Part shown: in pieces, positions 1-64,000 of the stretch
How the letters are laid out: each line of letters opens with the position of its first letter
How positions within the stretch are numbered: position 1 is the stretch's first letter
Assembly: GCA_938048455.1 (NCBI GenBank)
Contig: CALIUY010000017.1
Coordinates: 1 to 64,000, forward strand
Direction of reading: 5' to 3'
DNA: 64,000 nt
From: an uncultured Desulfobacterales bacterium
GTDB taxonomy: Bacteria; Desulfobacterota; Desulfobacteria; Desulfobacterales; SpSt-501
Translations under genes and position numbers: made by a program
The notes under the pieces: generated by a model
The model's database searches: none
What the model was told of the DNA's origin: nothing
The model's input: the letters and a program-made list of their open reading frames with translations, nothing else

Positions 1-124
1 CCATCCCCCGTAAACTCAACTGCTTCGTAATCGCCGCCGTCAACGTCGTCTTGCCATGATCAATGTGCCCAATCGTCCCCACATTCACATGCGGCTTCTT
101 GCGCTCAAACTTCTGCTTCGCCAT
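1..124 (-). CDS. tuf: Elongation factor Tu, N-terminal fragment (cut by window edge)
   Basis: EF-Tu is the GTPase that carries aminoacyl-tRNA to the ribosome. Only the first 41 codons are present; the rest lies beyond position 1. The reading contains the P-loop [13 protein letters not shown] at about residues 19-31, which is diagnostic. The ATG at 124 is preceded by a GGAGGAGAG Shine-Dalgarno run. It is the last gene of a tRNA-Thr/Tyr/Gly/Thr-tuf transcription unit, matching the tufB operon order of E. coli. Oddity: many third positions are A or T (ATT, GAT, CAT, AAT, TTT), unlike the GC-ending codons of all neighbouring genes. Confidence 0.97.
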
Positions 125-209
125 CGCTCTCTCCTCCGCCTTGGCCGGAAAAAAACATTTCCCGTTGCGGCTCTCCCGTGCTCCGCCGCGCCCCGGGGGT
201 TTCCTCAAT

Positions 210-286
210 TGGAGCCCATGACCGGAATCGAACCGGTGGACCTCTTCCTTACCAAGGAAGCGCTCTACCGACTGAGCTACATGGGC
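210..286 (-). tRNA. tRNA-Thr (anticodon GGT)
   Basis: Read on the minus strand it folds as a complete cloverleaf. The acceptor GCCCATG pairs with CATGGGC, the anticodon stem CTTCC/GGAAG encloses loop TTGGTAA, the T arm is ACCGG TTCGATT CCGGT, and the CCA end is encoded. The anticodon GGT reads ACC/ACT threonine codons. It is the tRNA nearest tuf and corresponds to thrT in the E. coli operon. Confidence 0.97.
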
Positions 287-331
287 GGTTGCTGCCGCAC
301 CGGCCGGCCCGCAGGCCGCACCGGACAATTC

Positions 332-407
<76 letters not shown>

Positions 408-578
408 CCGGGATCGGAAAACTGGGCCTCCACGAGCCCCTTCCCCCCGGCACGCCGGCAACGCGCATGCCGAACCGGGCCCATGGCTCTGCCCCCTCGA
501 TGGCTGCAGGAGGTCCGGTAGTCAGGTTCGATCCCGCAAAGTCGCGCCGAAATCTTCTACCCGAGACCCGCTTCGGAA

Positions 579-664
579 TGGTGGTGGGGGGAGGATTCGA
601 ACCTCCGTAGGCATTCGCCGACAGATTTACAGTCTGTTCCCTTTAGCCACTCGGGAACCCCACC
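579..664 (-). tRNA. tRNA-Tyr (anticodon GTA)
   Basis: An 86-nt minus-strand tRNA with the long variable arm of bacterial tRNA-Tyr. The acceptor GGTGGGG pairs with CCCCACC, the anticodon stem CAGA/TCTG encloses CTGTAAA, and CCA is encoded. It is the second tRNA of the tuf operon, equivalent to tyrU. Confidence 0.97.
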
Positions 665-732
665 GCGGAGCCGGGTTTGGCACCCCCCGGCCTTGTTCCC
701 GCTCGTTTTTCTTGCCGCGGGGATTTCCGCTC

Positions 733-808
733 TGGAGCCAGCGGAGGGATTCGAACCCCCGACCCGCTGATTACAAATCAGCCGCTCTACCGGCTGAGCT
801 ACGCTGGC
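733..808 (-). tRNA. tRNA-Thr (anticodon TGT)
   Basis: Minus-strand cloverleaf with acceptor GCCAGCG/CGCTGGC, anticodon stem CTGAT/ATCAG region with loop anticodon TGT, a standard T arm and an encoded CCA. It reads ACA/ACG threonine codons. It is the promoter-proximal tRNA of the tRNA-tuf unit, equivalent to thrU. Confidence 0.96.
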
Positions 809-884
809 CGTATTGGGCTCGCCGGTTACGCGGGCGCTTCCGGAAGGCGGACAACCCCCATGCGCATCCTCATAAAACGAGGCG

Positions 885-912
885 ATTTAAACTTTTCAAC
901 CGGGGTTGTCAA
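885..912 (-). promoter_or_regulatory. Candidate sigma70 promoter of the tRNA-tuf operon
   Basis: On the minus strand TTGACA (912-907) is followed after 16 nt by TTAAAT (890-885), placing the start near 878, about 70 nt before tRNA-Thr(TGT). The -35 is a perfect consensus. It lies in one arm of an inverted repeat shared with the divergent mltD promoter. Confidence 0.65.
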
Positions 913-1001
913 GCTCTTTTTTTTGCGGATTATACCGCCGCGGCGGCGAAATGCAAGCCTTTCCCGCCAAGAGGTCCGCGCGGCCGGCTTGACAACCCCG
1001 G
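900..1001. repeat. 15-bp perfect inverted repeat spanning the divergent promoters
   Basis: The arms are 900-914 (CCGGGGTTGTCAAGC) and 987-1001 (GCTTGACAACCCCGG), perfect reverse complements separated by 72 nt. Each arm contains the TTGACA -35 of one of two divergent promoters. The pairing is directly visible; a regulatory meaning is inference. Confidence 0.85.
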
Positions 1002-1018
1002 CGGCGGTTGTGTATCAG
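989..1018 (+). promoter_or_regulatory. Candidate sigma70 promoter for the mltD-like gene
   Basis: TTGACA at 989-994 is followed after 18 nt by TATCAG at 1013-1018. The predicted start near 1025 gives a leader of about 70 nt before the ATG at 1095. The -35 and its downstream bases are identical to those of the divergent tRNA-tuf promoter. Confidence 0.5.
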
Positions 1019-1094
1019 GCGGCAACCGCGACCCGGATCCGGGCGTCGGGCAGCCACGACGGCAAAAGTGCCGCCACCGCCCAGGGACAGAGGG

Positions 1095-2948
1095 ATGATG
1101 CGCTCAACGAAACGGTTCGCGGCGGGCGCCCTGCTCGCCGCCGTGCTCTGCGCTTGCGCCGCACCGGGCGAATACCGGAGGCCGCGCCCCGAAGCGCCGA
1201 CGGCCTCACCACCGGCCCCCTCCGCCCGCCCGCCCGAAGCGGCGGCATCGCCGCCGCCCGGGTCTTCCGGAACCCAGCTCCCCGCCGCGACGGCTTCCGT
1301 CTCCGCCGCCCGACCTCAGCCTTCCGCCGCCGAGACCGCGGAGGAGGAGGGGCTTCTCGAAGACGAGGAAGCCGAAACCCTCGCCGGCCGCAACGGCGGC
1401 GCGCAGGGGTCGCTCCAGCGGGCGCTTGCCCTCTGCCGCCTCGCCCAGAGCCACGCGAATCACGGGCGCTTCGACCAAGCGATCGAGGCCCTCGACGCGG
1501 CCTACGCCCTCGTCCTCGACACCGATCCGGGAAGCGACCCCGTGCTGCTCCAGGAAAAGGAGGATCTGCGCCTGACGATCTCGCGCCGGATCATCGAAGT
1601 TTACGCTCCGCGCCGTTTCGCGGGCAACGGCGGGCGAAACGAGATCCCGATCGATTTGAACGCTCATGTGCAGGCGGAAATCGACTCCTTTACCGTCGGC
1701 CGGGAGCGGGAATTCTTCGCCGAGGCCCTGCGGCGCTCCGGCCGCTATCGAGGGCGGATGGAGGCCGCCCTGCGGGAGGCGGGACTTCCGACCGAGCTCT
1801 CCTGGCTTCCGCTCATCGAAAGCGGCTTCAAACCCACCGCCCTCTCCCCCGCCCGGGCGCTCGGCCTCTGGCAGTTCATCCCCTCGACGGGGTACCGCTA
1901 CAACCTCAACCGCGACACCTATATCGACGAGCGCCTCGATCCCGAAAAGTCGACGCGGGGCGCGATCGACTATCTCAAAGACCTGCACGGGATGTTCGGG
2001 GACTGGCTGACGGTGCTCGCCGCCTACAACTGCGGCGAACACCGCGTCATGCGCACCATCCAGAGCCAGAACATCAATTACCTGGACCATTTCTGGGACC
2101 TCTACGAAAAGCTGCCGCGCGAGACCGCCCGTTATGTCCCGCGTTTCCTCGCCACCTTGCACATCGTCCAGAACCTCGAGCGCTACGGCTTGGCCGAGCT
2201 GGAAATCGATCCGCCCCTCACCTATGAGACGGTCGCCATCCCGCAGCAAGCGAGCCTGAAAGGGGTCGCGCTCACCACCGGAATCGAAGAGGGCGTGCTG
2301 CGCGAGCTCAACAGCGAGCTGCGCCACGGGATTCTTCCGGAGAGCGGCTACGAACTGCGGGTTCCTCCGGGAACCGCAACCCGGGTGGCCGAGCGGCTGG
2401 AGGAGATCCCTCTTTACCGGCCGCCCCTCCGGTCGCAGCCGCTGCGCCACAAGGTCGTCCGGGGCGAGAGCCTCGAAAGCATCGCCCGCCGCTATAAGTT
2501 GTCCGTCAAGGAGCTGGTCGCCGCCAACCCCTCGTTGTCCGCCTCCTCTCCTCTACGGCCGGGAACGATGCTCGCCCTTCCCGGGGGCAAAAGTCTCTTT
2601 CCCCTCGCCTCGGCTCCCCCGAGCCGGCCGCTCGAGCACACCGTCCAGCGCGGCGAGTCCCTGGCGGGCATCGCGCGGCGCTACCGCGTCTCCCCGGAGG
2701 AGATCCAGCGCGCCAACCGTCTTTCTTCTTCCGGCTTACGCGCGGGCCAGGTGCTGAAAATCCCCGTGGGGGGGGAACTTCCCGCTCCGGCCGTCGCGGG
2801 CCGCAAAGTCTACGCCGTCCAGGCGGGGGACACCCTCTCCTCGATCGCCCGCAAGCACAAGATGAGCCTCGAGCGGCTGCTCGCCCTCAACCGCCTGACG
2901 GCCGAGGCCGCCCTCCAGCCGGGCCAGCGGCTGATCGTCGAAAACTAA
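1095..2948 (+). CDS. mltD: Membrane-bound lytic murein transglycosylase D-like lipoprotein with three LysM repeats
   Basis: This predicted cell-envelope enzyme cleaves peptidoglycan glycan strands to leave 1,6-anhydro-MurNAc ends. The 617-residue protein starts with a lipoprotein-type signal (LLAAVLCAC), then an Ala/Pro/Ser-rich linker. The SLT catalytic domain has Glu at about 242 in LPLIESGFKP, ALGLWQFIPSTG and an AAYNCGE motif. Three C-terminal LysM repeats for glycan binding begin near residues 451, 515 and 573. The start at 1095 (or the next ATG at 1098) was chosen because it gives the signal peptide; upstream in-frame codons do not. It converges with the rluB-like gene, overlapping it by 4 nt. 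Confidence 0.9.
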   Translation: MMRSTKRFAAGALLAAVLCACAAPGEYRRPRPEAPTASPPAPSARPPEAAASPPPGSSGTQLPAATASVSAARPQPSAAETAEEEGLLEDEEAETLAGRNGGAQGSLQRALALCRLAQSHANHGRFDQAIEALDAAYALVLDTDPGSDPVLLQEKEDLRLTISRRIIEVYAPRRFAGNGGRNEIPIDLNAHVQAEIDSFTVGREREFFAEALRRSGRYRGRMEAALREAGLPTELSWLPLIESGFKPTALSPARALGLWQFIPSTGYRYNLNRDTYIDERLDPEKSTRGAIDYLKDLHGMFGDWLTVLAAYNCGEHRVMRTIQSQNINYLDHFWDLYEKLPRETARYVPRFLATLHIVQNLERYGLAELEIDPPLTYETVAIPQQASLKGVALTTGIEEGVLRELNSELRHGILPESGYELRVPPGTATRVAERLEEIPLYRPPLRSQPLRHKVVRGESLESIARRYKLSVKELVAANPSLSASSPLRPGTMLALPGGKSLFPLASAPPSRPLEHTVQRGESLAGIARRYRVSPEEIQRANRLSSSGLRAGQVLKIPVGGELPAPAVAGRKVYAVQAGDTLSSIARKHKMSLERLLALNRLTAEAALQPGQRLIVEN

Positions 2949-3655
2949 CCTTCGTCTCCGAGGGCAAGCAGCGATCGCACCTCCTGCGGGGAAAGCGGGC
3001 GCCAGGCGCCCTCGGGGAGATCCCCCAGACGGATCGAGGCGATGCGGATCCGTTTCAAGGAAACGACCTCGTTTCCCAGGCTCTTCACCATGCGACGGAT
3101 CTGGCGGTTACGCCCCTCGCGCAGCACGATGCGGAAGGCGCGCTCGCCCAAACGGGTCACCTCCGCCGGCCGCGTCCGCGTGCCCAGAATCGGCATCCCC
3201 GCGGCCATGCGCCGCAGGGCGTTCTCGGAGACCGGGCGGACGGTTTCGACCTCGTATTCTTTCTCGTGGTCGAAGGAAGGATGGGAAAGCCGCAGGTGCA
3301 GCCGGCCGTCGTTGGTGAGCAGCAGAAGCCCGGTCGAATCCTTGTCCAGGCGGCCCACCGGATAGATCCGCTGCCGGCAGGGCACGAGATCCAGAACGAT
3401 CCGCTTGCCGGGATGGCGGCAGCTCGTCACGTAACCGGCCGGCTTGTGGAGCGCGATGTAAATTCGTTCCTGGCGGGGCGCGACGCGCTCGCCGTCGACC
3501 TCGACCACGTCATGCTCCGGGTCGACCTTGCGCCCCTGGAGGCGGACGACCTCGCCGTTGACACGGACGCGGCCCTCCCGGATCCAGCGCTCCCCCCTGC
3601 GGCGGGAACACAGGCCGGCCTCGGCCAGATATCTTTGCAGCCTCATCCAGGCCAT
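2945..3655 (-). CDS. rluB: RsuA/RluB-family pseudouridine synthase (probably 23S rRNA)
   Basis: Isomerises a uridine in rRNA to pseudouridine. The 236-residue protein has an N-terminal S4 RNA-binding domain (about residues 4-60) followed by the synthase core, with the catalytic Asp at about 104 in GRLDKDSTGLLLL. The C-terminal block EGRNRQIRRM is typical of the RluB/RsuA/RluE/RluF branch. Which rRNA position it modifies cannot be read from sequence; RluB is the commonest assignment for this length. The ATG at 3646 is an alternative start that would begin MRLQRYL, the usual family N-terminus; neither start has a strong ribosome-binding site. Confidence 0.88.
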   Translation of the reverse strand: MAWMRLQRYLAEAGLCSRRRGERWIREGRVRVNGEVVRLQGRKVDPEHDVVEVDGERVAPRQERIYIALHKPAGYVTSCRHPGKRIVLDLVPCRQRIYPVGRLDKDSTGLLLLTNDGRLHLRLSHPSFDHEKEYEVETVRPVSENALRRMAAGMPILGTRTRPAEVTRLGERAFRIVLREGRNRQIRRMVKSLGNEVVSLKRIRIASIRLGDLPEGAWRPLSPQEVRSLLALGDEG

Positions 3656-3694
3656 GCGGGGAGGGTCGGACGCCGGCCCCGGGGCCGGCGGCCT

Positions 3695-4879
3695 TCAGCT
3701 GCGGTAATCGGCGTTGATCTTCACGTAGTCGATCGAAAAGTCGCAGGTCACCAGGCTCGCCGCTCCCGGCCCGCGGCCCACCTCGATCACGATCGGGTAG
3801 GCCTCGGAGCGCAGGACGGCCGCGGCCCGAGCTTCGGCCTCGCCGCCGAGACCGACCCCGCCGGAGACGATCTGTACGGGGCCGAAGTGAATGTTGACCG
3901 CCGCCGGATCGAATTCCGCCCCGGAGCGGCCGGCGGCGGCGAGAATCCGCCCCCAGTTGGCGTCCTCGCCGAAAATCGCGGTCTTGACGAGCGGCGAGTG
4001 GGCCACGGCCTCGGCGATCCGACGGGCGTCGGCGTCGCTTGCCGCCCCGCGCACGACGATGTCGACCACCTTGTTCGACCCTTCGGCGTCACGCACGACC
4101 CAACGGGCGAGCCGCTCCATGACGTCCTCGAGCAGCTCCCGGAACACGCCCTGCACCTCGGGATCGTCCAAAGAAAGGGAATTGGCGCCGCTGGCCAGAA
4201 GGAGCACCGTATCGTTCGTGCTCGTGTCTCCATCCACAGTAATGCGGTTGAAGGAGCGCTCCGCCCCGCGGGCGAGAAGCGGCTGCAGCGCCCCGGCTTC
4301 GGCTCGCAAATCGGTCAGGAGGAAGCACAGCAGGGTCGCCAGGTCGGGCCGGATCATGCCGGCCCCCTTGACGACGCCCGTCAGCCGGAACCGCCCCGCG
4401 CGCGTGCGCCCCTCCTCGGAGATCGCCTTGGGCACGCGGTCGGTCGTGAGGATCGCCTCGGCGAAATCGGCGATCCCCTCGGGCCGAAGCGCCGCGACAA
4501 GCGCCGGGGCCGCCTGCTCGATCGCCGCGATCGGAAGCGGCTCGCCGATCACCCCGGTCGAGGCGACGAGCACCTCCTCTTCGGGGACACGCAAGGCCTC
4601 GGCCGCAGCACGGGCCATGCGCAGCGCGCGGCGGGCGCCCTCCTCGCCGGTGCAGCAGTTCGCGTTTCCGCTATTGACGATCACCGCCCGGCAGCGGCCG
4701 CGCCGGATCCGTTCGCGATCCAGCCGCACGGGTGCGGCCTGGACGCGGTTGCACGTGAAGAGACCGGCCACCGAGGCCGGCCGCTCGCAGAAAATCAGGC
4801 CCAGGTCTTTGCGGCCGTTTTTCTTGATCCCCGCGGCAAGACCCGCCGCCTGAAACCCGGGGCAGGAAACGCTCGGCAT
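3695..4879 (-). CDS. argJ: Bifunctional glutamate N-acetyltransferase / amino-acid N-acetyltransferase
   Basis: ArgJ transfers the acetyl group from N-acetylornithine to glutamate in cyclic arginine synthesis, and some members also use acetyl-CoA. The 394-residue precursor carries the autoprocessing motif KGAGMIRPDLATLLC, in which Thr182 is the expected nucleophile after cleavage of Ala181-Thr182. TNDTVLLLASGA further on is also typical. The ATG at 4879 was chosen because AAAGGAAAA sits just upstream and the protein then begins at the normal family position. It stands alone rather than in an arg operon. Confidence 0.95.
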   Translation of the reverse strand: MPSVSCPGFQAAGLAAGIKKNGRKDLGLIFCERPASVAGLFTCNRVQAAPVRLDRERIRRGRCRAVIVNSGNANCCTGEEGARRALRMARAAAEALRVPEEEVLVASTGVIGEPLPIAAIEQAAPALVAALRPEGIADFAEAILTTDRVPKAISEEGRTRAGRFRLTGVVKGAGMIRPDLATLLCFLLTDLRAEAGALQPLLARGAERSFNRITVDGDTSTNDTVLLLASGANSLSLDDPEVQGVFRELLEDVMERLARWVVRDAEGSNKVVDIVVRGAASDADARRIAEAVAHSPLVKTAIFGEDANWGRILAAAGRSGAEFDPAAVNIHFGPVQIVSGGVGLGGEAEARAAAVLRSEAYPIVIEVGRGPGAASLVTCDFSIDYVKINADYRS

Positions 4880-5103
4880 CGCGCTTTTCCTTTCCGTTGC
4901 CTCCGTTGCCAGGTTTTTCCACACGCTGGGGCGGCCCCTCGGCAACAGCCCCCGGAGACGCCACGGCCCTCGGAAGTCTCCGCAACAAACCGCCTCCGGT
5001 GCCTCCGGGAGCAAGGGCCGGTTTTCCCGGAACTCCTTGAATTAAATGCCGATCTGGCAGATTCCGGGCCGTTTGTCAATCGCCGCCGAACCCCGCCTCG
5101 GGT

Positions 5104-5132
5104 TTGACAGCCGGGCGGGCTTGCGTTAATCG
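5104..5132 (+). promoter_or_regulatory. Candidate promoter for the Zn-ribbon/AEC/truA run
   Basis: A perfect TTGACA (5104-5109) is followed after 17 nt by a weak TAATCG (5127-5132). The predicted start near 5139 is about 40 nt before the first gene of the run. Nothing else in the argJ-Zn ribbon gap looks like a plus-strand promoter. Confidence 0.4.
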
Positions 5133-5179
5133 GGCAGACCATCGGCCGAAACCTTTCGGCCTCCGGGAGGAAAAAGGCC

Positions 5180-5365
5180 ATGGGGAGCCGCGAGTTGCGC
5201 TGTAGACGATGCCGCACGCCGCTCGAGCTGCGACGCTCCTGTACCGCCGTGACGCTCCGCTGCGGAGCCTGCGGCGCGGAATATCCCCTCGCCGATTTCC
5301 GGGAGCGGATCGACGAGGCCGTCGAGGAGTCCCTGGCCGACATCCCCTGCGACCGCCTTACATGA
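5180..5365 (+). CDS. Small zinc-ribbon protein
   Basis: A 61-residue protein with two CxxC pairs (Cys8/Cys11 and Cys28/Cys31), a treble-clef or ribbon spacing likely to bind zinc. The rest is charged and has no recognisable catalytic motif. GGGAGGAAAAAGG precedes the ATG, a strong ribosome-binding site. It overlaps the next gene by 4 nt (ATGA), so translation is probably coupled to the permease. Function is unknown; small ribbons of this kind occur in many proteobacteria of this group. Confidence 0.8.
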   Translation: MGSRELRCRRCRTPLELRRSCTAVTLRCGACGAEYPLADFRERIDEAVEESLADIPCDRLT

Positions 5366-6279
5366 CCCTCATCCTCAACCATCTTTTCCCCGTATTCGCC
5401 CTGCTCGCACTCGGTTTCCTCCTGCGGCGCGCGCACATCACCACCGAAGCCTTTCTCGCGGTCTCCGACCGTCTGGTGTATTTCATTTTCTTCCCCGCGC
5501 TTTTGTTCTGGAAGCTCGGCGGTGCGCCGGCGAACCTCGCCGACGAGCTGAACCTCGTCCTGGCGGCGACCGCGGCCGTCTTGTGCGTCTACGGCCTGAG
5601 CACGGCATGCATCGTTTTCGGCAAAATCGGGGCTTTCCAGGCCGGCTCGTTCTCCCAGAGCTGCTTTCGGATCAACACCTATGTCGGCATGGCCGTCTCC
5701 ATCAGCGCCTTCGGCGAAGAGGGGGGACGCCGTTTCGCCGTCCTCATCGCACTCACCATCCCGATCCTCAACGTGCTCTCGGTCGGCACGCTGATCTGGT
5801 TCGGCACCCGGCGGCCGTCCGCCGCCAAACGAATCGCGCAAACCCTCCGGGCGCTGCTTTTGAACCCGCTGATCCTGGGTTGCCTTGCGGGAATCCTCTA
5901 TGGCCGGCTGACCTCCGGCTTTCCGCCGTTCATCGACAACACGCTCCGGTTGGCCTCCTCGGTCACCCTGCCGCTTGCCTTGCTCTCCATCGGTGGCATG
6001 CTGACCCTTCAGGGGGTGAGGGGCCACTGGCGCCTGGCCCTTCTGGCCTCGGGGTTCAAACTGGCCGTCCTGCCCACCCTGGGCTATTTCTGGTTGCACG
6101 GCTTCGGCGTCCAGGGGCTTTCCTTCTCCGTCGGAATGCTCTACTTCGCCCTGCCGACGTCGACCGCGCTCTACATTCTCTCCGCCCAACTCCACAGCGA
6201 CACGGAGCTGGCCTCGACCGCGATCGCGCTTTCGACGCTGCTCGCTTTCGGGCCGATGTCGGCCGTCTTGTTGCTGTGA
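5362..6279 (+). CDS. AEC (auxin efflux carrier) family transporter
   Basis: A 305-residue integral membrane protein with about ten hydrophobic segments in two halves, the AEC/MTR family layout. The proline-containing TSTALYILSAQL segment near the C-terminus and FRINTYVGMAVS in the middle fit the family. These carriers export or import small organic anions such as malonate or malate; the substrate here cannot be inferred. The start at 5362 overlaps the stop of the Zn-ribbon gene, so the longer in-frame opening upstream is discounted. Confidence 0.85.
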   Translation: MTLILNHLFPVFALLALGFLLRRAHITTEAFLAVSDRLVYFIFFPALLFWKLGGAPANLADELNLVLAATAAVLCVYGLSTACIVFGKIGAFQAGSFSQSCFRINTYVGMAVSISAFGEEGGRRFAVLIALTIPILNVLSVGTLIWFGTRRPSAAKRIAQTLRALLLNPLILGCLAGILYGRLTSGFPPFIDNTLRLASSVTLPLALLSIGGMLTLQGVRGHWRLALLASGFKLAVLPTLGYFWLHGFGVQGLSFSVGMLYFALPTSTALYILSAQLHSDTELASTAIALSTLLAFGPMSAVLLL

Positions 6280-6296
6280 AATACCGGCGGTGGCGC

Positions 6297-7034
6297 ATGC
6301 CGAATTTCAGGCTCACCCTCGAGTACGACGGGACCGCCTACCGCGGCTGGCAGCGCCAGGCCGACGGACCGACCGTCCAGGCGGAAATCGAGCGCGCGAT
6401 CGCCGCCCTCACGGGTTCACCGGCGACGGTGATCGGGGCCGGCCGCACCGACGCGGGCGTCCACGCCCTCGGTCAGACGGCCCATTTTCACAGCGCCACC
6501 CGTCTCGGCCCCGAGGTTCTGCGCAGAGGCTTGAACGCCCTTCTCCCCGAGGACATCGCCGTCCGCGAATGCCTCCAGGTTCCGGAAAGCTTTCATGCGC
6601 GCTACGACGCCCGGAGCAAGCGCTACCGCTACCGCATTCGCAACGGCGAGGTGCGAAGCCCTCTGGAACGGCACCGCTGCTGGTTTCTCCACCGGCCGCT
6701 CGACCTGGATCGAATGCGCCGCGCGGCGGCGCACCTCGTTGGCCGCCGCGACTTCAAGTCGTTCGAATCGAGCGGCAGCCCGCGGGCGCATACCGTGCGC
6801 TGCGTCACCGCGGCCGACTGGAGCCTGGACGATCAGGGATGTTTCCGCTTCGAAATCGAAGCCGACGGGTTTCTGCGCGGCATGGTGCGCAATGTGGTCG
6901 GAACCCTGGTCGCCGTGGGCTCCGGCCGGCTCGCCCCCGAGGACATTCCCCGCATCCTCGAGGCCCGCGACCGAAGGCGCGCCGGGGCCTGCGCCCCGCC
7001 GCACGGTCTGTTTCTTCTGCGTGTGACCTATTGA
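6297..7034 (+). CDS. truA: tRNA pseudouridine(38-40) synthase TruA
   Basis: TruA converts U38-U40 in the anticodon arm of many tRNAs to pseudouridine. The 245-residue protein contains the invariant catalytic Asp52 in GAGRTDAGVHALGQ, plus FHARYDARSKRYRY and the C-terminal GFLRGMVRNVVGTLV motif. The ATG at 6297 gives the standard MPNFRLTLEYDGT beginning; a GTG at 6276 would add seven residues. It follows the AEC gene after 17 nt and is probably co-transcribed. Confidence 0.96.
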   Translation: MPNFRLTLEYDGTAYRGWQRQADGPTVQAEIERAIAALTGSPATVIGAGRTDAGVHALGQTAHFHSATRLGPEVLRRGLNALLPEDIAVRECLQVPESFHARYDARSKRYRYRIRNGEVRSPLERHRCWFLHRPLDLDRMRRAAAHLVGRRDFKSFESSGSPRAHTVRCVTAADWSLDDQGCFRFEIEADGFLRGMVRNVVGTLVAVGSGRLAPEDIPRILEARDRRRAGACAPPHGLFLLRVTY

Positions 7035-7158
7035 TTTTCGCCTTCCCCGCGGTTGCGGTCCGGCAAAACCGATGATAGAAAAGGGAGAGGAAAGATCGCG
7101 GAACCTCACGCGGCGCAAACCAGACGCCCCCTTTGCCTTCTCTCTCGAGGTGAACGCC

Positions 7159-8433
7159 ATGACCCATCCTTCCCCCCCTTTCGCCCCCGCGGCGGCAGCC
7201 GATCTGCGGATCCTGCGGGAACGCTACGACGGTTTCGTCCGGCGAGGGCTGAACCTGGACATGACGCGCGGCAAGCCCTGCGCCGAGCAGCTCGAGCTCG
7301 CCGGCGGACTGCTCGAGGTTCTCTCGCGGTCGGATTACCGGGCGCAGGACGGCACCGACTGCCGCAACTACGGCGGCCTGGACGGGCTGCCGGAAGCGAA
7401 AGCCCTCTTCGCCGCCCTGGCCGGGGTTCGGCCGGAGGAGATCCTGATCGGCGGCAACTCCAGCCTGAACCTGATGCACGACGTCATGACCTGGGCCTGG
7501 CTCTTCGGCGTCCCCGACGGCGACGGCCCTTGGCACCGGCAGCCCCACGTCAAATTCCTCTGCCCCGTTCCGGGTTACGATCGCCATTTCGCCATCTGCG
7601 AGCACCTGGGGATCGAGATGATCCCCGTGGAACTCCGCGGAAACGGCCCGGACATGGACACCGTCGAACGGCTGGCGGCCTCCGACGGGACGGTGAAAGG
7701 CATCTGGTGCGTCCCCAAATACAGCAACCCCACGGGGGAGATCTACGCCCCGGAGACGGTCGAGCGCTTGGCCGGGCTTCCGGCCCGCGCCCCGGATTTC
7801 CGAATCTTCTGGGACAACGCCTACGCCGTGCACCATCTGGGCGGGGGGGCGGCGGCGCTCTCCGAACTTCTCTCCGCCTGCCGCCGTGCCGGAAACCCGG
7901 AGCGGGCCCTTCTTTTCGGATCCACCTCGAAAATCTCTCTCGCCGGCGGGGGCATCGCCTTTCTCGCCGGCAGTCCCCGGACGCTCGACTGGGCGCGGCG
8001 CCACCTCGGCTTCCAGACGATCGGGCCCGACAAGCTGAACCAGCTGCGGCACGTTCGTTTTTTCCGTGACCTGGCCGGAATCGAGGCGCACATGGAACGC
8101 CACGCGGCGATTCTCAAGCCCAAGTTCGACGCGGTGCAGGAAGTGCTCGCCGCCGAGCTCGGCGGAGGCGACCTCGCCGTCTGGACCCGACCGCAAGGGG
8201 GCTATTTCGTAAGCCTCGACACGCGGCCCGGGCGCGCGCGGCGGGTGGTCGAGCTCGCCGCGGGGGCCGGCGTGCGGCTCACCCCGGCGGGATCGACCTT
8301 CCCCTACCGTCGGGATCCCCTCGACCGCAACATCCGCATCGCCCCCTCCTTCCCGTCGGTCGCGGAGATCCGGACGGCGATGGAAGTCGTGGCCGTCTGC
8401 ATCGCGCTGGCGGAGCGGGAGTCCGCCGCCTGA
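7159..8433 (+). CDS. Aminotransferase class I, aspartate aminotransferase type Ic-like
   Basis: A PLP enzyme of about 424 residues. It resembles the atypical family (Pfam Asp_aminotransf, known from Corynebacterium AspT) rather than classical AspC. GKPCAEQLEL near the start, GNSSLNLMHDVMTWA, CPVPGYDRHF, PKYSNPTG and the Schiff-base lysine region SSTSKIS-like GSTSKISLAGGGIAF fit it. The likely reaction is aspartate plus 2-oxoglutarate to oxaloacetate plus glutamate. The start at 7159 follows GAGGTGA by 7 nt; upstream codons look noncoding. A strong terminator follows the stop. Confidence 0.88.
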   Translation: MTHPSPPFAPAAAADLRILRERYDGFVRRGLNLDMTRGKPCAEQLELAGGLLEVLSRSDYRAQDGTDCRNYGGLDGLPEAKALFAALAGVRPEEILIGGNSSLNLMHDVMTWAWLFGVPDGDGPWHRQPHVKFLCPVPGYDRHFAICEHLGIEMIPVELRGNGPDMDTVERLAASDGTVKGIWCVPKYSNPTGEIYAPETVERLAGLPARAPDFRIFWDNAYAVHHLGGGAAALSELLSACRRAGNPERALLFGSTSKISLAGGGIAFLAGSPRTLDWARRHLGFQTIGPDKLNQLRHVRFFRDLAGIEAHMERHAAILKPKFDAVQEVLAAELGGGDLAVWTRPQGGYFVSLDTRPGRARRVVELAAGAGVRLTPAGSTFPYRRDPLDRNIRIAPSFPSVAEIRTAMEVVAVCIALAERESAA

Positions 8434-8454
8434 ACCCCCAAGCCGCAGGCAAAA

Positions 8455-8484
8455 AAAGCCCGCGGGGTTTTCCCCGCGGGCTTT
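8455..8484. terminator. Bidirectional rho-independent terminator
   Basis: A perfect 13-bp stem (8455-8467 with 8472-8484) closes a TTTT loop. A T run follows on the plus strand, and the A run at 8451-8457 becomes a T run on the minus strand. It separates the plus-strand aminotransferase from the minus-strand Fo genes and can stop transcription from both. Confidence 0.93.
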
Positions 8485-8508
8485 CGTTTCCCGGAAACCG
8501 GTCGGCGA

Positions 8509-8790
8509 TTACTTCATGAAAAGCTTGGCGATCGCCGTCGCCTGCGGATGGGCGAAGATCAGGATCAGGGAGACGACCAGGGCGTAGATGCAAAGCGATT
8601 CGATCAGGGCGAGCCCGATCAGCATCGTCACCGTGACCTTGCCGGAGGACTCCGGGTTGCGGGCGATGCCCTCGACGGCCGAGCGCAGGCCGATGCCCTG
8701 GGCGATGCCGCAGCCGAAAGCCGCGATCGCGATCCCGAAACCGGCCGCCGTGACGCAGGCGATGAAGAACTCCAACGCTTTTGCTTCCAT
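8509..8790 (-). CDS. atpE: ATP synthase Fo subunit c
   Basis: The rotor-ring proteolipid of F-type ATP synthase: 93 residues forming two transmembrane helices with a polar loop (RNP). The ion-binding carboxylate is Glu64 in IESLCIY. Aligned without gaps to the Propionigenium/Ilyobacter c subunit, the Na+ ligands Gln (Q31 here), Glu (E64), Ser (S65) and Tyr (Y69) are all present; only the accessory Thr position is Leu. It is the last gene of atpZ-atpI-atpB-atpE and ends at a strong terminator, so b, delta and F1 subunits must be elsewhere, as in Geobacter-type genomes. Confidence 0.96.
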
Positions 8791-8868
8791 ACCGTTCCTC
8801 CTTTGACAGGTTGGATTGAGGGGCTCCCGCGAGAGCTCCCCTTACACGCGGATCCCCGGCCTCCGAGC

Positions 8869-9558
8869 TCAGTGCGCGTGCTCCATCGCGCCGCTGAAGT
8901 ACATGATCGACAACAGGAAAAAGACGAAGGCCTGGACGAACGAGACGAAGATCCCCATGGCCATGATGGGCAGCGGCGCGAAGAAGGCCCCCGCCAGCAT
9001 GAAGAGGATCATGAGCACGAGCTCGTGGCCCATCATGTTGCCGAAGAGACGGAAGGAAAGCGACATGATGCGCGCGAGGTGGCCGATGACCTCGATCGGA
9101 AAAATGATCGGCGTCATCCACCAGATCGGCCCGAGAAAATGTTTGATGTACTTGACGCCGTGGTACTTGACGCCGAGGAAGTGGGTGAAGAGGAAGGAAA
9201 CCAGCGCGCAGGAGAGCGTGGTGTTGATGCTCGCCGTGGGCGGGAAGAAGCCGGGAATCAGGCCGATCAGGTTGCAGGTGGCGATGTAGAGGAAGATCGT
9301 CCCCACGAGCGGGAAAAACCAGCGCGCCTCCTCCCCGGCCACATCGACCATGAACTCCTCCATGCCGGAAATGACGACCTCGAAGAAATTCTGGGCCTTG
9401 CCCGGAATGAGGCGGATCGTCCGCGTGCAGGCGTAGGCGAGCAGGATGAGGAGCAGCAGCACGAACCAAGAGTAAACGACGTGCGGATACGCAGCCGCAA
9501 AATGGCCCAGTCCGACGAAATCGAGAAGCGCAGGCAGGATCAGGAAGGGGTGTTCCAT
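8869..9558 (-). CDS. atpB: ATP synthase Fo subunit a
   Basis: The stator membrane subunit that forms the ion half-channels against the c ring. The 229-residue protein has five to six hydrophobic helices and the essential Arg170 in LSFRLFGNMMGHE. Family blocks NLIGLIPGFFPPTASINTT and FVQAFVFFLLSIMY are clear. It begins 1 nt after the atpI stop, so the two are translationally coupled. Confidence 0.97.
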   Translation of the reverse strand: MEHPFLILPALLDFVGLGHFAAAYPHVVYSWFVLLLLILLAYACTRTIRLIPGKAQNFFEVVISGMEEFMVDVAGEEARWFFPLVGTIFLYIATCNLIGLIPGFFPPTASINTTLSCALVSFLFTHFLGVKYHGVKYIKHFLGPIWWMTPIIFPIEVIGHLARIMSLSFRLFGNMMGHELVLMILFMLAGAFFAPLPIMAMGIFVSFVQAFVFFLLSIMYFSGAMEHAH

Positions 9559-9559
9559 G

Positions 9560-9946
9560 TCAGACCGCCTCCTTGCATAGAATCTTTTTGACCTCGCGCA
9601 GGGTCGCCAGGAAAATGCTCATCACGACCGTGGAGACCCCCAGGACCAGGCCCAGGGGATGGACCTGCCCGGAGAGGATCAGCAGAAAGAGAACGCACCC
9701 GCTCGCCAGAAAACGCAGATAATACTTGGCGATGACCGAGGAAAACGAGGCGAGGTGCGGCGGAGTGAGCGCCCCACGCAGCGTCCGGGCGAGCAAGTGG
9801 AAATTGACCGTCACCACGAGGCCGCCGCAGAAGATCCCCAACGCCAGCTCGCGCGAGGCGAAAATCAGTCCCGCCGCGCTCGATGCGGCGAGCAGAATCC
9901 AGTTGGACCGCCGGACGAACTCCACAATCCGCTGCTGGATGTTCAC
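9560..9946 (-). CDS. atpI: ATP synthase subunit I-like membrane protein
   Basis: A 128-residue protein with four predicted transmembrane helices and the AtpI family layout. AtpI is thought to assist c-ring assembly or Mg2+ handling in F-type ATP synthases. The start is a GTG at 9946, chosen because GGGAGG lies three bases upstream; an in-frame extension to 10030 would overlap atpZ. It is coupled to atpB. Confidence 0.8.
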   Translation of the reverse strand: MNIQQRIVEFVRRSNWILLAASSAAGLIFASRELALGIFCGGLVVTVNFHLLARTLRGALTPPHLASFSSVIAKYYLRFLASGCVLFLLILSGQVHPLGLVLGVSTVVMSIFLATLREVKKILCKEAV

Positions 9947-9974
9947 GTTCCTCCCTTTCCGGGAAGCGGCGGGT

Positions 9975-10193
9975 TCAGAGTTTACGGCTTTTGCGGATCG
10001 CCAGCCACAGATTGCGGAAGGCCGCCGCAATCCCCAAGGCCAGGAATCCGAGCATCCCCCACGGGGAAGTCTCCCAGGTGCGGTCCACGAGGAGACCGGC
10101 TCCCAGCCCGATGAAAATCGACAGGGCGACGGAAAAGCCGAGGCTGCTGTAATAGGCGAGCTCCCGCCACGCCCGGCGGGTTTCGCGTTTCAT
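9975..10193 (-). CDS. atpZ: AtpZ/AtpI-type F1Fo assembly protein
   Basis: A 72-residue protein with two hydrophobic helices (about residues 12-33 and 43-62). The GLGAGLLVDRTW block between them is typical of the AtpZ family that heads many atp operons and is proposed to form a small channel with AtpI. The ATG at 10193 gives the conserved short basic N-terminus. It is first in the four-gene Fo unit, 29 nt before atpI. Confidence 0.78.
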   Translation of the reverse strand: MKRETRRAWRELAYYSSLGFSVALSIFIGLGAGLLVDRTWETSPWGMLGFLALGIAAAFRNLWLAIRKSRKL

Positions 10194-10319
10194 CGTCTTT
10201 TCCCGTCCGAAACCCTCTCGCCTCTTGCGGCGGATGCGGCGGAAGTCGGCAGCACCTACCACAGCCCCCGGGCGAAGTCAATGGCGGGCGAACCGCCGGG
10301 ACGGCGCGGGAGACGGCGC

Positions 10320-11159
10320 TCACAGCTCGATCTCCGCGACATCGAAGACCGGGCCGTCCACGCAGGCGTGCCGGAAGCGCGGGCCCTCCACCCCCCGGGC
10401 GGGCACGGCGCAGCCAAGACAGGCCCCCATGCCGCAGGCCATCCGCTCCTCGAGCGAGACCTGGCAGGGGATGGAGCGGCGGCGCGTGATTTCGGCGACA
10501 CAGGAGAGCATGGGCCGGGGGCCGCAGGCGAGCACGAGATCGGGAGGCTCGCGCTCGAGGGCTTCGCAGAGCGGGTCGGTGACCCGGCAGTGCGCGCCCG
10601 CGCTGCCGTCCTCGGTCGTGCAGATGACCGGGATCCCCCGGGTTTCGATGTCCCGGATGCAGACCAGCTCCTCGGCGGTCCGCACCCCGAAAAAGATCCG
10701 GCAGTCGATCCGGGAGCGGCCCCCCGCCGCTTCGAGCCGGTCAAGAAGCAGGCGGAAGGGGGCGATTCCCACGCCGCCGGCCGCGAGAAACAGACGACGG
10801 ACGTGCGGGGGGATCCGAAATCCCTTTCCGAGGGGACCGAGAACGCTCGCGGCGTCGCCCGGCCGCAGGCGGGAGAGACGGTGCGTGGCCGGACCCACGA
10901 CCTTATACAGGATTTCGACCCGCAGCGACGTTCCCGTTCGGAGCGACAGGGCGTGGATCGAGTAGGGCCGGCGCAGCAAAGGATCCAGCGTTTCCGGAAA
11001 TCCCAGCATCAGAAACTGGCCGGGTTCGGCGGTCTCAAAGGCCTCCGGGCAGCCGAGCGCGATGCGCCCGTACTGCGGGGAGAGCATCCCGTTGTGCCAT
11101 ACCTCCGCCGGCGCACAGACCGGCGTTTTCGCTGCGTCATCCGCAGGGTTCGGGTCCAT
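10320..11159 (-). CDS. pyrK: Dihydroorotate dehydrogenase electron-transfer subunit-like flavoprotein
   Basis: PyrK carries electrons between the PyrD flavoprotein and NAD through FAD and a [2Fe-2S] cluster. The 279-residue protein has an FAD-binding RRPYSIHA motif, a nucleotide-binding GGVGIAPFRLL motif and a C-terminal cysteine cluster (CGMGACLGCAVP followed by RHAC). GGAG precedes the ATG at 11159. No pyrD lies beside it, although the two are usually adjacent, so a related electron-transfer role cannot be excluded. It follows pgeF by 13 nt. Confidence 0.85.
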   Translation of the reverse strand: MDPNPADDAAKTPVCAPAEVWHNGMLSPQYGRIALGCPEAFETAEPGQFLMLGFPETLDPLLRRPYSIHALSLRTGTSLRVEILYKVVGPATHRLSRLRPGDAASVLGPLGKGFRIPPHVRRLFLAAGGVGIAPFRLLLDRLEAAGGRSRIDCRIFFGVRTAEELVCIRDIETRGIPVICTTEDGSAGAHCRVTDPLCEALEREPPDLVLACGPRPMLSCVAEITRRRSIPCQVSLEERMACGMGACLGCAVPARGVEGPRFRHACVDGPVFDVAEIEL

Positions 11160-11172
11160 GAGGCTTTCTCCT

Positions 11173-11952
11173 CTACGGCGCGACGCCGATGGCCGCCGGA
11201 AACCGGCCGGTGGTTTTCTCGGCGCGGTAGGAAAAGAATCGCTCCGGGTGGCAACGGGTGCACAGGCCGCCCACCTCGATTTGCTCCGGGGGGACACCGC
11301 GGGCGATCAGCTGGTCGCGGGTGGCCGCCCAGAAGTCGAAGCAAGCTGTCCCCTCCCGGCGGTACTTCCAAAGCGCAGGGGGCAGATCCCGCCGGAAGCT
11401 CCGGAGCTCGCCGCAGCAGGGGCCGAGGGAAGGGCCGATGCCGACGCGGAGATCCCGCGGGTCGCAGCCGAAGCGCAGGATCATCGTGTGCACGGTCTTG
11501 CCGGGAAGATCAAGCGCCGTGCCGCGCCAGCCGGCATGCACGGCGGCCACGACGCGGCGGACGGGATCCGCCATCAGAATCGGCTGACAGTCGGCCACGG
11601 CCACGGCGAGAAAGACGCCCGGTCGATCGGTCACCAAGGCGTCGGCGGTCGGAGGTCCCCCTTCCGTCTCCCAGGCCTCCAGGTCCGTCGTGCGGTCCAC
11701 CAGGGCGACGTCCTCCCCGTGGACCTGGCGCGCGAAGAGCAAACGGCGCGCCCCGAGGCCGGCGGCCACGGCGCGGCGGTTGCGCAGGACCCGCTCCGGC
11801 TCGTCGCCGACGGCGAAGCTCACGTTGAGGGCGTCCCACGGCGGAGGGCTCGCTCCCGGACGACGCTCGAAGACCCCGTGCCGGATGCCTTGCAGCCGCC
11901 CCAGGCCGGCGAAAAGCAGGCGGCGCGTTCCGTCCTGCGCGACCTCGATCAT
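11173..11952 (-). CDS. pgeF: Purine nucleoside phosphorylase/polyphenol oxidase-like protein (YfiH/PgeF)
   Basis: A 259-residue member of the multicopper-oxidase-like YfiH family. Signatures are RQVHGEDVALVD, TADALVTDRPG, VADCQPILM and VAAVHAGWRGTA, which hold the zinc-binding Cys and His residues. Members act on purine nucleosides or correct peptidoglycan precursors (PgeF); which applies here is unknown. Its ATG overlaps the comF stop (ATGA), and the preceding frame extension is comF's shadow. Confidence 0.9.
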   Translation of the reverse strand: MIEVAQDGTRRLLFAGLGRLQGIRHGVFERRPGASPPPWDALNVSFAVGDEPERVLRNRRAVAAGLGARRLLFARQVHGEDVALVDRTTDLEAWETEGGPPTADALVTDRPGVFLAVAVADCQPILMADPVRRVVAAVHAGWRGTALDLPGKTVHTMILRFGCDPRDLRVGIGPSLGPCCGELRSFRRDLPPALWKYRREGTACFDFWAATRDQLIARGVPPEQIEVGGLCTRCHPERFFSYRAEKTTGRFPAAIGVAP

Positions 11953-12773
11953 GGATTGTCGTCCGGCTCCCGGAGATTTCGCGGCCGGGGGAGCGTCCGT
12001 GCGACCGCGAGCACCTGGACTTCCGAGGCTCCCGCTTCCCGAAGCACCCGGGCGCAGGCCGCGGCCGTGGCTCCGGTCGTGAGCACATCGTCGACCAGAA
12101 GCACGCGGCGGCCGCGCACCGCCGCCTCCTCCACCACCCGGAACGCCCGCGCCACGTGCGCGCGGCGTGCGGCGCGGTCGAGTCCCGTCTGGGAAGGTCC
12201 CGGATGAACCCGGGCCAGCACATCCCGCCCGACGGGCGGACCCTGCCAACGGCGCAGCAGCTGCTCGACGGGGTTGAACCCCCTTTGCCGCAGCCGCCCC
12301 GGATGCAGCGGAACCGGAACCACGAGATCGATTTCCTCGGGCTTCCCGTACCGCCGCCAGGTCTCCTCAAGGCAGCGGCCGAGGAATCGCCCCGCGCGCA
12401 AGCGCCCGCGGTACTTGAAGGCGTGCAAGAGTTCCCGCACGGCCCCCTCGTAGGCAAACGCGGCGCGCGCCGCCGCAAACGGCGGCGGTTCCCGCCGGCA
12501 GCGGCCGCACAAGCGGATCGGGCCGCTTCGCCCGGCGAACATGATTCCGCAGCGCGGGCAGAAGGGAGGCTCGAGTGCGGTCACCCGCCTGCGGCAGAAC
12601 GGGCACAGAAGCGGCCGCAGGAGTTCCCGGAGGTCTTCCCCCGCCGCCGCTTCCTCCGCCTCCCCCTCCGGAGAGAGAAATGCGCGGCAAGCCAAGCAGC
12701 GGGGCGGAAACAGGACGAGCAGACAGGACCGCCCTGCGGCAAGCGCCGCCGCCCGCAGCCGACCCGCGATCAT
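11949..12773 (-). CDS. comF: ComF family phosphoribosyltransferase-like protein
   Basis: A 274-residue protein with an N-terminal zinc-finger region of four CxxC pairs (Cys26/29, 57/60, 72/75, 89/92). A type I phosphoribosyltransferase domain follows, with the PRPP motif VLLVDDVLTTGATAAA near residues 228-243. ComF proteins support DNA uptake during transformation, but the family is widespread and often unstudied. It overlaps rlmB and pgeF by 4 nt each, so all three are probably translated together. Confidence 0.9.
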   Translation of the reverse strand: MIAGRLRAAALAAGRSCLLVLFPPRCLACRAFLSPEGEAEEAAAGEDLRELLRPLLCPFCRRRVTALEPPFCPRCGIMFAGRSGPIRLCGRCRREPPPFAAARAAFAYEGAVRELLHAFKYRGRLRAGRFLGRCLEETWRRYGKPEEIDLVVPVPLHPGRLRQRGFNPVEQLLRRWQGPPVGRDVLARVHPGPSQTGLDRAARRAHVARAFRVVEEAAVRGRRVLLVDDVLTTGATAAACARVLREAGASEVQVLAVARTLPRPRNLREPDDNP

Positions 12774-13537
12774 CTCCGGCCCACCCCCGTCCGGGGCTCT
12801 TCCTCCCGCCGCCGACGGCGGATTTCAAAGAGGGCCACCGCTGCGGCGGCCGCGACGTTGAGCGAGTCGAGCGGCCCCTCCTGGGGGATCGAAAGCACAA
12901 GATCGCAGCGACGCCGAACGCCGCTGCGCATCCCCCGGCCTTCCCCGCCGAGGACGACAACGAGCGGCCGCGGCAGATCGGTTTCATAGAGCCCCCGATC
13001 GGCCGCACGCTCCAGTCCGGCGACCCAGTAGCCGCGGCCCTTGAGCTCCGCGAGCGCCCGGGCGAGGTTGGTCACGCGGATGAGGCGCACGTGCTCCAAG
13101 GCGCCGGCGGAGGCGCGCGAAACGGCCGGCGTAGGCGGCGCCGAGCGGTCGCGGGGGACGATCACCGCCTGCACGCCGGCGCAGAGGGCCGAGCGCAGGA
13201 TCGCCCCGAAATTCTGCGGGTCCAGCACGCGGTCGAGGGCGAGCACCGGCGGGGCCTCCTTCCCCGAGACCTGCGAAAGCTCTTCCCAGGTCGCCACGGG
13301 GTATTCCGTCACCCGGGCGACCACGCCTTGGTGGCGACCCCCGGCGGCCGCAGCGTCGAGCTCGCCTCCGGGGACCCGTCGCAGCGTCACCCCGCGCTCG
13401 AGCGCCCGAGCGGCCAGAACCTCGTAGCGCCGGAGCACCTCGGGGCGATCCTCAAGCCGCAGCTCGAGAACACGGCGCCTGCCGGCGGCCAGCGCCTCTT
13501 GCACCGCGTGGGGGCCGTAGAGCCACTCGGTCTTCAT
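12770..13537 (-). CDS. rlmB: 23S rRNA (guanosine-2'-O)-methyltransferase RlmB/TrmH family
   Basis: A SPOUT-fold RNA 2'-O-ribose methyltransferase of 255 residues. It has an N-terminal L30e-like substrate-binding domain (LYGPHAVQEAL) and the three knot motifs LDPQNFGAILRSA, VVLGGEGRGM and IPQEGPLDSLNVAAAAAV. The last is diagnostic for the RlmB/TrmH group. The ATG at 13537 lies inside the gmk stop (4-nt overlap). Confidence 0.93.
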   Translation of the reverse strand: MKTEWLYGPHAVQEALAAGRRRVLELRLEDRPEVLRRYEVLAARALERGVTLRRVPGGELDAAAAGGRHQGVVARVTEYPVATWEELSQVSGKEAPPVLALDRVLDPQNFGAILRSALCAGVQAVIVPRDRSAPPTPAVSRASAGALEHVRLIRVTNLARALAELKGRGYWVAGLERAADRGLYETDLPRPLVVVLGGEGRGMRSGVRRRCDLVLSIPQEGPLDSLNVAAAAAVALFEIRRRRREEEPRTGVGRR

Positions 13538-14109
13538 GTTCGGCGGGCGGCGAAGATCCGGACCAGCTCTTCCAGAGCATCGGCGAGGCGGTCGTTGACG
13601 ATCACGTGTTGGTAGCCTTCCCGGGCGGCCATTTCCCGGACGGCGTTGCGCAGCCGCAGCGCGATCGCCTCGGGCGGATCGGTTCCCCGGGAACGCAGAC
13701 GCCGCTCGAGCTCCTCGAGGGACGGCGGCGCGATGAACACGGTCACGCTGTCCGGAAAACGCCGCCGGAGGCTTGCCGCGCCCTGGACGTCGATGTCGAG
13801 CAGGACGTCTTTGCCCGCGGCCAGCGCACGGGTAAGGTCTTCGGCCGAGGTGCCGTAGTAGTGGCCGTGGACGCAAGCCCATTCCGCCCAGCGACCGCGA
13901 CGGATGCCCTCCTCGAACTCCGGCCGGGATAGGAAACGGTAATCGCGTCCCTCGACCTCCCCGGGGCGCGGGGGGCGGGTGGTGTAGGAGACGGAATAGG
14001 CCAGATCCGGCAGGCGTTCGAGCAGCGCGCGGCGCAGCGTCGTCTTTCCCGTCCCCGAAGGCGCCGAGAGGATGAAGAGCCGGCCGCGATGCCTCGCCTC
14101 CGGCGTCAT
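13534..14109 (-). CDS. gmk: Guanylate kinase
   Basis: Phosphorylates GMP to GDP with ATP. The 191-residue protein has the P-loop [11 protein letters not shown] (about 15-25), the GMP-binding [14 protein letters not shown] block and [16 protein letters not shown] and the lid region complete the fold. It overlaps remA upstream and rlmB downstream by 4 nt, which is the usual yicC-remA-gmk context in this group. Confidence 0.97.
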
Positions 14110-14405
14110 GCCCCCTCCGTCCCCGGCCCGGAACCCTCCCCCGGGGTTTCCCGGAGCTGGGCGTAGCGCTGCGAAATCGTCTCCGCCTGCAGCGCGGAGA
14201 GGACGATGTGGTTGCTGTCGAGCACGATGATCGAGCGTGTTCTCCGCCCGTAGGTGGCATCGATCAAGCGGTGCTGATCGCGCGCCTCGTCCTTCAGGCG
14301 CTTCATGGGCGCCGAGTTGGGGGCCACGATGGCGATCACCCGGTCGGCCACGACCGTGCTGCCGAAGCCGATGTTGAGCAGGACCGGATCCGACGATTTG
14401 GGCAT
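14106..14405 (-). CDS. remA: RemA family regulator (DUF370)
   Basis: A 99-residue protein of the DUF370/RemA family, first studied as a DNA-binding biofilm-matrix regulator in Bacillus. The core [20 protein letters not shown] and [20 protein letters not shown] are typical. Its placement between yicC and gmk is conserved widely. The role in Gram-negative bacteria is not established. Confidence 0.9.
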
Positions 14406-14446
14406 GAGGGCGATCCCCTTTCTCCGGGGGGCGGCAACCGGCGGGG

Positions 14447-15328
14447 TTATTCGAGGTTCTGAACCTGTTCGCGGATCTTTTCCAATTCGGATTTCACGGC
14501 GACGATCGCCTGCGAGGCGGAGGCGTTGCCGATCTTGGATCCCATGGTGTTGAACTCCCGGTTCAGCTCTTGCAGAAGAAATCCCAGGGGACGCCCCGCG
14601 GCCGGGGACCCTTCCAGGAGCCTTCGGAATTCGACCAGATGGCTCTCGGCGCGGACGAGTTCCTCGGAGATGTCCGCCCGGTCGGCGAGAAAAGCCGCTT
14701 CCTGGGCGATCCGGCTGGAGTCGAGCTCGACGAGGCCTTGGGTCAGCGCGACGATCCGCGCTTCGAGCCGCTGGCGGTACAGAGGGACAAGCTCGGCCGC
14801 GGTTTTCCGGATTTCCTGCAGGGCGGCCTCGATCCCGTCCAGGCGGGCGACCAGGTCGGCGGCGAGCCTTCCGCCCTCGGCGGCGCGCATGGCTTCCAGG
14901 TCCGCCAAGGCGCGGGCGAGGCAGCCCTCGAGCACCGTCCAGACCGCCTCCGGGTCGACGCCGGGCGTGACCGCTTTGAGGATGCCCCCGGTCGAAAGCA
15001 GCATCGCCAGCGTCGGCCTCTCCCGCAGCCCCAGCGTTTCGGCGAGTTGCGATAGCGCCTGGAACACCGCCCGCGCGCGGGGGAGGTCCGCCTCGACGAA
15101 GGAGGCGGGCACGCTCTTTTCCTCGATCTGGACGCGGATCTCGACGCGGCCGCGGGCGATGCGGGCGGCGACCGCACGCCGCACCCGTTCCTCGAGATCC
15201 TGGTAGACGGTCGGCAGACGCACGGCCAGGTCGAGAAAGCGGCTGTTCGTGCTGCGGATCTCGACCCCCACAAAGAAGGGGGGGACCTCGGCCGCCGCGG
15301 CGGCGAATCCGGTCATGCTGCGGACCAT
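14447..15328 (-). CDS. yicC: YicC/YloC family endoribonuclease
   Basis: A 293-residue YicC-like protein. VRSMTGFA at the N-terminus, the NSRFLDL motif, and the C-terminal Glu-rich metal-site region [15 protein letters not shown] with [21 protein letters not shown] define the family. E. coli YicC is an endoribonuclease that promotes RyhB decay. Its start overlaps the DUF4416 gene by 16 nt. Confidence 0.93.
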
Positions 15329-15855
15329 GCGGCCTCCCGGCGCTGGAAGAGATGGCGGGCGCGCACCGCCTCGAGAAAGCGCTTCAGCGGGTCGCCGGCG
15401 TAATCGGGATAGGTCCAGGGAAGCGCGCGGAAGGCGCCCTCCCGGTAGATCAGGGCGAGATCGGCATAGACCCCCGCACCGAGATAGATGCGGTGGGCGG
15501 CCGGCTTGCCCGTGGCCAGAACGAAACGTTCCGCCGTGATCAGCCCCGGGTCGAGGTTGACCGTCCGCCGGCCCTGCCGGGAGCGAAGGCCCTCGAGCGC
15601 GCAGGCGGCGATCTTGATCTCCGGGAGCGTCTCCTGCGCCACCGGTCGCTCAAAGGCGATCAGCCGGCGACTGAGCGGCGCGCCCATTTCGGCGGTATAG
15701 TAGGAGGTGTAATCGAAGGCCATCCACGCACTCACCAGGGCGAACGCCCCGTAGCGCCCGGCCAGCTCCGCGGCGATCGCGGCGAATGCGGCGCGTTGCT
15801 GCAGGAGCATCCCGATCACCAGGGTCGCCGGCGGCGCCGGTTGCGGAAGGCTCAT
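15313..15855 (-). CDS. DUF4416 family protein
   Basis: A 180-residue protein that I recognise as DUF4416, commonly found next to yicC in Desulfobacterota. Characteristic blocks are [32 protein letters not shown] and the C-terminal [20 protein letters not shown]. No catalytic motif or membrane segment is evident. It overlaps yicC and follows the Trm112-like gene closely. Function unknown. Confidence 0.8.
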
Positions 15856-15864
15856 CGGTCCGCC

Positions 15865-16041
15865 TCACGCTCCGGGAAGCGGCTTTGCCTCTTCGATCAG
15901 CAGGATGGGGATCCCGTCGCGGATTTCGTAGACGAGCCGGCAGGCTTCGCAGACAAGCCCGTCGCCCCCGGCCGTGAGATGGATTGCACCCTTGCATTTC
16001 GGGCAAGCGAGAATTTCCAGCAACTCGGGATCGATCGTCAT
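15865..16041 (-). CDS. Trm112-like / UPF0434 small zinc-binding protein
   Basis: This 58-residue protein was read directly from the sequence: MTIDPELLEILACPKCKG opens it, with Cys13/Cys16 and Cys31/Cys34 as a probable zinc site and YEIRDGIPILLIEEA at the end. UPF0434 proteins lie next to lpxK or kdsB in many proteobacteria. GGAGGAGCCG precedes the ATG. It sits between fabZ and DUF4416. The molecular role is unknown; the Trm112 fold suggests a partner-binding subunit. Confidence 0.85.
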   Translation of the reverse strand: MTIDPELLEILACPKCKGAIHLTAGGDGLVCEACRLVYEIRDGIPILLIEEAKPLPGA

Positions 16042-16080
16042 CGGCTCCTCCCCGCGGCGGCTTCCGCGAAAAAGCCCCGT

Positions 16081-16542
16081 TCAGGCATCGGGATCGGTCG
16101 CCGCCGAGCCGAAAGAAGCCATCAGTTCGGCCTCGGCCACGAGCCGGTCGCCCACCCGGGCCCGGCCGGACATCTTCGCCGCCCGCGAACGCATCTTGGT
16201 CACCCGCGCCTCGAGCAGCAGTTGATCCCCCGGCACCACGGGTCGCCGGAAGCGAACCTGGTCCATCCCCATGAAGTAGACGATGTCGCCCTGGTGTTCC
16301 GCGCCCCGCATTTCGCAGGCGAGAATGCCCCCGGCTTGGGCGAGGGCCTCCACGATCAGCACCCCCGGCATGACCGGCTGGGAGGGGAAATGCCCCTGGA
16401 AAAACGGCTCGTTCATGGTCACGTTTTTCAACGCCAGGATCCTCTCCCCCGGGACGAACTCCAGCACCCGATCGACGAGAAGAAACGGGTAGCGGTGGGG
16501 AAGCCTCCTCAGGATCGCCTGAATGTCGAAGACCGGTTCCAT
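16081..16542 (-). CDS. fabZ: 3-hydroxyacyl-[acyl-carrier-protein] dehydratase FabZ
   Basis: Dehydrates (3R)-hydroxyacyl-ACP in fatty-acid elongation. The 153-residue hot-dog protein has the catalytic His51 in [12 protein letters not shown] and Glu65 in [18 protein letters not shown] near the start is the FabZ signature. In related genomes it sits between lpxD and lpxA; here ompH is directly upstream and a Trm112-like gene directly downstream, so both lipid A genes are missing from this site. Confidence 0.96.
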
Positions 16543-16587
16543 GCGCCACCTCCGCGTGCGGCGCCCGGGAGACGAGGGCCGAACTCC

Positions 16588-17118
16588 TCAGGGTTTCTTG
16601 CCGCCCCGGGCGTTCAGCTCCGCCACCAGGCGTTGGGTGATGTCGACCGCGGGCTGGTGGTAGAGCACCCCGATGCTGCTGATGATCAGCGTGTAGCCCT
16701 CTTTTTTTCCGATCTCGTCCACCAGCGCGCTGATCTCCTTCTGCAGCTCCCCCATGAGATCCCGCTCGAGGTCCTGGAGGTCGCTGCGGTATTTTTTCTG
16801 CAGGGCTTGAAAGTCGCTCGCCTTGATGCGCAGCTCGCGCTCCTTTTCCTCGCGCGCCTCCTTGCTCATCACCATGGATTCGCGCTGCAGACGCTTTTCG
16901 AGCTCCTGCAGTTCCGAGCCCTTCTGCTTGAGGTCGGCTTCGAGTTTGTCCCGTTCCGCCTTGAGCTTTTCCTGGGCCGCCTTGCCGATCTTCGAGGTTT
17001 CGAGCACCGTCTGCAGGTTGATCACCGCGATCTTGGCTCCGTCGGCGACGCAGACCCCCGGCCCGCCGAGCAGGACCGCCAGCAGCACGGCCGCCGCCCA
17101 CCATCGTTGACGCTTCAT
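16588..17118 (-). CDS. skp: OmpH/Skp family periplasmic chaperone
   Basis: A 176-residue exported protein. It has a signal peptide (about residues 1-25), the KIAVINLQTVLETSKIGKAAQ start of the Skp domain, and a long charged coiled coil (about 45-130). Skp holds unfolded outer-membrane proteins for the Bam machine. It lies directly downstream of bamA in the same direction, the classic arrangement. Confidence 0.92.
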   Translation of the reverse strand: MKRQRWWAAAVLLAVLLGGPGVCVADGAKIAVINLQTVLETSKIGKAAQEKLKAERDKLEADLKQKGSELQELEKRLQRESMVMSKEAREEKERELRIKASDFQALQKKYRSDLQDLERDLMGELQKEISALVDEIGKKEGYTLIISSIGVLYHQPAVDITQRLVAELNARGGKKP

Positions 17119-17171
17119 GAGCTTTCCTTTCCTGTCCCCCGGAATCCGCCGCCCGCGCCGGATTCCCGTTT

Positions 17172-19871
17172 TTAGAATGCCGAGGCCATGGAGAATTCGA
17201 AGCCGCCGCTCGAGCGATCGCCTTTCTTCGGATCGAGATACCAGCCGTAGGCCAGCCGAATCGGGCCGATCGGCGACATCCAGCGGATTTCCGGGCCGGC
17301 CGTCTCGCGCATCTTGTTGAAGTCCCAGGATTCGTCTTTTCCGAACACGGCCCCCGTGTCGAGAAAGACGATGCCGTAGACCCCGGCCTCCTCGACCAAG
17401 GGAAACTTGATTTCGAAGTTGCCCTGGAGGAATTTCTCGCCCCCCACCGGGGAGCCCTCCTCCTGGGGAGCCAGGTCGGCGCGTTTGGCTCCACGCACCG
17501 TGTTCATGCCCCCCAGGTAAAATTTCTCGTAGTCGGGAAGCTTCCAGCCGGGCAGCCCGTGGATGTAGCCCGTCCGGCCGTGGACAACCCCGGTCAGCTT
17601 CCAGAAGAGAGGAAGGTACCAGCCCGTGTCGGCGATCACCTTGTGGAAGCCCACATCGCCCCCCAGTCCGGCGAACTCATACTCCAGGCTGTGAAGGGAG
17701 CCCTCCTTCGCGTTGAAGATGCTGTCCCGCGAATCGTAACGGACCAGCGGCGTCACGCTGCTTTTGAAAAAGCGGCCGATGTCCTTCTGGATGGAGCGCG
17801 CGGCGTCCTCGTCCACGTTGCTGATCCGGGTCTGCTCGAGCGTGTAGGTGAAGCTGCCCCGGACGTAGTCGTAGAGGGGATATCCGAAGCGGAGCTTTCC
17901 GCCGATCGAGTCCTTGTCGTAGTCGTCGAACTCGAATTCCCACTTGTAGAGCTCGGCACCGGCGGAGAGCGGTATATCAAAGAGCCAGGGCTCGGTAAAG
18001 CTCAGGATGTACTTCTGGGTCTTGCCGCCCACCTGGCCGCGCACCCCTAAGGTCTGGCCGCGGCCGAAGAGGTTGCGCTCGGAGATCGAGGCCGTAACGA
18101 AGGCCTGCTCGAGCGAGCTGTAGCCCGCCCCGAAGGTGAAGGCGCCGGTGTTTTTCTCCTTCACCTCGACGCTCATCCGCATGCGGTCGTCGGCGCTGCC
18201 GCGCGCGGTGTCGACCTTCACGTTTTCGAAATAGTCGAGCCGGTTCAGGTTGCGGATGCCGCGCTTGAGCCGCGTTCCGCTGTAGAGCTCCTGTTCGTAG
18301 ACGCGGAGCTCGCGGCGGATGACCTTGTCACGGGTCTTGGTGTTCCCGGTGATCGTGATCTCCTCGAAAAAGACGGGTTTTCCCTTGAGGATCTGAAAGG
18401 TCACATGGGCGAGAAGTTTTTCGGCGTCTTGCTCGACCTTCGGGGATACCTCCACGTAGGCGTAGCCCTCATCGGAATAGAGATCGCTCAGGGCGATCAC
18501 ATCCCCTCGGAGCACCTCGCGGTTGTAGTATTCCTCGCGCGTGATCTTGAGTTTTTTGAGCAGCTCCTCCCGCGGCAGGAGCAGATCGCCGGTGAAGTCG
18601 ACCCGCCCCATGCGGAAGCGCGGGCCTTCGTCGATCTTGAAGGTGACGACGATGCCGTCCTCCTCGAAGTCGACCTGGGGCTCGCCCACGCGCGCGCGCA
18701 CGTAGCCGCTGTTCTGATAGAAGGCCGCCAGGCGGGCGGCGTCCTGGTTGAGTTGCTCCTGGTTCAGATCGCCCGCCGAGGTGAACCAGGAGAGAATGTT
18801 TTTCTCGGAGGTCTGGATTTCCTTTTTCAACCGCCGTTCCGAAAAAGCGGTGTTGCCGCTGAAGGCGATCTTGCGGATCAGCAGCTTCTGGCCCTCCTCG
18901 ATCCGGTACTCCACGTCCACCTGGTTGTTCGGCTGGGGGGTGAGCCGGTAATCGACGCGGACATGGTGATAGTTTTTGCCCTTGTAGAGGTCCTCGATCC
19001 GCCGCAGATCGCTGCGCAGGGTGAAGGCGTTCAGCACCGCGCCCGCTTTCAAGGTGAGGTTCTTGCGGATCTCCTCCTGATCGAAGACGACGTTGCCGGA
19101 GGTGCGGATGGAGCGCACCGTCGGCTTTTCGGTCACCCGCACGACGAGGCGCACCCCTTCGCCTTCGGGCTCCGCGTAGATCTGGACGTCGTCGAAATAG
19201 CCCAGGGCGTGGACGGCCTTGAGGTCCTCGGCCGCCTGCCGGGGCTGAAACACCTCGCCCGGACGGCTCTTCAGCACGCGCCGGACGGCGTCGGCCTCGA
19301 TCCGCTGCTGGCCCTCGATCCGCACCTCCACGATCCGCTGCCGGCGCAGAACGGCGTTTCCCAGCTCCCGGGCGACCTGCTTGACCACGCCGGGGAGTTG
19401 CTCCACACCGCGGCCCTCGCCCGTGAAGGCGCGCACACGACGATCGGCGGCGGCGACGGGCAGCAGCCGCACATCCAGGCTGAAGGCGTCCCGGATCCAG
19501 GTGAGGCTCGCGACGGCCACGTAGTCCGCCCCGGTCGGGAGCGCCTGGCGGGCGATCTCCTCCTCCCCGCTCCCCGAGGAAAGCCAGCTGGCGGCCGTCT
19601 CCGGGTCGAGCACCCGGGCGGTCAGCCCCTCTTCGCCGAGCTCCCGCCGGAGGGCCTCGGGGATTTCGGTGCGCAGGTAGGCCTTGTCCTGCGGACCGTG
19701 AACCGCGGCCGGCAGCAGAATCACGCCCGCCGGCCCCTGGGCCGCGGCGACGGCGGCGAGCAGAATCCAGACAACGGCGAGCCCGGCGGCGATACGGTTC
19801 CGCCTCGTCCGGTGTCGATCTCCGGCTTTGAGAAACCGCTTCATCGGCTCAACAACCCATCGGGTCATCAT
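17172..19871 (-). CDS. bamA: Outer-membrane protein assembly factor BamA with extra N-terminal domain
   Basis: BamA folds beta-barrel proteins into the outer membrane. This 899-residue form has a signal anchor, then about 125 residues resembling a TolB-N/FlgO-type domain (GADYVAVASLTWIRDAFSLDVRL). Five POTRA repeats follow (starting near RIVEVRIEGQQRIEAD), then the barrel, ending in the beta signal FEFSMASAF with terminal Phe. The L6 motif reads VRGA rather than VRGF. ATGATG at 19871 with GAGG upstream was chosen as start; MKRFLK at 19844 is an alternative. It lies between lolD and skp. Confidence 0.95.
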   Translation of the reverse strand: MMTRWVVEPMKRFLKAGDRHRTRRNRIAAGLAVVWILLAAVAAAQGPAGVILLPAAVHGPQDKAYLRTEIPEALRRELGEEGLTARVLDPETAASWLSSGSGEEEIARQALPTGADYVAVASLTWIRDAFSLDVRLLPVAAADRRVRAFTGEGRGVEQLPGVVKQVARELGNAVLRRQRIVEVRIEGQQRIEADAVRRVLKSRPGEVFQPRQAAEDLKAVHALGYFDDVQIYAEPEGEGVRLVVRVTEKPTVRSIRTSGNVVFDQEEIRKNLTLKAGAVLNAFTLRSDLRRIEDLYKGKNYHHVRVDYRLTPQPNNQVDVEYRIEEGQKLLIRKIAFSGNTAFSERRLKKEIQTSEKNILSWFTSAGDLNQEQLNQDAARLAAFYQNSGYVRARVGEPQVDFEEDGIVVTFKIDEGPRFRMGRVDFTGDLLLPREELLKKLKITREEYYNREVLRGDVIALSDLYSDEGYAYVEVSPKVEQDAEKLLAHVTFQILKGKPVFFEEITITGNTKTRDKVIRRELRVYEQELYSGTRLKRGIRNLNRLDYFENVKVDTARGSADDRMRMSVEVKEKNTGAFTFGAGYSSLEQAFVTASISERNLFGRGQTLGVRGQVGGKTQKYILSFTEPWLFDIPLSAGAELYKWEFEFDDYDKDSIGGKLRFGYPLYDYVRGSFTYTLEQTRISNVDEDAARSIQKDIGRFFKSSVTPLVRYDSRDSIFNAKEGSLHSLEYEFAGLGGDVGFHKVIADTGWYLPLFWKLTGVVHGRTGYIHGLPGWKLPDYEKFYLGGMNTVRGAKRADLAPQEEGSPVGGEKFLQGNFEIKFPLVEEAGVYGIVFLDTGAVFGKDESWDFNKMRETAGPEIRWMSPIGPIRLAYGWYLDPKKGDRSSGGFEFSMASAF

Positions 19872-19882
19872 GGCGCGCGACC

Positions 19883-20587
19883 TCAATCCACAGCGGCGAG
19901 GCGGCCGTCCCGCAGCGTGACCCGCCGCGAGAGCCGGGCCGCCAGCTCGAGGTTGTGGGTCACAACGACGAGGGTCATGCCGAGCTCGGCATTGAGTTCC
20001 AAGAGCAGCCGGTGAACGGCCTCGCCGTTTGCCCGGTCCAGGTTGCCGGTCGGCTCGTCGGCAAGGAGAATCGGGGGCCGCAGGACGAGCGCGCGGGCGA
20101 TGGCCACGCGCTGCTGCTCCCCCCCCGAGAGCCGGTTCACCCGGAAGGAGAGCCGCTCTTTCATCCCGACGCGCACGAGAACGGCCTCGGCGGCGAGGGC
20201 AGCTTCGCGCCGGCTTAGGCCCTGGATCAGAGCCGGCATCATGGCGTTTTCGAGCGCGGTAAACTCGGGGAGCAGGTAATGAAACTGAAAGACGAAGCCG
20301 ATCGTCTCGTTGCGGAAGCGCGCCAGCCGGTCGGCGGGGAAAGCGAACACGTCTTCCCCCCGGAGCCGCAGGCGGCCGCTGTCGGGCCGCTCGAGCGTTC
20401 CCAACACGTGGAGCAGCGTCGATTTGCCGATCCCCGAGGCGCCGACGACGGCGACGGTCTCGCCGGGGGCGAGATCGATGTCGAGATCCTCGAGCACGGT
20501 GACCGCGGTCCCGCCGTTCACGTACCGCTTGCACAGACCGCGCGCCGAAAGCAGGGGAGCCTCAGCGAGCGCCGCCGCTTCAGCCAT
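19883..20587 (-). CDS. lolD: Lipoprotein-releasing ABC transporter ATPase LolD
   Basis: The ATPase of the LolCDE complex, which extracts lipoproteins from the inner membrane. The 234-residue protein has Walker [12 protein letters not shown], the Q-loop [15 protein letters not shown], signature [15 protein letters not shown] and Walker [13 protein letters not shown]. The Q-loop [10 protein letters not shown] block is the LolD hallmark within the MacB/LolD group. It overlaps lolE by 8 nt and precedes bamA by 11 nt. Confidence 0.95.
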
Positions 20588-21824
20588 AGCGGATCGCCTC
20601 CACGGGGTTGAGTCGCGCCGCCTGGTGCGCGGGGTACAGGGTGGCCAGGTAACAGATGCCGAGCGCCGCCAGCACGATGGCGGCGACGTCGGGGATCTCC
20701 ATTTTGACCGGAAGCCGGGTCGTAAAGTAGTAGACGTCCCCGGTCAACTCGTGGATGTCGTAGCGCTTGAGCAACTCGCAGAGGCCCACCCCGAGCCCTA
20801 CGCCGAGGGCCGTCCCGGCGGTCCCGATCACCATGCCGCTGAAAACGAAGATGCGCCGGATGCTCCGGTCGGTCGCCCCCAGGGTCTTCAGGATGGCGAT
20901 CTCCCGGGTTTTGCCCATGACGAGCATGATGAGGGAGCTGGCGATGTTGAAGGCGGCGACCAGAACGATCAGCGTCAGGATGATGAACATCACGCGCCGC
21001 TCCAGCTTGAGCGCCTTGAAGAGGTTGCGGTTCATCTGCATCCAGTCGCGGGCGCTGTAGCCGGACCCCAGGCGCGCCAGGATCGCATCGGCCGCCTCCC
21101 GCGCGCGGTAGATGTCGTGGACACGGATCTCGAGTCCGGAGACGGCCTCGCCGAGCCGCATCAGGCGCTGGGCGTCGCGCAGGTGGATGTAGGCGAAGGT
21201 CTGGTCGTAGTCGTACATCCCGGACTCGAATTGGCCGGTCACGCGGAAAGCGCGCATGGCCGGGACGTGCCCCGTCGGAGCGAGCATCCCCCGCGGGGAG
21301 ATCACGTGGACGAGATCGCCGGGACCGACGCCCAGGTTGCGGGCGAGCTCGCGGCCGAGGACGATCCCCGCTATGCGCCCGGCTTCCTCATCCTCCCCCC
21401 CCGCCGGCGGCAGATCGATCCCGGCAAGCGTCCGCAGCACCCCGCCCGCCGTCTGCGGATCGACCCCGCGCAGCACGGCCCCGCTGGTCGCCGCCGCGGT
21501 GCGCAGCATCACCTGGCTATAAACGAAGGGCGTCGCCGCCGCGACTCCGGGCACCGTTTCCACCGTGCGCAGCACCTCGCGCCAGTTCTCCATCGCCTGA
21601 CCGTAGCGCATCAGGACCACGTTCGCCTGACCGCCGAGAATGCGCTGCTTGAGGTCGGCCTCGAAGCCGGTCATGACGGCGATGACGACGATCAGGGCCA
21701 TCACCCCGACGGCCACCCCGGCGACCGAGAGGTAGGTGATGAGAGAGATGAAGGCGTGCTTCGAGCGCGCCCGCAGGTAGCGCACCCCGATGAAGCCCTC
21801 GAATCCCATGCCCGGAAACGCCAT
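20580..21824 (-). CDS. lolE: Lipoprotein-releasing system permease LolC/LolE
   Basis: A 414-residue inner-membrane permease. It has one N-terminal helix, a large periplasmic domain (about 50-260), and three C-terminal helices ending in the FtsX-type [28 protein letters not shown] block. [25 protein letters not shown] is the cytoplasmic coupling segment. A single permease is present, so the transporter is probably a homodimer with LolD. The ATG at 21824 is preferred over a TTG at 21830 or ATG at 21809, but the start is not certain. Confidence 0.93.
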
Positions 21825-21853
21825 GCGCAATCCCGTCTTTTCCCTCCACGCGA

Positions 21854-23332
<1,479 letters not shown>

Positions 23333-23551
23333 GGGCCTCGCCTGGGACCTCGCGTGAAAAAGCAATGACGCGATCCCGGCCCGAAGCCCCTTGGCGGCCT
23401 TGAAGGGCTCCGGCCGGCCGCGCCATCCTTGCCGTGGTGAACGAATGCGCCGCGCCGGTAGGCACGCGCCGCCGTGAGCGTCCTGCCGCCCCCGGCCGGC
23501 GGCGACGCGCGGACGCACCTCGATAGCCCGGATCGGCGAAACCTGTCAAGG

Positions 23552-24841
23552 TCAGGGGGGGACGGGCGGGTCGATGCGCGGAAAGACGAGGCGGAACGTC
23601 GATCCCCGGCCGGGCGCGCTCTCGACGTCCAGACGGCATTCGTAAGGCTCGAGAATGCGCTGGACGATGGAGAGCCCGAGCCCCGTGCCGGCGGGCTTGG
23701 TGGAGAAAAACGGGTCGAAAATCGCCGCCAGGTGCTCGGGGGCGATGCCGGTTCCCGTGTCGCGGACCTCGAGACAGACGCTCTTGTCGCGCCGCGCGAA
23801 GAGGACCACCTCGATCCGGCCCTCGCCTTCGATCGCCTCGGCGGCGTTGGCCAAGAGGTTCCAGAGCACCTGCTGCAGGTGACGGGGATCGATCGCGATC
23901 CACAGTTCCTCCGGCGCGGCGAGCCGGGTTTGGATCCGATTTTTCAGGCGCTCCTGGCGGGTGAAGAGCTCGAGGGTTTCGCGCACGGCGCGGACCGCTT
24001 CCACCGGCTCGGGCCGGCCGGCCGGAGGCCGGGCGTAGAGGAGAAAGTGGCTGACGAGCGTGCTCAGCCGATCGGCCTCGCGCAGCACGATCGAGAGCAG
24101 CGGCGCCCGCTCCGGGTCGTAGCGCAGATCGTCGCGCAAAAGTTCGATCGCCCCGGTCAGGCCGGCGAGCGGATTTTTGAGCTCATGGGCGAGCCCTGCG
24201 GCGAGCTCCCCCACGGCCGCCAGCCGTTCCACCCGTTTCAGATGGTCCTGCATGCGCCGGAGCTCGCGGCGGGTCTTTTCGGTTTGGCCGGCGAGGAAAC
24301 TGCCCAGCCCGGCCACCACCAGGCAAGCGCCCCAGAGGATCGCCAGTTTCGGGAGCACGGATGGGCCGGAAGCGGACCTCAGGCCGTCCCCGCCGGAGAG
24401 CCAGGTCTCCAGCGCGAAGCCCGCCGCCTCGGCCGCAGCGAGAAGGCCCGACTGCAGGCAGCAAAGCGCGGTCACCAGAAAGGTGCCGCCTCGCCCGAGC
24501 AGCAGGCTCGAGGTGAGGATCACGACCAGGTAGAGAAAGACAAAGGGGCTGTCCAGGCCGCCGGTCACGGCGACGACGGCGGTGACAAGCGGGGTATCGA
24601 GCGCCAGCTCCAGGGAGGCGAGAACGCGCCGAAGAACGCCTCCGGCGAGCGCCAGGGTGTAGCCGACCGAAAGGAGGATGACGGCGCCGGCGAGGAAAAG
24701 CAAGACTGCGGCCGACGGCTCGGAGGCGGGTACCCCCCGCGAGCGAAGGACGAAGAGGGTCGAGCCGAGAAGCACGACCCCGAAGAGGCCGCGGACCGCC
24801 GTCAGACGGCGCAGCCGGCGCCTCGCCCCCGCATCCGGCAT
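23552..24841 (-). CDS. Membrane sensor histidine kinase, PilS/NtrB-like
   Basis: A kinase with about six N-terminal membrane helices (residues 15-185), a short coiled linker, the H-box GELAAGLAHELKNPLAG (His219) and an HATPase domain. Its boxes are NLLANAAEAI, DTGTGI, FSTKPAGTGLGLSIV. The layout matches PilS, which with PilR controls type IV pilin expression, and pilC lies directly upstream. No response regulator gene is nearby. The start is uncertain: ATG 24934 and a TTG at 25009 behind AGAGGG are alternatives that add a Pro/Ala/Gly-rich tail. Confidence 0.85.
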   Translation of the reverse strand: MPDAGARRRLRRLTAVRGLFGVVLLGSTLFVLRSRGVPASEPSAAVLLFLAGAVILLSVGYTLALAGGVLRRVLASLELALDTPLVTAVVAVTGGLDSPFVFLYLVVILTSSLLLGRGGTFLVTALCCLQSGLLAAAEAAGFALETWLSGGDGLRSASGPSVLPKLAILWGACLVVAGLGSFLAGQTEKTRRELRRMQDHLKRVERLAAVGELAAGLAHELKNPLAGLTGAIELLRDDLRYDPERAPLLSIVLREADRLSTLVSHFLLYARPPAGRPEPVEAVRAVRETLELFTRQERLKNRIQTRLAAPEELWIAIDPRHLQQVLWNLLANAAEAIEGEGRIEVVLFARRDKSVCLEVRDTGTGIAPEHLAAIFDPFFSTKPAGTGLGLSIVQRILEPYECRLDVESAPGRGSTFRLVFPRIDPPVPP

Positions 24842-25020
24842 CCCCGAACGCCGCCGGAAATCCTCGCCGGCCGCCGCCCGCGCCTCGTCCCCCCGCCCGC
24901 CGGGGCTTGCCCCGCCGGGCGGGGAATGCGGCATCGCCGCCGCGGGGGACCGGACGGCGGCGGCCGCCTCCGCCGGGCGGCCGCCGGAGATGATCTCCGC
25001 TCCCCGCAAGGGGCCCTCTT

Positions 25021-26229
25021 TCAGGCGATCGCCCCGGCCATTTTGAAAATGGGAAGGTACATCGCCACGACCAATCCGCCGATCGTCACCCCGAGGAAGA
25101 CGAGCATGACCGGCTCGATGAGCTGGGTGAGGTTCTCAACCGCCTGGTCGACCTCCTCGTCGTAGAAGTCGGCGATCTTCTCGAGCATCGCGTCGAGCGC
25201 CCCGGTCGACTCCCCGACGGCGATCATCTGGCAGACCATCGGCGGGAACACCCCGGACTCGGAGAGCGGCTCGGCCATCGTGCGCCCCTCGGCGATGCCG
25301 GAGCGCACGTTGTAAATCGCTTTCTCGACCGTGCGGTTTCCCGCGGTCTTGGCGACGATGTCGAGCGCCTCGAGAATCGCCACCCCGCTCGAGAGCATCG
25401 TCCCCATGGTCCGGGTGAACTTGGCCACGGCCACCTTGCGCAGGAGAAGGCCAAACACCGGCAGCCTCAAAAGCAGGGCGTCGACGGTATCCCGGCCCTT
25501 CTCGGTCCGGTAGTACTTGCGGAAGGCGACCGCGCCGAGGACCAGCGCCCCGAGGATGAAGAGGATCTTGCTTTTCACGAGATCGCTCAGGGCGACCACG
25601 AACTGGGTCGGAGCGGGCAGCTCGCTGCCGAAGTCGGCGAACATCTCCTCGAAAACCGGGATCACGAAAATGAGAATGACGGCGAGCACGATGACCGCGA
25701 TCCCCAAGGTGACCAACGGGTAGGTCATCGCCCCTTTCACCTTGGATTTGAGGCGCGCGGCTTTCTCCATGTAGGAGGCCAGCCGCCGCAGGATGGCATC
25801 CAGGATACCGCCGGCTTCGCCGGCCGCCACCATGTTGACGAAGAGGTCGTCGAACTGCCGCGGGAACTTCTTGAGCGCCTCGGCGAGCGTGGAGCCGCCT
25901 TCCACCGACTCCTTGATCTGGCGCAGGATCTTTTTGAATGTCGCGTTGTTCTGCTGGTTGTGGAGGATGTCCAGACACTGGATGATCGGCAACCCGGCGT
26001 CGATCATGGTGGAAAATTGCCGCGCAAAAAGGATGATGTCGTTTTCCCGCACCTTGGGCTGCAAGAAGCGGACATTTTCGAAGAGATCCTTGGGTTTCTG
26101 CTTGATCCGCGTGGGCTGGATCTTCTGGCGCGCCAGACTCGCCCGGACGGCCTGTTCGTTCGGCGCCTCGATCTCGCCCTTCTGGATCTTGTTCAAGCGG
26201 TTCTTGCCGACCCACAGGTAGACTGGCAT
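25021..26229 (-). CDS. pilC: Type IV pilus inner-membrane platform protein PilC
   Basis: PilC (GspF family) couples the pilus assembly and retraction ATPases to pilin. The 402-residue protein has two homologous T2SSF domains (about 65-190 and 268-390), three membrane helices, and characteristic FARQFSTMIDAGLPIIQCL and FTRTMGTMLSSGVAILEAL blocks. GGGAGGGCAC precedes the ATG. No pilA, pilB, pilT or pilM-Q genes are in this window, so it is split from the rest of the machine apart from the adjacent PilS-like kinase. Confidence 0.95.
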   Translation of the reverse strand: MPVYLWVGKNRLNKIQKGEIEAPNEQAVRASLARQKIQPTRIKQKPKDLFENVRFLQPKVRENDIILFARQFSTMIDAGLPIIQCLDILHNQQNNATFKKILRQIKESVEGGSTLAEALKKFPRQFDDLFVNMVAAGEAGGILDAILRRLASYMEKAARLKSKVKGAMTYPLVTLGIAVIVLAVILIFVIPVFEEMFADFGSELPAPTQFVVALSDLVKSKILFILGALVLGAVAFRKYYRTEKGRDTVDALLLRLPVFGLLLRKVAVAKFTRTMGTMLSSGVAILEALDIVAKTAGNRTVEKAIYNVRSGIAEGRTMAEPLSESGVFPPMVCQMIAVGESTGALDAMLEKIADFYDEEVDQAVENLTQLIEPVMLVFLGVTIGGLVVAMYLPIFKMAGAIA

Positions 26230-26364
26230 GTGCCCTCCCTCCGCGCGATTCCGTCTCCTCGGCCCCCCACGGGCGGGACGGGAATCGCCCGCACCGGCGG
26301 CGGGATGCCGGTTTCGGATTCTCTATCGGCCCCCGGTGCGGAAACTTGAGGCCGATCCGCCGGT

Positions 26365-26393
26365 TTGGTTCCGCCTACGGGTTGTGGTAGGTT
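26365..26393 (+). promoter_or_regulatory. Candidate promoter directly abutting the DHH/A-adding gene
   Basis: TTGGTT (26365-26370), a 17-nt spacer and TAGGTT (26388-26393) would place the transcript start at about 26400, one base before the ATG at 26401. Both hexamers are imperfect. If real, the mRNA would be leaderless. Confidence 0.3.
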
Positions 26394-26400
26394 GGGAGTC

Positions 26401-29112
26401 ATGGTCGATTCCATCGCGCCGCAGGGCGAGCCGGGGGACTTGACCCTGATCGCCACCCACATCAACGCCGATTTCGACGCCCTCGCCTCGCTGCTCGCCG
26501 CCCGCAAGATCTACCCCGAGGGCAAGGTCGTCTTTCCCGGATCGCAAGAAAAGAACCTGCGCACCTTCTTTGTGAGCTCGTTGCTTTACCTGTTTCATAT
26601 CGTGGAACTCTCCGAGGTGGATCTCGACCGCGTCCGGCGCCTGATCCTGGTGGACACCCGGCAGCCGGGAAGGATCGGGAAACTCGCCGCCCTCGCCTCC
26701 CGCCCCGGGATCGAAATCCACATTTACGACCACCATCCCGAGGCCGAGGGCGACCTCCGCGGCGCCGTGGAGGTCTGCGAGCCGGTCGGCGCGACGGTGA
26801 CTCTTCTCGCCGAGATCCTGCGCGAACGCGGGCTGCGCCTGACGGCCGAGGAGGCGACGATTCTCTGCCTGGGACTTTACGAGGACACCGGTTCCTTCAC
26901 CTACCCCTCGACGACCCCCCGCGACCTCGCCGCCGCCTCCTGGCTGCTCTCCTGCGGGGCCGCGCTGAACGTCGTCTCCGACCTGATCGCCCGCGAGCTG
27001 AATCCCGAGCAGGTGGCCATCCTGAACGACATGATCCAGTCCGCCCGCCGCCAGCACATCAACGGCATCGAAGTCGTGGTTACCGGCATCCAGCGCGAGA
27101 CCTACCTCCCGGATTTCGCCTTCCTCGTGCAGAAGATGGCGCGCATGGAAAACCTCGAGGTCTTCTTCGCGCTCGCCCTCATGGAATCGAAGATCCACAT
27201 CGTGGGCCGCAGCCGCCGCGAGGACGTCGACGTCGGGGCGATCCTCGGCACCTTGGGGGGCGGCGGCCACCCCTACGCCGCGGCGGCGACCCTCAAGGGG
27301 TTGACGCTCCAGCAGGCGGAGGCGCTGCTGTTGGAGCGGCTGCACCAGACCCTGCAGAACCGGCGTCTGGCCGCCTCGCTCATGTCCTCGCCGCCGATCA
27401 GCGTGGACGCCGCCGTCTCCTGCGAGGAGGCCAACGGCATCCTCACCCGCTACAACGTGAACGCCCTGCTCGTGACCGAGACTCCGCCGGGCGGCAAGCC
27501 TGCGTTGCGGGGGTACATCACCCGCCAGGTGGTCGAAAAAGCTCTCTTTCACGGCTTGGGCCGGGTGCCGGTCGGTGAGTACATGACCTCGGAGGTCGCG
27601 GTCGTGGGGCCCGAGGCCGACCTCCGGGAGATTCAGAAGAAGATCATCGAGCACAAGCAGCGCATCCTGCCGGTGGTGGACGGCGCGGGAAGCATCCTCG
27701 GGGTCATCACGCGCACGGATCTTTTGAACGTGCTGGTCGGCCGCGAGCCCCTGGAAGGGACGACGAGCCGGGATCCGCTGCGCGAGGGGGTGCCGCCGCG
27801 CACCCGCAACCTCGCCCCGCTGCTCGCCGAGCGTCTCCCCCCGCGCCTGCTCTCCGTGCTGCGCGAAATCGGGGCGGTCGCCGCGGAACTCGGCCTTTCC
27901 GCCTATGTCGTCGGCGGCTTCGTGCGCGATCTCTTGCTGCAGCGGCGGGACGAGGACATCGACATCGTGATCGAGGGCGACGGCATCGCTTTTGCCCGCC
28001 GCTTCGCACGGCAGGCGGGCGCCCGGCTCCACACCCACGAGCGCTTCGGCACCGCCGTGATCGCCTTCCCCGACGGCCTGAAAATCGACGTCGCCTCCGC
28101 CCGGCTCGAGTACTACCGTTTCCCGGCCGCGCTGCCTACGGTGGAGATGAGCTCGATCAAGCTCGACCTCTACCGGCGGGATTTCACGATCAACACGCTC
28201 GCCTTGCAGTTGAACCCCGGGCGCTTCGGCACGCTGATCGACTTCTTCAACGCCCAGAAGGACATCAAGGAAAAGACGATCCGCGTCTTGCACAACCTGA
28301 GCCTGGTCGAGGACCCGACCCGCGCCTTCCGCGCCATCCGTTTCGAGCAGCGCTTCGGCTTCACGATCGGCCGGCTCACGGCAGGGTTGATTCAGAACGC
28401 GGTCAAGATGGACTTTTTCCGCAACCTCTCGGGACGCCGCATTTTCCAGGAGCTCCGGCTCCTCCTCGAAGAGGAGAACCCCGTCGCGGCCCTGCAGCGC
28501 CTGAGCGATTTCCAGCTCCTCGCCGTGCTCCATCCGCAGATCGTCTTCGACAAGGGGCTCGGGCAGCTGCTGCACGCCGTGCGCCAGGTCGTGAGCTGGT
28601 ACGATTTGCTTTTTCTGGGCGACTTCTATATGAAGTGGGCCGTTTACTTTCTGGCCCTGATCGACCGCCTGGACCCGGCACAGGCGGCGGCGCTCTGCCG
28701 GCGCTTGGAGCTTCCGCCGCGGCTCGAGAGCCTCTTCACCGAAGGCCGCACCGCCAGCCGGCGCTGCCTGCAGGAACTGGCACGCCGCCTGCCGCTCGAA
28801 AACAGCGCGGTCTACCGCTTGCTTCGCGGCTTTCAGACCGAGCTCGTCCTTTTCCTGATGGCGGCCGCGGGGCCGGAGCGGGTGAAAAAGGCGATCTCGC
28901 TCTATTTCACCCAGCTCCGCCGGACGGCGACCTCCGTGAACGGCGAGGATCTGAAACGGCTGGGGGTGCCGCCCGGCCCCCTTTATCGGCGGATCCTCGA
29001 TCAGGTCCTGGACGCCCGGTTGAACGGCCGGGTCGAAACCCGCGAAGACGAGCTTGCGTTCGTCCGCGATCTTCTGCGGCCCCACGCCCCCGAGCACGAT
29101 CCGGGCCCGTAA
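26401..29112 (+). CDS. DHH-DHHA1-CBS-CBS-poly(A) polymerase fusion (A-adding tRNA nucleotidyltransferase)
   Basis: A 903-residue multidomain protein. The N-terminal third is a DHH phosphoesterase (ATHINADFDALASLL, YDHHPEAEG, GLYEDTGSFTY) with DHHA1 (LGGGGHPYAAAATL). Two CBS domains follow, with GVITRTDLLNVLVG closing the second. The rest is a class II nucleotidyltransferase (VVGGFVRDLLLQRRDEDIDIV and YRRDFTINTLAL). Enzymes of this architecture in Geobacter and Aquifex add the terminal A to tRNA, a separate enzyme adding CC. The DHH part could degrade short RNAs or dinucleotides. GGGAG lies 5-9 nt before the ATG; trpS follows. Confidence 0.93.
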   Translation: MVDSIAPQGEPGDLTLIATHINADFDALASLLAARKIYPEGKVVFPGSQEKNLRTFFVSSLLYLFHIVELSEVDLDRVRRLILVDTRQPGRIGKLAALASRPGIEIHIYDHHPEAEGDLRGAVEVCEPVGATVTLLAEILRERGLRLTAEEATILCLGLYEDTGSFTYPSTTPRDLAAASWLLSCGAALNVVSDLIARELNPEQVAILNDMIQSARRQHINGIEVVVTGIQRETYLPDFAFLVQKMARMENLEVFFALALMESKIHIVGRSRREDVDVGAILGTLGGGGHPYAAAATLKGLTLQQAEALLLERLHQTLQNRRLAASLMSSPPISVDAAVSCEEANGILTRYNVNALLVTETPPGGKPALRGYITRQVVEKALFHGLGRVPVGEYMTSEVAVVGPEADLREIQKKIIEHKQRILPVVDGAGSILGVITRTDLLNVLVGREPLEGTTSRDPLREGVPPRTRNLAPLLAERLPPRLLSVLREIGAVAAELGLSAYVVGGFVRDLLLQRRDEDIDIVIEGDGIAFARRFARQAGARLHTHERFGTAVIAFPDGLKIDVASARLEYYRFPAALPTVEMSSIKLDLYRRDFTINTLALQLNPGRFGTLIDFFNAQKDIKEKTIRVLHNLSLVEDPTRAFRAIRFEQRFGFTIGRLTAGLIQNAVKMDFFRNLSGRRIFQELRLLLEEENPVAALQRLSDFQLLAVLHPQIVFDKGLGQLLHAVRQVVSWYDLLFLGDFYMKWAVYFLALIDRLDPAQAAALCRRLELPPRLESLFTEGRTASRRCLQELARRLPLENSAVYRLLRGFQTELVLFLMAAAGPERVKKAISLYFTQLRRTATSVNGEDLKRLGVPPGPLYRRILDQVLDARLNGRVETREDELAFVRDLLRPHAPEHDPGP

Positions 29113-29155
29113 GCTTGGGGCCCTCCTCCGGGAGGCGACCGGGCGGTCGGCGGAA

Positions 29156-29162
29156 AAAGGAG
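29156..29162 (+). promoter_or_regulatory. Shine-Dalgarno that fixes the trpS TTG start
   Basis: AAAGGAG ends five bases before a TTG at 29168. No ATG lies between it and the conserved trpS N-terminus, so this site selects the TTG start codon. Confidence 0.8.
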
Positions 29163-29167
29163 TCCCT

Positions 29168-30157
29168 TTGGAGAGCAAACGACGGATCTTGAGCGGGATG
29201 CGGCCCACCGGGCCGCTTCACCTCGGAAACTACCACGGCGCGCTGGCCAACTGGGTGCGCCTGCAGGCGGAATACGACTGCTTCTTCTTCGTGGCCGACT
29301 GGCATGCGCTCACGAGCGACTACGAACAGCCCGCCTCGATCCGGGGCTTCACGAAAGACATTCTGCTGGACTGGCTCGCCGCCGGGATCGATCCGGAAGT
29401 CTCGACCCTCTTCATCCAGTCGCACCTTGCCGAGCACGCCGAGCTGTATCTGCTGCTCGGCATGATCACGCCGGTCCCGTGGCTCGAGCGGAACCCCACC
29501 TACAAGGACCAGATCGAGCAGTTGCAGAATCGGGACCTCTCCACCTACGGCTTTCTCGGCTACCCCGTGCTCCAGGCCGCGGACATCATTCTCTACAAGC
29601 CTTACGGCGTCCCCGTGGGGGTCGACCAAGCGCCGCATGTCGAGATCACCCGTGAAATCGCCCGGCGGTTCAACTTCCTCTACGGGCCGGTCTTCCCCGA
29701 GCCCCAGGTGATCCTGACCCGGACCCCCAAGCTCCTCGGCACCGACCGCCGCAAGATGAGCAAAAGCTACGGCAACGCCATTTTCCTGAACGACCCTCCG
29801 GAAACGGTGGTCTCCAAGGTCGCCACGATGATCACCGACCCGCAGCGCATGCGCCGCAGCGACCCCGGAAACCCCGACGTCTGCAATGTCTTCGACTTCC
29901 ACCGGCTCTACTCGCCCCCCGAGCTCGTCGCCGACGTCGACCGCCGGTGTCGCACGGCGGGGATCGGCTGTGTCGAATGCAAGAAGCTCATGGCCGGTCA
30001 TTTGAACGCTTTTCTCGAGCCGATGCGCCAGCGCCGCCGGGGCTATGAAAGCGCCCCCGAACGGCTGGAGGAGATCATCGCCGCGGGCAACGACCGGGCC
30101 CGCCGGGTGGCCCGAGCGACGATGGAGGAGGTCCGCCGCGCGGTCGGCTTGCGATGA
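29168..30157 (+). CDS. trpS: Tryptophanyl-tRNA synthetase
   Basis: A class I aminoacyl-tRNA synthetase of 329 residues. The PTGPLHLGNYHG HIGH-type motif, the tryptophan pocket region GYPVLQAADIILY, PVGVDQAPHVEITRE and the MSKS signature (RKMSKSYGNA) are intact. Translation most likely starts at a TTG, giving LESKRRILSGMRPTG, because a good Shine-Dalgarno sits just upstream and no ATG fits. Its stop overlaps scpA (ATGA). Confidence 0.96.
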   Translation: MESKRRILSGMRPTGPLHLGNYHGALANWVRLQAEYDCFFFVADWHALTSDYEQPASIRGFTKDILLDWLAAGIDPEVSTLFIQSHLAEHAELYLLLGMITPVPWLERNPTYKDQIEQLQNRDLSTYGFLGYPVLQAADIILYKPYGVPVGVDQAPHVEITREIARRFNFLYGPVFPEPQVILTRTPKLLGTDRRKMSKSYGNAIFLNDPPETVVSKVATMITDPQRMRRSDPGNPDVCNVFDFHRLYSPPELVADVDRRCRTAGIGCVECKKLMAGHLNAFLEPMRQRRRGYESAPERLEEIIAAGNDRARRVARATMEEVRRAVGLR

Positions 30158-30912
30158 GTGCGGAGATCCCCGGCGGCGGTCCGTCCGGCCGAGGGCCGGA
30201 TGCCCCCTACCGTGTGCGGCTGACCGACGTCTTCGAAGGTCCGATGGACCTTCTCGTCCACCTGATCAAGAAAAACGAGATCGCCGTCACCGACATCCCG
30301 ATCGCGCTGATCACCGAGCAGTACCTCGCGTATCTGGAATTTCTGGATGCGATGAACGTGGATTACGCGGGGGAGTTCGTCGTCCTGGCCTCGACCCTGC
30401 TGCAGATCAAGTCCCGCATGCTGCTTCCGGTCCATGCCGACGAGGGCGCAGAAGAAGAGGACCCGCGGCAGGAGATCGTGCGGCCGCTCGTCGAGTACCT
30501 GAGGCTGAAATCCGCGGCCGAGCGGCTTGCCGAGCGCCCGCTTCTCGGGGAAGACACCTTCACGCGCCCCGCCAAATCCGGGGCGGACGCGGCGGCGGAG
30601 GCGGAACCGGAAATCGTCAAGATCGGCCTTTTCGAGCTGATCGACGCCTTCCAGCGGATCCTCGCGGGACTGCCCGAGGACCGGCGGCTGGAATTCACGG
30701 CCGACACGCTCTCGGTTAAAGACCGCATGACGCAAATCGCCGACGCTCTCGAGGAACGCGGCTCCCTCACCTTCGAGGAGCTCTTTCCGGCACAGCCGAC
30801 CCGGGCCGACATCGTCGTCACTTTCCTGGCTCTTCTGGAAATGGTGAAACTCGGCCTGATCCGGCTCGCCCAGCACGTCCCCTCGGGGATCATCCGGATC
30901 TTCTACCTCTGA
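30154..30912 (+). CDS. scpA: Segregation and condensation protein A
   Basis: The kleisin subunit of the Smc-ScpAB condensin, bridging the SMC heads. The 252-residue protein has the N-terminal FEGPMDLLVHLIKKNEIAVTDIPI motif and a central acidic linker (AEEEDPRQE). The C-terminal winged helix holds VTFLALLEMVKLGLIRL. It overlaps trpS by 4 nt and scpB by 1 nt, forming a coupled pair. No smc gene is in the window. Confidence 0.96.
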   Translation: MSAEIPGGGPSGRGPDAPYRVRLTDVFEGPMDLLVHLIKKNEIAVTDIPIALITEQYLAYLEFLDAMNVDYAGEFVVLASTLLQIKSRMLLPVHADEGAEEEDPRQEIVRPLVEYLRLKSAAERLAERPLLGEDTFTRPAKSGADAAAEAEPEIVKIGLFELIDAFQRILAGLPEDRRLEFTADTLSVKDRMTQIADALEERGSLTFEELFPAQPTRADIVVTFLALLEMVKLGLIRLAQHVPSGIIRIFYL

Positions 30913-31604
30913 TGGACGACCTGAAGAACATCATCGAGGCTTTGCTCTTCGTCGCCGACGAACCGCTCTCCGTCGAACGCCTGCGCCAGGCGGTCGGGCC
31001 CGTGGAGGGGGCCGAAATCCATGCCGCCCTGTCCCAGCTGCAGGCCGAAATGGAGGAGCGCCGCGGCGGCTTCGCCCTGGTCGAAGTGGCCGGGGGCTTC
31101 CAATTCCGCACCCGGCCCGAGTACGGCCCCTGGGTGAAACGGCTGCTCGATCCGCGGCCCGTGCGGTTGAGCAAGGCCGCGCTCGAAACGCTCGCGATCA
31201 TCGCCTACAAGCAGCCGATCATCCGCGCCGAAATCGAGCACCTGCGCGGCGTCGATTGCGGCGGAGTGCTGCGGCAGCTGCTCGAACGGAAGCTCATCCG
31301 CGTGCTGGGCCGCAGGGAGATCCCCGGCCGCCCCCTGATCTACGCCACGACGAAGCGATTCCTCGAGGTCTTCGACCTGAAAGACTTGAACGATCTGCCC
31401 ACCCCCCGCGAGATCGAGGAGCTCGGCCGGCCCTCCCTGGAGGAGCGCGGCAACATCGTGATCGAACCCGAAGAAGAAGGCGCCCTCCCGCCGGAGCAAG
31501 CTTCGCCCGTCGGCGAGCCGCCGGCGGCGGGACAGGCTGCGGAACCCGCTGCAGCCTTACCGCCGGCGGAGGAAGCCCCTCCCCGCCCGGCTTCCGAGGG
31601 CTGA
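30912..31604 (+). CDS. scpB: Segregation and condensation protein B
   Basis: Winged-helix partner of ScpA in the condensin complex. The 230-residue protein has two winged-helix domains with signatures IIEALLFVADEPLS and ALETLAIIAYKQPIIRAEIEHLRGVD, then GRPLIYATTKRFLEVFDL. The last 55 residues are an acidic Pro/Ala/Glu-rich tail beyond the usual domain. Start and scpA stop share TGATG. Confidence 0.96.
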   Translation: MDDLKNIIEALLFVADEPLSVERLRQAVGPVEGAEIHAALSQLQAEMEERRGGFALVEVAGGFQFRTRPEYGPWVKRLLDPRPVRLSKAALETLAIIAYKQPIIRAEIEHLRGVDCGGVLRQLLERKLIRVLGRREIPGRPLIYATTKRFLEVFDLKDLNDLPTPREIEELGRPSLEERGNIVIEPEEEGALPPEQASPVGEPPAAGQAAEPAAALPPAEEAPPRPASEG

Positions 31605-31622
31605 TCCCCGCCGAGGCCGCCC

Positions 31623-32387
31623 GTGGGTGCCGCGCGATCCCTGGAGCGTCTTGCCCGCATGCTCGCCTACATGCTCGGCCGCAACCCGTCCGAGTTTGGG
31701 CTCGTCCCCGACGCCCGGGGCTTCGTCCGGCTGCGTGAGCTTCTGCAAGCGCTCCACGAGGAAGAGGGCTTCCGCCACGTGCGTGAAGCCGATCTCCGGG
31801 CAATACCGCTCTGCCACCCCTCGGCCGACATCGAAATCGAAGAAAACCGAATCCGCTGCCGCAGCCTGGCCTCTTCCCCCGCCGAGGAACACCTTCCGGC
31901 CGAGCCGCCGCGGCTTCTCTATGCCGCGATCCGCCGCCGGGCCTGGCCCTTTGTGCACCAAAAGGGCCTCGCCCCTGAGCGGCAGGCGCCCGCGATCCTT
32001 TGCATTGATCGCGATTTCGCCCTGCGTCTCGGCCGCCGGATCGATCCCGAACCGGTGATTCTGAGCGTGGATGTGCGCCAGGCGGCCGCCGCCGGCGTCC
32101 GCTTCCTGCCTTTGGGGGAGGGGCTCTTTCAAGCCGCCGCCGTGCCCCCCTCCTGTCTGAGCGGCCCTGCTCTGCCGGAAAGTCCGCCTTCGCCGACCGG
32201 GCGCCAGGGACACCCCCCTGCCTCCACGCGCATCCTGCCCGGAGGCTACCTTCCGGACCCGGCCCGGGTTTTCGCCGGCGAGGCGCCCCGGAATCGAAGC
32301 GGGGGCAAGAGGGCGGGAAAACGCCCCCCGCACGGCCGCTGGAAGCGCGAAAAGCCGCCTTGGAAGGAATCGGCGGAAAAAATTTGA
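31623..32387 (+). CDS. Tpt1/KptA-fold protein with degenerate active site
   Basis: A 254-residue protein whose first 180 residues follow the RNA 2'-phosphotransferase family step by step: LARMLAYMLGRNPSEFGLVPDARGF at the start, later PPRLLYAA and PVILSVDVRQAAAAGVRFLPLGEGLF. Real Tpt1/KptA enzymes need an Arg-His pair in the LRH motif. Here those positions read LGR (residues 18-20). The QGHS motif and the HVHLS strand are also replaced. Arg residues at IRCR and GRRIDP may be kept. The C-terminal 70 residues are basic and Pro-rich. Activity is doubtful. The stop codon lies inside the -35 of the tRNA-Lys promoter. Confidence 0.72.
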   Translation: MGAARSLERLARMLAYMLGRNPSEFGLVPDARGFVRLRELLQALHEEEGFRHVREADLRAIPLCHPSADIEIEENRIRCRSLASSPAEEHLPAEPPRLLYAAIRRRAWPFVHQKGLAPERQAPAILCIDRDFALRLGRRIDPEPVILSVDVRQAAAAGVRFLPLGEGLFQAAAVPPSCLSGPALPESPPSPTGRQGHPPASTRILPGGYLPDPARVFAGEAPRNRSGGKRAGKRPPHGRWKREKPPWKESAEKI

Positions 32388-32412
32388 CAGGGTTTTTCGT
32401 CTCTGGTATGAG
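32384..32412 (+). promoter_or_regulatory. Sigma70 promoter of tRNA-Lys
   Basis: A consensus TTGACA (32384-32389), a 17-nt spacer and TATGAG (32407-32412) predict a start near 32419, 25 nt before the tRNA. The TGA stop of the preceding gene is part of the -35 hexamer. Confidence 0.8.
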
Positions 32413-32443
32413 AGGGTTCCCGTGTGTAAGGCCGGGCCGTGAT

Positions 32444-32520
32444 GGGCTGCTAGCTCAACTAGGCAGAGCAAATGACTCTTAATCATTAGGTTGCTGGTTC
32501 GATTCCAGCGCAGCCCACCA
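32444..32520 (+). tRNA. tRNA-Lys (anticodon CTT)
   Basis: A complete plus-strand cloverleaf: acceptor GGGCTGC/GCAGCCC, anticodon stem AATGA/TCATT with loop CTCTTAA, T arm CTGG TTCGATTCCAG, and encoded CCA. The CTT anticodon reads AAG lysine. It has its own strong promoter. Confidence 0.97.
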
Positions 32521-32914
32521 TCCTTAAAAAATCCATCCTTCCGCTCAGGACCGGAACCGCCCGGTCCCTCTTCATCGCTCAAATCCGCTCTTCCGGGGAG
32601 AATCCCTACCGCCCTCGCCGCTGCCAGGTTGCCTTCGGGCATTTTCGATCCCCCGCGCCCGGCGCATTCGGACCGCCCCCCCCGGTGCTGTGCCGGGCGC
32701 CCTCTTGAAATCGCTTCCTCCGGATCCGCAGGAATCCGCGAGCGCGGCTGGCAAGCAAGTCGAAAGGAATTCCGGAACGCTTCCGGATTCCCCGCCGCCC
32801 TTTGGACCCGGATCTCGTTTCGCGAAGAGAAGCGGCGTCCCGCTCGAACCCGCCGGCCGGCTCGTCACGCGGAGGTCCCGACGCGACATCCGCAAAGGCA
32901 TCCTGCGCCTGGTC
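32521..32914 (+). other. Gap after tRNA-Lys with no gene recognised
   Basis: About 390 bases between tRNA-Lys and the HMA2-like gene. Overlapping open frames exist on both strands but none has a ribosome-binding site, a plausible N-terminus or a recognisable protein. A short A run follows the tRNA but there is no convincing terminator hairpin. No copy of the tRNA 3' end, which would mark an integration site, was seen. Confidence 0.6.
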
Positions 32915-33286
32915 TTAGATCAGCGCGGCGAGAAGGGAGAGGCCGCTTGCATCCAGGAGGCGGCCGACCGCCCAGCCGACGGCCGCGCGGCCGATCCGCC
33001 GGCCGGCCGTGGCCATGGCCTGTTCGAAGCGATCCTCCGGCGAAATCAGGTGGGAGGGATCGATCAGGCTCTTGGCGGAGAGCGCTTCCGTGATCTCGCC
33101 GGGAAGAACGGCTTGGGGGTCGAAATGGACGACGAGGCTTCCGGTGAGCGGGGTGAAGACGGCGGAGTGGACGCCGGGAAACGATTGCAGCACGCGCCTT
33201 GCCTGCTCTCCCTCATCGGGGAACGATTTCCAGCCGAGGCTTTTCAACCGCATCCGACCGGGAACGCAATGGATGTAGACGGTCAT
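32915..33286 (-). CDS. HMA2-like small protein
   Basis: A 123-residue protein resembling the HMA2 family: HCVPGRMRLKSLGWK at the start and a ferredoxin-like fold ending in GVHSAVFTPLTGSLVVHFDP. The C-terminus IGRAAVGWAVGRLLDASGLSLLAALI-like segment is weakly hydrophobic. The metal-binding CxxC of true heavy-metal domains is absent. Such proteins are common beside metal ATPases, but none is nearby. GGAG precedes the ATG. Function unknown. Confidence 0.7.
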   Translation of the reverse strand: MTVYIHCVPGRMRLKSLGWKSFPDEGEQARRVLQSFPGVHSAVFTPLTGSLVVHFDPQAVLPGEITEALSAKSLIDPSHLISPEDRFEQAMATAGRRIGRAAVGWAVGRLLDASGLSLLAALI

Positions 33287-33462
33287 GCCGGGCTCTCCGC
33301 GGGCAATGGGGCAATGGGGAAAGGAATTCGGTTACGTTCCGTTCCGCTCTACTCCCGCATCTTGTGCCGGATTTGTTAGGGAACCACTAGATCCGGGATA
33401 GAATTCGGCTGAGCCGATTCATTCTTGACGGCAGCTTCGAGATAGCTGTAGTGTAGCTTCCA

Positions 33463-33723
33463 ATGGCTTCGCCCGGTGAGACTCAAACTTGCGGGGAAAG
33501 CCCGATGGAAGGATCCGAGGAGAAGAAGCTGGAAAAGGAAGAGCCCGTGGACCCCCCGCAGACGCCGGATCCGCAGGCGTCCGGCCCCTCGAGTCGGGTC
33601 AAGTTCGAAATCTTCGGCGAGGAGATGATCGAAAAGCGGGTCAAGGCGAGCGGCAACAGCGGCCGGGTCTATCTTCCGCCCGACTGGGTCGGCCACCGGG
33701 TGAAAATCATCCGCATCGACTGA
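33463..33723 (+). CDS. DUF2080 family (transposon-encoded type) protein
   Basis: An 86-residue protein. Its last 40 residues (EKRVKASGNSGRVYLPPDWVG, then HRVKIIRID) match the DUF2080 pattern, described as transposon-encoded in archaea and seen in some Desulfobacterota. The pattern resembles a small AbrB-like DNA-binding hairpin. The first 45 residues are an acidic linker. An ATG at 33505 behind GGGGAAAG is an alternative start. No transposase is near. Its 3' end is part of a 24-bp tandem duplication. Confidence 0.7.
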   Translation: MASPGETQTCGESPMEGSEEKKLEKEEPVDPPQTPDPQASGPSSRVKFEIFGEEMIEKRVKASGNSGRVYLPPDWVGHRVKIIRID

Positions 33724-33754
33724 TCGGCAGTCATCCGCATCGACTGATCGGCAG
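33707..33754 (+). repeat. Perfect 24-bp tandem duplication at the end of the DUF2080 gene
   Basis: Positions 33707-33730 and 33731-33754 are identical. The unit covers the last codons and stop of the DUF2080 gene plus seven downstream bases. The second copy lies in the 51-nt gap before the GNAT gene, so it does not change either protein. Confidence 0.95.
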
Positions 33755-33774
33755 AAAGAAGGCGCTCAAGGCTC

Positions 33775-34212
33775 ATGGACAACGTGCGGATCCGTGCTCT
33801 TGCGGTCGAAGACGCCCCGGAAATTGTGCGCATCTACTCCGCCATCACCCGCAAGCCCGCAGGCGATGAGCTGCGCGAGGTGATCGAGGACCACGCCCGT
33901 CGCCGCGACGGCGCCTGCTTCGTGGCCGAGCAGGACGACCGGATCGTGGGCTTCATGATCAGCACCATCCTGACCGCGGGCTTCGGGCTGGCCAAGAGCG
34001 CCTGGATCTCGACGATCGGGGTGCGCCCCGATCAGATGGGCCGCGGCATCGGCGCCTCCCTGGCCGCCGCGGTCTTCGAACACTACCGCGCCCAGGGGAT
34101 CGACACCGTCTACACCTCGGTACGCTGGGATTCGACCGATCTGCTCTCCTTTTTCAAGACGCTCGGCTTCGACCGCAGCAACTTCATCAACCTGCGCAAA
34201 GTCCTCGTCTGA
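33775..34212 (+). CDS. GNAT family N-acetyltransferase
   Basis: A 145-residue acetyltransferase with the acetyl-CoA loop IGVRPDQMGRGIGASL (about 81-96) and the following beta-bulge and C-terminal TVYTSVRWDSTDLLSFFKTLGF typical of the fold. The substrate is unknown. It follows the DUF2080 gene by 51 nt in the same direction and may be co-transcribed; the same pairing would be worth checking in relatives. Confidence 0.85.
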   Translation: MDNVRIRALAVEDAPEIVRIYSAITRKPAGDELREVIEDHARRRDGACFVAEQDDRIVGFMISTILTAGFGLAKSAWISTIGVRPDQMGRGIGASLAAAVFEHYRAQGIDTVYTSVRWDSTDLLSFFKTLGFDRSNFINLRKVLV

Positions 34213-34221
34213 GGTCCACCC

Positions 34222-34932
34222 TCAGTCCGTTTCCTCCCCCCGAAGCACTTCCTCGGATTCGAAGCGCCGGATCGGAGCGTCGCCCGCGGCCTCGTAAGCG
34301 CGGATCCAGCCGGAAACGCGCTCCTCTCCGTACTCCCGGCGCATGGCCTCGACGATGGCCGCCACGGGGATGTCGTCGAAGCTTCCGTGCTCCCGCAGGT
34401 ACTCCATAAAACGCCGCCTCTCCTCGTTGAAGGGCTGGAAGAGCGAATCCTCGCGGCCGTTGAACTCGAGGGGGGCGACCCCGTGGCGGCGGCAAAGCGC
34501 GGCATTGAAGGCGGGCGTCGCCTTCACCCAGCGGCCCTCGAGAAAGAACTCGGTGAAGCCGTGGTAGACGAAGACGTCGGAGCCCATGAATTCGATCAGC
34601 TGGCGTGTGGCGAGGTGGTTGCGCACATCGGCGAAGCCGAGCCGCGCGGGGATGCGCAGCGCACGCGCGAGCGCGCAGAGGAGCCCCGCCTTGCCGATGC
34701 AGAAGGCGCGGCCCAGCGCGAGCACCCGGCTGGCACGATAGTCTTCGGGCCGGTGGAACGGAAGGTAGGGATCGTACCAGATCCCGTCCCGGACGGCGTA
34801 GTAAAGACGCACGGCGACGACGACGGGATCGGGGGCTCCGGCCGCCTGATCGCGGGCGAAGGCCTGCACGGCCGGGTGATCGGCGTCGAGGATCGCCGTC
34901 GGCCGGAGATACGGCGCGAGATCCTTCTCCAT
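34222..34932 (-). CDS. Transglutaminase-like domain protein
   Basis: A 236-residue cytoplasmic protein with a papain-like transglutaminase core: Cys78 in LGRAFCIGKAGLLCALARA, then RIPARLGFADVRNH, and His124 in VYHGFTEFFLEGRW. The residue usually Asp in the third catalytic position appears to be Thr139 (WVKATPAFN), a variation seen in this subfamily as I recall it. It could be a peptidase or amidase. GGAAAAAGAG lies just before the ATG. It converges with the GNAT gene and lies downstream of serA. Confidence 0.82.
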   Translation of the reverse strand: MEKDLAPYLRPTAILDADHPAVQAFARDQAAGAPDPVVVAVRLYYAVRDGIWYDPYLPFHRPEDYRASRVLALGRAFCIGKAGLLCALARALRIPARLGFADVRNHLATRQLIEFMGSDVFVYHGFTEFFLEGRWVKATPAFNAALCRRHGVAPLEFNGREDSLFQPFNEERRRFMEYLREHGSFDDIPVAAIVEAMRREYGEERVSGWIRAYEAAGDAPIRRFESEEVLRGEETD

Positions 34933-34979
34933 GGCGGCTCTTTTTCCTGCCGGGCTTGGAAACCCGCGACCGGGGGCGG

Positions 34980-36557
34980 CTACAGCTCGAAGGAGCGGAC
35001 ATCGATGATGAGCGGCAGCCTTCTCAGCTCCTCCATCACCGGCTCGGGAATCGGCTGGTCGGTGCGGAAGTAGATCATCGTCTTGTCGCCGTCCTCCTGC
35101 TGCCCCACGCGCATCTGGCTGATGTTGATGCGGTGGCTGCCCAACAGCGTTCCGATGCTTCCGATCGCACCGGGCTTGTCGTGATTGTGGATGATGACGA
35201 AGCGGCCCTCGGGAAGAAGCTCCAGGCGAAAGTTTTCGATCTTCACCACCCGCGGCACTTTGCGGCCGAAGATCGTTCCGGCGACGTTGTGCGTCTCCTC
35301 GCCGACCCGGGCCCGCACCGTGATCAGGTTGAGGTATTCCTCCGAGGTGGAACGCACCTCGGTCACGCGAATGCCCCGCTCCCCGGCCATGACCTTGGCG
35401 TTCACGAAATTCACCGTCTCCTGGACCATGGGGGCGAGAAAGCCTTTGAGAATCGCCGTCGTCACGGGCGAGAGGTCATGATCGGGAAACTCCCCGGCGT
35501 AATCGACGGCGATCTCCCGCGCCGGGCCCCGGCACAGCTGGGCGAGCAGGCGGCCCAGGTTTTCGCCCAGGCGGAGGTAAGGTCCAATGCGGGCGAGAAG
35601 CTCGCCGCTCACGGCGGGAACGTTCACGGCGTTGATGATCGTTCCGGTCTTGAGAAAAGCGACGATCTGCTCGCAGACCTGAACGGCGACGTTCGTCTGA
35701 GCCTCGACCGTCGAGGCCCCCAAATGAGGCGTACAGACCACCTGCGGCAGAGCCAGCAGCGGATTGTCCCCCGGCGGCTCCTGTTCGAAGACGTCGAGGG
35801 CCGCCCCGGCCACTTTGCCCGAGCGCAGCGCCTCGAGCAGATCGGCCTCGTGGAGGATGCCGCCCCGGGCGCAGTTGACGACCATGACGCCGTCTTTCAT
35901 CTTCGCGAACGAGCCGCGGTGAATCATCCCCACCGTCTCTTTGAGCTTGGGGACATGCACGGTGATGAAATCGGCGCGGCGATAGAGCTCCTCGAGGGAG
36001 ACCGGCTCGAAGCCCGCCTTCTCGATCGTCTCGTCCGTGACATAGGGGTCGTGGACGATGACCCGCATCTTCAAGCCCCGGCCGCGGTCGGCGACGATCG
36101 ATCCGATCTTGCCGAAGCCGATCACGCCCAGCACCTTGTTGAAGAGCTCGCGGCCCTGAAAGGCGTTTTTCTCCCAGCGGCCGGCCTTGAGGGAGGCGTC
36201 GGCGCGCGGGATGTTGCGCGCCAGCGCCATCATCATGGCGATCGCGTGTTCGGCGGTCGTGGTCACGTTCCCCGCCGGCGTGTTCATGACCACGATGCCG
36301 CGCTTGGTCGCGGCCCCGATGTCGACGTTGTCCAGCCCGATCCCCGCACGACCCACGACTTTCAGCCGGGCCGCAGCCTCCAGCAGCTCCTCGGTCACCC
36401 GGGTGGCGCTGCGGATGACGAGCGCATCGTAGTCCCCGATGATCGCCCGGAGCTCATCGGGCTTGAGCCCCGGGCGCACATCGACCTCGATTTCGGGCTC
36501 GCGGCGCAGAATCTCGAGTCCGACCTCTTCCAGCTTGTCGCTGACCAGCACCTTCAT
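34980..36557 (-). CDS. serA: D-3-phosphoglycerate dehydrogenase (long, ACT-domain form)
   Basis: First enzyme of serine synthesis, oxidising 3-phosphoglycerate to 3-phosphohydroxypyruvate with NAD. The 525-residue protein has the nucleotide-binding VIGFGKIGSIVADRGRG, the catalytic Arg in NCARGGILHE, Glu in FEQEPP and His in TPHLGAST. An allosteric ASB domain and C-terminal ACT domain (FVIIHNHDKPGAIGSIGTLL) follow; the ACT domain usually binds serine for feedback inhibition. GGAGGGGAGGATC precedes the ATG. Confidence 0.97.
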   Translation of the reverse strand: MKVLVSDKLEEVGLEILRREPEIEVDVRPGLKPDELRAIIGDYDALVIRSATRVTEELLEAAARLKVVGRAGIGLDNVDIGAATKRGIVVMNTPAGNVTTTAEHAIAMMMALARNIPRADASLKAGRWEKNAFQGRELFNKVLGVIGFGKIGSIVADRGRGLKMRVIVHDPYVTDETIEKAGFEPVSLEELYRRADFITVHVPKLKETVGMIHRGSFAKMKDGVMVVNCARGGILHEADLLEALRSGKVAGAALDVFEQEPPGDNPLLALPQVVCTPHLGASTVEAQTNVAVQVCEQIVAFLKTGTIINAVNVPAVSGELLARIGPYLRLGENLGRLLAQLCRGPAREIAVDYAGEFPDHDLSPVTTAILKGFLAPMVQETVNFVNAKVMAGERGIRVTEVRSTSEEYLNLITVRARVGEETHNVAGTIFGRKVPRVVKIENFRLELLPEGRFVIIHNHDKPGAIGSIGTLLGSHRINISQMRVGQQEDGDKTMIYFRTDQPIPEPVMEELRRLPLIIDVRSFEL

Positions 36558-36635
36558 TGTGAGATCCTCCCCTCCAGAGTACCCGGCCGGGAGGGCCCGT
36601 CCGGGGGTTCATCTTGGCCTTCGTCCGCTGCCGGT

Positions 36636-36962
36636 TCAGCAAATCGAGCCTCCGCCGCCTTCACCGGAGGACTCGTCGGCCATCCTCCGTTGCGCGGCCT
36701 CGGCCGCCTCGACCAGGGCGGCGATCCGCGAGCGCGGCCCGGCCTCCCGGAGCGCCGCGAAAACCTCCGGGGGCAGGCGATCGCGGAGGTAGGCTTCGAT
36801 ATCGAAGCTCTCCCACCAGCAATCGAAAATCTTGAGGCAAGGCCGCTCGAGGTCCGCCTGCAGGCAGTAGCGGAAACGGATCGGGTGCCCCAGCCGCGGG
36901 CAGGGGCGGACGAGCGGCTGCCGTTGGGCCGCTGCCATGGCCAACTCCGCAGCCGCGCTCAC
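36636..36962 (-). CDS. Small conserved cysteine-containing protein
   Basis: A 108-residue protein. Cysteines at 21, 33, 42 and 48 lie in [14 protein letters not shown] and [11 protein letters not shown], a spacing that suggests a metal site. I recall the same CPRLG...YC...PC.K..DCW pattern in small Desulfobacterota proteins of unknown function. A GTG at 36962 overlaps the trpB2 stop (GTGA), so it is probably coupled to trpB2; the ATG at 36938 is an alternative. Confidence 0.72.
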
Positions 36963-38335
36963 CGGCTCTTCAGCCGCTGCGGCTTGGGGTACTGCGCCAG
37001 GATCTTTTCGGCTTCGGCGATCTCCTCGGCCGGATAGGCGATGTCCTGCAGATCCCCGGTGAGGTATTTTTCATAGGAGGCGAGATCGATCAGCCCGTGG
37101 CCGCTCCAGTTGAAGAGAATGACCTTTTCCCGGCCCTCCTCCTTCGCCCGCCGCGCCAGGTCCACCACGCAGGCCAGCGCGTGGTTTGTCTCCGGAGCGG
37201 GGATGACCCCCTCGGCCCGGGCGGCCAGCATGCCCGCCTCGAAGGTCTCCACCTGGCCGTAAGCCTTGGGTTCGATCAGCCCCTCGACCGCAAGCTGGCT
37301 CACCGTGGGCGCCATCCCGTGGTAGCGCAAGCCGCCCGCGTGCATCGGAGGCGGCATGAAGGTATGCCCCAGGCTGTGCATCGGCAGAAGCGGCGTGTAG
37401 CCCGCCGTGTCGCCGTGATCGTAAACGAAGGGCCCGCGCGTGAGCGTGGGGCAGGCCGCCGGCTCGACCGGGTGGATGTCGATCCGCCGGCCGTGGATCT
37501 TCTCGTAGACGAAGGGGAAGGCCAGACCGGCGAAGTTGCTCCCCCCGCCGGCGCAGCCGACGACGACATCGGGGAATTCGCCGAGCAGCGCAAGTTGCTT
37601 CTTGGCCTCAAGTCCGATCACCGTCTGATGGAGCATCACGTGGTTGAGCACGCTGCCGAGCGAATAACGGGTCTTGCCCGTGGTGTCGCTCACGGCCGCT
37701 TCCACGGCCTCGCTGATCGCGATCCCCAGGCTTCCCGGCGAATCGGGGTCGCGGGCGAGGATCTCGCGCCCGGCGCGCGTCTCCGGGCTCGGGCTGGGGA
37801 CGCAGCTGGCGCCCCAGGTCTGCATCATGGTCTTGCGGTAGGGCTTCTGGTCGTAGCTCACGCGCACCATGAAGACCTTGCATTCCAGACCGAACTGCGC
37901 GCAGGCGAACGCAAGAGCGCTGCCCCACTGCCCTGCGCCCGTCTCCGTGGTCAACCGCTTCACGCCGAAGACCCGGTTGTAGTAGGCCTGCGGCACGGCC
38001 GTGTTCGGCTTGTGGCTTCCCGGGGGGCTGGCGCCCTCGAACTTGTAGTAGATCCGCGCGGGGGTCCCGAGCGCCCGCTCCAGTCCCAGGGCGCGCACCA
38101 GCGGCGTGGGCCGCCAGATCGCGTAGACCCGCAGCACCTCCTCGGGGATGTCGATCCAGCGGGCGGGGCTCATTTCCTGCTCGATCAGGTTCATCGGAAA
38201 CACCGGGGCGAGCTGCTCGGGGCGGACCGGATTGCCGTCGGGACCGAGCGGCGGGTTGAGGCGGATGTCCGCCAAAAGGTTGTACCACTGCCGCGGGATT
38301 TCCTCCTCGCCGAGAAACACTTTGCGTCGTTCCAT
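36959..38335 (-). CDS. trpB2: Tryptophan synthase beta-like protein TrpB2
   Basis: A PLP enzyme of 458 residues of the TrpB2 branch, which makes tryptophan from indole and serine without a TrpA partner in some organisms. [16 protein letters not shown], the PLP lysine in [23 protein letters not shown], the phosphate loop [11 protein letters not shown] and the C-terminal FNWSGHG are present. The long N-terminus (about 55 residues before the core) is a TrpB2 trait. AGAGAGG precedes the ATG at 38335 by 8 nt. No trpA or other trp gene is nearby. Confidence 0.92.
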
Positions 38336-38575
38336 GGCCATCCTCTCTCTGGACGGCGCCCGGCAGCCCTTCGCCGATCGACGGGCGGCCGCACGGCGCC
38401 GTGACATCCCCGCACCTCTAAGCCATCTCGAGCGGTGGAGTCAAGCCGGGCCGCGGCCCCTGTCCGGCTCGCCGGCCGGGTGTGGACTTTTCGGGCGACA
38501 GGGATTAGAAGCGGGGCCGTCCCGGGGGATTGCCGCCGCCCCGGGGCTTCCGAACCCCACCCCGGAGTCCGGCCG

Positions 38576-39178
38576 ATGAACCCGAAGCGCCGCAGCAGCG
38601 AGATCCGCAGACGCGAAATCCTCTCCGCCGCCCGCAAGCTGATCATCCGCAAAGGAAGCGAGCATTTGACGGTCCGCGCCATGGCGCACGAGGTGGGGCT
38701 GACCGAGGCGGCGATTTACCGACACTTCCGCAGCAAGCGCGAGGTGCTGCTGTTTCTCGTGGACGACATCCTGGACACGCTGATCGCGGAGGTCGAACGG
38801 GTCTCCGAAACGAACGGCGGCGTCATCGAACGCCTCGCCCGCCTGCAGGAGGAACACCTCTCCGAGATCGAACAGCGCCGCGGAATGGCCTTTCTGGTGA
38901 TCGCCGAGATTTTGAGCTTCGGCGACCGCCGGTTGAACCGCGAGGTGCACGACAAGCTCGCGGTTTATCTGGAGCGCGTGAGCGCGCTCGTCGTCCAGGG
39001 CTGCGCCCGCGGCGAGATCCCCGCGGATGTGGACCCGCAGGCCCTCGCGCGGCTGCTCTTCGGCATGATCCAGGGTCTGGTCACCTTGTGGGCCCTGGAC
39101 GACTACCGCTTCAACCTCTCCGCCGGCTACCGCCCCCTCTGGGACTTCTGCCGTCGGGCGCTCGAGACTCCGCGCTGA
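38576..39178 (+). CDS. TetR family transcriptional regulator
   Basis: A 200-residue repressor with an N-terminal helix-turn-helix (ILSAARKLIIRKGSEHLTVRAMAHEVGLTEAAIYRHFRSK region, about 13-50) and an all-helical ligand-binding domain. Its target is unknown. Close downstream lies a promoter with an imperfect palindrome (39267-39290), and beyond it acyl-CoA synthetase genes, so a fatty-acyl or CoA-thioester ligand is a reasonable but untested guess. The ATG at 38576 gives the standard short basic arm; the upstream frame is noncoding. Confidence 0.9.
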   Translation: MNPKRRSSEIRRREILSAARKLIIRKGSEHLTVRAMAHEVGLTEAAIYRHFRSKREVLLFLVDDILDTLIAEVERVSETNGGVIERLARLQEEHLSEIEQRRGMAFLVIAEILSFGDRRLNREVHDKLAVYLERVSALVVQGCARGEIPADVDPQALARLLFGMIQGLVTLWALDDYRFNLSAGYRPLWDFCRRALETPR

Positions 39179-39244
39179 AGGCCCCCCTTTTCCGAAAACC
39201 GATTCGACCCCCGGCGGCTTTACCGCAGGGCGGATAAACGTTCC

Positions 39245-39290
39245 TTGACAGCGGAGCCCTCCATAGGTTAGTTATCGTTTACTATTAACT
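39245..39290 (+). promoter_or_regulatory. Promoter with overlapping imperfect palindrome
   Basis: TTGACA (39245-39250) is followed after 18 nt by TAGTTA (39269-39274). The AT-rich stretch 39267-39290 contains GTTA...TAAC and TAGT...ACTA as nested imperfect inverted repeats over the -10 and start point, as a repressor operator would. The small membrane peptide gene follows 100 nt later. Binding by the adjacent TetR protein is inference. Confidence 0.5.
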
Positions 39291-39392
39291 TGCGGGTCTC
39301 GACCGGCCGCTTCGCGACCTTCGCCTTCTCCCCCCCTTTCCGGCACCCCGTCGCGGAAAACGAGTCGAAACCCCCCCGGGAGATTCTGCCCC

Positions 39393-39551
39393 ATGGAAAC
39401 CACCCTCGGCTTTGTCATCGCCCTGGTCTTCGGCATCGGAGGGCTTGCCCTGGCGGTGCTTCTCGGCTGCGTGATCTACCGCGACTCCGGTGCGCAAGCG
39501 GAAAAACCCGCCGCGGCGCTCCGGACCCCCAACGACGCCGAATCCGCCTGA
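39393..39551 (+). CDS. 52-residue single-span membrane peptide
   Basis: Read directly: METTLGFVIALVFGIGGLAL begins it, with one hydrophobic helix at about residues 5-28 and a short polar cytoplasmic or periplasmic tail of 24 residues (CVIYRDSG onward). GGGAG lies about 10 nt upstream, and a promoter is present at 39245. It converges with prpE. No family recognised; short single-span peptides of this kind often bind larger membrane proteins. Confidence 0.55.
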   Translation: METTLGFVIALVFGIGGLALAVLLGCVIYRDSGAQAEKPAAALRTPNDAESA

Positions 39552-39650
39552 AACGAAGCCGACGGCTCCTCCGGCGCTCGGCAGCATGGCGAGCAGGACG
39601 GCTGGCCGCTGCAGCCTTGGACCGTCGGCGGACGGGGGGGACAAAAAGGA

Positions 39651-41600
39651 TCAGGCCGAAGAGCCTCCGGCGGGTCGCTCCTGCGTTTCGGAGGGCGGCT
39701 TTTGCGGTCCCGCGTATCCGAGGCTTTGCAGCGCTGCGCGAATTTCCTCCAGAATCGCCGGATCGTCGATCGTGGCCGGCATCTTCCACGGCCGGCGGTC
39801 GGCGATCTTTTGAATCGTGCCGCGGAGGATTTTCCCCGAGCGGGTCTTGGGCAGCCGCTTCACCACCGTCGCCGTTTTGAAGGAGGCGATTGCACCGATC
39901 CGCTCGCGCACCATCCGGATCACCTCGCCGAGAATTTCCTCGGCCGGTCGCTCGACGCCGGCTTTGAGGACGAGAAAACCGATCGGCACCTGCCCCTTGA
40001 TGGGATCGGCGACTCCGAGCACGGCGCATTCGGCCACATCGGGGTGGTCGGCGAGCACCTCCTCCATGGCGCCGGTGGAGAGGCGGTGGCCGGCGACATT
40101 GATGATGTCGTCGGTCCGCGACATCACGTAGACGTAGCCTTCCTCATCGATGAAGCCCGCGTCGGCCGTCTTGTAATAGCCGGGGAACTCCTCCAGGTAG
40201 GAGCGAAAGAAACCCGCGTCGTTGTTCCAGAGCGTGGTCAGTGTGCCCGGAGGAAGAGGCAGCTTAGCGACCAAGGCTCCGATCTGGCCGGAAGGCAGGG
40301 GCTTCCCGTCCGGGCCGAGCACCCGCAGGTCCCAGCCCGGCGCGGGCTTGGTCGCCGAGCCCTCCTTGACCGGAAAGGCGTGGAGGCCGAGGCAGTTTCC
40401 GGCGATCGCCCAGCCGGTTTCGGTCTGCCACCAGTGATCGACCACCGGGATCCCGAGAAGCCGCCGGGCCCAGCGCAACGTGTCGGGGTCGAGCCGTTCG
40501 CCGGCGAGAAAAAGCGCCCGGAAACCGGAAAGATCCCGGCCACGCAGCAGCTCGCCGTGGGGGTCTTCGCGTTTGATCGCCCGGAAGGCGGTCGGCGCGG
40601 TGAAAAGGCAGCGCACGCCGTGCTGGGCGATCACTCTCCAAAAAGCGCCGGCATCCGGCGTCCCCACGGGTTTCCCTTCGTAAAGGACGCTCGTGCAGCC
40701 TTTGAGGAGCGGGCCATAGACGATGTAGGAATGCCCCACCACCCAGCCGACATCGGAAGCCGCCCAGAACACCTCGCCCGGCTGCATGCCGTAAATCGCC
40801 CCCATCGTGTAATGGAGGGCCACGGCGTGGCCGCCGTTGTCCCGCACCACCCCTTTGGGAACCCCGGTCGTGCCGGAGGTGTAGAGGATGTAAAGAGGGT
40901 CGGTCGCCCGCACGGGGACACAATCGTGCGGCTCGGCCCGGGCCATGGCCTCCTCCCAGTCCAGGTCGCGGCCGGGGCTCAGCTCGGCCTTCTCCATCGG
41001 CCGTTGCACGATAAGGCAGTGCCGCGGCTGCGCCGACGCCTGGGCAAGAGCGGCGTCGAGGAGGGGCTGGTAGGGAATCACTCGGGTCCCCTCGATCCCG
41101 CAGGAGGCGGAGACGACGACCTTCGGGCCGGCGTCGTTGATGCGCACGGCGAGCTCCGGCGGGGCGAAACCTCCGAAGACGACCGAGTGCACCGCACCAC
41201 CTCGGGCGCAGCCCAGCATGGCGATCACGGCCTCGGGGATCATCGGCATGTAAATCACGACGCGGTCGCCGCGCCGCACCCCCAACGCGGCGAGCACACC
41301 CGCGAAACGGGCCGCCTGGTCGCGAAGCTCCCGGTAAGTCAGGGTGCGGATTGTTCCCGTCACCGGGCTGTCGTAGATCAGGGCCGGTTGCCCGCCGCGG
41401 CCCCGGGCGATGTGCCGGTCGAGGGCGTTGTAACAGGTGTTGAGCTCCCCGCCGGCGAACCAGCGGGTGAAGGGCTTGGAGGAGTCATCGAGCACGCAGT
41501 CCCAAGGCCGAAACCAGTCGATGGCTTCCGCCTGCCGTGCCCAGAAACGCTCGGGATGCTGAAGCGACTGCCGGTAGTCTTCTTCGTAGCGATTGCCCAT
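39651..41600 (-). CDS. prpE: Propionyl-CoA synthetase-type acyl-CoA ligase
   Basis: An ANL-superfamily ligase of 649 residues. The P-loop YTSGTTGVPKGVVRD, the A8 region and the acetylatable lysine in KTRSGKILRG are intact. DHWWQTETGWAIAGNCLGL with HAFPVKEGS is closer to PrpE (propionyl-CoA synthetase) than to Acs, and the pair with acs downstream in the sequence supports two substrates. Chain-length specificity cannot be proven from sequence. AAGGGGGG precedes the ATG at 41600. It follows acs by 94 nt on the same strand. Confidence 0.86.
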   Translation of the reverse strand: MGNRYEEDYRQSLQHPERFWARQAEAIDWFRPWDCVLDDSSKPFTRWFAGGELNTCYNALDRHIARGRGGQPALIYDSPVTGTIRTLTYRELRDQAARFAGVLAALGVRRGDRVVIYMPMIPEAVIAMLGCARGGAVHSVVFGGFAPPELAVRINDAGPKVVVSASCGIEGTRVIPYQPLLDAALAQASAQPRHCLIVQRPMEKAELSPGRDLDWEEAMARAEPHDCVPVRATDPLYILYTSGTTGVPKGVVRDNGGHAVALHYTMGAIYGMQPGEVFWAASDVGWVVGHSYIVYGPLLKGCTSVLYEGKPVGTPDAGAFWRVIAQHGVRCLFTAPTAFRAIKREDPHGELLRGRDLSGFRALFLAGERLDPDTLRWARRLLGIPVVDHWWQTETGWAIAGNCLGLHAFPVKEGSATKPAPGWDLRVLGPDGKPLPSGQIGALVAKLPLPPGTLTTLWNNDAGFFRSYLEEFPGYYKTADAGFIDEEGYVYVMSRTDDIINVAGHRLSTGAMEEVLADHPDVAECAVLGVADPIKGQVPIGFLVLKAGVERPAEEILGEVIRMVRERIGAIASFKTATVVKRLPKTRSGKILRGTIQKIADRRPWKMPATIDDPAILEEIRAALQSLGYAGPQKPPSETQERPAGGSSA

Positions 41601-41694
41601 CTGGCCCCCCTTGCCCACCGCCGGCCCTCGGGGTCGAGCGAGGTTTTCGCGCCGCGCGATCTCGGGGTCGCCGCTGCGGGGGGGCGGGATGCCC

Positions 41695-43725
41695 TCAACC
41701 CGCCATGCGGGAGATTTCCTCGACCACCTCCGGGTTGGCGAGCGTGGTCACATCGCCCACGTCCTTCTTGTTCGAGATCGCCGCGAGCACGCGGCGCATG
41801 ATCTTCCCCGAGCGCGTCTTGGGCATGTCGCGCACGATCCACACCTTGCGCGGTTTGGCGATCTTGCCGATCTCGCGGACGATCGCCTCGCCGATCCGCG
41901 CCTCGAGTTCTTCGCTCGGCTGGAAGCCCGGCTTGAGGGAAACGTAGAGATCCGGTTCCTTGCCCTTGATCTCGTGGGCCACCGGGACGACCGCGGCCTC
42001 GGCCACCTCCGGCACGGTGAGGGCGGCGGACTCGATCTCCTTGGTCCCCAGCCGGTGTCCGGAAACGTTGATCACGTCGTCCACGCGGCCGAGGATGCGG
42101 AAGTAGCCGTCCGAGGCCTCGACCGCCGCATCGCCGGTCATGTAGGGCCAGTCGCGCCAGTCCTTGCTCTGCGGGTCGCGGCAGTAGCGGGCATAATACT
42201 GCCGCACATAACGCTCGCGGTCGCCCCAGATCGTCTGGAAGGCGCCGGGCCAAGGATTGCGGATGCAGATGTTCCCCGCCCGTCCCGTACCGCCGGGAAT
42301 CAGCTTCCCCTCCTCGTCGAGGATCACGGGGTGGATGCCCGGAACGCCGGGCCCGGCGGAGCCGGGCTTCATGGGCTTGAGCGCAGGCACCGTGCTGCAG
42401 AGGAAGCCTCCGGTTTCGGTCTGCCACCAGGTGTCCACGATCGCCGCCTCGCCTTTTCCGACCACGGCATGGTACCAGCGCCACACCTCGGGCTCGATCG
42501 GCTCGCCCACGGTCACCATGAGCTTGAAACGATAGCGGTACTTGGCGGGCTCCTCGGGTCCAAGCTTGCGCAGCGCGCGGATGGCCGTCGGCGCGGTGTG
42601 GAAAATGTTGACCCCGAGATCCTGGGAGATCCTCCACGCGCGGCCGGCGTCGGGGAACGTGGGAACCCCCTCGTAGATCACCGTCGAGGCCCCCAGCGCC
42701 AGCGGCCCGTAAACGATGTAGGAGTGGCCGGTGATCCAGCCGATGTCGGCCATGCACCAGTAGACATCCTCCGGGTGGATGTCGAGCACGATCTTCGAAG
42801 TCCCCGCCACGTAGGCGAGGTAGCCGCCCGTGCTGTGCTGGCAGCCCTTGGGTTTTCCCGTGGTCCCGCTCGTGTACATGAGAAAGAGGGGATCCTCGGC
42901 GGGCATTTTTTCCGGTTCGACGCGCGCGCCGTAGAAATCGCGCAAAAGCTCGTTCACAAAGAAATCGCGTCCCTTCACCATCGGGGTCGGGCTGGAGGCC
43001 TTGCCCGGATAGCGCTGCCAGACGAGCACCTTGTCCACCTTCTGGCCGTCCTTCTCGGCGAGCTCGCAGGCGACGTCGGCGTTCTTCTTGTGGTCGCCGA
43101 GGCTGCCGTTTCGCCAGTAGGCGTCCATGGTGATCAGCACCCGGCTCTGCGAGTCGACGATGCGGTCGGCGCAGGCGCGGCCGGAGAACCCGCCGAACAC
43201 CTGCGAGTGGATGACCCCCAGCCGGGCGCAGGCGAGCATGGCGATCGGCAATTCCGGCACCATGGGCATGTGGAGGGTCACGCGATCGCCCTTTCTCAGC
43301 CCGGCGAAATCCCGCAGCAACGCGGCGAACTCGTTCACCCGCACCCAGAGCTCCTGGTAGGTCACGTGCTCGGTTTTCTCTTCCATCGGCTCGGGGACGA
43401 AGTGGATGGCGGTCTTGTTGCGGTGCCGGGCGAGGTGCCGGTCGACACAGTTGTGCGCAGCGTTGATCCGGCCGCCGACGAACCATTTCCAGCAGGGGGC
43501 GTCGCTCGTGTCGAGGGTCGTGTGCCAGTACTCGTACCAGTCAAGAAGGTCGGCGTATTCCTTAAAACAATGGGGGAAGTTCTCCAAGCTGAAACGCTGG
43601 TAAATGCCGGGGTCGGTCATGTTCGCCTGGGCGATAAATTCCGTGGTCGGGTAAACGTAAGGCTCCTCCCCCCACAGGACGGCAATCTCGGCCTCGGAGG
43701 CCCCGGTGATCGTTTTCTCCCCCAT
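41695..43725 (-). CDS. acs: Acetyl-CoA synthetase
   Basis: Makes acetyl-CoA from acetate, ATP and CoA. The 676-residue ligase has the full Acs layout: a long N-terminal domain, YTSGTTGKPKGCQHSTGGYL, DTWWQTETGGF, GDAAVEASDGYFRILGRVDDVINVSGHRLGT and the C-terminal PKTRSGKIMRRVLAA lysine that is regulated by acetylation in other bacteria. AAGGAGGGAT precedes the ATG. It probably heads a transcript with prpE. Confidence 0.94.
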   Translation of the reverse strand: MGEKTITGASEAEIAVLWGEEPYVYPTTEFIAQANMTDPGIYQRFSLENFPHCFKEYADLLDWYEYWHTTLDTSDAPCWKWFVGGRINAAHNCVDRHLARHRNKTAIHFVPEPMEEKTEHVTYQELWVRVNEFAALLRDFAGLRKGDRVTLHMPMVPELPIAMLACARLGVIHSQVFGGFSGRACADRIVDSQSRVLITMDAYWRNGSLGDHKKNADVACELAEKDGQKVDKVLVWQRYPGKASSPTPMVKGRDFFVNELLRDFYGARVEPEKMPAEDPLFLMYTSGTTGKPKGCQHSTGGYLAYVAGTSKIVLDIHPEDVYWCMADIGWITGHSYIVYGPLALGASTVIYEGVPTFPDAGRAWRISQDLGVNIFHTAPTAIRALRKLGPEEPAKYRYRFKLMVTVGEPIEPEVWRWYHAVVGKGEAAIVDTWWQTETGGFLCSTVPALKPMKPGSAGPGVPGIHPVILDEEGKLIPGGTGRAGNICIRNPWPGAFQTIWGDRERYVRQYYARYCRDPQSKDWRDWPYMTGDAAVEASDGYFRILGRVDDVINVSGHRLGTKEIESAALTVPEVAEAAVVPVAHEIKGKEPDLYVSLKPGFQPSEELEARIGEAIVREIGKIAKPRKVWIVRDMPKTRSGKIMRRVLAAISNKKDVGDVTTLANPEVVEEISRMAG

Positions 43726-43781
43726 ACGATCCCTCCTTCTTCTTCGGGCGGCGGATCTCCGGGCGGGATACCCGGTCGTCG

Positions 43782-44966
43782 CTAGTTGCGGAACGTCCCG
43801 AGAGCGCGGGCGAACGCGGGCAGCGCGTTTTCGATCACGGCGTCCTCCACGCAAAAGGCGATGCGGAAGTGGCCGGGGCCGAAAAAACCTCTGCCCGGCA
43901 CGACGAGCACACGCTCCTCTTTCAGGTGCTGGACAAACGCGACATCGTCGGCCGTGGGGGAACGAGGAAAGACGTAAAACGTTCCCTGAGGCCGAAGGAA
44001 CTCGTAGCCGGCGGCCGCCAGGCCGTCGCAGAGCAGATCCCGCTTGCGCCGATACGCCGCAACATCGCAACGCTCGCCCTGCAGGCGCGCGACCGCCCGC
44101 TGCAGGAGCGCCGGCGCATTCACGAACCCGAGAATGCGGTTGGCGAGCGCCATCCCGGCGAGAAGCGCTTTCTTGTGCTCGGCCTCGGGGTGGACGGCCG
44201 CGTAGCCGATCCGCTCGCCGGGAATGGAGAGATCCTTCGAATAGGAAGAGCAGACGATGCTCTGCCGGTAGCAGGAGAACAGCGGGGGAACCGGGACCCC
44301 GTCGAAGACCACCTGACGGTAAGGCTCATCGGCCACCAGATAGAGGGGGCGGGAGAGCGCGCGGGATTTCTCCTCGAGCAGCCCTCCCAACTCGCGCAGC
44401 GAGGCCTCGGGGTAGACGACCCCCGTGGGGTTGTTCGGCGAGTTGAGGAGCACGATCCGCGTTCGAGGACCGATGGCCGCCTCGATCGCCGCCAGATCGA
44501 GCTGAAAGTCGGGTCGGCTGGGCACGGTCTTGAGCACCCCGCCGTGGTTGTCGGCGTAGAAGCCGTATTCCACGAAGCAAGGCGCCGGAACCAGGACCTC
44601 GTCGCCGGGGTCGAGAAGGGCCTTGAAGGCGATGTTCAGCGCCCCGGCCGCACCGCAGGTCATGATGACCTCGGTGGCCGAGAGGCGCACGCCCTGCTCG
44701 GCCGAGAGCCGTTCGGCGACCGCCGCACAAGTTTCGGGCAGGCCCGTGTTCGGCATGTAGGCGTGGGCGTTTTCGGGTGCCTGCTCCAGGATCTCCCGCA
44801 GCACCCGGCGGAAGGAGGGCGGCGGGGGCAGGTTGGGGTTTCCGAGGCTGAAATCGTAGACGTTGGCGGCACCGTATTTCTTTTTGAGCTCGGCGCCTTC
44901 TTCGAACATGCGCCGGATCCAGGAGGAAGCCTGGATGAACCCCTCGATCTTTCGCGCGACGGTCAT
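43782..44966 (-). CDS. PLP-dependent aminotransferase, aspartate/alanine type
   Basis: A fold type I aminotransferase of 394 residues. The motifs DFSLGNPNLPPPPS, GAAGALNIAFKALLDPGDEVLVPAPCFVEY, LNSPNNPTGVVYP, VADEPYRQVVFDG and the PLP-lysine region SSYSKDLSIPGERIGY are clear. The substrate is not certain. It lies upstream of acs on the same strand, 56 nt away, and may be the first gene of an aminotransferase-acs-prpE unit. Confidence 0.9.
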   Translation of the reverse strand: MTVARKIEGFIQASSWIRRMFEEGAELKKKYGAANVYDFSLGNPNLPPPPSFRRVLREILEQAPENAHAYMPNTGLPETCAAVAERLSAEQGVRLSATEVIMTCGAAGALNIAFKALLDPGDEVLVPAPCFVEYGFYADNHGGVLKTVPSRPDFQLDLAAIEAAIGPRTRIVLLNSPNNPTGVVYPEASLRELGGLLEEKSRALSRPLYLVADEPYRQVVFDGVPVPPLFSCYRQSIVCSSYSKDLSIPGERIGYAAVHPEAEHKKALLAGMALANRILGFVNAPALLQRAVARLQGERCDVAAYRRKRDLLCDGLAAAGYEFLRPQGTFYVFPRSPTADDVAFVQHLKEERVLVVPGRGFFGPGHFRIAFCVEDAVIENALPAFARALGTFRN

Positions 44967-45101
44967 GGGCGGGAAGCGTCCTTTCGGGAGGATCGCCGGA
45001 GGCCAGCCGAGAGACGGCCCGCCTCTGTGCTCTGGCGGTGTGATATCCCGAAGGGCTGCGGCGATGTCAAGGGCAAAAAGAGACCCCGGCGACGGCGCGC
45101 C

Positions 45102-45857
45102 TCATCCCCGGCCGGCAGCACGCAAGACGCGGCGCACGTACTCGCGCGTCTCGGCGAAGGGGACCTCTCCCTCGTGGCGCTCGATTGCGGCCGGGCCGGC
45201 ATTGTAGGCCGCAAGCGCAAGACGCAGATCGCCGCCGAAACGCTCGAGCATCTGCCGCAGGTAACGCGCCCCGCCGTCCAGATTCTGCTGGATGTCGAAG
45301 GGGCGGCTGACCCCGAGTTCGCGAGCCGTCTCGGGCATGAGCTGCATCAGCCCCATGGCCCCTTTGGCCGAAACCGCGCGCGGATCGAAGTTCGACTCGG
45401 CCCGGACGACGGCCCGCAGCAGATCGGGGCAGACGCCGTGGCGCTCGGCCGCCGTGCGGATGGCGCGCTCGATCGGCTCTGGGGTCTCCTCCCGGCCGGG
45501 GGCCGTTTGCCCCTTCGCGGAAAGAGGAGCCCTGCCGGAGAAGCTTTCCCGGACGGCGGCGTCGGCCTGCGCCGGGGCCGGCGGGCGGAGCGCGGGCCGG
45601 CCGAGGGGAGCGCCGTCGGCCGCCGGGACCGCCTCCCGCGAAGATGCGGTTTGATCGGCCGTGCGCCGCAGGGGAACCCGAAGGTAGTCCTGCACGCTCA
45701 GGGCGGCGGCTGCCGGACGATCCGCTGCGGTTCGGCCGTTTTTCAGCCAGTCGCGAAAGGAACCCGCCGCCTCCGGCGCTTCACGGGAAGGCAGACGCCG
45801 TCGGGGGGTCGGCTCGAGGTAATCGCGAATGGTTTTGGGGGGCGCTTCCGTTTTCAT
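45102..45857 (-). CDS. Lytic transglycosylase (SLT domain) with N-terminal D-Y/W-L repeats and no signal peptide
   Basis: The C-terminal 120 residues are an SLT domain (catalytic Glu154 in RAESNFDPRAVSAKGAMGLMQLMP, then AAYNAGPAAI). The N-terminal 130 residues are low-complexity but hold three copies of the motif [ST]-x-[RQ]-D-[YW]-L at residues 9-14, 33-38 and 54-59. There is no signal peptide or membrane helix. Cytoplasmic-looking SLT proteins are sometimes flagellar or secretion-system components; nothing nearby settles this. Confidence 0.85.
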   Translation of the reverse strand: MKTEAPPKTIRDYLEPTPRRRLPSREAPEAAGSFRDWLKNGRTAADRPAAAALSVQDYLRVPLRRTADQTASSREAVPAADGAPLGRPALRPPAPAQADAAVRESFSGRAPLSAKGQTAPGREETPEPIERAIRTAAERHGVCPDLLRAVVRAESNFDPRAVSAKGAMGLMQLMPETARELGVSRPFDIQQNLDGGARYLRQMLERFGGDLRLALAAYNAGPAAIERHEGEVPFAETREYVRRVLRAAGRG

Positions 45858-45955
45858 AGCTTCGTTCAGGGACTCCTGGCGGCAAAAGCGGAAAACGGGG
45901 CCGGGGCGGCCTTCCGTCGAAATCTTAAGATAGCAAGTTCCGTTCCTGCTTCTTC

Positions 45956-45983
45956 AAAACCGGGCGCGGATTGCCCGGTTTTT
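45956..45983. terminator. Terminator-like hairpin in a divergent intergenic region
   Basis: AAAACCGGGC (45956-45965) pairs with GCCCGGTTTT (45973-45982) across a 7-nt loop, followed by a T run on the plus strand. It lies upstream of both flanking genes, so it terminates neither; it could end a small RNA or block read-through. Confidence 0.65.
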
Positions 45984-46086
45984 CGACAGGCCATTGATTT
46001 TTCAATAGATCCAAGAAATTCGACATCAACCCGATGCTCCGGGCAAAATAAAAAACCGGGCATTTTCTGCCGCCGAGATTGACGGA

Positions 46087-46115
46087 TTGCCGTGCGCGCG
46101 CAACCTCGGTATAGT
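46087..46115 (+). promoter_or_regulatory. Sigma70 promoter of the glycerate kinase gene
   Basis: TTGCCG (46087-46092), a 17-nt spacer and TATAGT (46110-46115) predict a start near 46122 and a 48-nt leader. It is the clearest plus-strand promoter in the intergenic region. Confidence 0.7.
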
Positions 46116-46169
46116 GGGGGGTGGATTCAAAAACCCCACAGCGGGATTTTTCGACTCTTCCAGGATTCC

Positions 46170-47525
46170 ATGATCCCGACGGCACCCACTGCAAAGCTCC
46201 GCGAGGATGCACTCCGGATTTTTCAGGCCGCCCTGGCCGCCGTCGACCCCGAGGAGGCCGTGAAACGCCACCTGCGGCGGCTGAGAGGCGGGCGGCTGGC
46301 GCTGGACGGTGACATTTGGGAGCTGGACCGTTTCCGGAGGATTTCGGTGGTCGGTGCCGGCAAGGCGACGGCCCCCATGGCCAAGGCCGTCGAGGATCTT
46401 CTCGGCGAACGCATCGAGGGCGGCACGATCGTGGTCAAGGACGGCCACGGGCTTCCCCTCCAGCGGATCGCCGTGCGCGAGGCCGCACACCCGGTGCCCG
46501 ACCGACGAGGCGAGCGGGGAACCGCGGAAATTCTCGAACGGCTTTCCGGCTGCGGGCCCGAGGATCTCGTCATCGTCCTCGTCTCCGGCGGGGCCTCGGC
46601 GCTGCTCACCGCGCCGGTCGCGGGGGTGAGCCTCGAGGAAAAACAAGCGACCACCCGGTTGCTGCTCGCCTGCGGCGCGACGATCCACGAAATGAACACC
46701 GTACGCAAGCACCTCTCCCGCGCCAAAGGAGGCGGACTCGCCCGCGCGGCCCATCCGGCGCGATTGATCACGCTGATCCTCTCCGATGTCGTCGGTGACG
46801 ATCTCGACGTCATCGGCTCGGGCCCCACCGTCCCCGACGCGAGCCGCTACGAGGAGGCCGTGGCGGTCTTCCGCCGCTACCGGCTCTGGGAGCGCATTCC
46901 CGAAAGCGTGCGCCGGCACCTCACGGAGGGGGCCCAAGGAAACATTCCCGAAACCCCCAAGCCCGGGGACGAAATCTTTGCCGGCTCGAGGACCCTGATC
47001 GTGGGCTCCTGCCTTCAGGCGCTCGAAGCCGCCCTCCGGGCGGCCGAGACGCGGGGCTATCGCGGCCTGATTCTTTCCTCGAAGATCGAAGGCGAGGCGC
47101 GCGAGATCGCGCGCGCGCTTGTCGCCGTCGGCAAAGAGGCGCTCCACTCCGGAAACCCTCTTCCCCCGCCCGCCTGCATCCTTGCCGGAGGCGAGACCAC
47201 GGTCACGCTTCGGGGAGAGGGCCGCGGCGGCCGCAATCAGGAACTCGCTCTCGCCGGAGCGATCGCTCTGGAAGGCACCGCCCGCCTGCTGTTGCTTTGC
47301 GCCGGCACCGACGGCACCGACGGCCCCACCGATGCGGCCGGCGCCGTCGCCGACGGAGGGACGGTCGCACGCGCCGGCAAGCTTGGTCTCGACCCGCGGG
47401 ACTTTCTCGAACGCAACGACTCCTATACCTTTTTTGACCGGCTGGGCGAGCTGATCCGCACCGGGCCGACGCGGACGAACGTGATGGACGTTTACCTGCT
47501 GCTGGTGGGAGGGAAAGACCCATGA
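46170..47525 (+). CDS. Glycerate 2-kinase (MOFRL/GckA family)
   Basis: Phosphorylates D-glycerate to 2-phosphoglycerate. The 451-residue protein has the GckA N-terminal domain (VVGAGKATAPMAKA, VLVSGGASALL, NTVRKHLSRAKGGGLA, LSDVVGDDLDVIGSGPTVPD). The C-terminal MOFRL domain reads AGGETTVTLRGEGRGGRNQELAL and GTDGTDGPTDAAGA. AGGA lies 6 nt before the ATG at 46170. Its stop overlaps the next gene (ATGA). Confidence 0.94.
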   Translation: MIPTAPTAKLREDALRIFQAALAAVDPEEAVKRHLRRLRGGRLALDGDIWELDRFRRISVVGAGKATAPMAKAVEDLLGERIEGGTIVVKDGHGLPLQRIAVREAAHPVPDRRGERGTAEILERLSGCGPEDLVIVLVSGGASALLTAPVAGVSLEEKQATTRLLLACGATIHEMNTVRKHLSRAKGGGLARAAHPARLITLILSDVVGDDLDVIGSGPTVPDASRYEEAVAVFRRYRLWERIPESVRRHLTEGAQGNIPETPKPGDEIFAGSRTLIVGSCLQALEAALRAAETRGYRGLILSSKIEGEAREIARALVAVGKEALHSGNPLPPPACILAGGETTVTLRGEGRGGRNQELALAGAIALEGTARLLLLCAGTDGTDGPTDAAGAVADGGTVARAGKLGLDPRDFLERNDSYTFFDRLGELIRTGPTRTNVMDVYLLLVGGKDP

Positions 47526-48523
47526 GGCCGAGCCCTGTCCGCTCTCTGACCGCCGCGGCGGCGCTGATGCTGCTGCTCGGCGGCTGTGCGGGCCTGTCGC
47601 CTTCCCCCCCGCCGCCGCGCGATCCCACGCTGCCTGCCCGCGTCCGAATCGAGGGGGTCCCATTTTTCCCGCAGCGGCAAGATCAGTGCGGCCCGGCCGC
47701 TCTCGCCATGGCGCTCGCCTGGAGCGGCCAGAAGGTCGATCCCGAGACGCTCCGGCCGTGGGTCTACACGGAGAGCCTGCGAGGCTCGCTTCAACCCGCC
47801 CTGACGGCCGCCGCACGCCGCTCCGGCCGGGTGGCCTTCGAGATCTCCGGACCGGAGGCTCTCCTGCGGGAGATCGCCGCCGGCCACCCCGTGATCGTAC
47901 TCCAAAACCTCGGACTCGCCTGGATCCCGCAGTGGCATTATGCCGTCGTCACCGGCTACGACCTCGAGCGGGACGACTATCTCCTGCACAGCGGCACGGA
48001 AGCCGACCGCCGCGTGGACGGGGAGTTCTTCCGCAGAAGCTGGAGGCGCGCCGGCGAATGGGGGCTGCTCGTTCTCCCGCCGGAGCGGCCGCCGGCGACG
48101 GCGGGGGAAGGCGCCTGGATCGAAGCGCTCTCCGCCCTGGAAAGGGTCGGACGGCCGAAGGAAGCGCTGGAAGGCTACCGTGCCGTGCTGTCGCGTTTCC
48201 CGCGCAGCTTCCGTGCGCTTCTCGGCCTGGGAAACAGCGCTTACGCCGCAGGCGATCTCGCCCTTTCCGAGGAGGCCTTTCGCGGCGCGGCGCGGCTCGA
48301 GCCCGCCTCGGGCGTCGCCTTCAACAACCTCGCCCATGTTCTGCTTGCGCAGGGGCGGCCCGGCGAGGCGCGCGAGGCCGCCCTGCGGGCCGTCGCCCTC
48401 GGCGGCCCCCACCTGCCGGTCTTCCGCCGGACCTTGGAAGAGGCGCTGGCCGCGCCGCCCGGGGCGACGGACATGGAGCCGGAGAGCGGACACAAAGGCA
48501 TTGACGGGGCGCAAGCCGACTGA
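47522..48523 (+). CDS. C39-like cysteine peptidase lipoprotein with TPR tail (PA2778 type)
   Basis: A 333-residue lipoprotein: signal with lipobox LLLGGC, then a papain-like C39 domain with catalytic Cys in QDQCGPAALAMAL and His in WHYAVVTGY, then two to three TPR-like repeats (EALEGYRAVLSRFPRSFRALLGLGN). The PA2778 family has this layout; its substrate is unknown. It is coupled to the glycerate kinase gene by a 4-nt overlap, and its stop lies inside the rpsF promoter. Confidence 0.86.
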   Translation: MRPSPVRSLTAAAALMLLLGGCAGLSPSPPPPRDPTLPARVRIEGVPFFPQRQDQCGPAALAMALAWSGQKVDPETLRPWVYTESLRGSLQPALTAAARRSGRVAFEISGPEALLREIAAGHPVIVLQNLGLAWIPQWHYAVVTGYDLERDDYLLHSGTEADRRVDGEFFRRSWRRAGEWGLLVLPPERPPATAGEGAWIEALSALERVGRPKEALEGYRAVLSRFPRSFRALLGLGNSAYAAGDLALSEEAFRGAARLEPASGVAFNNLAHVLLAQGRPGEAREAALRAVALGGPHLPVFRRTLEEALAAPPGATDMEPESGHKGIDGAQAD

Positions 48524-48529
48524 TATAAG
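48501..48529 (+). promoter_or_regulatory. Sigma70 promoter of the rpsF operon
   Basis: TTGACG (48501-48506), 17 nt, TATAAG (48524-48529). The start near 48536 gives a leader of about 69 nt. The TGA stop of the preceding gene (48521-48523) abuts the -10. The leader holds a C/G-rich hairpin (about 48559-48584), where autoregulation by S6:S18 would act. Confidence 0.8.
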
Positions 48530-48604
48530 GGCGACTTTATCGTCGGCTTCCATCCTTGCTCCGGGCCTCGGGTCCCGGGGCTGAACATCCGGGAGGAGGA
48601 AAGC

Positions 48605-49087
48605 ATGAGACGCTATGAGACGATTCTCATCCTCGACCCCGAGCTGTCCGCCGAACAGCGGACGCCCGTCGTCGAGCGCATCCGGGAGACGCTTTTGCGC
48701 GAAGGCGGAACCCTGGTGCGGATCGAAGAGTGGGGCACGCGGCGGCTGGCCTACGCCATCCGCAAAAAGGAGCGCGGCTGGTACGCACGCTTCGATTACT
48801 GCTCCGGCCGCGCCGCGGTCAACGAGATCGAGCGCTTCTGCCGCATCGACGAGCGGGTGCTCCGTTTCCTGACCGTGCTCCTCGACCCCCGGCCCGACGT
48901 GGAACGCATCCTGGAGGAGGCCTCCCGGGCCGAAACCCAGGCGGCCGCCGCGGCGCAGGCTTCCGCACCGTCGGAAGACCTCGGCACGGCCGCACCGGGG
49001 GCGGAGACCTCCGCCGCCGAACCCACCGCCGCGGAGCCCTCCGCGGTGGAGAACGCCGGGCCTGCTGCATCGGCTGAGGAGGCATGA
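48605..49087 (+). CDS. rpsF: 30S ribosomal protein S6
   Basis: S6 binds S18 in the platform of the small subunit. The 160-residue protein has the normal S6 domain (MRRYETILILDPELS, EEWGTRRLAYAIRKKERG, RIDERVLRFLTV) in about 100 residues. A 60-residue Ala/Glu/Pro/Ser tail follows, longer than usual and presumably disordered. GGGAGGAGGAAAGC precedes the ATG. First gene of rpsF-rpsR-DUF2232-rplI-dnaB-hflX. Confidence 0.97.
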   Translation: MRRYETILILDPELSAEQRTPVVERIRETLLREGGTLVRIEEWGTRRLAYAIRKKERGWYARFDYCSGRAAVNEIERFCRIDERVLRFLTVLLDPRPDVERILEEASRAETQAAAAAQASAPSEDLGTAAPGAETSAAEPTAAEPSAVENAGPAASAEEA

Positions 49088-49090
49088 CCC

Positions 49091-49378
49091 ATGAGCGCAC
49101 CTGCCGCCCGCACTTCCAAGCCGGCCGGGGGGCCGGCCAAGCGCAAACGACGGGTTTATCACCGCCGCAAGGTGTGCCGTTTTTGCGCGGACAAGACCCT
49201 GAAAATCGACTATAAGGACCCGCGCACGCTTAAGTATTTCATCACCGAGCGCGGCAAGATCATCCCCAAGCGCATCTCCGGCTGTTGCGCCAAGCACCAG
49301 CGGTCCGTCAGCCAGGCCATCAAGCGCGCCCGCACGATCGCCCTGCTGCCGTTCGTGGGCAGCCTGGAGCAGAGCTGA
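49091..49378 (+). CDS. rpsR: 30S ribosomal protein S18
   Basis: A 95-residue S18 with [37 protein letters not shown] and [17 protein letters not shown]. The four cysteines (CRFC plus CCAKH) make it a zinc-binding (C+) form. The N-terminal 20 residues are a basic, Pro/Ala-rich extension. It follows rpsF by 3 nt. Confidence 0.98.
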
Positions 49379-49433
49379 GCGGGAACGGTTCGGAAACTCC
49401 GCACCTGCCGCGAAAGCGGGAAACGTCCCAGGG

Positions 49434-50381
49434 ATGAACCGCGATCTGGTCGCCGGCTGCGCCGTCCTCTGTGCGGCGATCCTCCTTTGTGCCCGGATCC
49501 CGGTGGCCGGATGGTTGGGATCGGCGCTCCTTCCCGTCCCGCTGCTGGTGTTCGGGATGAAGGCCGGAGCGGCCACGGCCCGCGGCATGGCGGCGACGGC
49601 GCTGCTCTTCACCGCTTTGTTCGGCGGACGGGCGGAGCTGTTCTTCTTCGGCGGCCTGATTCTGGCGGGTCTGGCGGCGGTCGAGACCATGGGGCGGGGC
49701 GCCTCGATTGAGAAAACGGTGCTCGCCGGCTGCGGCGCCGCCGCGGTCGGCCTGTTCGCCGGGATCTGGACGACGGCCCTGCTCGAGGGGCGGGATCCTC
49801 TCGCCCTGCTCCTCGAAGGGGTGCAACGCCAGCTCGAGCTCGCCCTCGAGGCCTATCGCGCCGCGGGAATCGCCGAGGAGCAGATCCAATTCCTCGAGGA
49901 GTCCGCGCCGCTTTTGGCACGGCTCATGATCGGGATTCTGCCGGGCTTGGTCGTGAGCGCGAATCTCTTCGCCCTCTGGGTTTCGCTCCTCGTCGCCCGG
50001 AGCCTCCTCGTCGCCCGCCGCCTGCCGGCCCCCGCCTGGGGGCCGCTCGACCGCTGGCGGGCGCCGGAGACTCTCGTCTGGGCGGTGATCGCCGGCGGGG
50101 TTCTGCTGCTCGTGCCCTCGCTTCCGGCCAAGGCCGTGGGGTTGAACGGCGTGCTCATCCTCGGGGTCGTTTACTTTTTCCAGGGGATCGCCGTCGTCGC
50201 CTTCACTCTCCGGCGCAAGGGGGCGCCCCGGATGTTTCGGGCTTTGCTCTATGCCCTGATCGGTCTGCAACAGCTGGTGACGCTCGGCGTGGCCGTGCTG
50301 GGCTTGTTCGACACCTGGTTCGATTTTCGCAAACTCGGCCGGAATCGGGCGGCCTCCGCTCCTCCGGGAGGCGACGCCTGA
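49434..50381 (+). CDS. DUF2232 (YybS-like) membrane protein
   Basis: A 315-residue integral membrane protein with eight or so hydrophobic segments and an acidic loop around residues 130-165. DUF2232 proteins are inserted between rpsR and rplI in many Desulfobacterota and Firmicutes. Function unknown; relatives resemble ECF-type substrate-binding proteins. The C-terminus reads LYALIGLQQLVTLGVAVLGLFD. Confidence 0.85.
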   Translation: MNRDLVAGCAVLCAAILLCARIPVAGWLGSALLPVPLLVFGMKAGAATARGMAATALLFTALFGGRAELFFFGGLILAGLAAVETMGRGASIEKTVLAGCGAAAVGLFAGIWTTALLEGRDPLALLLEGVQRQLELALEAYRAAGIAEEQIQFLEESAPLLARLMIGILPGLVVSANLFALWVSLLVARSLLVARRLPAPAWGPLDRWRAPETLVWAVIAGGVLLLVPSLPAKAVGLNGVLILGVVYFFQGIAVVAFTLRRKGAPRMFRALLYALIGLQQLVTLGVAVLGLFDTWFDFRKLGRNRAASAPPGGDA

Positions 50382-50406
50382 GCGGCCGACCCGTGGAGGA
50401 TGACCC

Positions 50407-50853
50407 ATGAAAGTGATTCTCACCCAGACCATCGAATCCCTCGGCATCATCGGCAGCGAAGTCGAGGTGAAACCGGGATACGCCCGCAATTACCTCCTGC
50501 CGCAGAAAAAAGCCGTCCCGGCCACACCCGAGAACCGCAAGCGCCTCGAGCAGGAGCGGGCCAAGTTCGAGTTGCAGATCGCCCGGGAGCGCAAGCTCGC
50601 CGAGGAGATGGCCAAACGCCTCGAAGGTGTGGCCTGTCGCATCCCCGCCAAAGTGGCCGAGGAAGACCGGCTCTACGGCTCGGTGACCGGACGCGATATC
50701 CTCGAGGCGCTCGCCGCCCAGGGGATCACGATCGAAAAGCGCATGCTGCTTCTCTCCGAGCCGATCAAAAAGCTGGGCACTTACAACGTTCCGATCCGCG
50801 TCTACAAGGGCGTCGAGCCGACCATCACGGTCGAGGTCGTGGCCGAAGGCTGA
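50407..50853 (+). CDS. rplI: 50S ribosomal protein L9
   Basis: A 148-residue L9 with the N-terminal 23S-binding domain (MKVILTQTIESLGIIGSEVEVKPGYARNYLLPQ), the long connecting helix and the C-terminal domain (EEDRLYGSVTGRDILEALAAQG). GGAGGATGACCC precedes the ATG. Located between DUF2232 and dnaB, as is standard. Confidence 0.98.
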   Translation: MKVILTQTIESLGIIGSEVEVKPGYARNYLLPQKKAVPATPENRKRLEQERAKFELQIARERKLAEEMAKRLEGVACRIPAKVAEEDRLYGSVTGRDILEALAAQGITIEKRMLLLSEPIKKLGTYNVPIRVYKGVEPTITVEVVAEG

Positions 50854-50869
50854 AAGAAAGCGCCCGCCG

Positions 50870-52243
50870 ATGGCCGAACGGTCCGCAGTCCCCCCGCGGG
50901 CGGCCGACCCGCAGCGGCTGCCTCCCCAGAACGTGGAAGCCGAGGAAGCGCTGCTCAGCGCGATCCTGGGGGACAACACCACGCTGCTGGATGTCGTCGA
51001 TCTCCTGGGGCCGGCGGATTTCTACCGCACGGCCCACGGGGTGATCTTCTCCACCATCATCGACCTCTTCAACCGCGGCGAGCCGATCGATCTGGTGACC
51101 GTGACCAACGCCCTCAAGGAGAAGGGCCGGCTCGAGGACGTCGGAGGAGCTTCCTTCGTCGCCCGGCTGCTCGACGAGGTGCTCCCCGCGGCGAACGCCC
51201 AGCACTACGCCCGGATCGTCCACGACAAGGCCGTGCTGCGGCGGCTGATCGAGCAGGCGAACGCCATCGCCAAGCGTTGTTACGGGGAGCAAGGCCCGGC
51301 CGAGGAGATCATCGATTTCGCCGAGGCCGCCATCTTCGAGGTGACGGAGAAAAAGGCCCGCCAAGCCTTTTACCCCCTCTCCAAGCTGATCGACCGCAGC
51401 ATCGACTTCCTCGAGGAAAAGCAGAAGAACAAGAGCCTGGTCACCGGGGTACCGACCGGATTCCTCGAACTCGACCGCCTGACCAGCGGCCTGCAGAACG
51501 CGGACCTGATCATCCTCGCCGCACGGCCCAGCATGGGCAAGACGGCGCTCGCGCTCAACATCGCCCGCAACGCGGCGGTGGACGCAGGCGTCCCCGTGGC
51601 GATCTTTTCGCTCGAAATGTCCAAGGAGCAAATCACGCTGCGGCTGCTTTGCGCCGAGGCCCGCATCGATTCCTCCAAGCTGCGCAGCGGCTTTCTGACC
51701 GCGGAGGACTGGGAGCGCGTGACCGACGCCGCCAGCACGCTCCAGAGCGCCCCGATCTTCATCGACGACTCCCCCGGCCTGACGGCCCTCGAGGTGCGGG
51801 CCAAGGCGCGGCGGCTCAAAATGGACAAGAACATCGGGCTGATCGTGATCGACTACCTGCAGCTGATGCAGGGGCGCCCCAACGCCGAACGGCGCGAGCT
51901 CGAAATCTCCGAAATCAGCCGCGCGCTCAAATCCCTCGCCAAGGAGCTCGACCTCCCCGTGCTCGCGCTCTCCCAGCTGAACCGCATGCTCGAGCAGCGG
52001 ACCGACAAGCGGCCGCGCCTGTCCGACCTGCGCGAATCCGGGGCCCTCGAGCAGGACGCCGATGTCGTGGCCTTCATTTACCGCGACGAGGTCTACAACA
52101 CGGACGAAAACAACCCCAACCGCGGCACGGCCGAGATTCTCTTGGCCAAGCAGCGCAACGGCCCCACCGGAGATGTGCGGCTCACGTTCCTTTCCGCCTG
52201 CACGCGGTTTGAAAACATGGCTGCGGAAGCCATGCGTCCATGA
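50870..52243 (+). CDS. dnaB: Replicative DNA helicase DnaB
   Basis: The hexameric helicase of the replication fork. The 457-residue protein has the N-terminal domain (PPQNVEAEEALLSAILGDN), Walker A ARPSMGKTALALNIA, H1a and Walker B LIVIDYLQLMQG, and the C-terminal SDLRESGALEQDADVV and KQRNGPTGDVRL. It overlaps hflX by 4 nt. No intein is present. Confidence 0.98.
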   Translation: MAERSAVPPRAADPQRLPPQNVEAEEALLSAILGDNTTLLDVVDLLGPADFYRTAHGVIFSTIIDLFNRGEPIDLVTVTNALKEKGRLEDVGGASFVARLLDEVLPAANAQHYARIVHDKAVLRRLIEQANAIAKRCYGEQGPAEEIIDFAEAAIFEVTEKKARQAFYPLSKLIDRSIDFLEEKQKNKSLVTGVPTGFLELDRLTSGLQNADLIILAARPSMGKTALALNIARNAAVDAGVPVAIFSLEMSKEQITLRLLCAEARIDSSKLRSGFLTAEDWERVTDAASTLQSAPIFIDDSPGLTALEVRAKARRLKMDKNIGLIVIDYLQLMQGRPNAERRELEISEISRALKSLAKELDLPVLALSQLNRMLEQRTDKRPRLSDLRESGALEQDADVVAFIYRDEVYNTDENNPNRGTAEILLAKQRNGPTGDVRLTFLSACTRFENMAAEAMRP

Positions 52244-53892
52244 AACGGATTTTCGGCAACCTGACCGGCCTCAAGCCCTCCCAGCTGCGACGCATCGAAT
52301 CCCTCGGCCGCCGGCGCACCTCGCCCCGCGAACTCGTCTCCCCGGAGCTCGCCGCCGAGGCGGCGCGGATCTCGCGGGAGATCCGCCGCCAGATCGGGCT
52401 GCTCCTCGACCGCCAGGGCCGCATCCAGGCCTTGACCGTGGGCGACAGCCGCCGCATCGTCATCCCCGCCAGTGAGGACGAGCGCCCGGCTCCGGGACGC
52501 CTGCGGGGTCTGCGCTGCGTCCACACCCACCTGGATGCCGAGCCGCTCAGCCGCGAGGACTTGACGGATCTCGCCCTCCTGCGGCTCGATCTCATGGCCG
52601 CGATCGCCGTCAGCCCCGAAGGGGAGCCGGCCGAGGTGTTCGCCGCGCATCTTCTGCCGGCGAACGCCGAGCGCCTGCCCCACCGGCTGCTCGATCCGCT
52701 TCCTCCCGACCGGCTGGACATCGACTGCGCGGCGATGATCGCCGCCCTCGAGGGGGAGCTGGAACGCGTCGTCCGCGGCCGGGCGGCCGCGGCGGCACCG
52801 GAGCGGGCGTTGCTCGTCGGCGTCTCGAGCGCGCCGCGCCGCGAGAGCGAAGAGTCCCTGCGCGAGCTCGAGGCCCTCACCCGCTCCTGCGGCCTCGAAA
52901 TCGTCGGCGCGATGCTGCAACTGCGCGAGACGCCCGACGCCCGGACGCTCGTCGGCAGCGGCAAGCTCCACGATTTGGCGATCCAGGCCCTGCAGGAGGG
53001 AGCGACGCTGTTGATCTTCGACCAAGAGCTCAGCCCATCGCAGATCCGCTCGATCACCGACCGGGTGGCGTTGAAAGTGATCGACCGCACGCAGCTCATT
53101 CTCGATCTCTTCGCCCAACGCGCCCGCAGCCGCGAAGGAAAGCTCCAGGTGGAGCTCGCCCAGCTGCGCTATCTCCTGCCGCGGCTCACGGGACGAGGGA
53201 CGGCAATGTCCCGGCTGGCGGGAGGCATCGGCGGCCGGGGGCCGGGCGAAACCCAGCTCGAACTCGACCGCCGCAAGGTCCGCCGGCGCATTCAGCTCCT
53301 GGAGAAGGCGCTCGAAGAGGTCCGCCGCCACCGCTCCCAGCTGCGCCTGCGTCGCGCCCGGCGTCGGCTGCCGATCGTGTCGATCATCGGCTACACCAAC
53401 GCCGGCAAAAGCACGCTCCTCAACACGATCACCCGCAGCCGGGTGCTCGCCGAAAGCCGCCTTTTTGCGACCCTGGACCCGACCAGCCGCCGCGTACGTT
53501 TTCCCCAGGATCTCGAGGTGATCCTCACGGATACCGTGGGCTTCATCCGCAACTTGCCCGAGGAGCTGCGCGTGGCCTTTCGGGCGACCCTCGAGGAGCT
53601 GGAGAGCGCGGATCTGCTCCTCCATGTGGTGGACATGAGCCACCCGCGCTTCGAAGAGCAGATGGAGGCCGTCGAAGACATCCTCGCGGGCCTCGGTCTG
53701 GAGGGCAAGCCGGCGGTGCGCGTGTTCAACAAGGCCGACCGGGTCGATCCCGAGGAAGCCCGCGCCCTCTGCAGGCGCCATGGGGCGATCGCCGTCTCCG
53801 CGCTCGACCCGCAGACCCTGCGGCCGCTGATCGCCGAAATCCTTCGCCGCCTGCCGCGACCGCAACCGGTTGTGGTTGACACCCCCCCCTGA
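52240..53892 (+). CDS. hflX: GTPase HflX (long form)
   Basis: A ribosome-binding GTPase that rescues stalled 70S or splits ribosomes under stress. The 550-residue protein has about 190 extra N-terminal residues compared with E. coli HflX (IFGNLTGLKPSQLRRIESL), then the HflX domain (SSAPRRESEESLRELEAL, GSGKLHDL, GRGTAMSRLAGGIGGRGPGE). The G domain has G1 GYTNAGKSTLLN, DTVGFIRNLP and NKADRV. This long form is usual in this group. It overlaps dnaB, and its stop is inside a promoter. Confidence 0.95.
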   Translation: MKRIFGNLTGLKPSQLRRIESLGRRRTSPRELVSPELAAEAARISREIRRQIGLLLDRQGRIQALTVGDSRRIVIPASEDERPAPGRLRGLRCVHTHLDAEPLSREDLTDLALLRLDLMAAIAVSPEGEPAEVFAAHLLPANAERLPHRLLDPLPPDRLDIDCAAMIAALEGELERVVRGRAAAAAPERALLVGVSSAPRRESEESLRELEALTRSCGLEIVGAMLQLRETPDARTLVGSGKLHDLAIQALQEGATLLIFDQELSPSQIRSITDRVALKVIDRTQLILDLFAQRARSREGKLQVELAQLRYLLPRLTGRGTAMSRLAGGIGGRGPGETQLELDRRKVRRRIQLLEKALEEVRRHRSQLRLRRARRRLPIVSIIGYTNAGKSTLLNTITRSRVLAESRLFATLDPTSRRVRFPQDLEVILTDTVGFIRNLPEELRVAFRATLEELESADLLLHVVDMSHPRFEEQMEAVEDILAGLGLEGKPAVRVFNKADRVDPEEARALCRRHGAIAVSALDPQTLRPLIAEILRRLPRPQPVVVDTPP

Positions 53893-53903
53893 GACGATAG
53901 AAT
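53876..53903 (+). promoter_or_regulatory. Candidate sigma70 promoter of suhB
   Basis: TTGACA (53876-53881), a 16-nt C-rich spacer and TAGAAT (53898-53903). The predicted start near 53910 is only about three bases before the ATG at 53913. The hflX stop lies in the spacer. Confidence 0.6.
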
Positions 53904-53912
53904 GGGATCGGG

Positions 53913-54704
53913 ATGGAAAGCGAACCGCTTTTGCGCCTCGCCCTGCGCGCGGCCTACCGGGGTGCGGATGTCTTGCGCGAGCGTTTCCGCCGGGTGCAGG
54001 GAATCCAGCGGAAGGGGCCGAACGATCTCGTCACCGAGGCCGATCTCGCCGCCGAGGAGGTGATCGTCCGAACGCTGCGCCGGGAGTTTCCCGGCCACAC
54101 CATCATCGCCGAGGAGGGAGGAATCTACACCGAAGGCGATGAATATCGTTGGCTGGTCGATCCTCTCGACGGCACGGTCAACTTCGCCCATGGGGTGCCG
54201 CTGTTCGCCGTCTCGATCGCCTGCCTGCGCGGGGAAGAGCCCCTGGTCGCAGCCGTGCTCCAGCCTCTGACCGGCGAGCTGTTCAGCGCCCGCGCCGGAG
54301 CGGGCGCCTTCCGCAACGGGGAGCCGATCCGGGTGTCGCGCGAGGCGAAGGTCGGCGACGGACTGCTGGCGACGGGGTTTCCCTACGACCGGGAAGCGGA
54401 CTGGATTCCGCTCACCTCCCGATTTCTGCGCTGCCTGCGCGCGGCGCGCGGCATCCGCCGCCTCGGCTCCGCAGCGATCGATCTCTGCCTCGTCGCCAGC
54501 GGCTGTTTCGCCGGCTACTGGGAGCGTTCGCTCAACGCCTGGGACACGGCGGCCGGAATGCTGATCGTGCGCGAGGCGGGGGGCCGGGTGACCGATTTCC
54601 ACGGCCGGCCGTTTTCCCCCGCCGGAGGCGAAATCGCGGCCACCAACGGCCGCATCCATGAGGAGCTGCTGCAACTGCTCCGGGAGGAATCCGGCAATGT
54701 CTGA
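53913..54704 (+). CDS. suhB: Inositol-1-monophosphatase family protein
   Basis: A 263-residue Mg2+-dependent phosphatase. The motifs KGPNDLVTEADLAAE, EEGG, WLVDPLDGTVNFAHGVPLFAVSIA (metal-binding Asp-Pro-Leu-Asp-Gly-Thr) and WERSLNAWDTAAGMLIVREAGG are all present. Activity on inositol phosphate is expected; SuhB-type proteins also take part in rRNA transcription in E. coli. It overlaps the next small gene by 8 nt. Confidence 0.93.
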   Translation: MESEPLLRLALRAAYRGADVLRERFRRVQGIQRKGPNDLVTEADLAAEEVIVRTLRREFPGHTIIAEEGGIYTEGDEYRWLVDPLDGTVNFAHGVPLFAVSIACLRGEEPLVAAVLQPLTGELFSARAGAGAFRNGEPIRVSREAKVGDGLLATGFPYDREADWIPLTSRFLRCLRAARGIRRLGSAAIDLCLVASGCFAGYWERSLNAWDTAAGMLIVREAGGRVTDFHGRPFSPAGGEIAATNGRIHEELLQLLREESGNV

Positions 54705-54897
54705 ACGGACCGCCGGCGGCGGCCGCCGCGCTTTTCGGTTCCGGGCCGCATGTTTCGGCGATTTCCAGGCCCGCGATGCGGTCTGCCGCCGTTACTGCGC
54801 CGTCCGCATCCGCTGCCTGATCGCCCGTGAGGAGCGGCGCGAACAGGAGCAAACGGCCGAGGTCGAAGGCGGCTCCCGGTGGGCCCGCCTTCAGTGA
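54697..54897 (+). CDS. 66-residue conserved cysteine protein
   Basis: A small protein read from an ATG at 54697, preceded by GGGAGGAA. Cysteines 19, 30, 34 and 40 in ACFGDFQARDAVCRRYCAV and RIRC form C-x10-C-x3-C-x5-C, a likely metal site. I recall the same CFG.F...D.VC..YCA.R.RC pattern in other Desulfobacterota small proteins. It starts inside the suhB stop and its last bases overlap the convergent dnaA stop by 7 nt. Function unknown. Confidence 0.75.
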   Translation: MSERTAGGGRRAFRFRAACFGDFQARDAVCRRYCAVRIRCLIAREERREQEQTAEVEGGSRWARLQ

Positions 54898-56246
54898 AGC
54901 GTTGCGGGGGGGGGGGATTCGAGGCGGCCCTGGAAAAATTCGACCTGTTGGCGCAAGGCGGGGTCGGTCTTGATCCCTTTTTCGATCGCCTGGATCGAAT
55001 GGATCACGGTCGCATGGTAGCGATTGAAGCTCCTGCCGATCGCCTGCAGCGGCGTATCCGTAAAGCGGCGCGCAAGAAAGATGGCCATCTGCCGCGGCCG
55101 GACCAGCTGCTGCCGCCGCGAAGGCGAAACGAGTTCTTCCTCCGACACCCGGTAGTGTTCGCAGACGAGCTTTTTGATCAGCTCGAGGGTGATCCGGCGG
55201 CGGCCGCTGATCATCTGCCGTACCACGTTTTCGGCAAGCCGGAGGTCGATCGGTATCCCCAGGAGCGAGGAGCGCGCGGCGACGCCGTTTAAACCGCTCT
55301 CGAGCTGCCGGATATCGCCCACGAGCTCCGAGGCGAGGTAATCGAAGACCTCCGCGGGAATCTCGTAGCCGTGCAGCCGGGCCTTGTGCTGCAGGATGCG
55401 CAGCCGCGTGCGGTGGTTGGGCGGGTCGATGGCCGTGATCAGGCTGCAGGAAAAACGCGAACGCAGGGATTCATGCAGCCGGGGGATCTCGGAAGGCCGG
55501 CAGATGCTGGAAAAGAGGATCCGCTTGCCCGATTCGAGGAGGCTGTCCAGGGTGGCGGCGAGCTCGACCTGCGTACGCTCCTTTCCGCCCAGACCGTGAA
55601 CGTCCTCGAGAAGGAGCACGTCGCAGCGGCTGCGGTATTTGGCCTTGAACTGATCCAAGGCGTCGCGGCGGAAGGCCTGGACCATCTCGTTGCTGAAATC
55701 CTCGGCGGTCATGTAGTAGACGCGCTCGCGCGGGCTGTGGTTGAGCACGTGATGGCCGATCGCCTGGGAGAGGTGGCTTTTCCCCAAGCCGGTCCCCGAA
55801 TAGAGGAACACCGCCGGCTGAGTGCCGCTTTTGCGGCTGGCGAGGGAAAGGGAGGCCGAGTAGGCAAAATCGTTGTTGGCGCCGACGACGAAATGTTCGA
55901 AGGTGAAATCCCGGCGCAGAAAACGACCGTTGTGGGGGCGGACGGCCTCGCTCGGCAGCGGAAGTTGGGCTCCGCCGCCCTCCATCTCCGCGCCGCGGGG
56001 CGAACGGCGGCCGGCGACCTGAAAGTCGACCTTGACCTCCTCACCGCGGATCCGGGCGAGCTCGCCGCGGATCGTCTCCCCGAAGTGTTCCTGCACGCGT
56101 TTGCGTGAGAAGGCGTTGGGGCAGATGATGACCCACTCGCCGGTCTCGGATCGCTCCAGGCCGAGGGGTTCGATCCACATGCGGTAGCTGTGAGCGGCGA
56201 CGCGCTTTTTCAACGCTGCGCGCAGATCTTTCCAGATCTTTTCCAT
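54891..56246 (-). CDS. dnaA: Chromosomal replication initiator DnaA
   Basis: Initiates replication by melting oriC and loading DnaB. The 451-residue protein has domain I (MEKIWKDLRAALKKRVAAHSYRMWIEPL), a short linker, AAA+ domain III with Walker A YSGTGLGKSHLSQAI and Walker B VLLLEDVHGL, and the domain IV helix-turn-helix. Two departures are visible: the sensor-type Walker A ends GKS rather than GKT, and the DnaA-box signature reads YHATVIHS (about 410-417) where most bacteria have DHTTV. It is not beside dnaN or recF. The ATG at 56246 has a weak ribosome-binding site. Confidence 0.93.
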   Translation of the reverse strand: MEKIWKDLRAALKKRVAAHSYRMWIEPLGLERSETGEWVIICPNAFSRKRVQEHFGETIRGELARIRGEEVKVDFQVAGRRSPRGAEMEGGGAQLPLPSEAVRPHNGRFLRRDFTFEHFVVGANNDFAYSASLSLASRKSGTQPAVFLYSGTGLGKSHLSQAIGHHVLNHSPRERVYYMTAEDFSNEMVQAFRRDALDQFKAKYRSRCDVLLLEDVHGLGGKERTQVELAATLDSLLESGKRILFSSICRPSEIPRLHESLRSRFSCSLITAIDPPNHRTRLRILQHKARLHGYEIPAEVFDYLASELVGDIRQLESGLNGVAARSSLLGIPIDLRLAENVVRQMISGRRRITLELIKKLVCEHYRVSEEELVSPSRRQQLVRPRQMAIFLARRFTDTPLQAIGRSFNRYHATVIHSIQAIEKGIKTDPALRQQVEFFQGRLESPPPATLH

Positions 56247-56457
56247 ACCCTATGGAGTGGTTTCCGGTGAAAAGAGCCTTTGGAGTTCGCTCAGGCGGTG
56301 ATTTCCGCGTTCTGCGGCCAGCGGTTGGGAAGCCCGAGGTGCCCCCTCCCGCTTCCCGCCGGCCCCGCGGGACGAGGCTGCCTTTTAGGCCAGCGGCCTG
56401 AGGGAGTCAAATCGGAATTCCCAAGATTCCCGGGCGAAGGACGAGCGTTTTGAACAA

Positions 56458-56486
56458 ATTATATCCATCTGTTATCATGAACAATT
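56458..56486 (-). promoter_or_regulatory. Candidate promoter for dnaA
   Basis: On the minus strand a perfect TATAAT (56463-56458) lies 17 nt after AATTGT (56486-56481). The transcript would start near 56451, giving a 5' leader of about 205 nt. A TTGTTC 15 nt from the -10 is an alternative -35. Confidence 0.55.
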
Positions 56487-56878
56487 TTAGCTCGGATCCT
56501 CCCCCGCGGGCTTCCGCCGTCATTCCGGCCGATTGTTAGATTTCCAAACAATATCAGCGGATCTTTCCTTGGAACCACCGCCGTTTGAAATCGATATCTC
56601 TGAAAAACATTTTTTTTCGCCTCTTTTCATTCAATTTCAGGTTCCCGACTACGGAAACGGGGGCGTTCAGGATGGACTTTCGGGCCGTAGCACCCACAAC
56701 GCCGGAAGCGAGATGAGGGGGCGAACGAGGCGAGGGGCAAGGATGATGAATTTCAAATCCCCAATTTGATTACAATTAAATTAATATGCAGGATGGCTGC
56801 AGATCCTGCCCGACAGTCGATGCCGCGGAGGCAAAATCCGGTTCGGACGGCTCCAGACCGGAAAAAGAATCTTAAAAT

Positions 56879-56907
56879 TTTCCAATTTCTGGCTTTTTCT
56901 GTATAGA
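56879..56907 (+). promoter_or_regulatory. Candidate promoter of uvrA
   Basis: TTTCCA (56879-56884), a 17-nt spacer and TATAGA (56902-56907). The predicted start near 56914 gives a leader of about 51 nt. A LexA-type box was not recognised. Confidence 0.4.
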
Positions 56908-56964
56908 AGGATCATTTCCGGGACGTACCGTAGCGCGTCTTCGCAGCGCCGAGGATCACCGCCG

Positions 56965-59871
56965 ATGGCCGCAAACCAGATCGTTGTCCGCGGGGCCCGC
57001 CAGCACAACCTCAAAAATATCGACGTCCGCCTGCCCTGTCTCAGCCTGACGGTGATTGCCGGTCTTTCCGGCTCGGGCAAATCCTCACTCGCCTTCGACA
57101 CGCTCTACGCCGAGGGCCAGCGGCGCTACGTGGAGTCCCTTTCCCCCGACGCGCGGCAAGTTCTCGAACGGCTGGAAAAGCCCGATGTGGACCTGATCGA
57201 AGGCCTTTGCCCGGCGATCGCCATCGAGCCGCGCCTCTGCGCCTATCCCCCGCGTTCCACCGTGGGGACGGTCACCGAAATCTACGATTTCCTGCGCCTG
57301 CTCTTCGCCCGCGCCGGCACCCTCTTCTGCCCCTCCTGCGGCCGGGAGATCGCCGGGATCCCCCTTGACCGCATGGTCGACCGCGTGGAAGCGCTGCCCG
57401 TGGGGTCCCGCCTCTCGGTGCTGGCGCCGCTTTCCTTCAAGCGCCGGCAGGATCTGCGGGATTTGCTGGGACGGCTGCGCCGCGAAGGCTTCGCCCGCAT
57501 CCGCATCAACGGCCGGATCGAGGAACTCGATCCAAGCCTCCGCTTGCCGCCGGCCGCGGCCTTCAGCGTGGAACTCGTCGTTGACCGGCTGATCGTCGGC
57601 CCGGCCGTCCGCAAGCGGCTGGCCGACTCGCTGGAGATCGCCCTTGCCCGCGGCGGCGGCCGCGCCCTCGTCCAGATCGAGGGGGGAGAGACCCTTTCCT
57701 TTGCCGCCGCCGCAATCTGCGGCGACTGCGGCTTCACCGCCCCCGAGCTCACGCCCGCCCGCTTTTCGTTTCATTCGCCCCACGGCGCCTGCAGCGTTTG
57801 CGGTGGGCTGGGCGTCCTCGAGGAGATCGACCCGGCGCGCGTGATTCCGGATCCGCGGCTTTCCCTGCGTCAGGGGGCGGTCCTTGCCTGGTCGAGGCGC
57901 CGCGGAGACCGGTTCTGGGACTATCTCGAAGCCCTCACCGCCCACTACGGGACCTCGGTCCATACGCCTTACCGGGATCTGCCCGAAGCCTTTCGCCGGG
58001 TGCTCTGGCACGGCTCGGGAGAGGAGACGATCCCTTTCGCCTTCGAACGCGGCACGACCCGCATCCAGTTCCGCAGGCCTTTCGAGGGCATCCGGCCCTC
58101 CCTGGAACGACGCTACCGCGAAACCGATTCCCCGGCCGTCCGCGAGGAAATCCGGCGCTTCATGAGGACCGCCCCCTGTTCCGCCTGCGGCGGAAGCCGC
58201 CTGAACGCGCTGGCGCGCGCGGTACGGATCGCCGGGCGCACCCTGCCCGAAATCTGCGCCCTGCCGCTGCCGGCGGCCCTCTCGTTCTTGGAGCGTCTCA
58301 GTCTTTCCGGCACGCGCCAGGCCGTCGCGCGGCGCCTGCTTTCCGAGATCCTCCCCCGGCTGCAGTGCCTGATCGATCTCGGCCTCTCCTACCTCACGCT
58401 CGACCGCCCGGCCCCGACCCTCTCGAGCGGGGAAGGGCAGCGCGTCCGGCTGGCCGCCCAGCTCGGCTCGCGGCTGAGCGGAGTCCTCTACGTGCTCGAC
58501 GAGCCGAGCGTCGGGCTTCATCCCCGGGACACCGAACGCCTGCGGCGGATCCTGCTTTCCCTGCGCGATCTGGGCAACACGGTCCTCGTGGTCGAACACG
58601 ATGAGGAGATCCTGCGCTCCGCCGACCACGTGATCGACCTGGGGCCGGGCGCGGGGGAGGAGGGCGGCCACCTGATCTATTCCGGGCCTCTCGCGGGCCT
58701 GCTGCGGGAGCCGCGCTCCCTGACCGGAGCCTACCTTTCCGGCAGGCGCACGATCGAGCGCCCCGACAGGCGGCGTGGGCCTGCGGGCTCGAGGATTCTT
58801 CTCTGCGGCGCCCGACACAACAACCTGAAGGGCATCACGGTCGCCTTCCCCCTCGGCCGTCTGGTGGCCGTGAGCGGGGTTTCGGGATCCGGCAAGTCCT
58901 CGCTCGTCGTGGACACCCTCTACCCGGCGCTGCTCCGGGCCCTTGGCCGCACGGGCCCCGAGCCCGGAGCCCACGAGCGACTCGAAGGTCTCGAAGCCGT
59001 CGAGCGTGCGGTCCTGGTCGACCCGAGCCCGATCGGCCGCACCGTGCGCTCCAACCCGGCTACGGTGCTCGGAATCTTCGACGGGATTCGCGGGCTCTTC
59101 GCGCGTACCCCGGAGGCCCGCATGCGCGGCTTCGGCCCGCAGCGTTTCAGTTTCAACCTGCCGGGCGGACGCTGCGAGGTCTGCGCCGGCGAAGGGATCC
59201 AGCGCATCCCCATGCAGTTCCTGCCCGATGTCGCCGTGACCTGCGATGCCTGCGGCGGCAGGCGCTACAACCGCGAGACCCTGGAAATCCGCTACCGGGG
59301 AAAATCCATCGCCGAGGTCCTGGAGATGACGGCCGCGGAGGCGTTGGACCATTTCGGGCGCGTGCCGGCGGTGCACGAGCGGCTCCTGCCTCTGGTCGAA
59401 GTCGGCCTGGGGTACCTTCGCCTGGGTCAGGCCGCCCCGACCCTCTCCGGCGGGGAGGCTCAGCGGCTCAAGCTCGCGCGCGAACTCGGCCGCGGCACAA
59501 ACGGCGGCCGGGTTCTTTATGTGCTCGACGAGCCTACGGTCGGCCTGCACCCCGAGGACATCCGTCGCCTGCTGCTCGTGCTCCATCGCCTGGTCGACTC
59601 CGGCCACACGGTGGTCGTGATCGAGCACCACCTCGACGTGATCGCCTCGGCCGACTGGGTGATCGACCTCGGACCGGAGGGGGGAGAGCGGGGCGGCGAG
59701 CTGGTCGCCGAGGGCCCCCCTGAGGCAATCGCCGCCTGTACGGCCTCGGCGACGGGCGGATTTCTCCGCCGGCGCCTCGCCGGGCAGGAGGTGGCCCGGT
59801 CCCCCGAGCGGATGGAGCGCCCGGAAACGGCGGGTCAGCCAGAGGTGGAGGAAGGCAGGAAAAAGGAATAG
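56965..59871 (+). CDS. uvrA: Excinuclease ABC subunit A
   Basis: The damage-recognition ATPase of nucleotide excision repair. The 968-residue protein has two ABC modules: Walker [22 protein letters not shown] (33-53) and [16 protein letters not shown] (about 638). Signatures are [12 protein letters not shown] and [12 protein letters not shown], with zinc modules [17 protein letters not shown] and [11 protein letters not shown]. UvrB-interaction and insertion regions are in place. Its N-terminal lid reads [31 protein letters not shown], slightly divergent from the usual ARQFLGQMEKP. No uvrB or uvrC is near. Confidence 0.95.
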
Positions 59872-60701
59872 GCGCTCTCGATCTCCTCGGCGAGCGCAGC
59901 GTAGAAATCTCCGGCCCGCTGCAGGGTGCCCATGATGAACTTGCGCGCGTCGGGGTGCAACGCGGCGAGGTCGATCACGCAGTCCGGGTTCCGGTCGTAG
60001 CTGTTCACGAGAAGGTTCGCCACGTGGATCACCAGGCAGAACTCGGCGTTGGCCAGATCCGGGCGGTAGTCGTGGTGAAAGCGGATCGCCTCGACCAGCC
60101 CCTGGGGCAGCTGCCAGCGCGCCGCCAGGTGGGCTCCGATCGCCGCGTGGCCCGCGGGGCTTTTGCCGCGTTCGGCCTCATGGAAGGGGCGGCCCTCCTC
60201 GCGCAAGGCCTGCCAGACGGCCGCGAAGACTTCCGGGAAATACTGGGCGAGGATCACCTTGCCGACGTCGTGCAGCAGTCCGCCCACAAAGCAGTTGTCC
60301 GGAGAGTTGATCCGCGTTCGGGCCGAGAGCGCCTTGCTGGTCACGGCCACGGCGAGGGAATGCTTCCAGAAATCGGTGGCGTCGAAGCCCTCGAGGCGGA
60401 TGCGGCGGGAGAGGGTTTCGATCACCGAAACCGAGACGATCGCGTTGCGCACGGCGTTGAAGCCCAGCATGATCACCGCGCTGCGGATGTCGGCGACCTT
60501 GGATCGCACGCCGTAGAAGGCCGAGTTGACGAGCTTCAGAATTTTCAGCGCCGTCGCCTGGTCGCGCTCGATGATCTGGCTGACGCGCGCCACGGGGGTC
60601 TCCGGGTCCTGCAGCAGGCGGTTCAACTCGAGCACGATGCTGGGGAGAGTCGGGATGTCCCGAATGCGGTCCAGCCTTTTCAGAAACTCGGCTTCGTCCA
60701 T
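59835..60701 (-). CDS. HDOD domain protein
   Basis: A 288-residue cytoplasmic protein whose first 220 residues form an HDOD domain: [49 protein letters not shown] and the HD pair in [11 protein letters not shown], with [16 protein letters not shown] proteins are signalling or scaffold proteins of uncertain function, abundant in this group. GGGGGAGAAG precedes the ATG. Its 3' end overlaps the uvrA 3' end by 37 nt on the opposite strand. Confidence 0.88.
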
Positions 60702-60795
60702 GGCTTCTCCCCCTTGGGCGTTTGGTCGGCAGCGCAAGAAGGACCGGCGCTCACGGGTAATATCGGTCGGATCCGGTGGTGCTTTAGGCAAAAAA

Positions 60796-60823
60796 AACCC
60801 GTCCGGCGACCCCCGGACGGGTT
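60796..60823 (-). terminator. Rho-independent terminator of the PxxKW gene
   Basis: AACCCGTCCGG (60796-60806) pairs with CCGGACGGGTT (60813-60823). On the minus strand the hairpin is followed by the T8 run that is A8 at 60790-60797. It lies 24 nt after the PxxKW stop and before the HDOD gene. Confidence 0.85.
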
Positions 60824-60846
60824 CTGCCCGCAGGTCGGGTCGGGGA

Positions 60847-61134
60847 TCAGCGGCCGGCCGAGCGTTTGGAGGCTTTGAGGGGGTTGATTTTCTGCTTGGT
60901 CTCGGAGGCGGCCGGGGCGGCCGACACGTGCGTCGCCAGGTTGCAGATTCCCCGCTTCCACTTGGCCGAGGGCTCGGGGCAGGCCGTGCAATACCAGCCC
61001 GCTGCGAACTGGTTCCGCCGGCCGCAGCCTTCGCAGGCTTCGACGACCTGCTGACAAATCCCGCCCTTGTAGGCACATCCCTTGGTGGTCATGAAGGCGC
61101 ACTCGACGCCGGGCTTGATGCTGGTGCAGCGCAT
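60847..61134 (-). CDS. PxxKW family cysteine-rich protein
   Basis: A 95-residue protein with nine cysteines (3, 12, 20, 27, 34, 37, 49, 52, 64) and the hallmark PSAKW at residues 55-59 in CPEPSAKWKRGICNLATHV. The spacing suggests zinc or iron-sulfur binding. I recall the family as PxxKW cysteine-rich proteins of sulfate-reducing and related bacteria; function unknown. The ATG at 61134 is preferred because AAAGGGG is 9 nt upstream; the ATG at 61143 touches it. Confidence 0.85.
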   Translation of the reverse strand: MRCTSIKPGVECAFMTTKGCAYKGGICQQVVEACEGCGRRNQFAAGWYCTACPEPSAKWKRGICNLATHVSAAPAASETKQKINPLKASKRSAGR

Positions 61135-61160
61135 GGCAACCATCCCCTTTCTTGCGGAAG

Positions 61161-61190
61161 ATAAACAAAAAGACCGGCGGCTACCGGTCT
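61161..61190 (-). promoter_or_regulatory. Terminator-like hairpin in the PxxKW leader
   Basis: On the minus strand AGACCGG (61190-61184) pairs with CCGGTCT (61177-61171) over a 6-nt loop and is followed at once by TTTTTGTTT. It lies between the promoter and the gene, as an attenuator would. An upstream CGGTCT (61207-61202) could pair with the same AGACCG as an alternative. Confidence 0.6.
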
Positions 61191-61209
61191 CATCCTTACA
61201 AAGACCGAA

Positions 61210-61239
61210 ATTTTAACGCATTAGATTCTCACTTGTCAA
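61210..61239 (-). promoter_or_regulatory. Sigma70 promoter of the PxxKW gene
   Basis: Minus-strand TTGACA (61239-61234), an 18-nt spacer and TAAAAT (61215-61210) predict a start near 61203 and a 70-nt leader containing the terminator-like hairpin. The -35 overlaps the -35 of the divergent phosphofructokinase promoter. Confidence 0.75.
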
Positions 61240-61261
61240 GCACCTGACGAGTTGTTAAGCT
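61233..61261 (+). promoter_or_regulatory. Candidate promoter of the phosphofructokinase gene
   Basis: TTGTCA (61233-61238), 17 nt, TAAGCT (61256-61261). The start would fall at about 61268, one base before the ATG. No Shine-Dalgarno precedes that ATG. Confidence 0.4.
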
Positions 61262-61268
61262 CCCTCCT

Positions 61269-62642
61269 ATGGAAACCGAACGCATTCAAAGCCTCGATCC
61301 CGAAAGCACGCGCATCGCAAGTTTAGGCCCCTGCCGGGTTCCGAGCAGTGTCGCCCGCCGGGCCCGGGGAGGAAACGACATCTCCTATGTCTCCGACGAG
61401 GACCGCATCCTGATCGACGTCAATCTCTCCCGCATCGGCGGGCAACTCGCCCGCGGGGAGATGCCGGCCGCCTACGAGCTCGCCGGCCCCCGGCGCATGC
61501 TCTTTTTCGACCCGAGCAAGCTCAAATGCGCCCTGGTGACCTGCGGCGGCCTCTGTCCGGGGCTGAACGACATCATCCGCTCGATCGTCTTTGAGCTGCA
61601 CTACGGCTACGGCGTGCCCACCATCTACGGCGTGCGCTACGGTCTCAAAGGGTTCATCGCCCGGTATCGCTACGACATGATGCCGCTCACCCCCGCCGCC
61701 GTGGTGAACATCCACGAGCGCGGCGGGGTGGTGATCGGCTCGAGCCGCGGACCCGAGGACATCGAAGAGATCGTGGACACCCTCGAGCGGATGAGCATCG
61801 GCATCCTCTTCATGATCGGAGGCGACGGAACGATGCGCGCGGCGACGGCCATCGCCGACGCCGTCCTGCGTCGGGGCCTCAAGATCGCCATCGTGGGGGT
61901 CCCCAAGACGATCGACAACGACATCCTGCTCGTCTCCCGCTCCTTCGGGTTCGACACCGCGGTCGAGGTCTCCACCCGCGCCATCCTGGGGGCCAGCAAC
62001 GAGGCCGAAGGCTACCCGAACGGCATCGGCTTGATCAAGCTCATGGGGCGCGAATCCGGCTTCATTGCCGCCACGGCGACCCTGGCCCAGCAAGACGTCA
62101 ATTTCGTCCTCATCCCCGAGGTGGACTTTGACCTTGAGGGACCGAACGGCCTGCTCGCCAGCCTGGAGCGACGCCTTGCGGACCGCGGACACGCCGTGAT
62201 CGTGGTGGCCGAAGGGGCGGGCCAGAAGTTCTTCGCCGACGAGCCCGTCGAACGCGACGCCTCCGGAAACGTCCGTCTCAAGGACATCGGTCTTTTTCTC
62301 AAGCAACGGATCACCGCGCACTTCCGGCAGCGCGGCATCGAGGTCTCCATCCGCTACATCGACCCGAGCTATATGATCCGCAGCCTGCCGGCCAACGCGA
62401 ACGACCGCGTCTTCTGCAACTTCCTCGGCCGCAACGCCGTCCACGCCGGCATGGCGGGCAAGACCGATCTGCTGATCGGCAACTGGAACAACCATTTCGT
62501 CCACGTCCCGATGAAGCTCCTTGCCGGAAAGCGCAAGCACGTCGACCCCCGCGGCATGCTCTGGCGCAGCGTCCTCGAAGCCACCGGGCAGGGCTCGCTC
62601 AAGAACCCTGGAGACGAAGGAATGCTCAATCGAGCTCGATGA
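61269..62642 (+). CDS. pfk: ATP-dependent 6-phosphofructokinase (long, TP0108/plant-like clade)
   Basis: Phosphorylates fructose 6-phosphate. The 457-residue protein has an extended N-terminus of about 80 residues, then CGGLCPGLNDIIRSIV, GGDGT (184-188), PKTIDND (212-218) and MGRESGFIAATATLA. The Gly in GGDG marks ATP use, while Lys in PKTIDND is shared with pyrophosphate enzymes; Gly plus Lys is usually ATP-dependent. No Shine-Dalgarno precedes the ATG. Its 3' end overlaps the next gene's by 17 nt. Confidence 0.88.
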   Translation: METERIQSLDPESTRIASLGPCRVPSSVARRARGGNDISYVSDEDRILIDVNLSRIGGQLARGEMPAAYELAGPRRMLFFDPSKLKCALVTCGGLCPGLNDIIRSIVFELHYGYGVPTIYGVRYGLKGFIARYRYDMMPLTPAAVVNIHERGGVVIGSSRGPEDIEEIVDTLERMSIGILFMIGGDGTMRAATAIADAVLRRGLKIAIVGVPKTIDNDILLVSRSFGFDTAVEVSTRAILGASNEAEGYPNGIGLIKLMGRESGFIAATATLAQQDVNFVLIPEVDFDLEGPNGLLASLERRLADRGHAVIVVAEGAGQKFFADEPVERDASGNVRLKDIGLFLKQRITAHFRQRGIEVSIRYIDPSYMIRSLPANANDRVFCNFLGRNAVHAGMAGKTDLLIGNWNNHFVHVPMKLLAGKRKHVDPRGMLWRSVLEATGQGSLKNPGDEGMLNRAR

Positions 62643-64000
62643 ACGCCCGGCCGCGGACGCCGAGGCGTCGGAGTGTTTTTTCGGACTCGCCCGAGGCCAG
62701 AAAGCGCGTCCGCCCGGTCACGCCGGAGAAGCCCTCCTGCGCCCGCAAGGCCGTGGCGACCTCCGCGGGCGCCCGCGCCCCCGTGCGGGAAAACACCTCG
62801 ATCAACATCGAGGCCGAATCGAACGCCAGGGCCTCGATCAGGCCGGGCGCTTCGCCGTAGGTCTCCTCGTAGGCTGCCACAAAACGCCGCACTTGGGGCT
62901 CGCGGCTTCCGGCGAAGAAGGCGTCGACGAACACCGCCCCTTGCACGTAGGGGGCGGCCAGGCGCAGCAGCGTCTCCGAGTTCCACAGGTTGGTGCCGAG
63001 CAGGTAAACGTCCCGGATGTCGTGGAAGGCGAGCTGCGGGGCGATCATCGCCACCTTGCGGGGCTCTTCCGGAAGAAAGACGGCCTGGAAGCGGCAGATG
63101 CGCACCGTGTCCGCAGGCGCCTCCCCGCGAACCCGACGGGAAGCCGTCCGCGGGGCTTCCCGTCGCTCGGCCGACGGATCCTTGGGCACCTCCTCGGTGA
63201 ACGGGATGAGCCGGGCGATGGCGGGAGCGAAATCGGTCGTGCGGGGATCGTAGGCAACCGCCGTGAGCAGCCGTCCGCCGCGATCCTCGATTCCGCGACG
63301 GAAAAGCTCCAGAAACGTCCTCCCATAAGGCTCATCGGGATACAGGGCCACCGCCTCGGTCACGCCCAAACGCTCGACGGCGAAAGCGACCAGGTCCTGC
63401 ACCTGGGCCGAGGGGGTGACGAAATTGCGGAAGACGGCCCCGCCCGGCCGCGTCACCCCTTCCCGCTGGGTAAGCACCAGAAGCGGAATGCCCAACCCCT
63501 CCGCCTCGGCCAGAGCGGACTCGACGTGCACGAGGGGCCCCACCACGGCGGAGACCCGCTGTTCGGCCAGTTCGCGCAGCGCCGGTCCGTTGCGATCCGC
63601 CTCCGAAGCCGTGTCGCGGAGCAGAAGCTCGACCGGCGGGGCTCCCCCGGCGGCGTGATGCAGGTGAAGGGCGAGCTCCAGGCCGCGCAGCGCCCGCTGC
63701 CCGACGGCCTGGTGCGATCCGCTCAACGGCAGCAGCCCGCCGATCCGGAACGGCTTCGCCGGCGAACGGGCTTCGAGTTGAGCGAGCTCGCGCCGGGCCC
63801 GGTCCGCCTCCTCGTGATCCGGGAAACGCCGCAGAAAGGCCTCCAAAAGCACCCGGGCCTCCGCGCTTCGCCCCTCGCGGGCGAAGAGCATTCCGGACTG
63901 AAACAAAAGGTAGTCCATCCGCAACGCCTCGCCGCGGCGGGCGGCGAGCTCGGGTGCATCCTCCGGGTTCAGCCGCAGGAGCCCAAGGCGCAGGCGGGCG
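62626..64000 (-). CDS. TPR plus periplasmic-binding-like protein (LpoA/PBP-activator type), 5' end cut by window
   Basis: The frame stays open past 63924 to the window edge, so the N-terminus is missing; at least 457 residues are visible. The visible start is TPR-like (RLGLLRLNPEDAPEL, EARVLLEAFLRRFPDHEEADRARREL). A type I periplasmic-binding fold follows (GGLLPLSGSHQAVGQRALRGLELAL, AVVGPLVHVESALAEAEGLGIPLL). The order TPR then PBP fold is that of LpoA, which activates PBP1a; a branched-chain amino-acid binding protein is the alternative. Probably exported. Confidence 0.8.
   Translation of the reverse strand, partial: ARLRLGLLRLNPEDAPELAARRGEALRMDYLLFQSGMLFAREGRSAEARVLLEAFLRRFPDHEEADRARRELAQLEARSPAKPFRIGGLLPLSGSHQAVGQRALRGLELALHLHHAAGGAPPVELLLRDTASEADRNGPALRELAEQRVSAVVGPLVHVESALAEAEGLGIPLLVLTQREGVTRPGGAVFRNFVTPSAQVQDLVAFAVERLGVTEAVALYPDEPYGRTFLELFRRGIEDRGGRLLTAVAYDPRTTDFAPAIARLIPFTEEVPKDPSAERREAPRTASRRVRGEAPADTVRICRFQAVFLPEEPRKVAMIAPQLAFHDIRDVYLLGTNLWNSETLLRLAAPYVQGAVFVDAFFAGSREPQVRRFVAAYEETYGEAPGLIEALAFDSASMLIEVFSRTGARAPAEVATALRAQEGFSGVTGRTRFLASGESEKTLRRLGVRGRAFIELD

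Follow-up and report, generated by a model that had tools for sequence, protein, structure and literature searches.

The active site of the RNA 2'-phosphotransferase Tpt1/KptA is described for CthTpt1 (6E3A), and the residue numbering of that protein is used here for comparisons. According to the active-site sections of PMC6333775, R18, H19, R68 and R121 of CthTpt1 bind the 2'- and 3'-phosphates and form an essential tetrad, the adenosine ribose of NAD+ is contacted by H101 and T103, and the NAD+ phosphates are caged by R121, R139 and R140. The same sections report that the R16A exchange in RslTpt1 slowed step 1 by 380-fold, and that the H99A/T101A double mutant of RslTpt1 converted 4% of the substrate and was lethal in yeast. 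The role of Tpt1/KptA in bacteria is presented in these sections as an open question, and E. coli is without a yeast-like ligase that would make its substrate (PMC6333775).

Repeated loss of an active site from a protein that is otherwise kept is described for the fungal Ssd1/Dis3L2 pseudonucleases. In the sections of PMC8097288 on these proteins, the active site disappeared on at least four occasions, the non-catalytic regions were kept and a bifunctional ancestor was proposed; for the inactive proteins, RNA binding is described. The family studied here parallels Ssd1/Dis3L2 in its repeated active-site loss, although fold and organisms are unrelated. No description of Tpt1/KptA pseudoenzymes was found in the open-access literature searched, and a putative lineage of such proteins is what is new here.

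The gene and its predicted fold

The window analysed here is a stretch of 64,000 nucleotides from an uncultured Desulfobacterales bacterium. On its forward strand, positions 31623-32387 form an uninterrupted ORF of 254 amino acids, from a GTG start to a TGA stop, and the GTG at 31623 aligns with the ATG starts of relatives. The only Pfam match of the encoded protein was PF01885, with 29.3 bits (cut-off 26) over profile positions 4-166 of 177. The NCBIfam equivalogs for RNA 2'-phosphotransferase were also matched, but the protein remained far below every one of their cut-offs (76.2 bits vs 231 at best). PF01885 was matched by all 77 members of the family alignment A3 (E up to 0.1; two rows with runs of N, L078 and L119, and two near copies of L090, L092 and L116, were dropped beforehand), and the family profile matched CthTpt1 at an E value of 5e-37.

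The mean pLDDT of an AlphaFold model, for which 77 sequences were used, was 84.3. By blocks of ten residues, pLDDT was at least 90 in residues 11-80 and 91-180, 66 in residues 81-90 and low in the tail. When the model was compared with known structures using Foldseek and VIA-align, the top structures were Tpt1/KptA proteins, with E values of ~1e-14 to 1e-12 and Z scores of 15-16.5 for the best 14. With CthTpt1 (6E3A), ApeTpt1 (1WFX) and TkoKptA (9LD4) the protein has the fold over residues 3-183, the Pfam family and the order of landmarks in common. The original prediction, made from the sequence, had stated that the Tpt1/KptA landmarks are in order and had called for a structure prediction, and the Pfam match, the model and the structure matches bear it out. 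Superposition of both lobes together gave an rmsd of 9-10, compared with 2.5-2.9 for single lobes, so that the two lobes are probably set at a different angle in the model of the window protein.

The Tpt1-fold core comprises residues 1-179 (31623-32159) and consists of a La-like winged-helix (RNA) lobe followed by an ART-type (NAD) lobe. Residues 1-88 of the N-terminal lobe superposed on the La motif of human La (1YTY, 2VOP) with a Z score of 8.6 and an rmsd of 2.7-2.9 over 83-85 residues, but at only ~16% identity, and canonical Tpt1 has the same lobe. The Tpt1 lobe is compared with La also in PMC6333775. The core is followed by a tail of 75 amino acids (32160-32384), which is basic (net charge +9) and proline-rich, as predicted originally, and which carries the family motifs GP (P182) and PGG (G207).

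Active-site residues in the window protein and its family

In the alignment, the window equivalents of CthTpt1 R18, H19, R68, R121, H101, T103, R139 and R140 are G19, R20, D69, Q121, A101, I103, R139 and I140, respectively. None of the four residues of the Arg-His-Arg-Arg tetrad is retained: R18-H19 is replaced by G19-R20 (31677-31682), R68, the Arg of the KKR stretch, by D69 (31827-31829), and R121 by Q121. The latter belongs to the segment from Q121 to I125 (31983-31997), which replaces R121 to H125 of the strand RQYVHLS, with I125 at the position of H125. The NAD+ contacts of H101 and T103 are absent, as A101-A102-I103 (31923-31931) replaces H101-G102-T103. The YGHS/QGHS motif reads SLAS (S81-S84, 31863-31874). 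Retained are R78 (31854-31856), the Arg of the IRA motif that corresponds to CthTpt1 R77, and R139 of the phosphate cage (32037-32039). The changes noticed initially (LGR for LRH, the missing QGHS and the APAILC strand) were thus all recovered in the alignment, and the claimed loss of the catalytic Arg-His pair extends to R68 and R121 and hence to the whole tetrad.

An alignment shift that restores the motifs could be ruled out, since the regions of R18-H19, R68 and H101 are aligned in the same way by the profile and by MAFFT. Sliding R120 of the window stretch PERQAPAILC by one residue onto R121 found no support in relatives, and the conclusion holds with or without this slide.

Because the altered residues are known to be essential from published mutants, there is strong reason to expect that the window protein should be unable to remove RNA 2'-phosphates. 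The label "RNA 2'-phosphotransferase" that altered members receive from Pfam is probably wrong. Compared with Tpt1/KptA, the window protein thus differs in the tetrad, in H101/T103 and in the additional basic tail.

The family alignment comprised 146 rows, namely five canonical KptAs, 14 tailed members with intact motifs, two partial and 125 altered members. It was again made without L078 and L119, and some of its rows are redundant (N_L005 is identical to L072; judged by length, L123/L173 and L126/L176 come from the same contigs). Among the 125 altered rows, 76 retain no residue of the tetrad, 43 retain one and six retain two; H101 is retained in 10 rows and T103 in one. The 14 intact-tailed members (e.g., L132, L141, L148 and L151), which are distant members from the phylum scan and the nearest intact relatives, have RH, R68, the YGHS stretch, H101, R121 and H125 all present together with the same long tail; the window protein shares the tail and the family signature with them, but not these residues. 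The comparison of homologues suggested with the original prediction therefore shows that the closest homologues share the changes and that distant tailed members have the standard residues.

This signature (K38, E46, E47, R54, E71, R104, R135, D141 and P182) is the rule in intact-tailed and altered members and not in canonical KptA; the window protein departs from the family at position 38 (R) and at position 60 (A, where most have E). The tail of the Desulfobacterota family has a median length of 72 amino acids and is absent from the five canonical KptAs. With two rows (one intact, one altered) set aside for unresolved residues, a tail net charge of at least +6 was found in 13/13 intact-tailed, 2/2 partial and 123/124 altered members, and in 0/5 canonical ones. 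The pattern used for a PG-type tail motif is less general than the charge (8/13 intact and 80/124 altered). From this distribution it appears that the tail and the family signature are older than the loss of the active site.

A careful tree was calculated from 49 chosen rows of the 146 plus CthTpt1, with the motif columns left out. The altered row F_L159 was nested in an intact clade with support of 100/99, and the altered F_L154, together with the partial F_L155 and F_L156, fell within another intact clade (100/98). The altered rows formed a single group in none of 200 bootstrap trees, and a minimum of five changes of state was required. A quicker tree of 94 rows, in which the columns of the IRA-motif Arg (CthTpt1 R77) were excluded and not used for the state counts, gave the same picture and also five changes. 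Such counts alone do not separate gain from loss; loss is favoured because the outgroup is canonical and a regain of six residues is implausible. The trees thus suggest several losses of catalysis, in proteins that retained the fold, the signature and the tail. The deep placements are unsure, owing to the long branches of F_L188, F_L189, F_L143 and F_L144. Altered rows tend toward longer branches than intact rows in the careful tree, which fits relaxed constraint in part.

The clade of L154, L155 and L156 (from G388, G437 and G500) contains two members with partial sites, one fully altered member and intact sisters. This looks like a stepwise loss of the active site.

Distribution and genomic neighbourhood

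A search with the window protein (E 0.001) gave matches in 47/58 related genomes and in 39 of the 45 more complete ones, and a search with the Pfam model in 45/58. In four genomes (G008, G043, G045 and G052) a second, canonical KptA was found at 174-182 bits, compared with 24-60 bits for the others. In the remaining 43 of the 47 genomes, several of which are incomplete, no canonical KptA was found beside the altered gene, and the protein is therefore unlikely to be a subunit or partner of an active KptA. The family profile matched in 156/241 genomes, those listed all being of the same order, and in 103/297 genomes across the phylum; of the genomes without a match, all but 65 and 174, respectively, were listed. 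The matches of these wide draws include at least one canonical KptA, G441 (L189), and perhaps a few more with low scores. The altered protein is kept by many sulfate reducers and related bacteria, but it is not essential everywhere, since a number of nearly complete genomes from the order are without the gene. The altered gene is present twice (L078 and L086) on one Desulfobacterales chromosome, CP070746.1.

The ORF is open in most loci listed among relatives. Nei-Gojobori dN/dS was 0.10-0.43 across 14 pairs whose members are altered or partial, with most values at 0.15-0.31; one further pair gave no value, as both rows are probably one gene. Between the window protein and its nearest relative dN/dS was 0.296 (core 0.22, tail 0.53) at a dS of 0.74. 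Six intact-tailed pairs gave 0.07-0.24 where dS was calculable.

The gene lies on the same strand between scpB (30912-31604), which ends 18 nt upstream and is itself preceded by scpA, and tRNA-Lys(CTT) (32444-32520), as the original prediction had placed it. scpB is also upstream in the nearest relative (G003/L002); the remaining loci examined as far as L130, many with a flank of only 1.5 kb, gave no scpB. In the window scpB takes the upstream place while the tRNA remains. The tRNA was linked to the gene in most loci of the order: it was found on the same strand within 600 nt downstream in 29/46 loci (45 with room) and in 50/80 loci (77 with room), two sets that share genomes, the second being mostly from Desulfobacterales or unclassified deltaproteobacteria. 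The linkage was also observed at 12 loci lacking any member of the hemL cluster, and at none of the 60 loci of the phylum scan. It is real and old in the order, and it is poor evidence for a shared function.

A likely promoter of the tRNA (32384-32412, forward strand) consists of TTGACA at 32384-32389, a spacer of 17 nt and TATGAG at 32407-32412, although a stricter promoter scan did not list it. In the window, L003 and L023, this TTGACA box and the gene's stop codon overlap. An exact TTGACA was present 43-70 nt upstream of the tRNA in 75/79 cases, compared with 2/79 after shuffling (one shuffle each), whereas a first promoter score discriminated weakly, with a mean of 9.4 of 12 vs 7.9 in shuffles.

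Other neighbours recur in subsets of the 80 loci. By ORF clustering, a divergent hemL was upstream in 53/80 and mpl in 32/80, and an rpsF cluster was located beyond the tRNA in 11/80. The name hemL is based on the sequence and on a match to the Pfam class-III aminotransferases, the name rpsF on a Pfam match; mpl, rplI, dnaB and hflX were named by reading the sequences, without a database match. Neighbouring ORFs were chosen by a longest-ORF rule, which took the wrong strand at some loci, including the window. No neighbour was constant across the phylum loci, which gave no conserved functional partner there, and a partner from the neighbourhood was rejected.

Two further genes of the window were noted. 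Positions 26365-29112 encode a 915-aa protein with DHH, DHHA1, CBS and poly(A) polymerase head domains, which we take to be of the tRNA nucleotidyltransferase type. A small protein that matches DUF2080 (putative transposon-encoded protein) is encoded at 33463-33723, just before a GNAT acetyltransferase gene.

Possible roles of a putatively non-catalytic Tpt1/KptA

On balance we favour the explanation that this Tpt1/KptA protein is a pseudoenzyme maintained for a function other than catalysis, most likely the binding of RNA by its La-like lobe and its tail. The two-lobed Tpt1 fold would have been kept while the residues for the 2'-phosphate, the 3'-phosphate and NAD+ went. The ancestor would have been a tailed Desulfobacterota KptA that combined phosphotransferase activity with a second, non-catalytic function on the surface of the fold and the tail. 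This second function would be older than the loss, because the signature and the tail are common to intact-tailed and altered members. Selection would maintain it, whereas catalysis would have been discarded repeatedly. In the altered proteins, the La-like winged-helix lobe and the basic tail may clamp a structured RNA (tRNA or rRNA), which would be left unmodified, in an RNA-binding or chaperone role.

The Tpt1/KptA fold without its catalytic residues, as stated in the original prediction, agrees with these results. Among the three fates that it considered, an RNA-binding protein is still the preferred one; a decaying gene and a different ADP-ribosyltransferase fare poorly, for reasons given below.

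The rival that survives best is that the protein became a reader instead of a writer, with an RNA end carrying ADP-ribose or phosphate, or a ligand derived from NAD, being bound but not turned over. Both lobes are kept, and R139 is retained in 119/125 altered rows, the R77 equivalent in 117/125 and a basic residue (K/R) at position 11 in 120/125, which makes a weak or different ligand possible. However, H101 and T103 as well as R18, H19, R68 and R121 are gone in most altered rows and have no conserved replacement, and a reader of this kind is considered unlikely. Rather unlikely, too, is a protein-protein adaptor, for instance on the ribosome, in which the motifs of the tail dock without direct contact to RNA. 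It would explain why conservation in the tail goes beyond charge and includes motifs (P182 of GPP, G207 of PGSF), and why a subset of relatives is found near the gene for ribosomal protein S6, but this ribosomal neighbourhood is restricted to the minority of loci given above and lies beyond the tRNA.

That the enzyme was re-purposed, with new residues that support a different ADP-ribosyltransferase activity or other chemistry, is improbable. The columns of the NAD lobe that are at least 80% conserved among altered rows are P96, L99, R104, G115, L126, A133, R135, G137, R139, D141, P144, G158, F161, G165 and P175, and R104, R135 and D141 could be taken as candidates for new catalytic residues. 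They are, however, also present in most intact-tailed members and are thus not replacements. In other classes of ADP-ribosyltransferases the NAD lobe typically has a catalytic Glu or His that is conserved; among the 125 altered rows, this lobe has no column of His, Ser, Thr, Tyr or Glu with at least 80% conservation, so that no such Glu or His was found, and D141 is the only acidic residue that reaches this level.

It is very improbable that the protein is the partner of the adjacent tRNA-Lys(CTT) and acts on that tRNA. The same-strand linkage, which also occurs where no hemL cluster member is present, speaks for it, but it disappears in the phylum scan; moreover, nearly all of these tRNAs have their own TTGACA, and the overlap with the stop codon at three loci could hold the pair together mechanically. 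Finally, a decaying gene without function, for which the longer branches of altered rows and the relatives without the gene could be cited, is hardly credible given the mostly open ORFs, the purifying selection that the dN/dS values show and the conservation of signature and tail across the phylum.

With RNA binding by a non-catalytic Tpt1/KptA as the preferred reading, the result may tentatively be carried one step further. Tailed Desulfobacterota Tpt1 might have been bifunctional; its RNA-binding or chaperone function, residing in the La-like lobe and the basic tail, would be the one that mattered, so that the active site decayed independently several times and left much of the phylum with a pseudoenzyme. 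Since the protein appears to be kept while its chemistry is repeatedly discarded, part of the role of bacterial Tpt1 need not be catalytic, and the intact, partial and altered members constitute a natural separation-of-function set. If true, a bifunctional tailed Tpt1 would be one answer to the question why Tpt1 persists at all in bacteria that have no yeast-type tRNA ligation.
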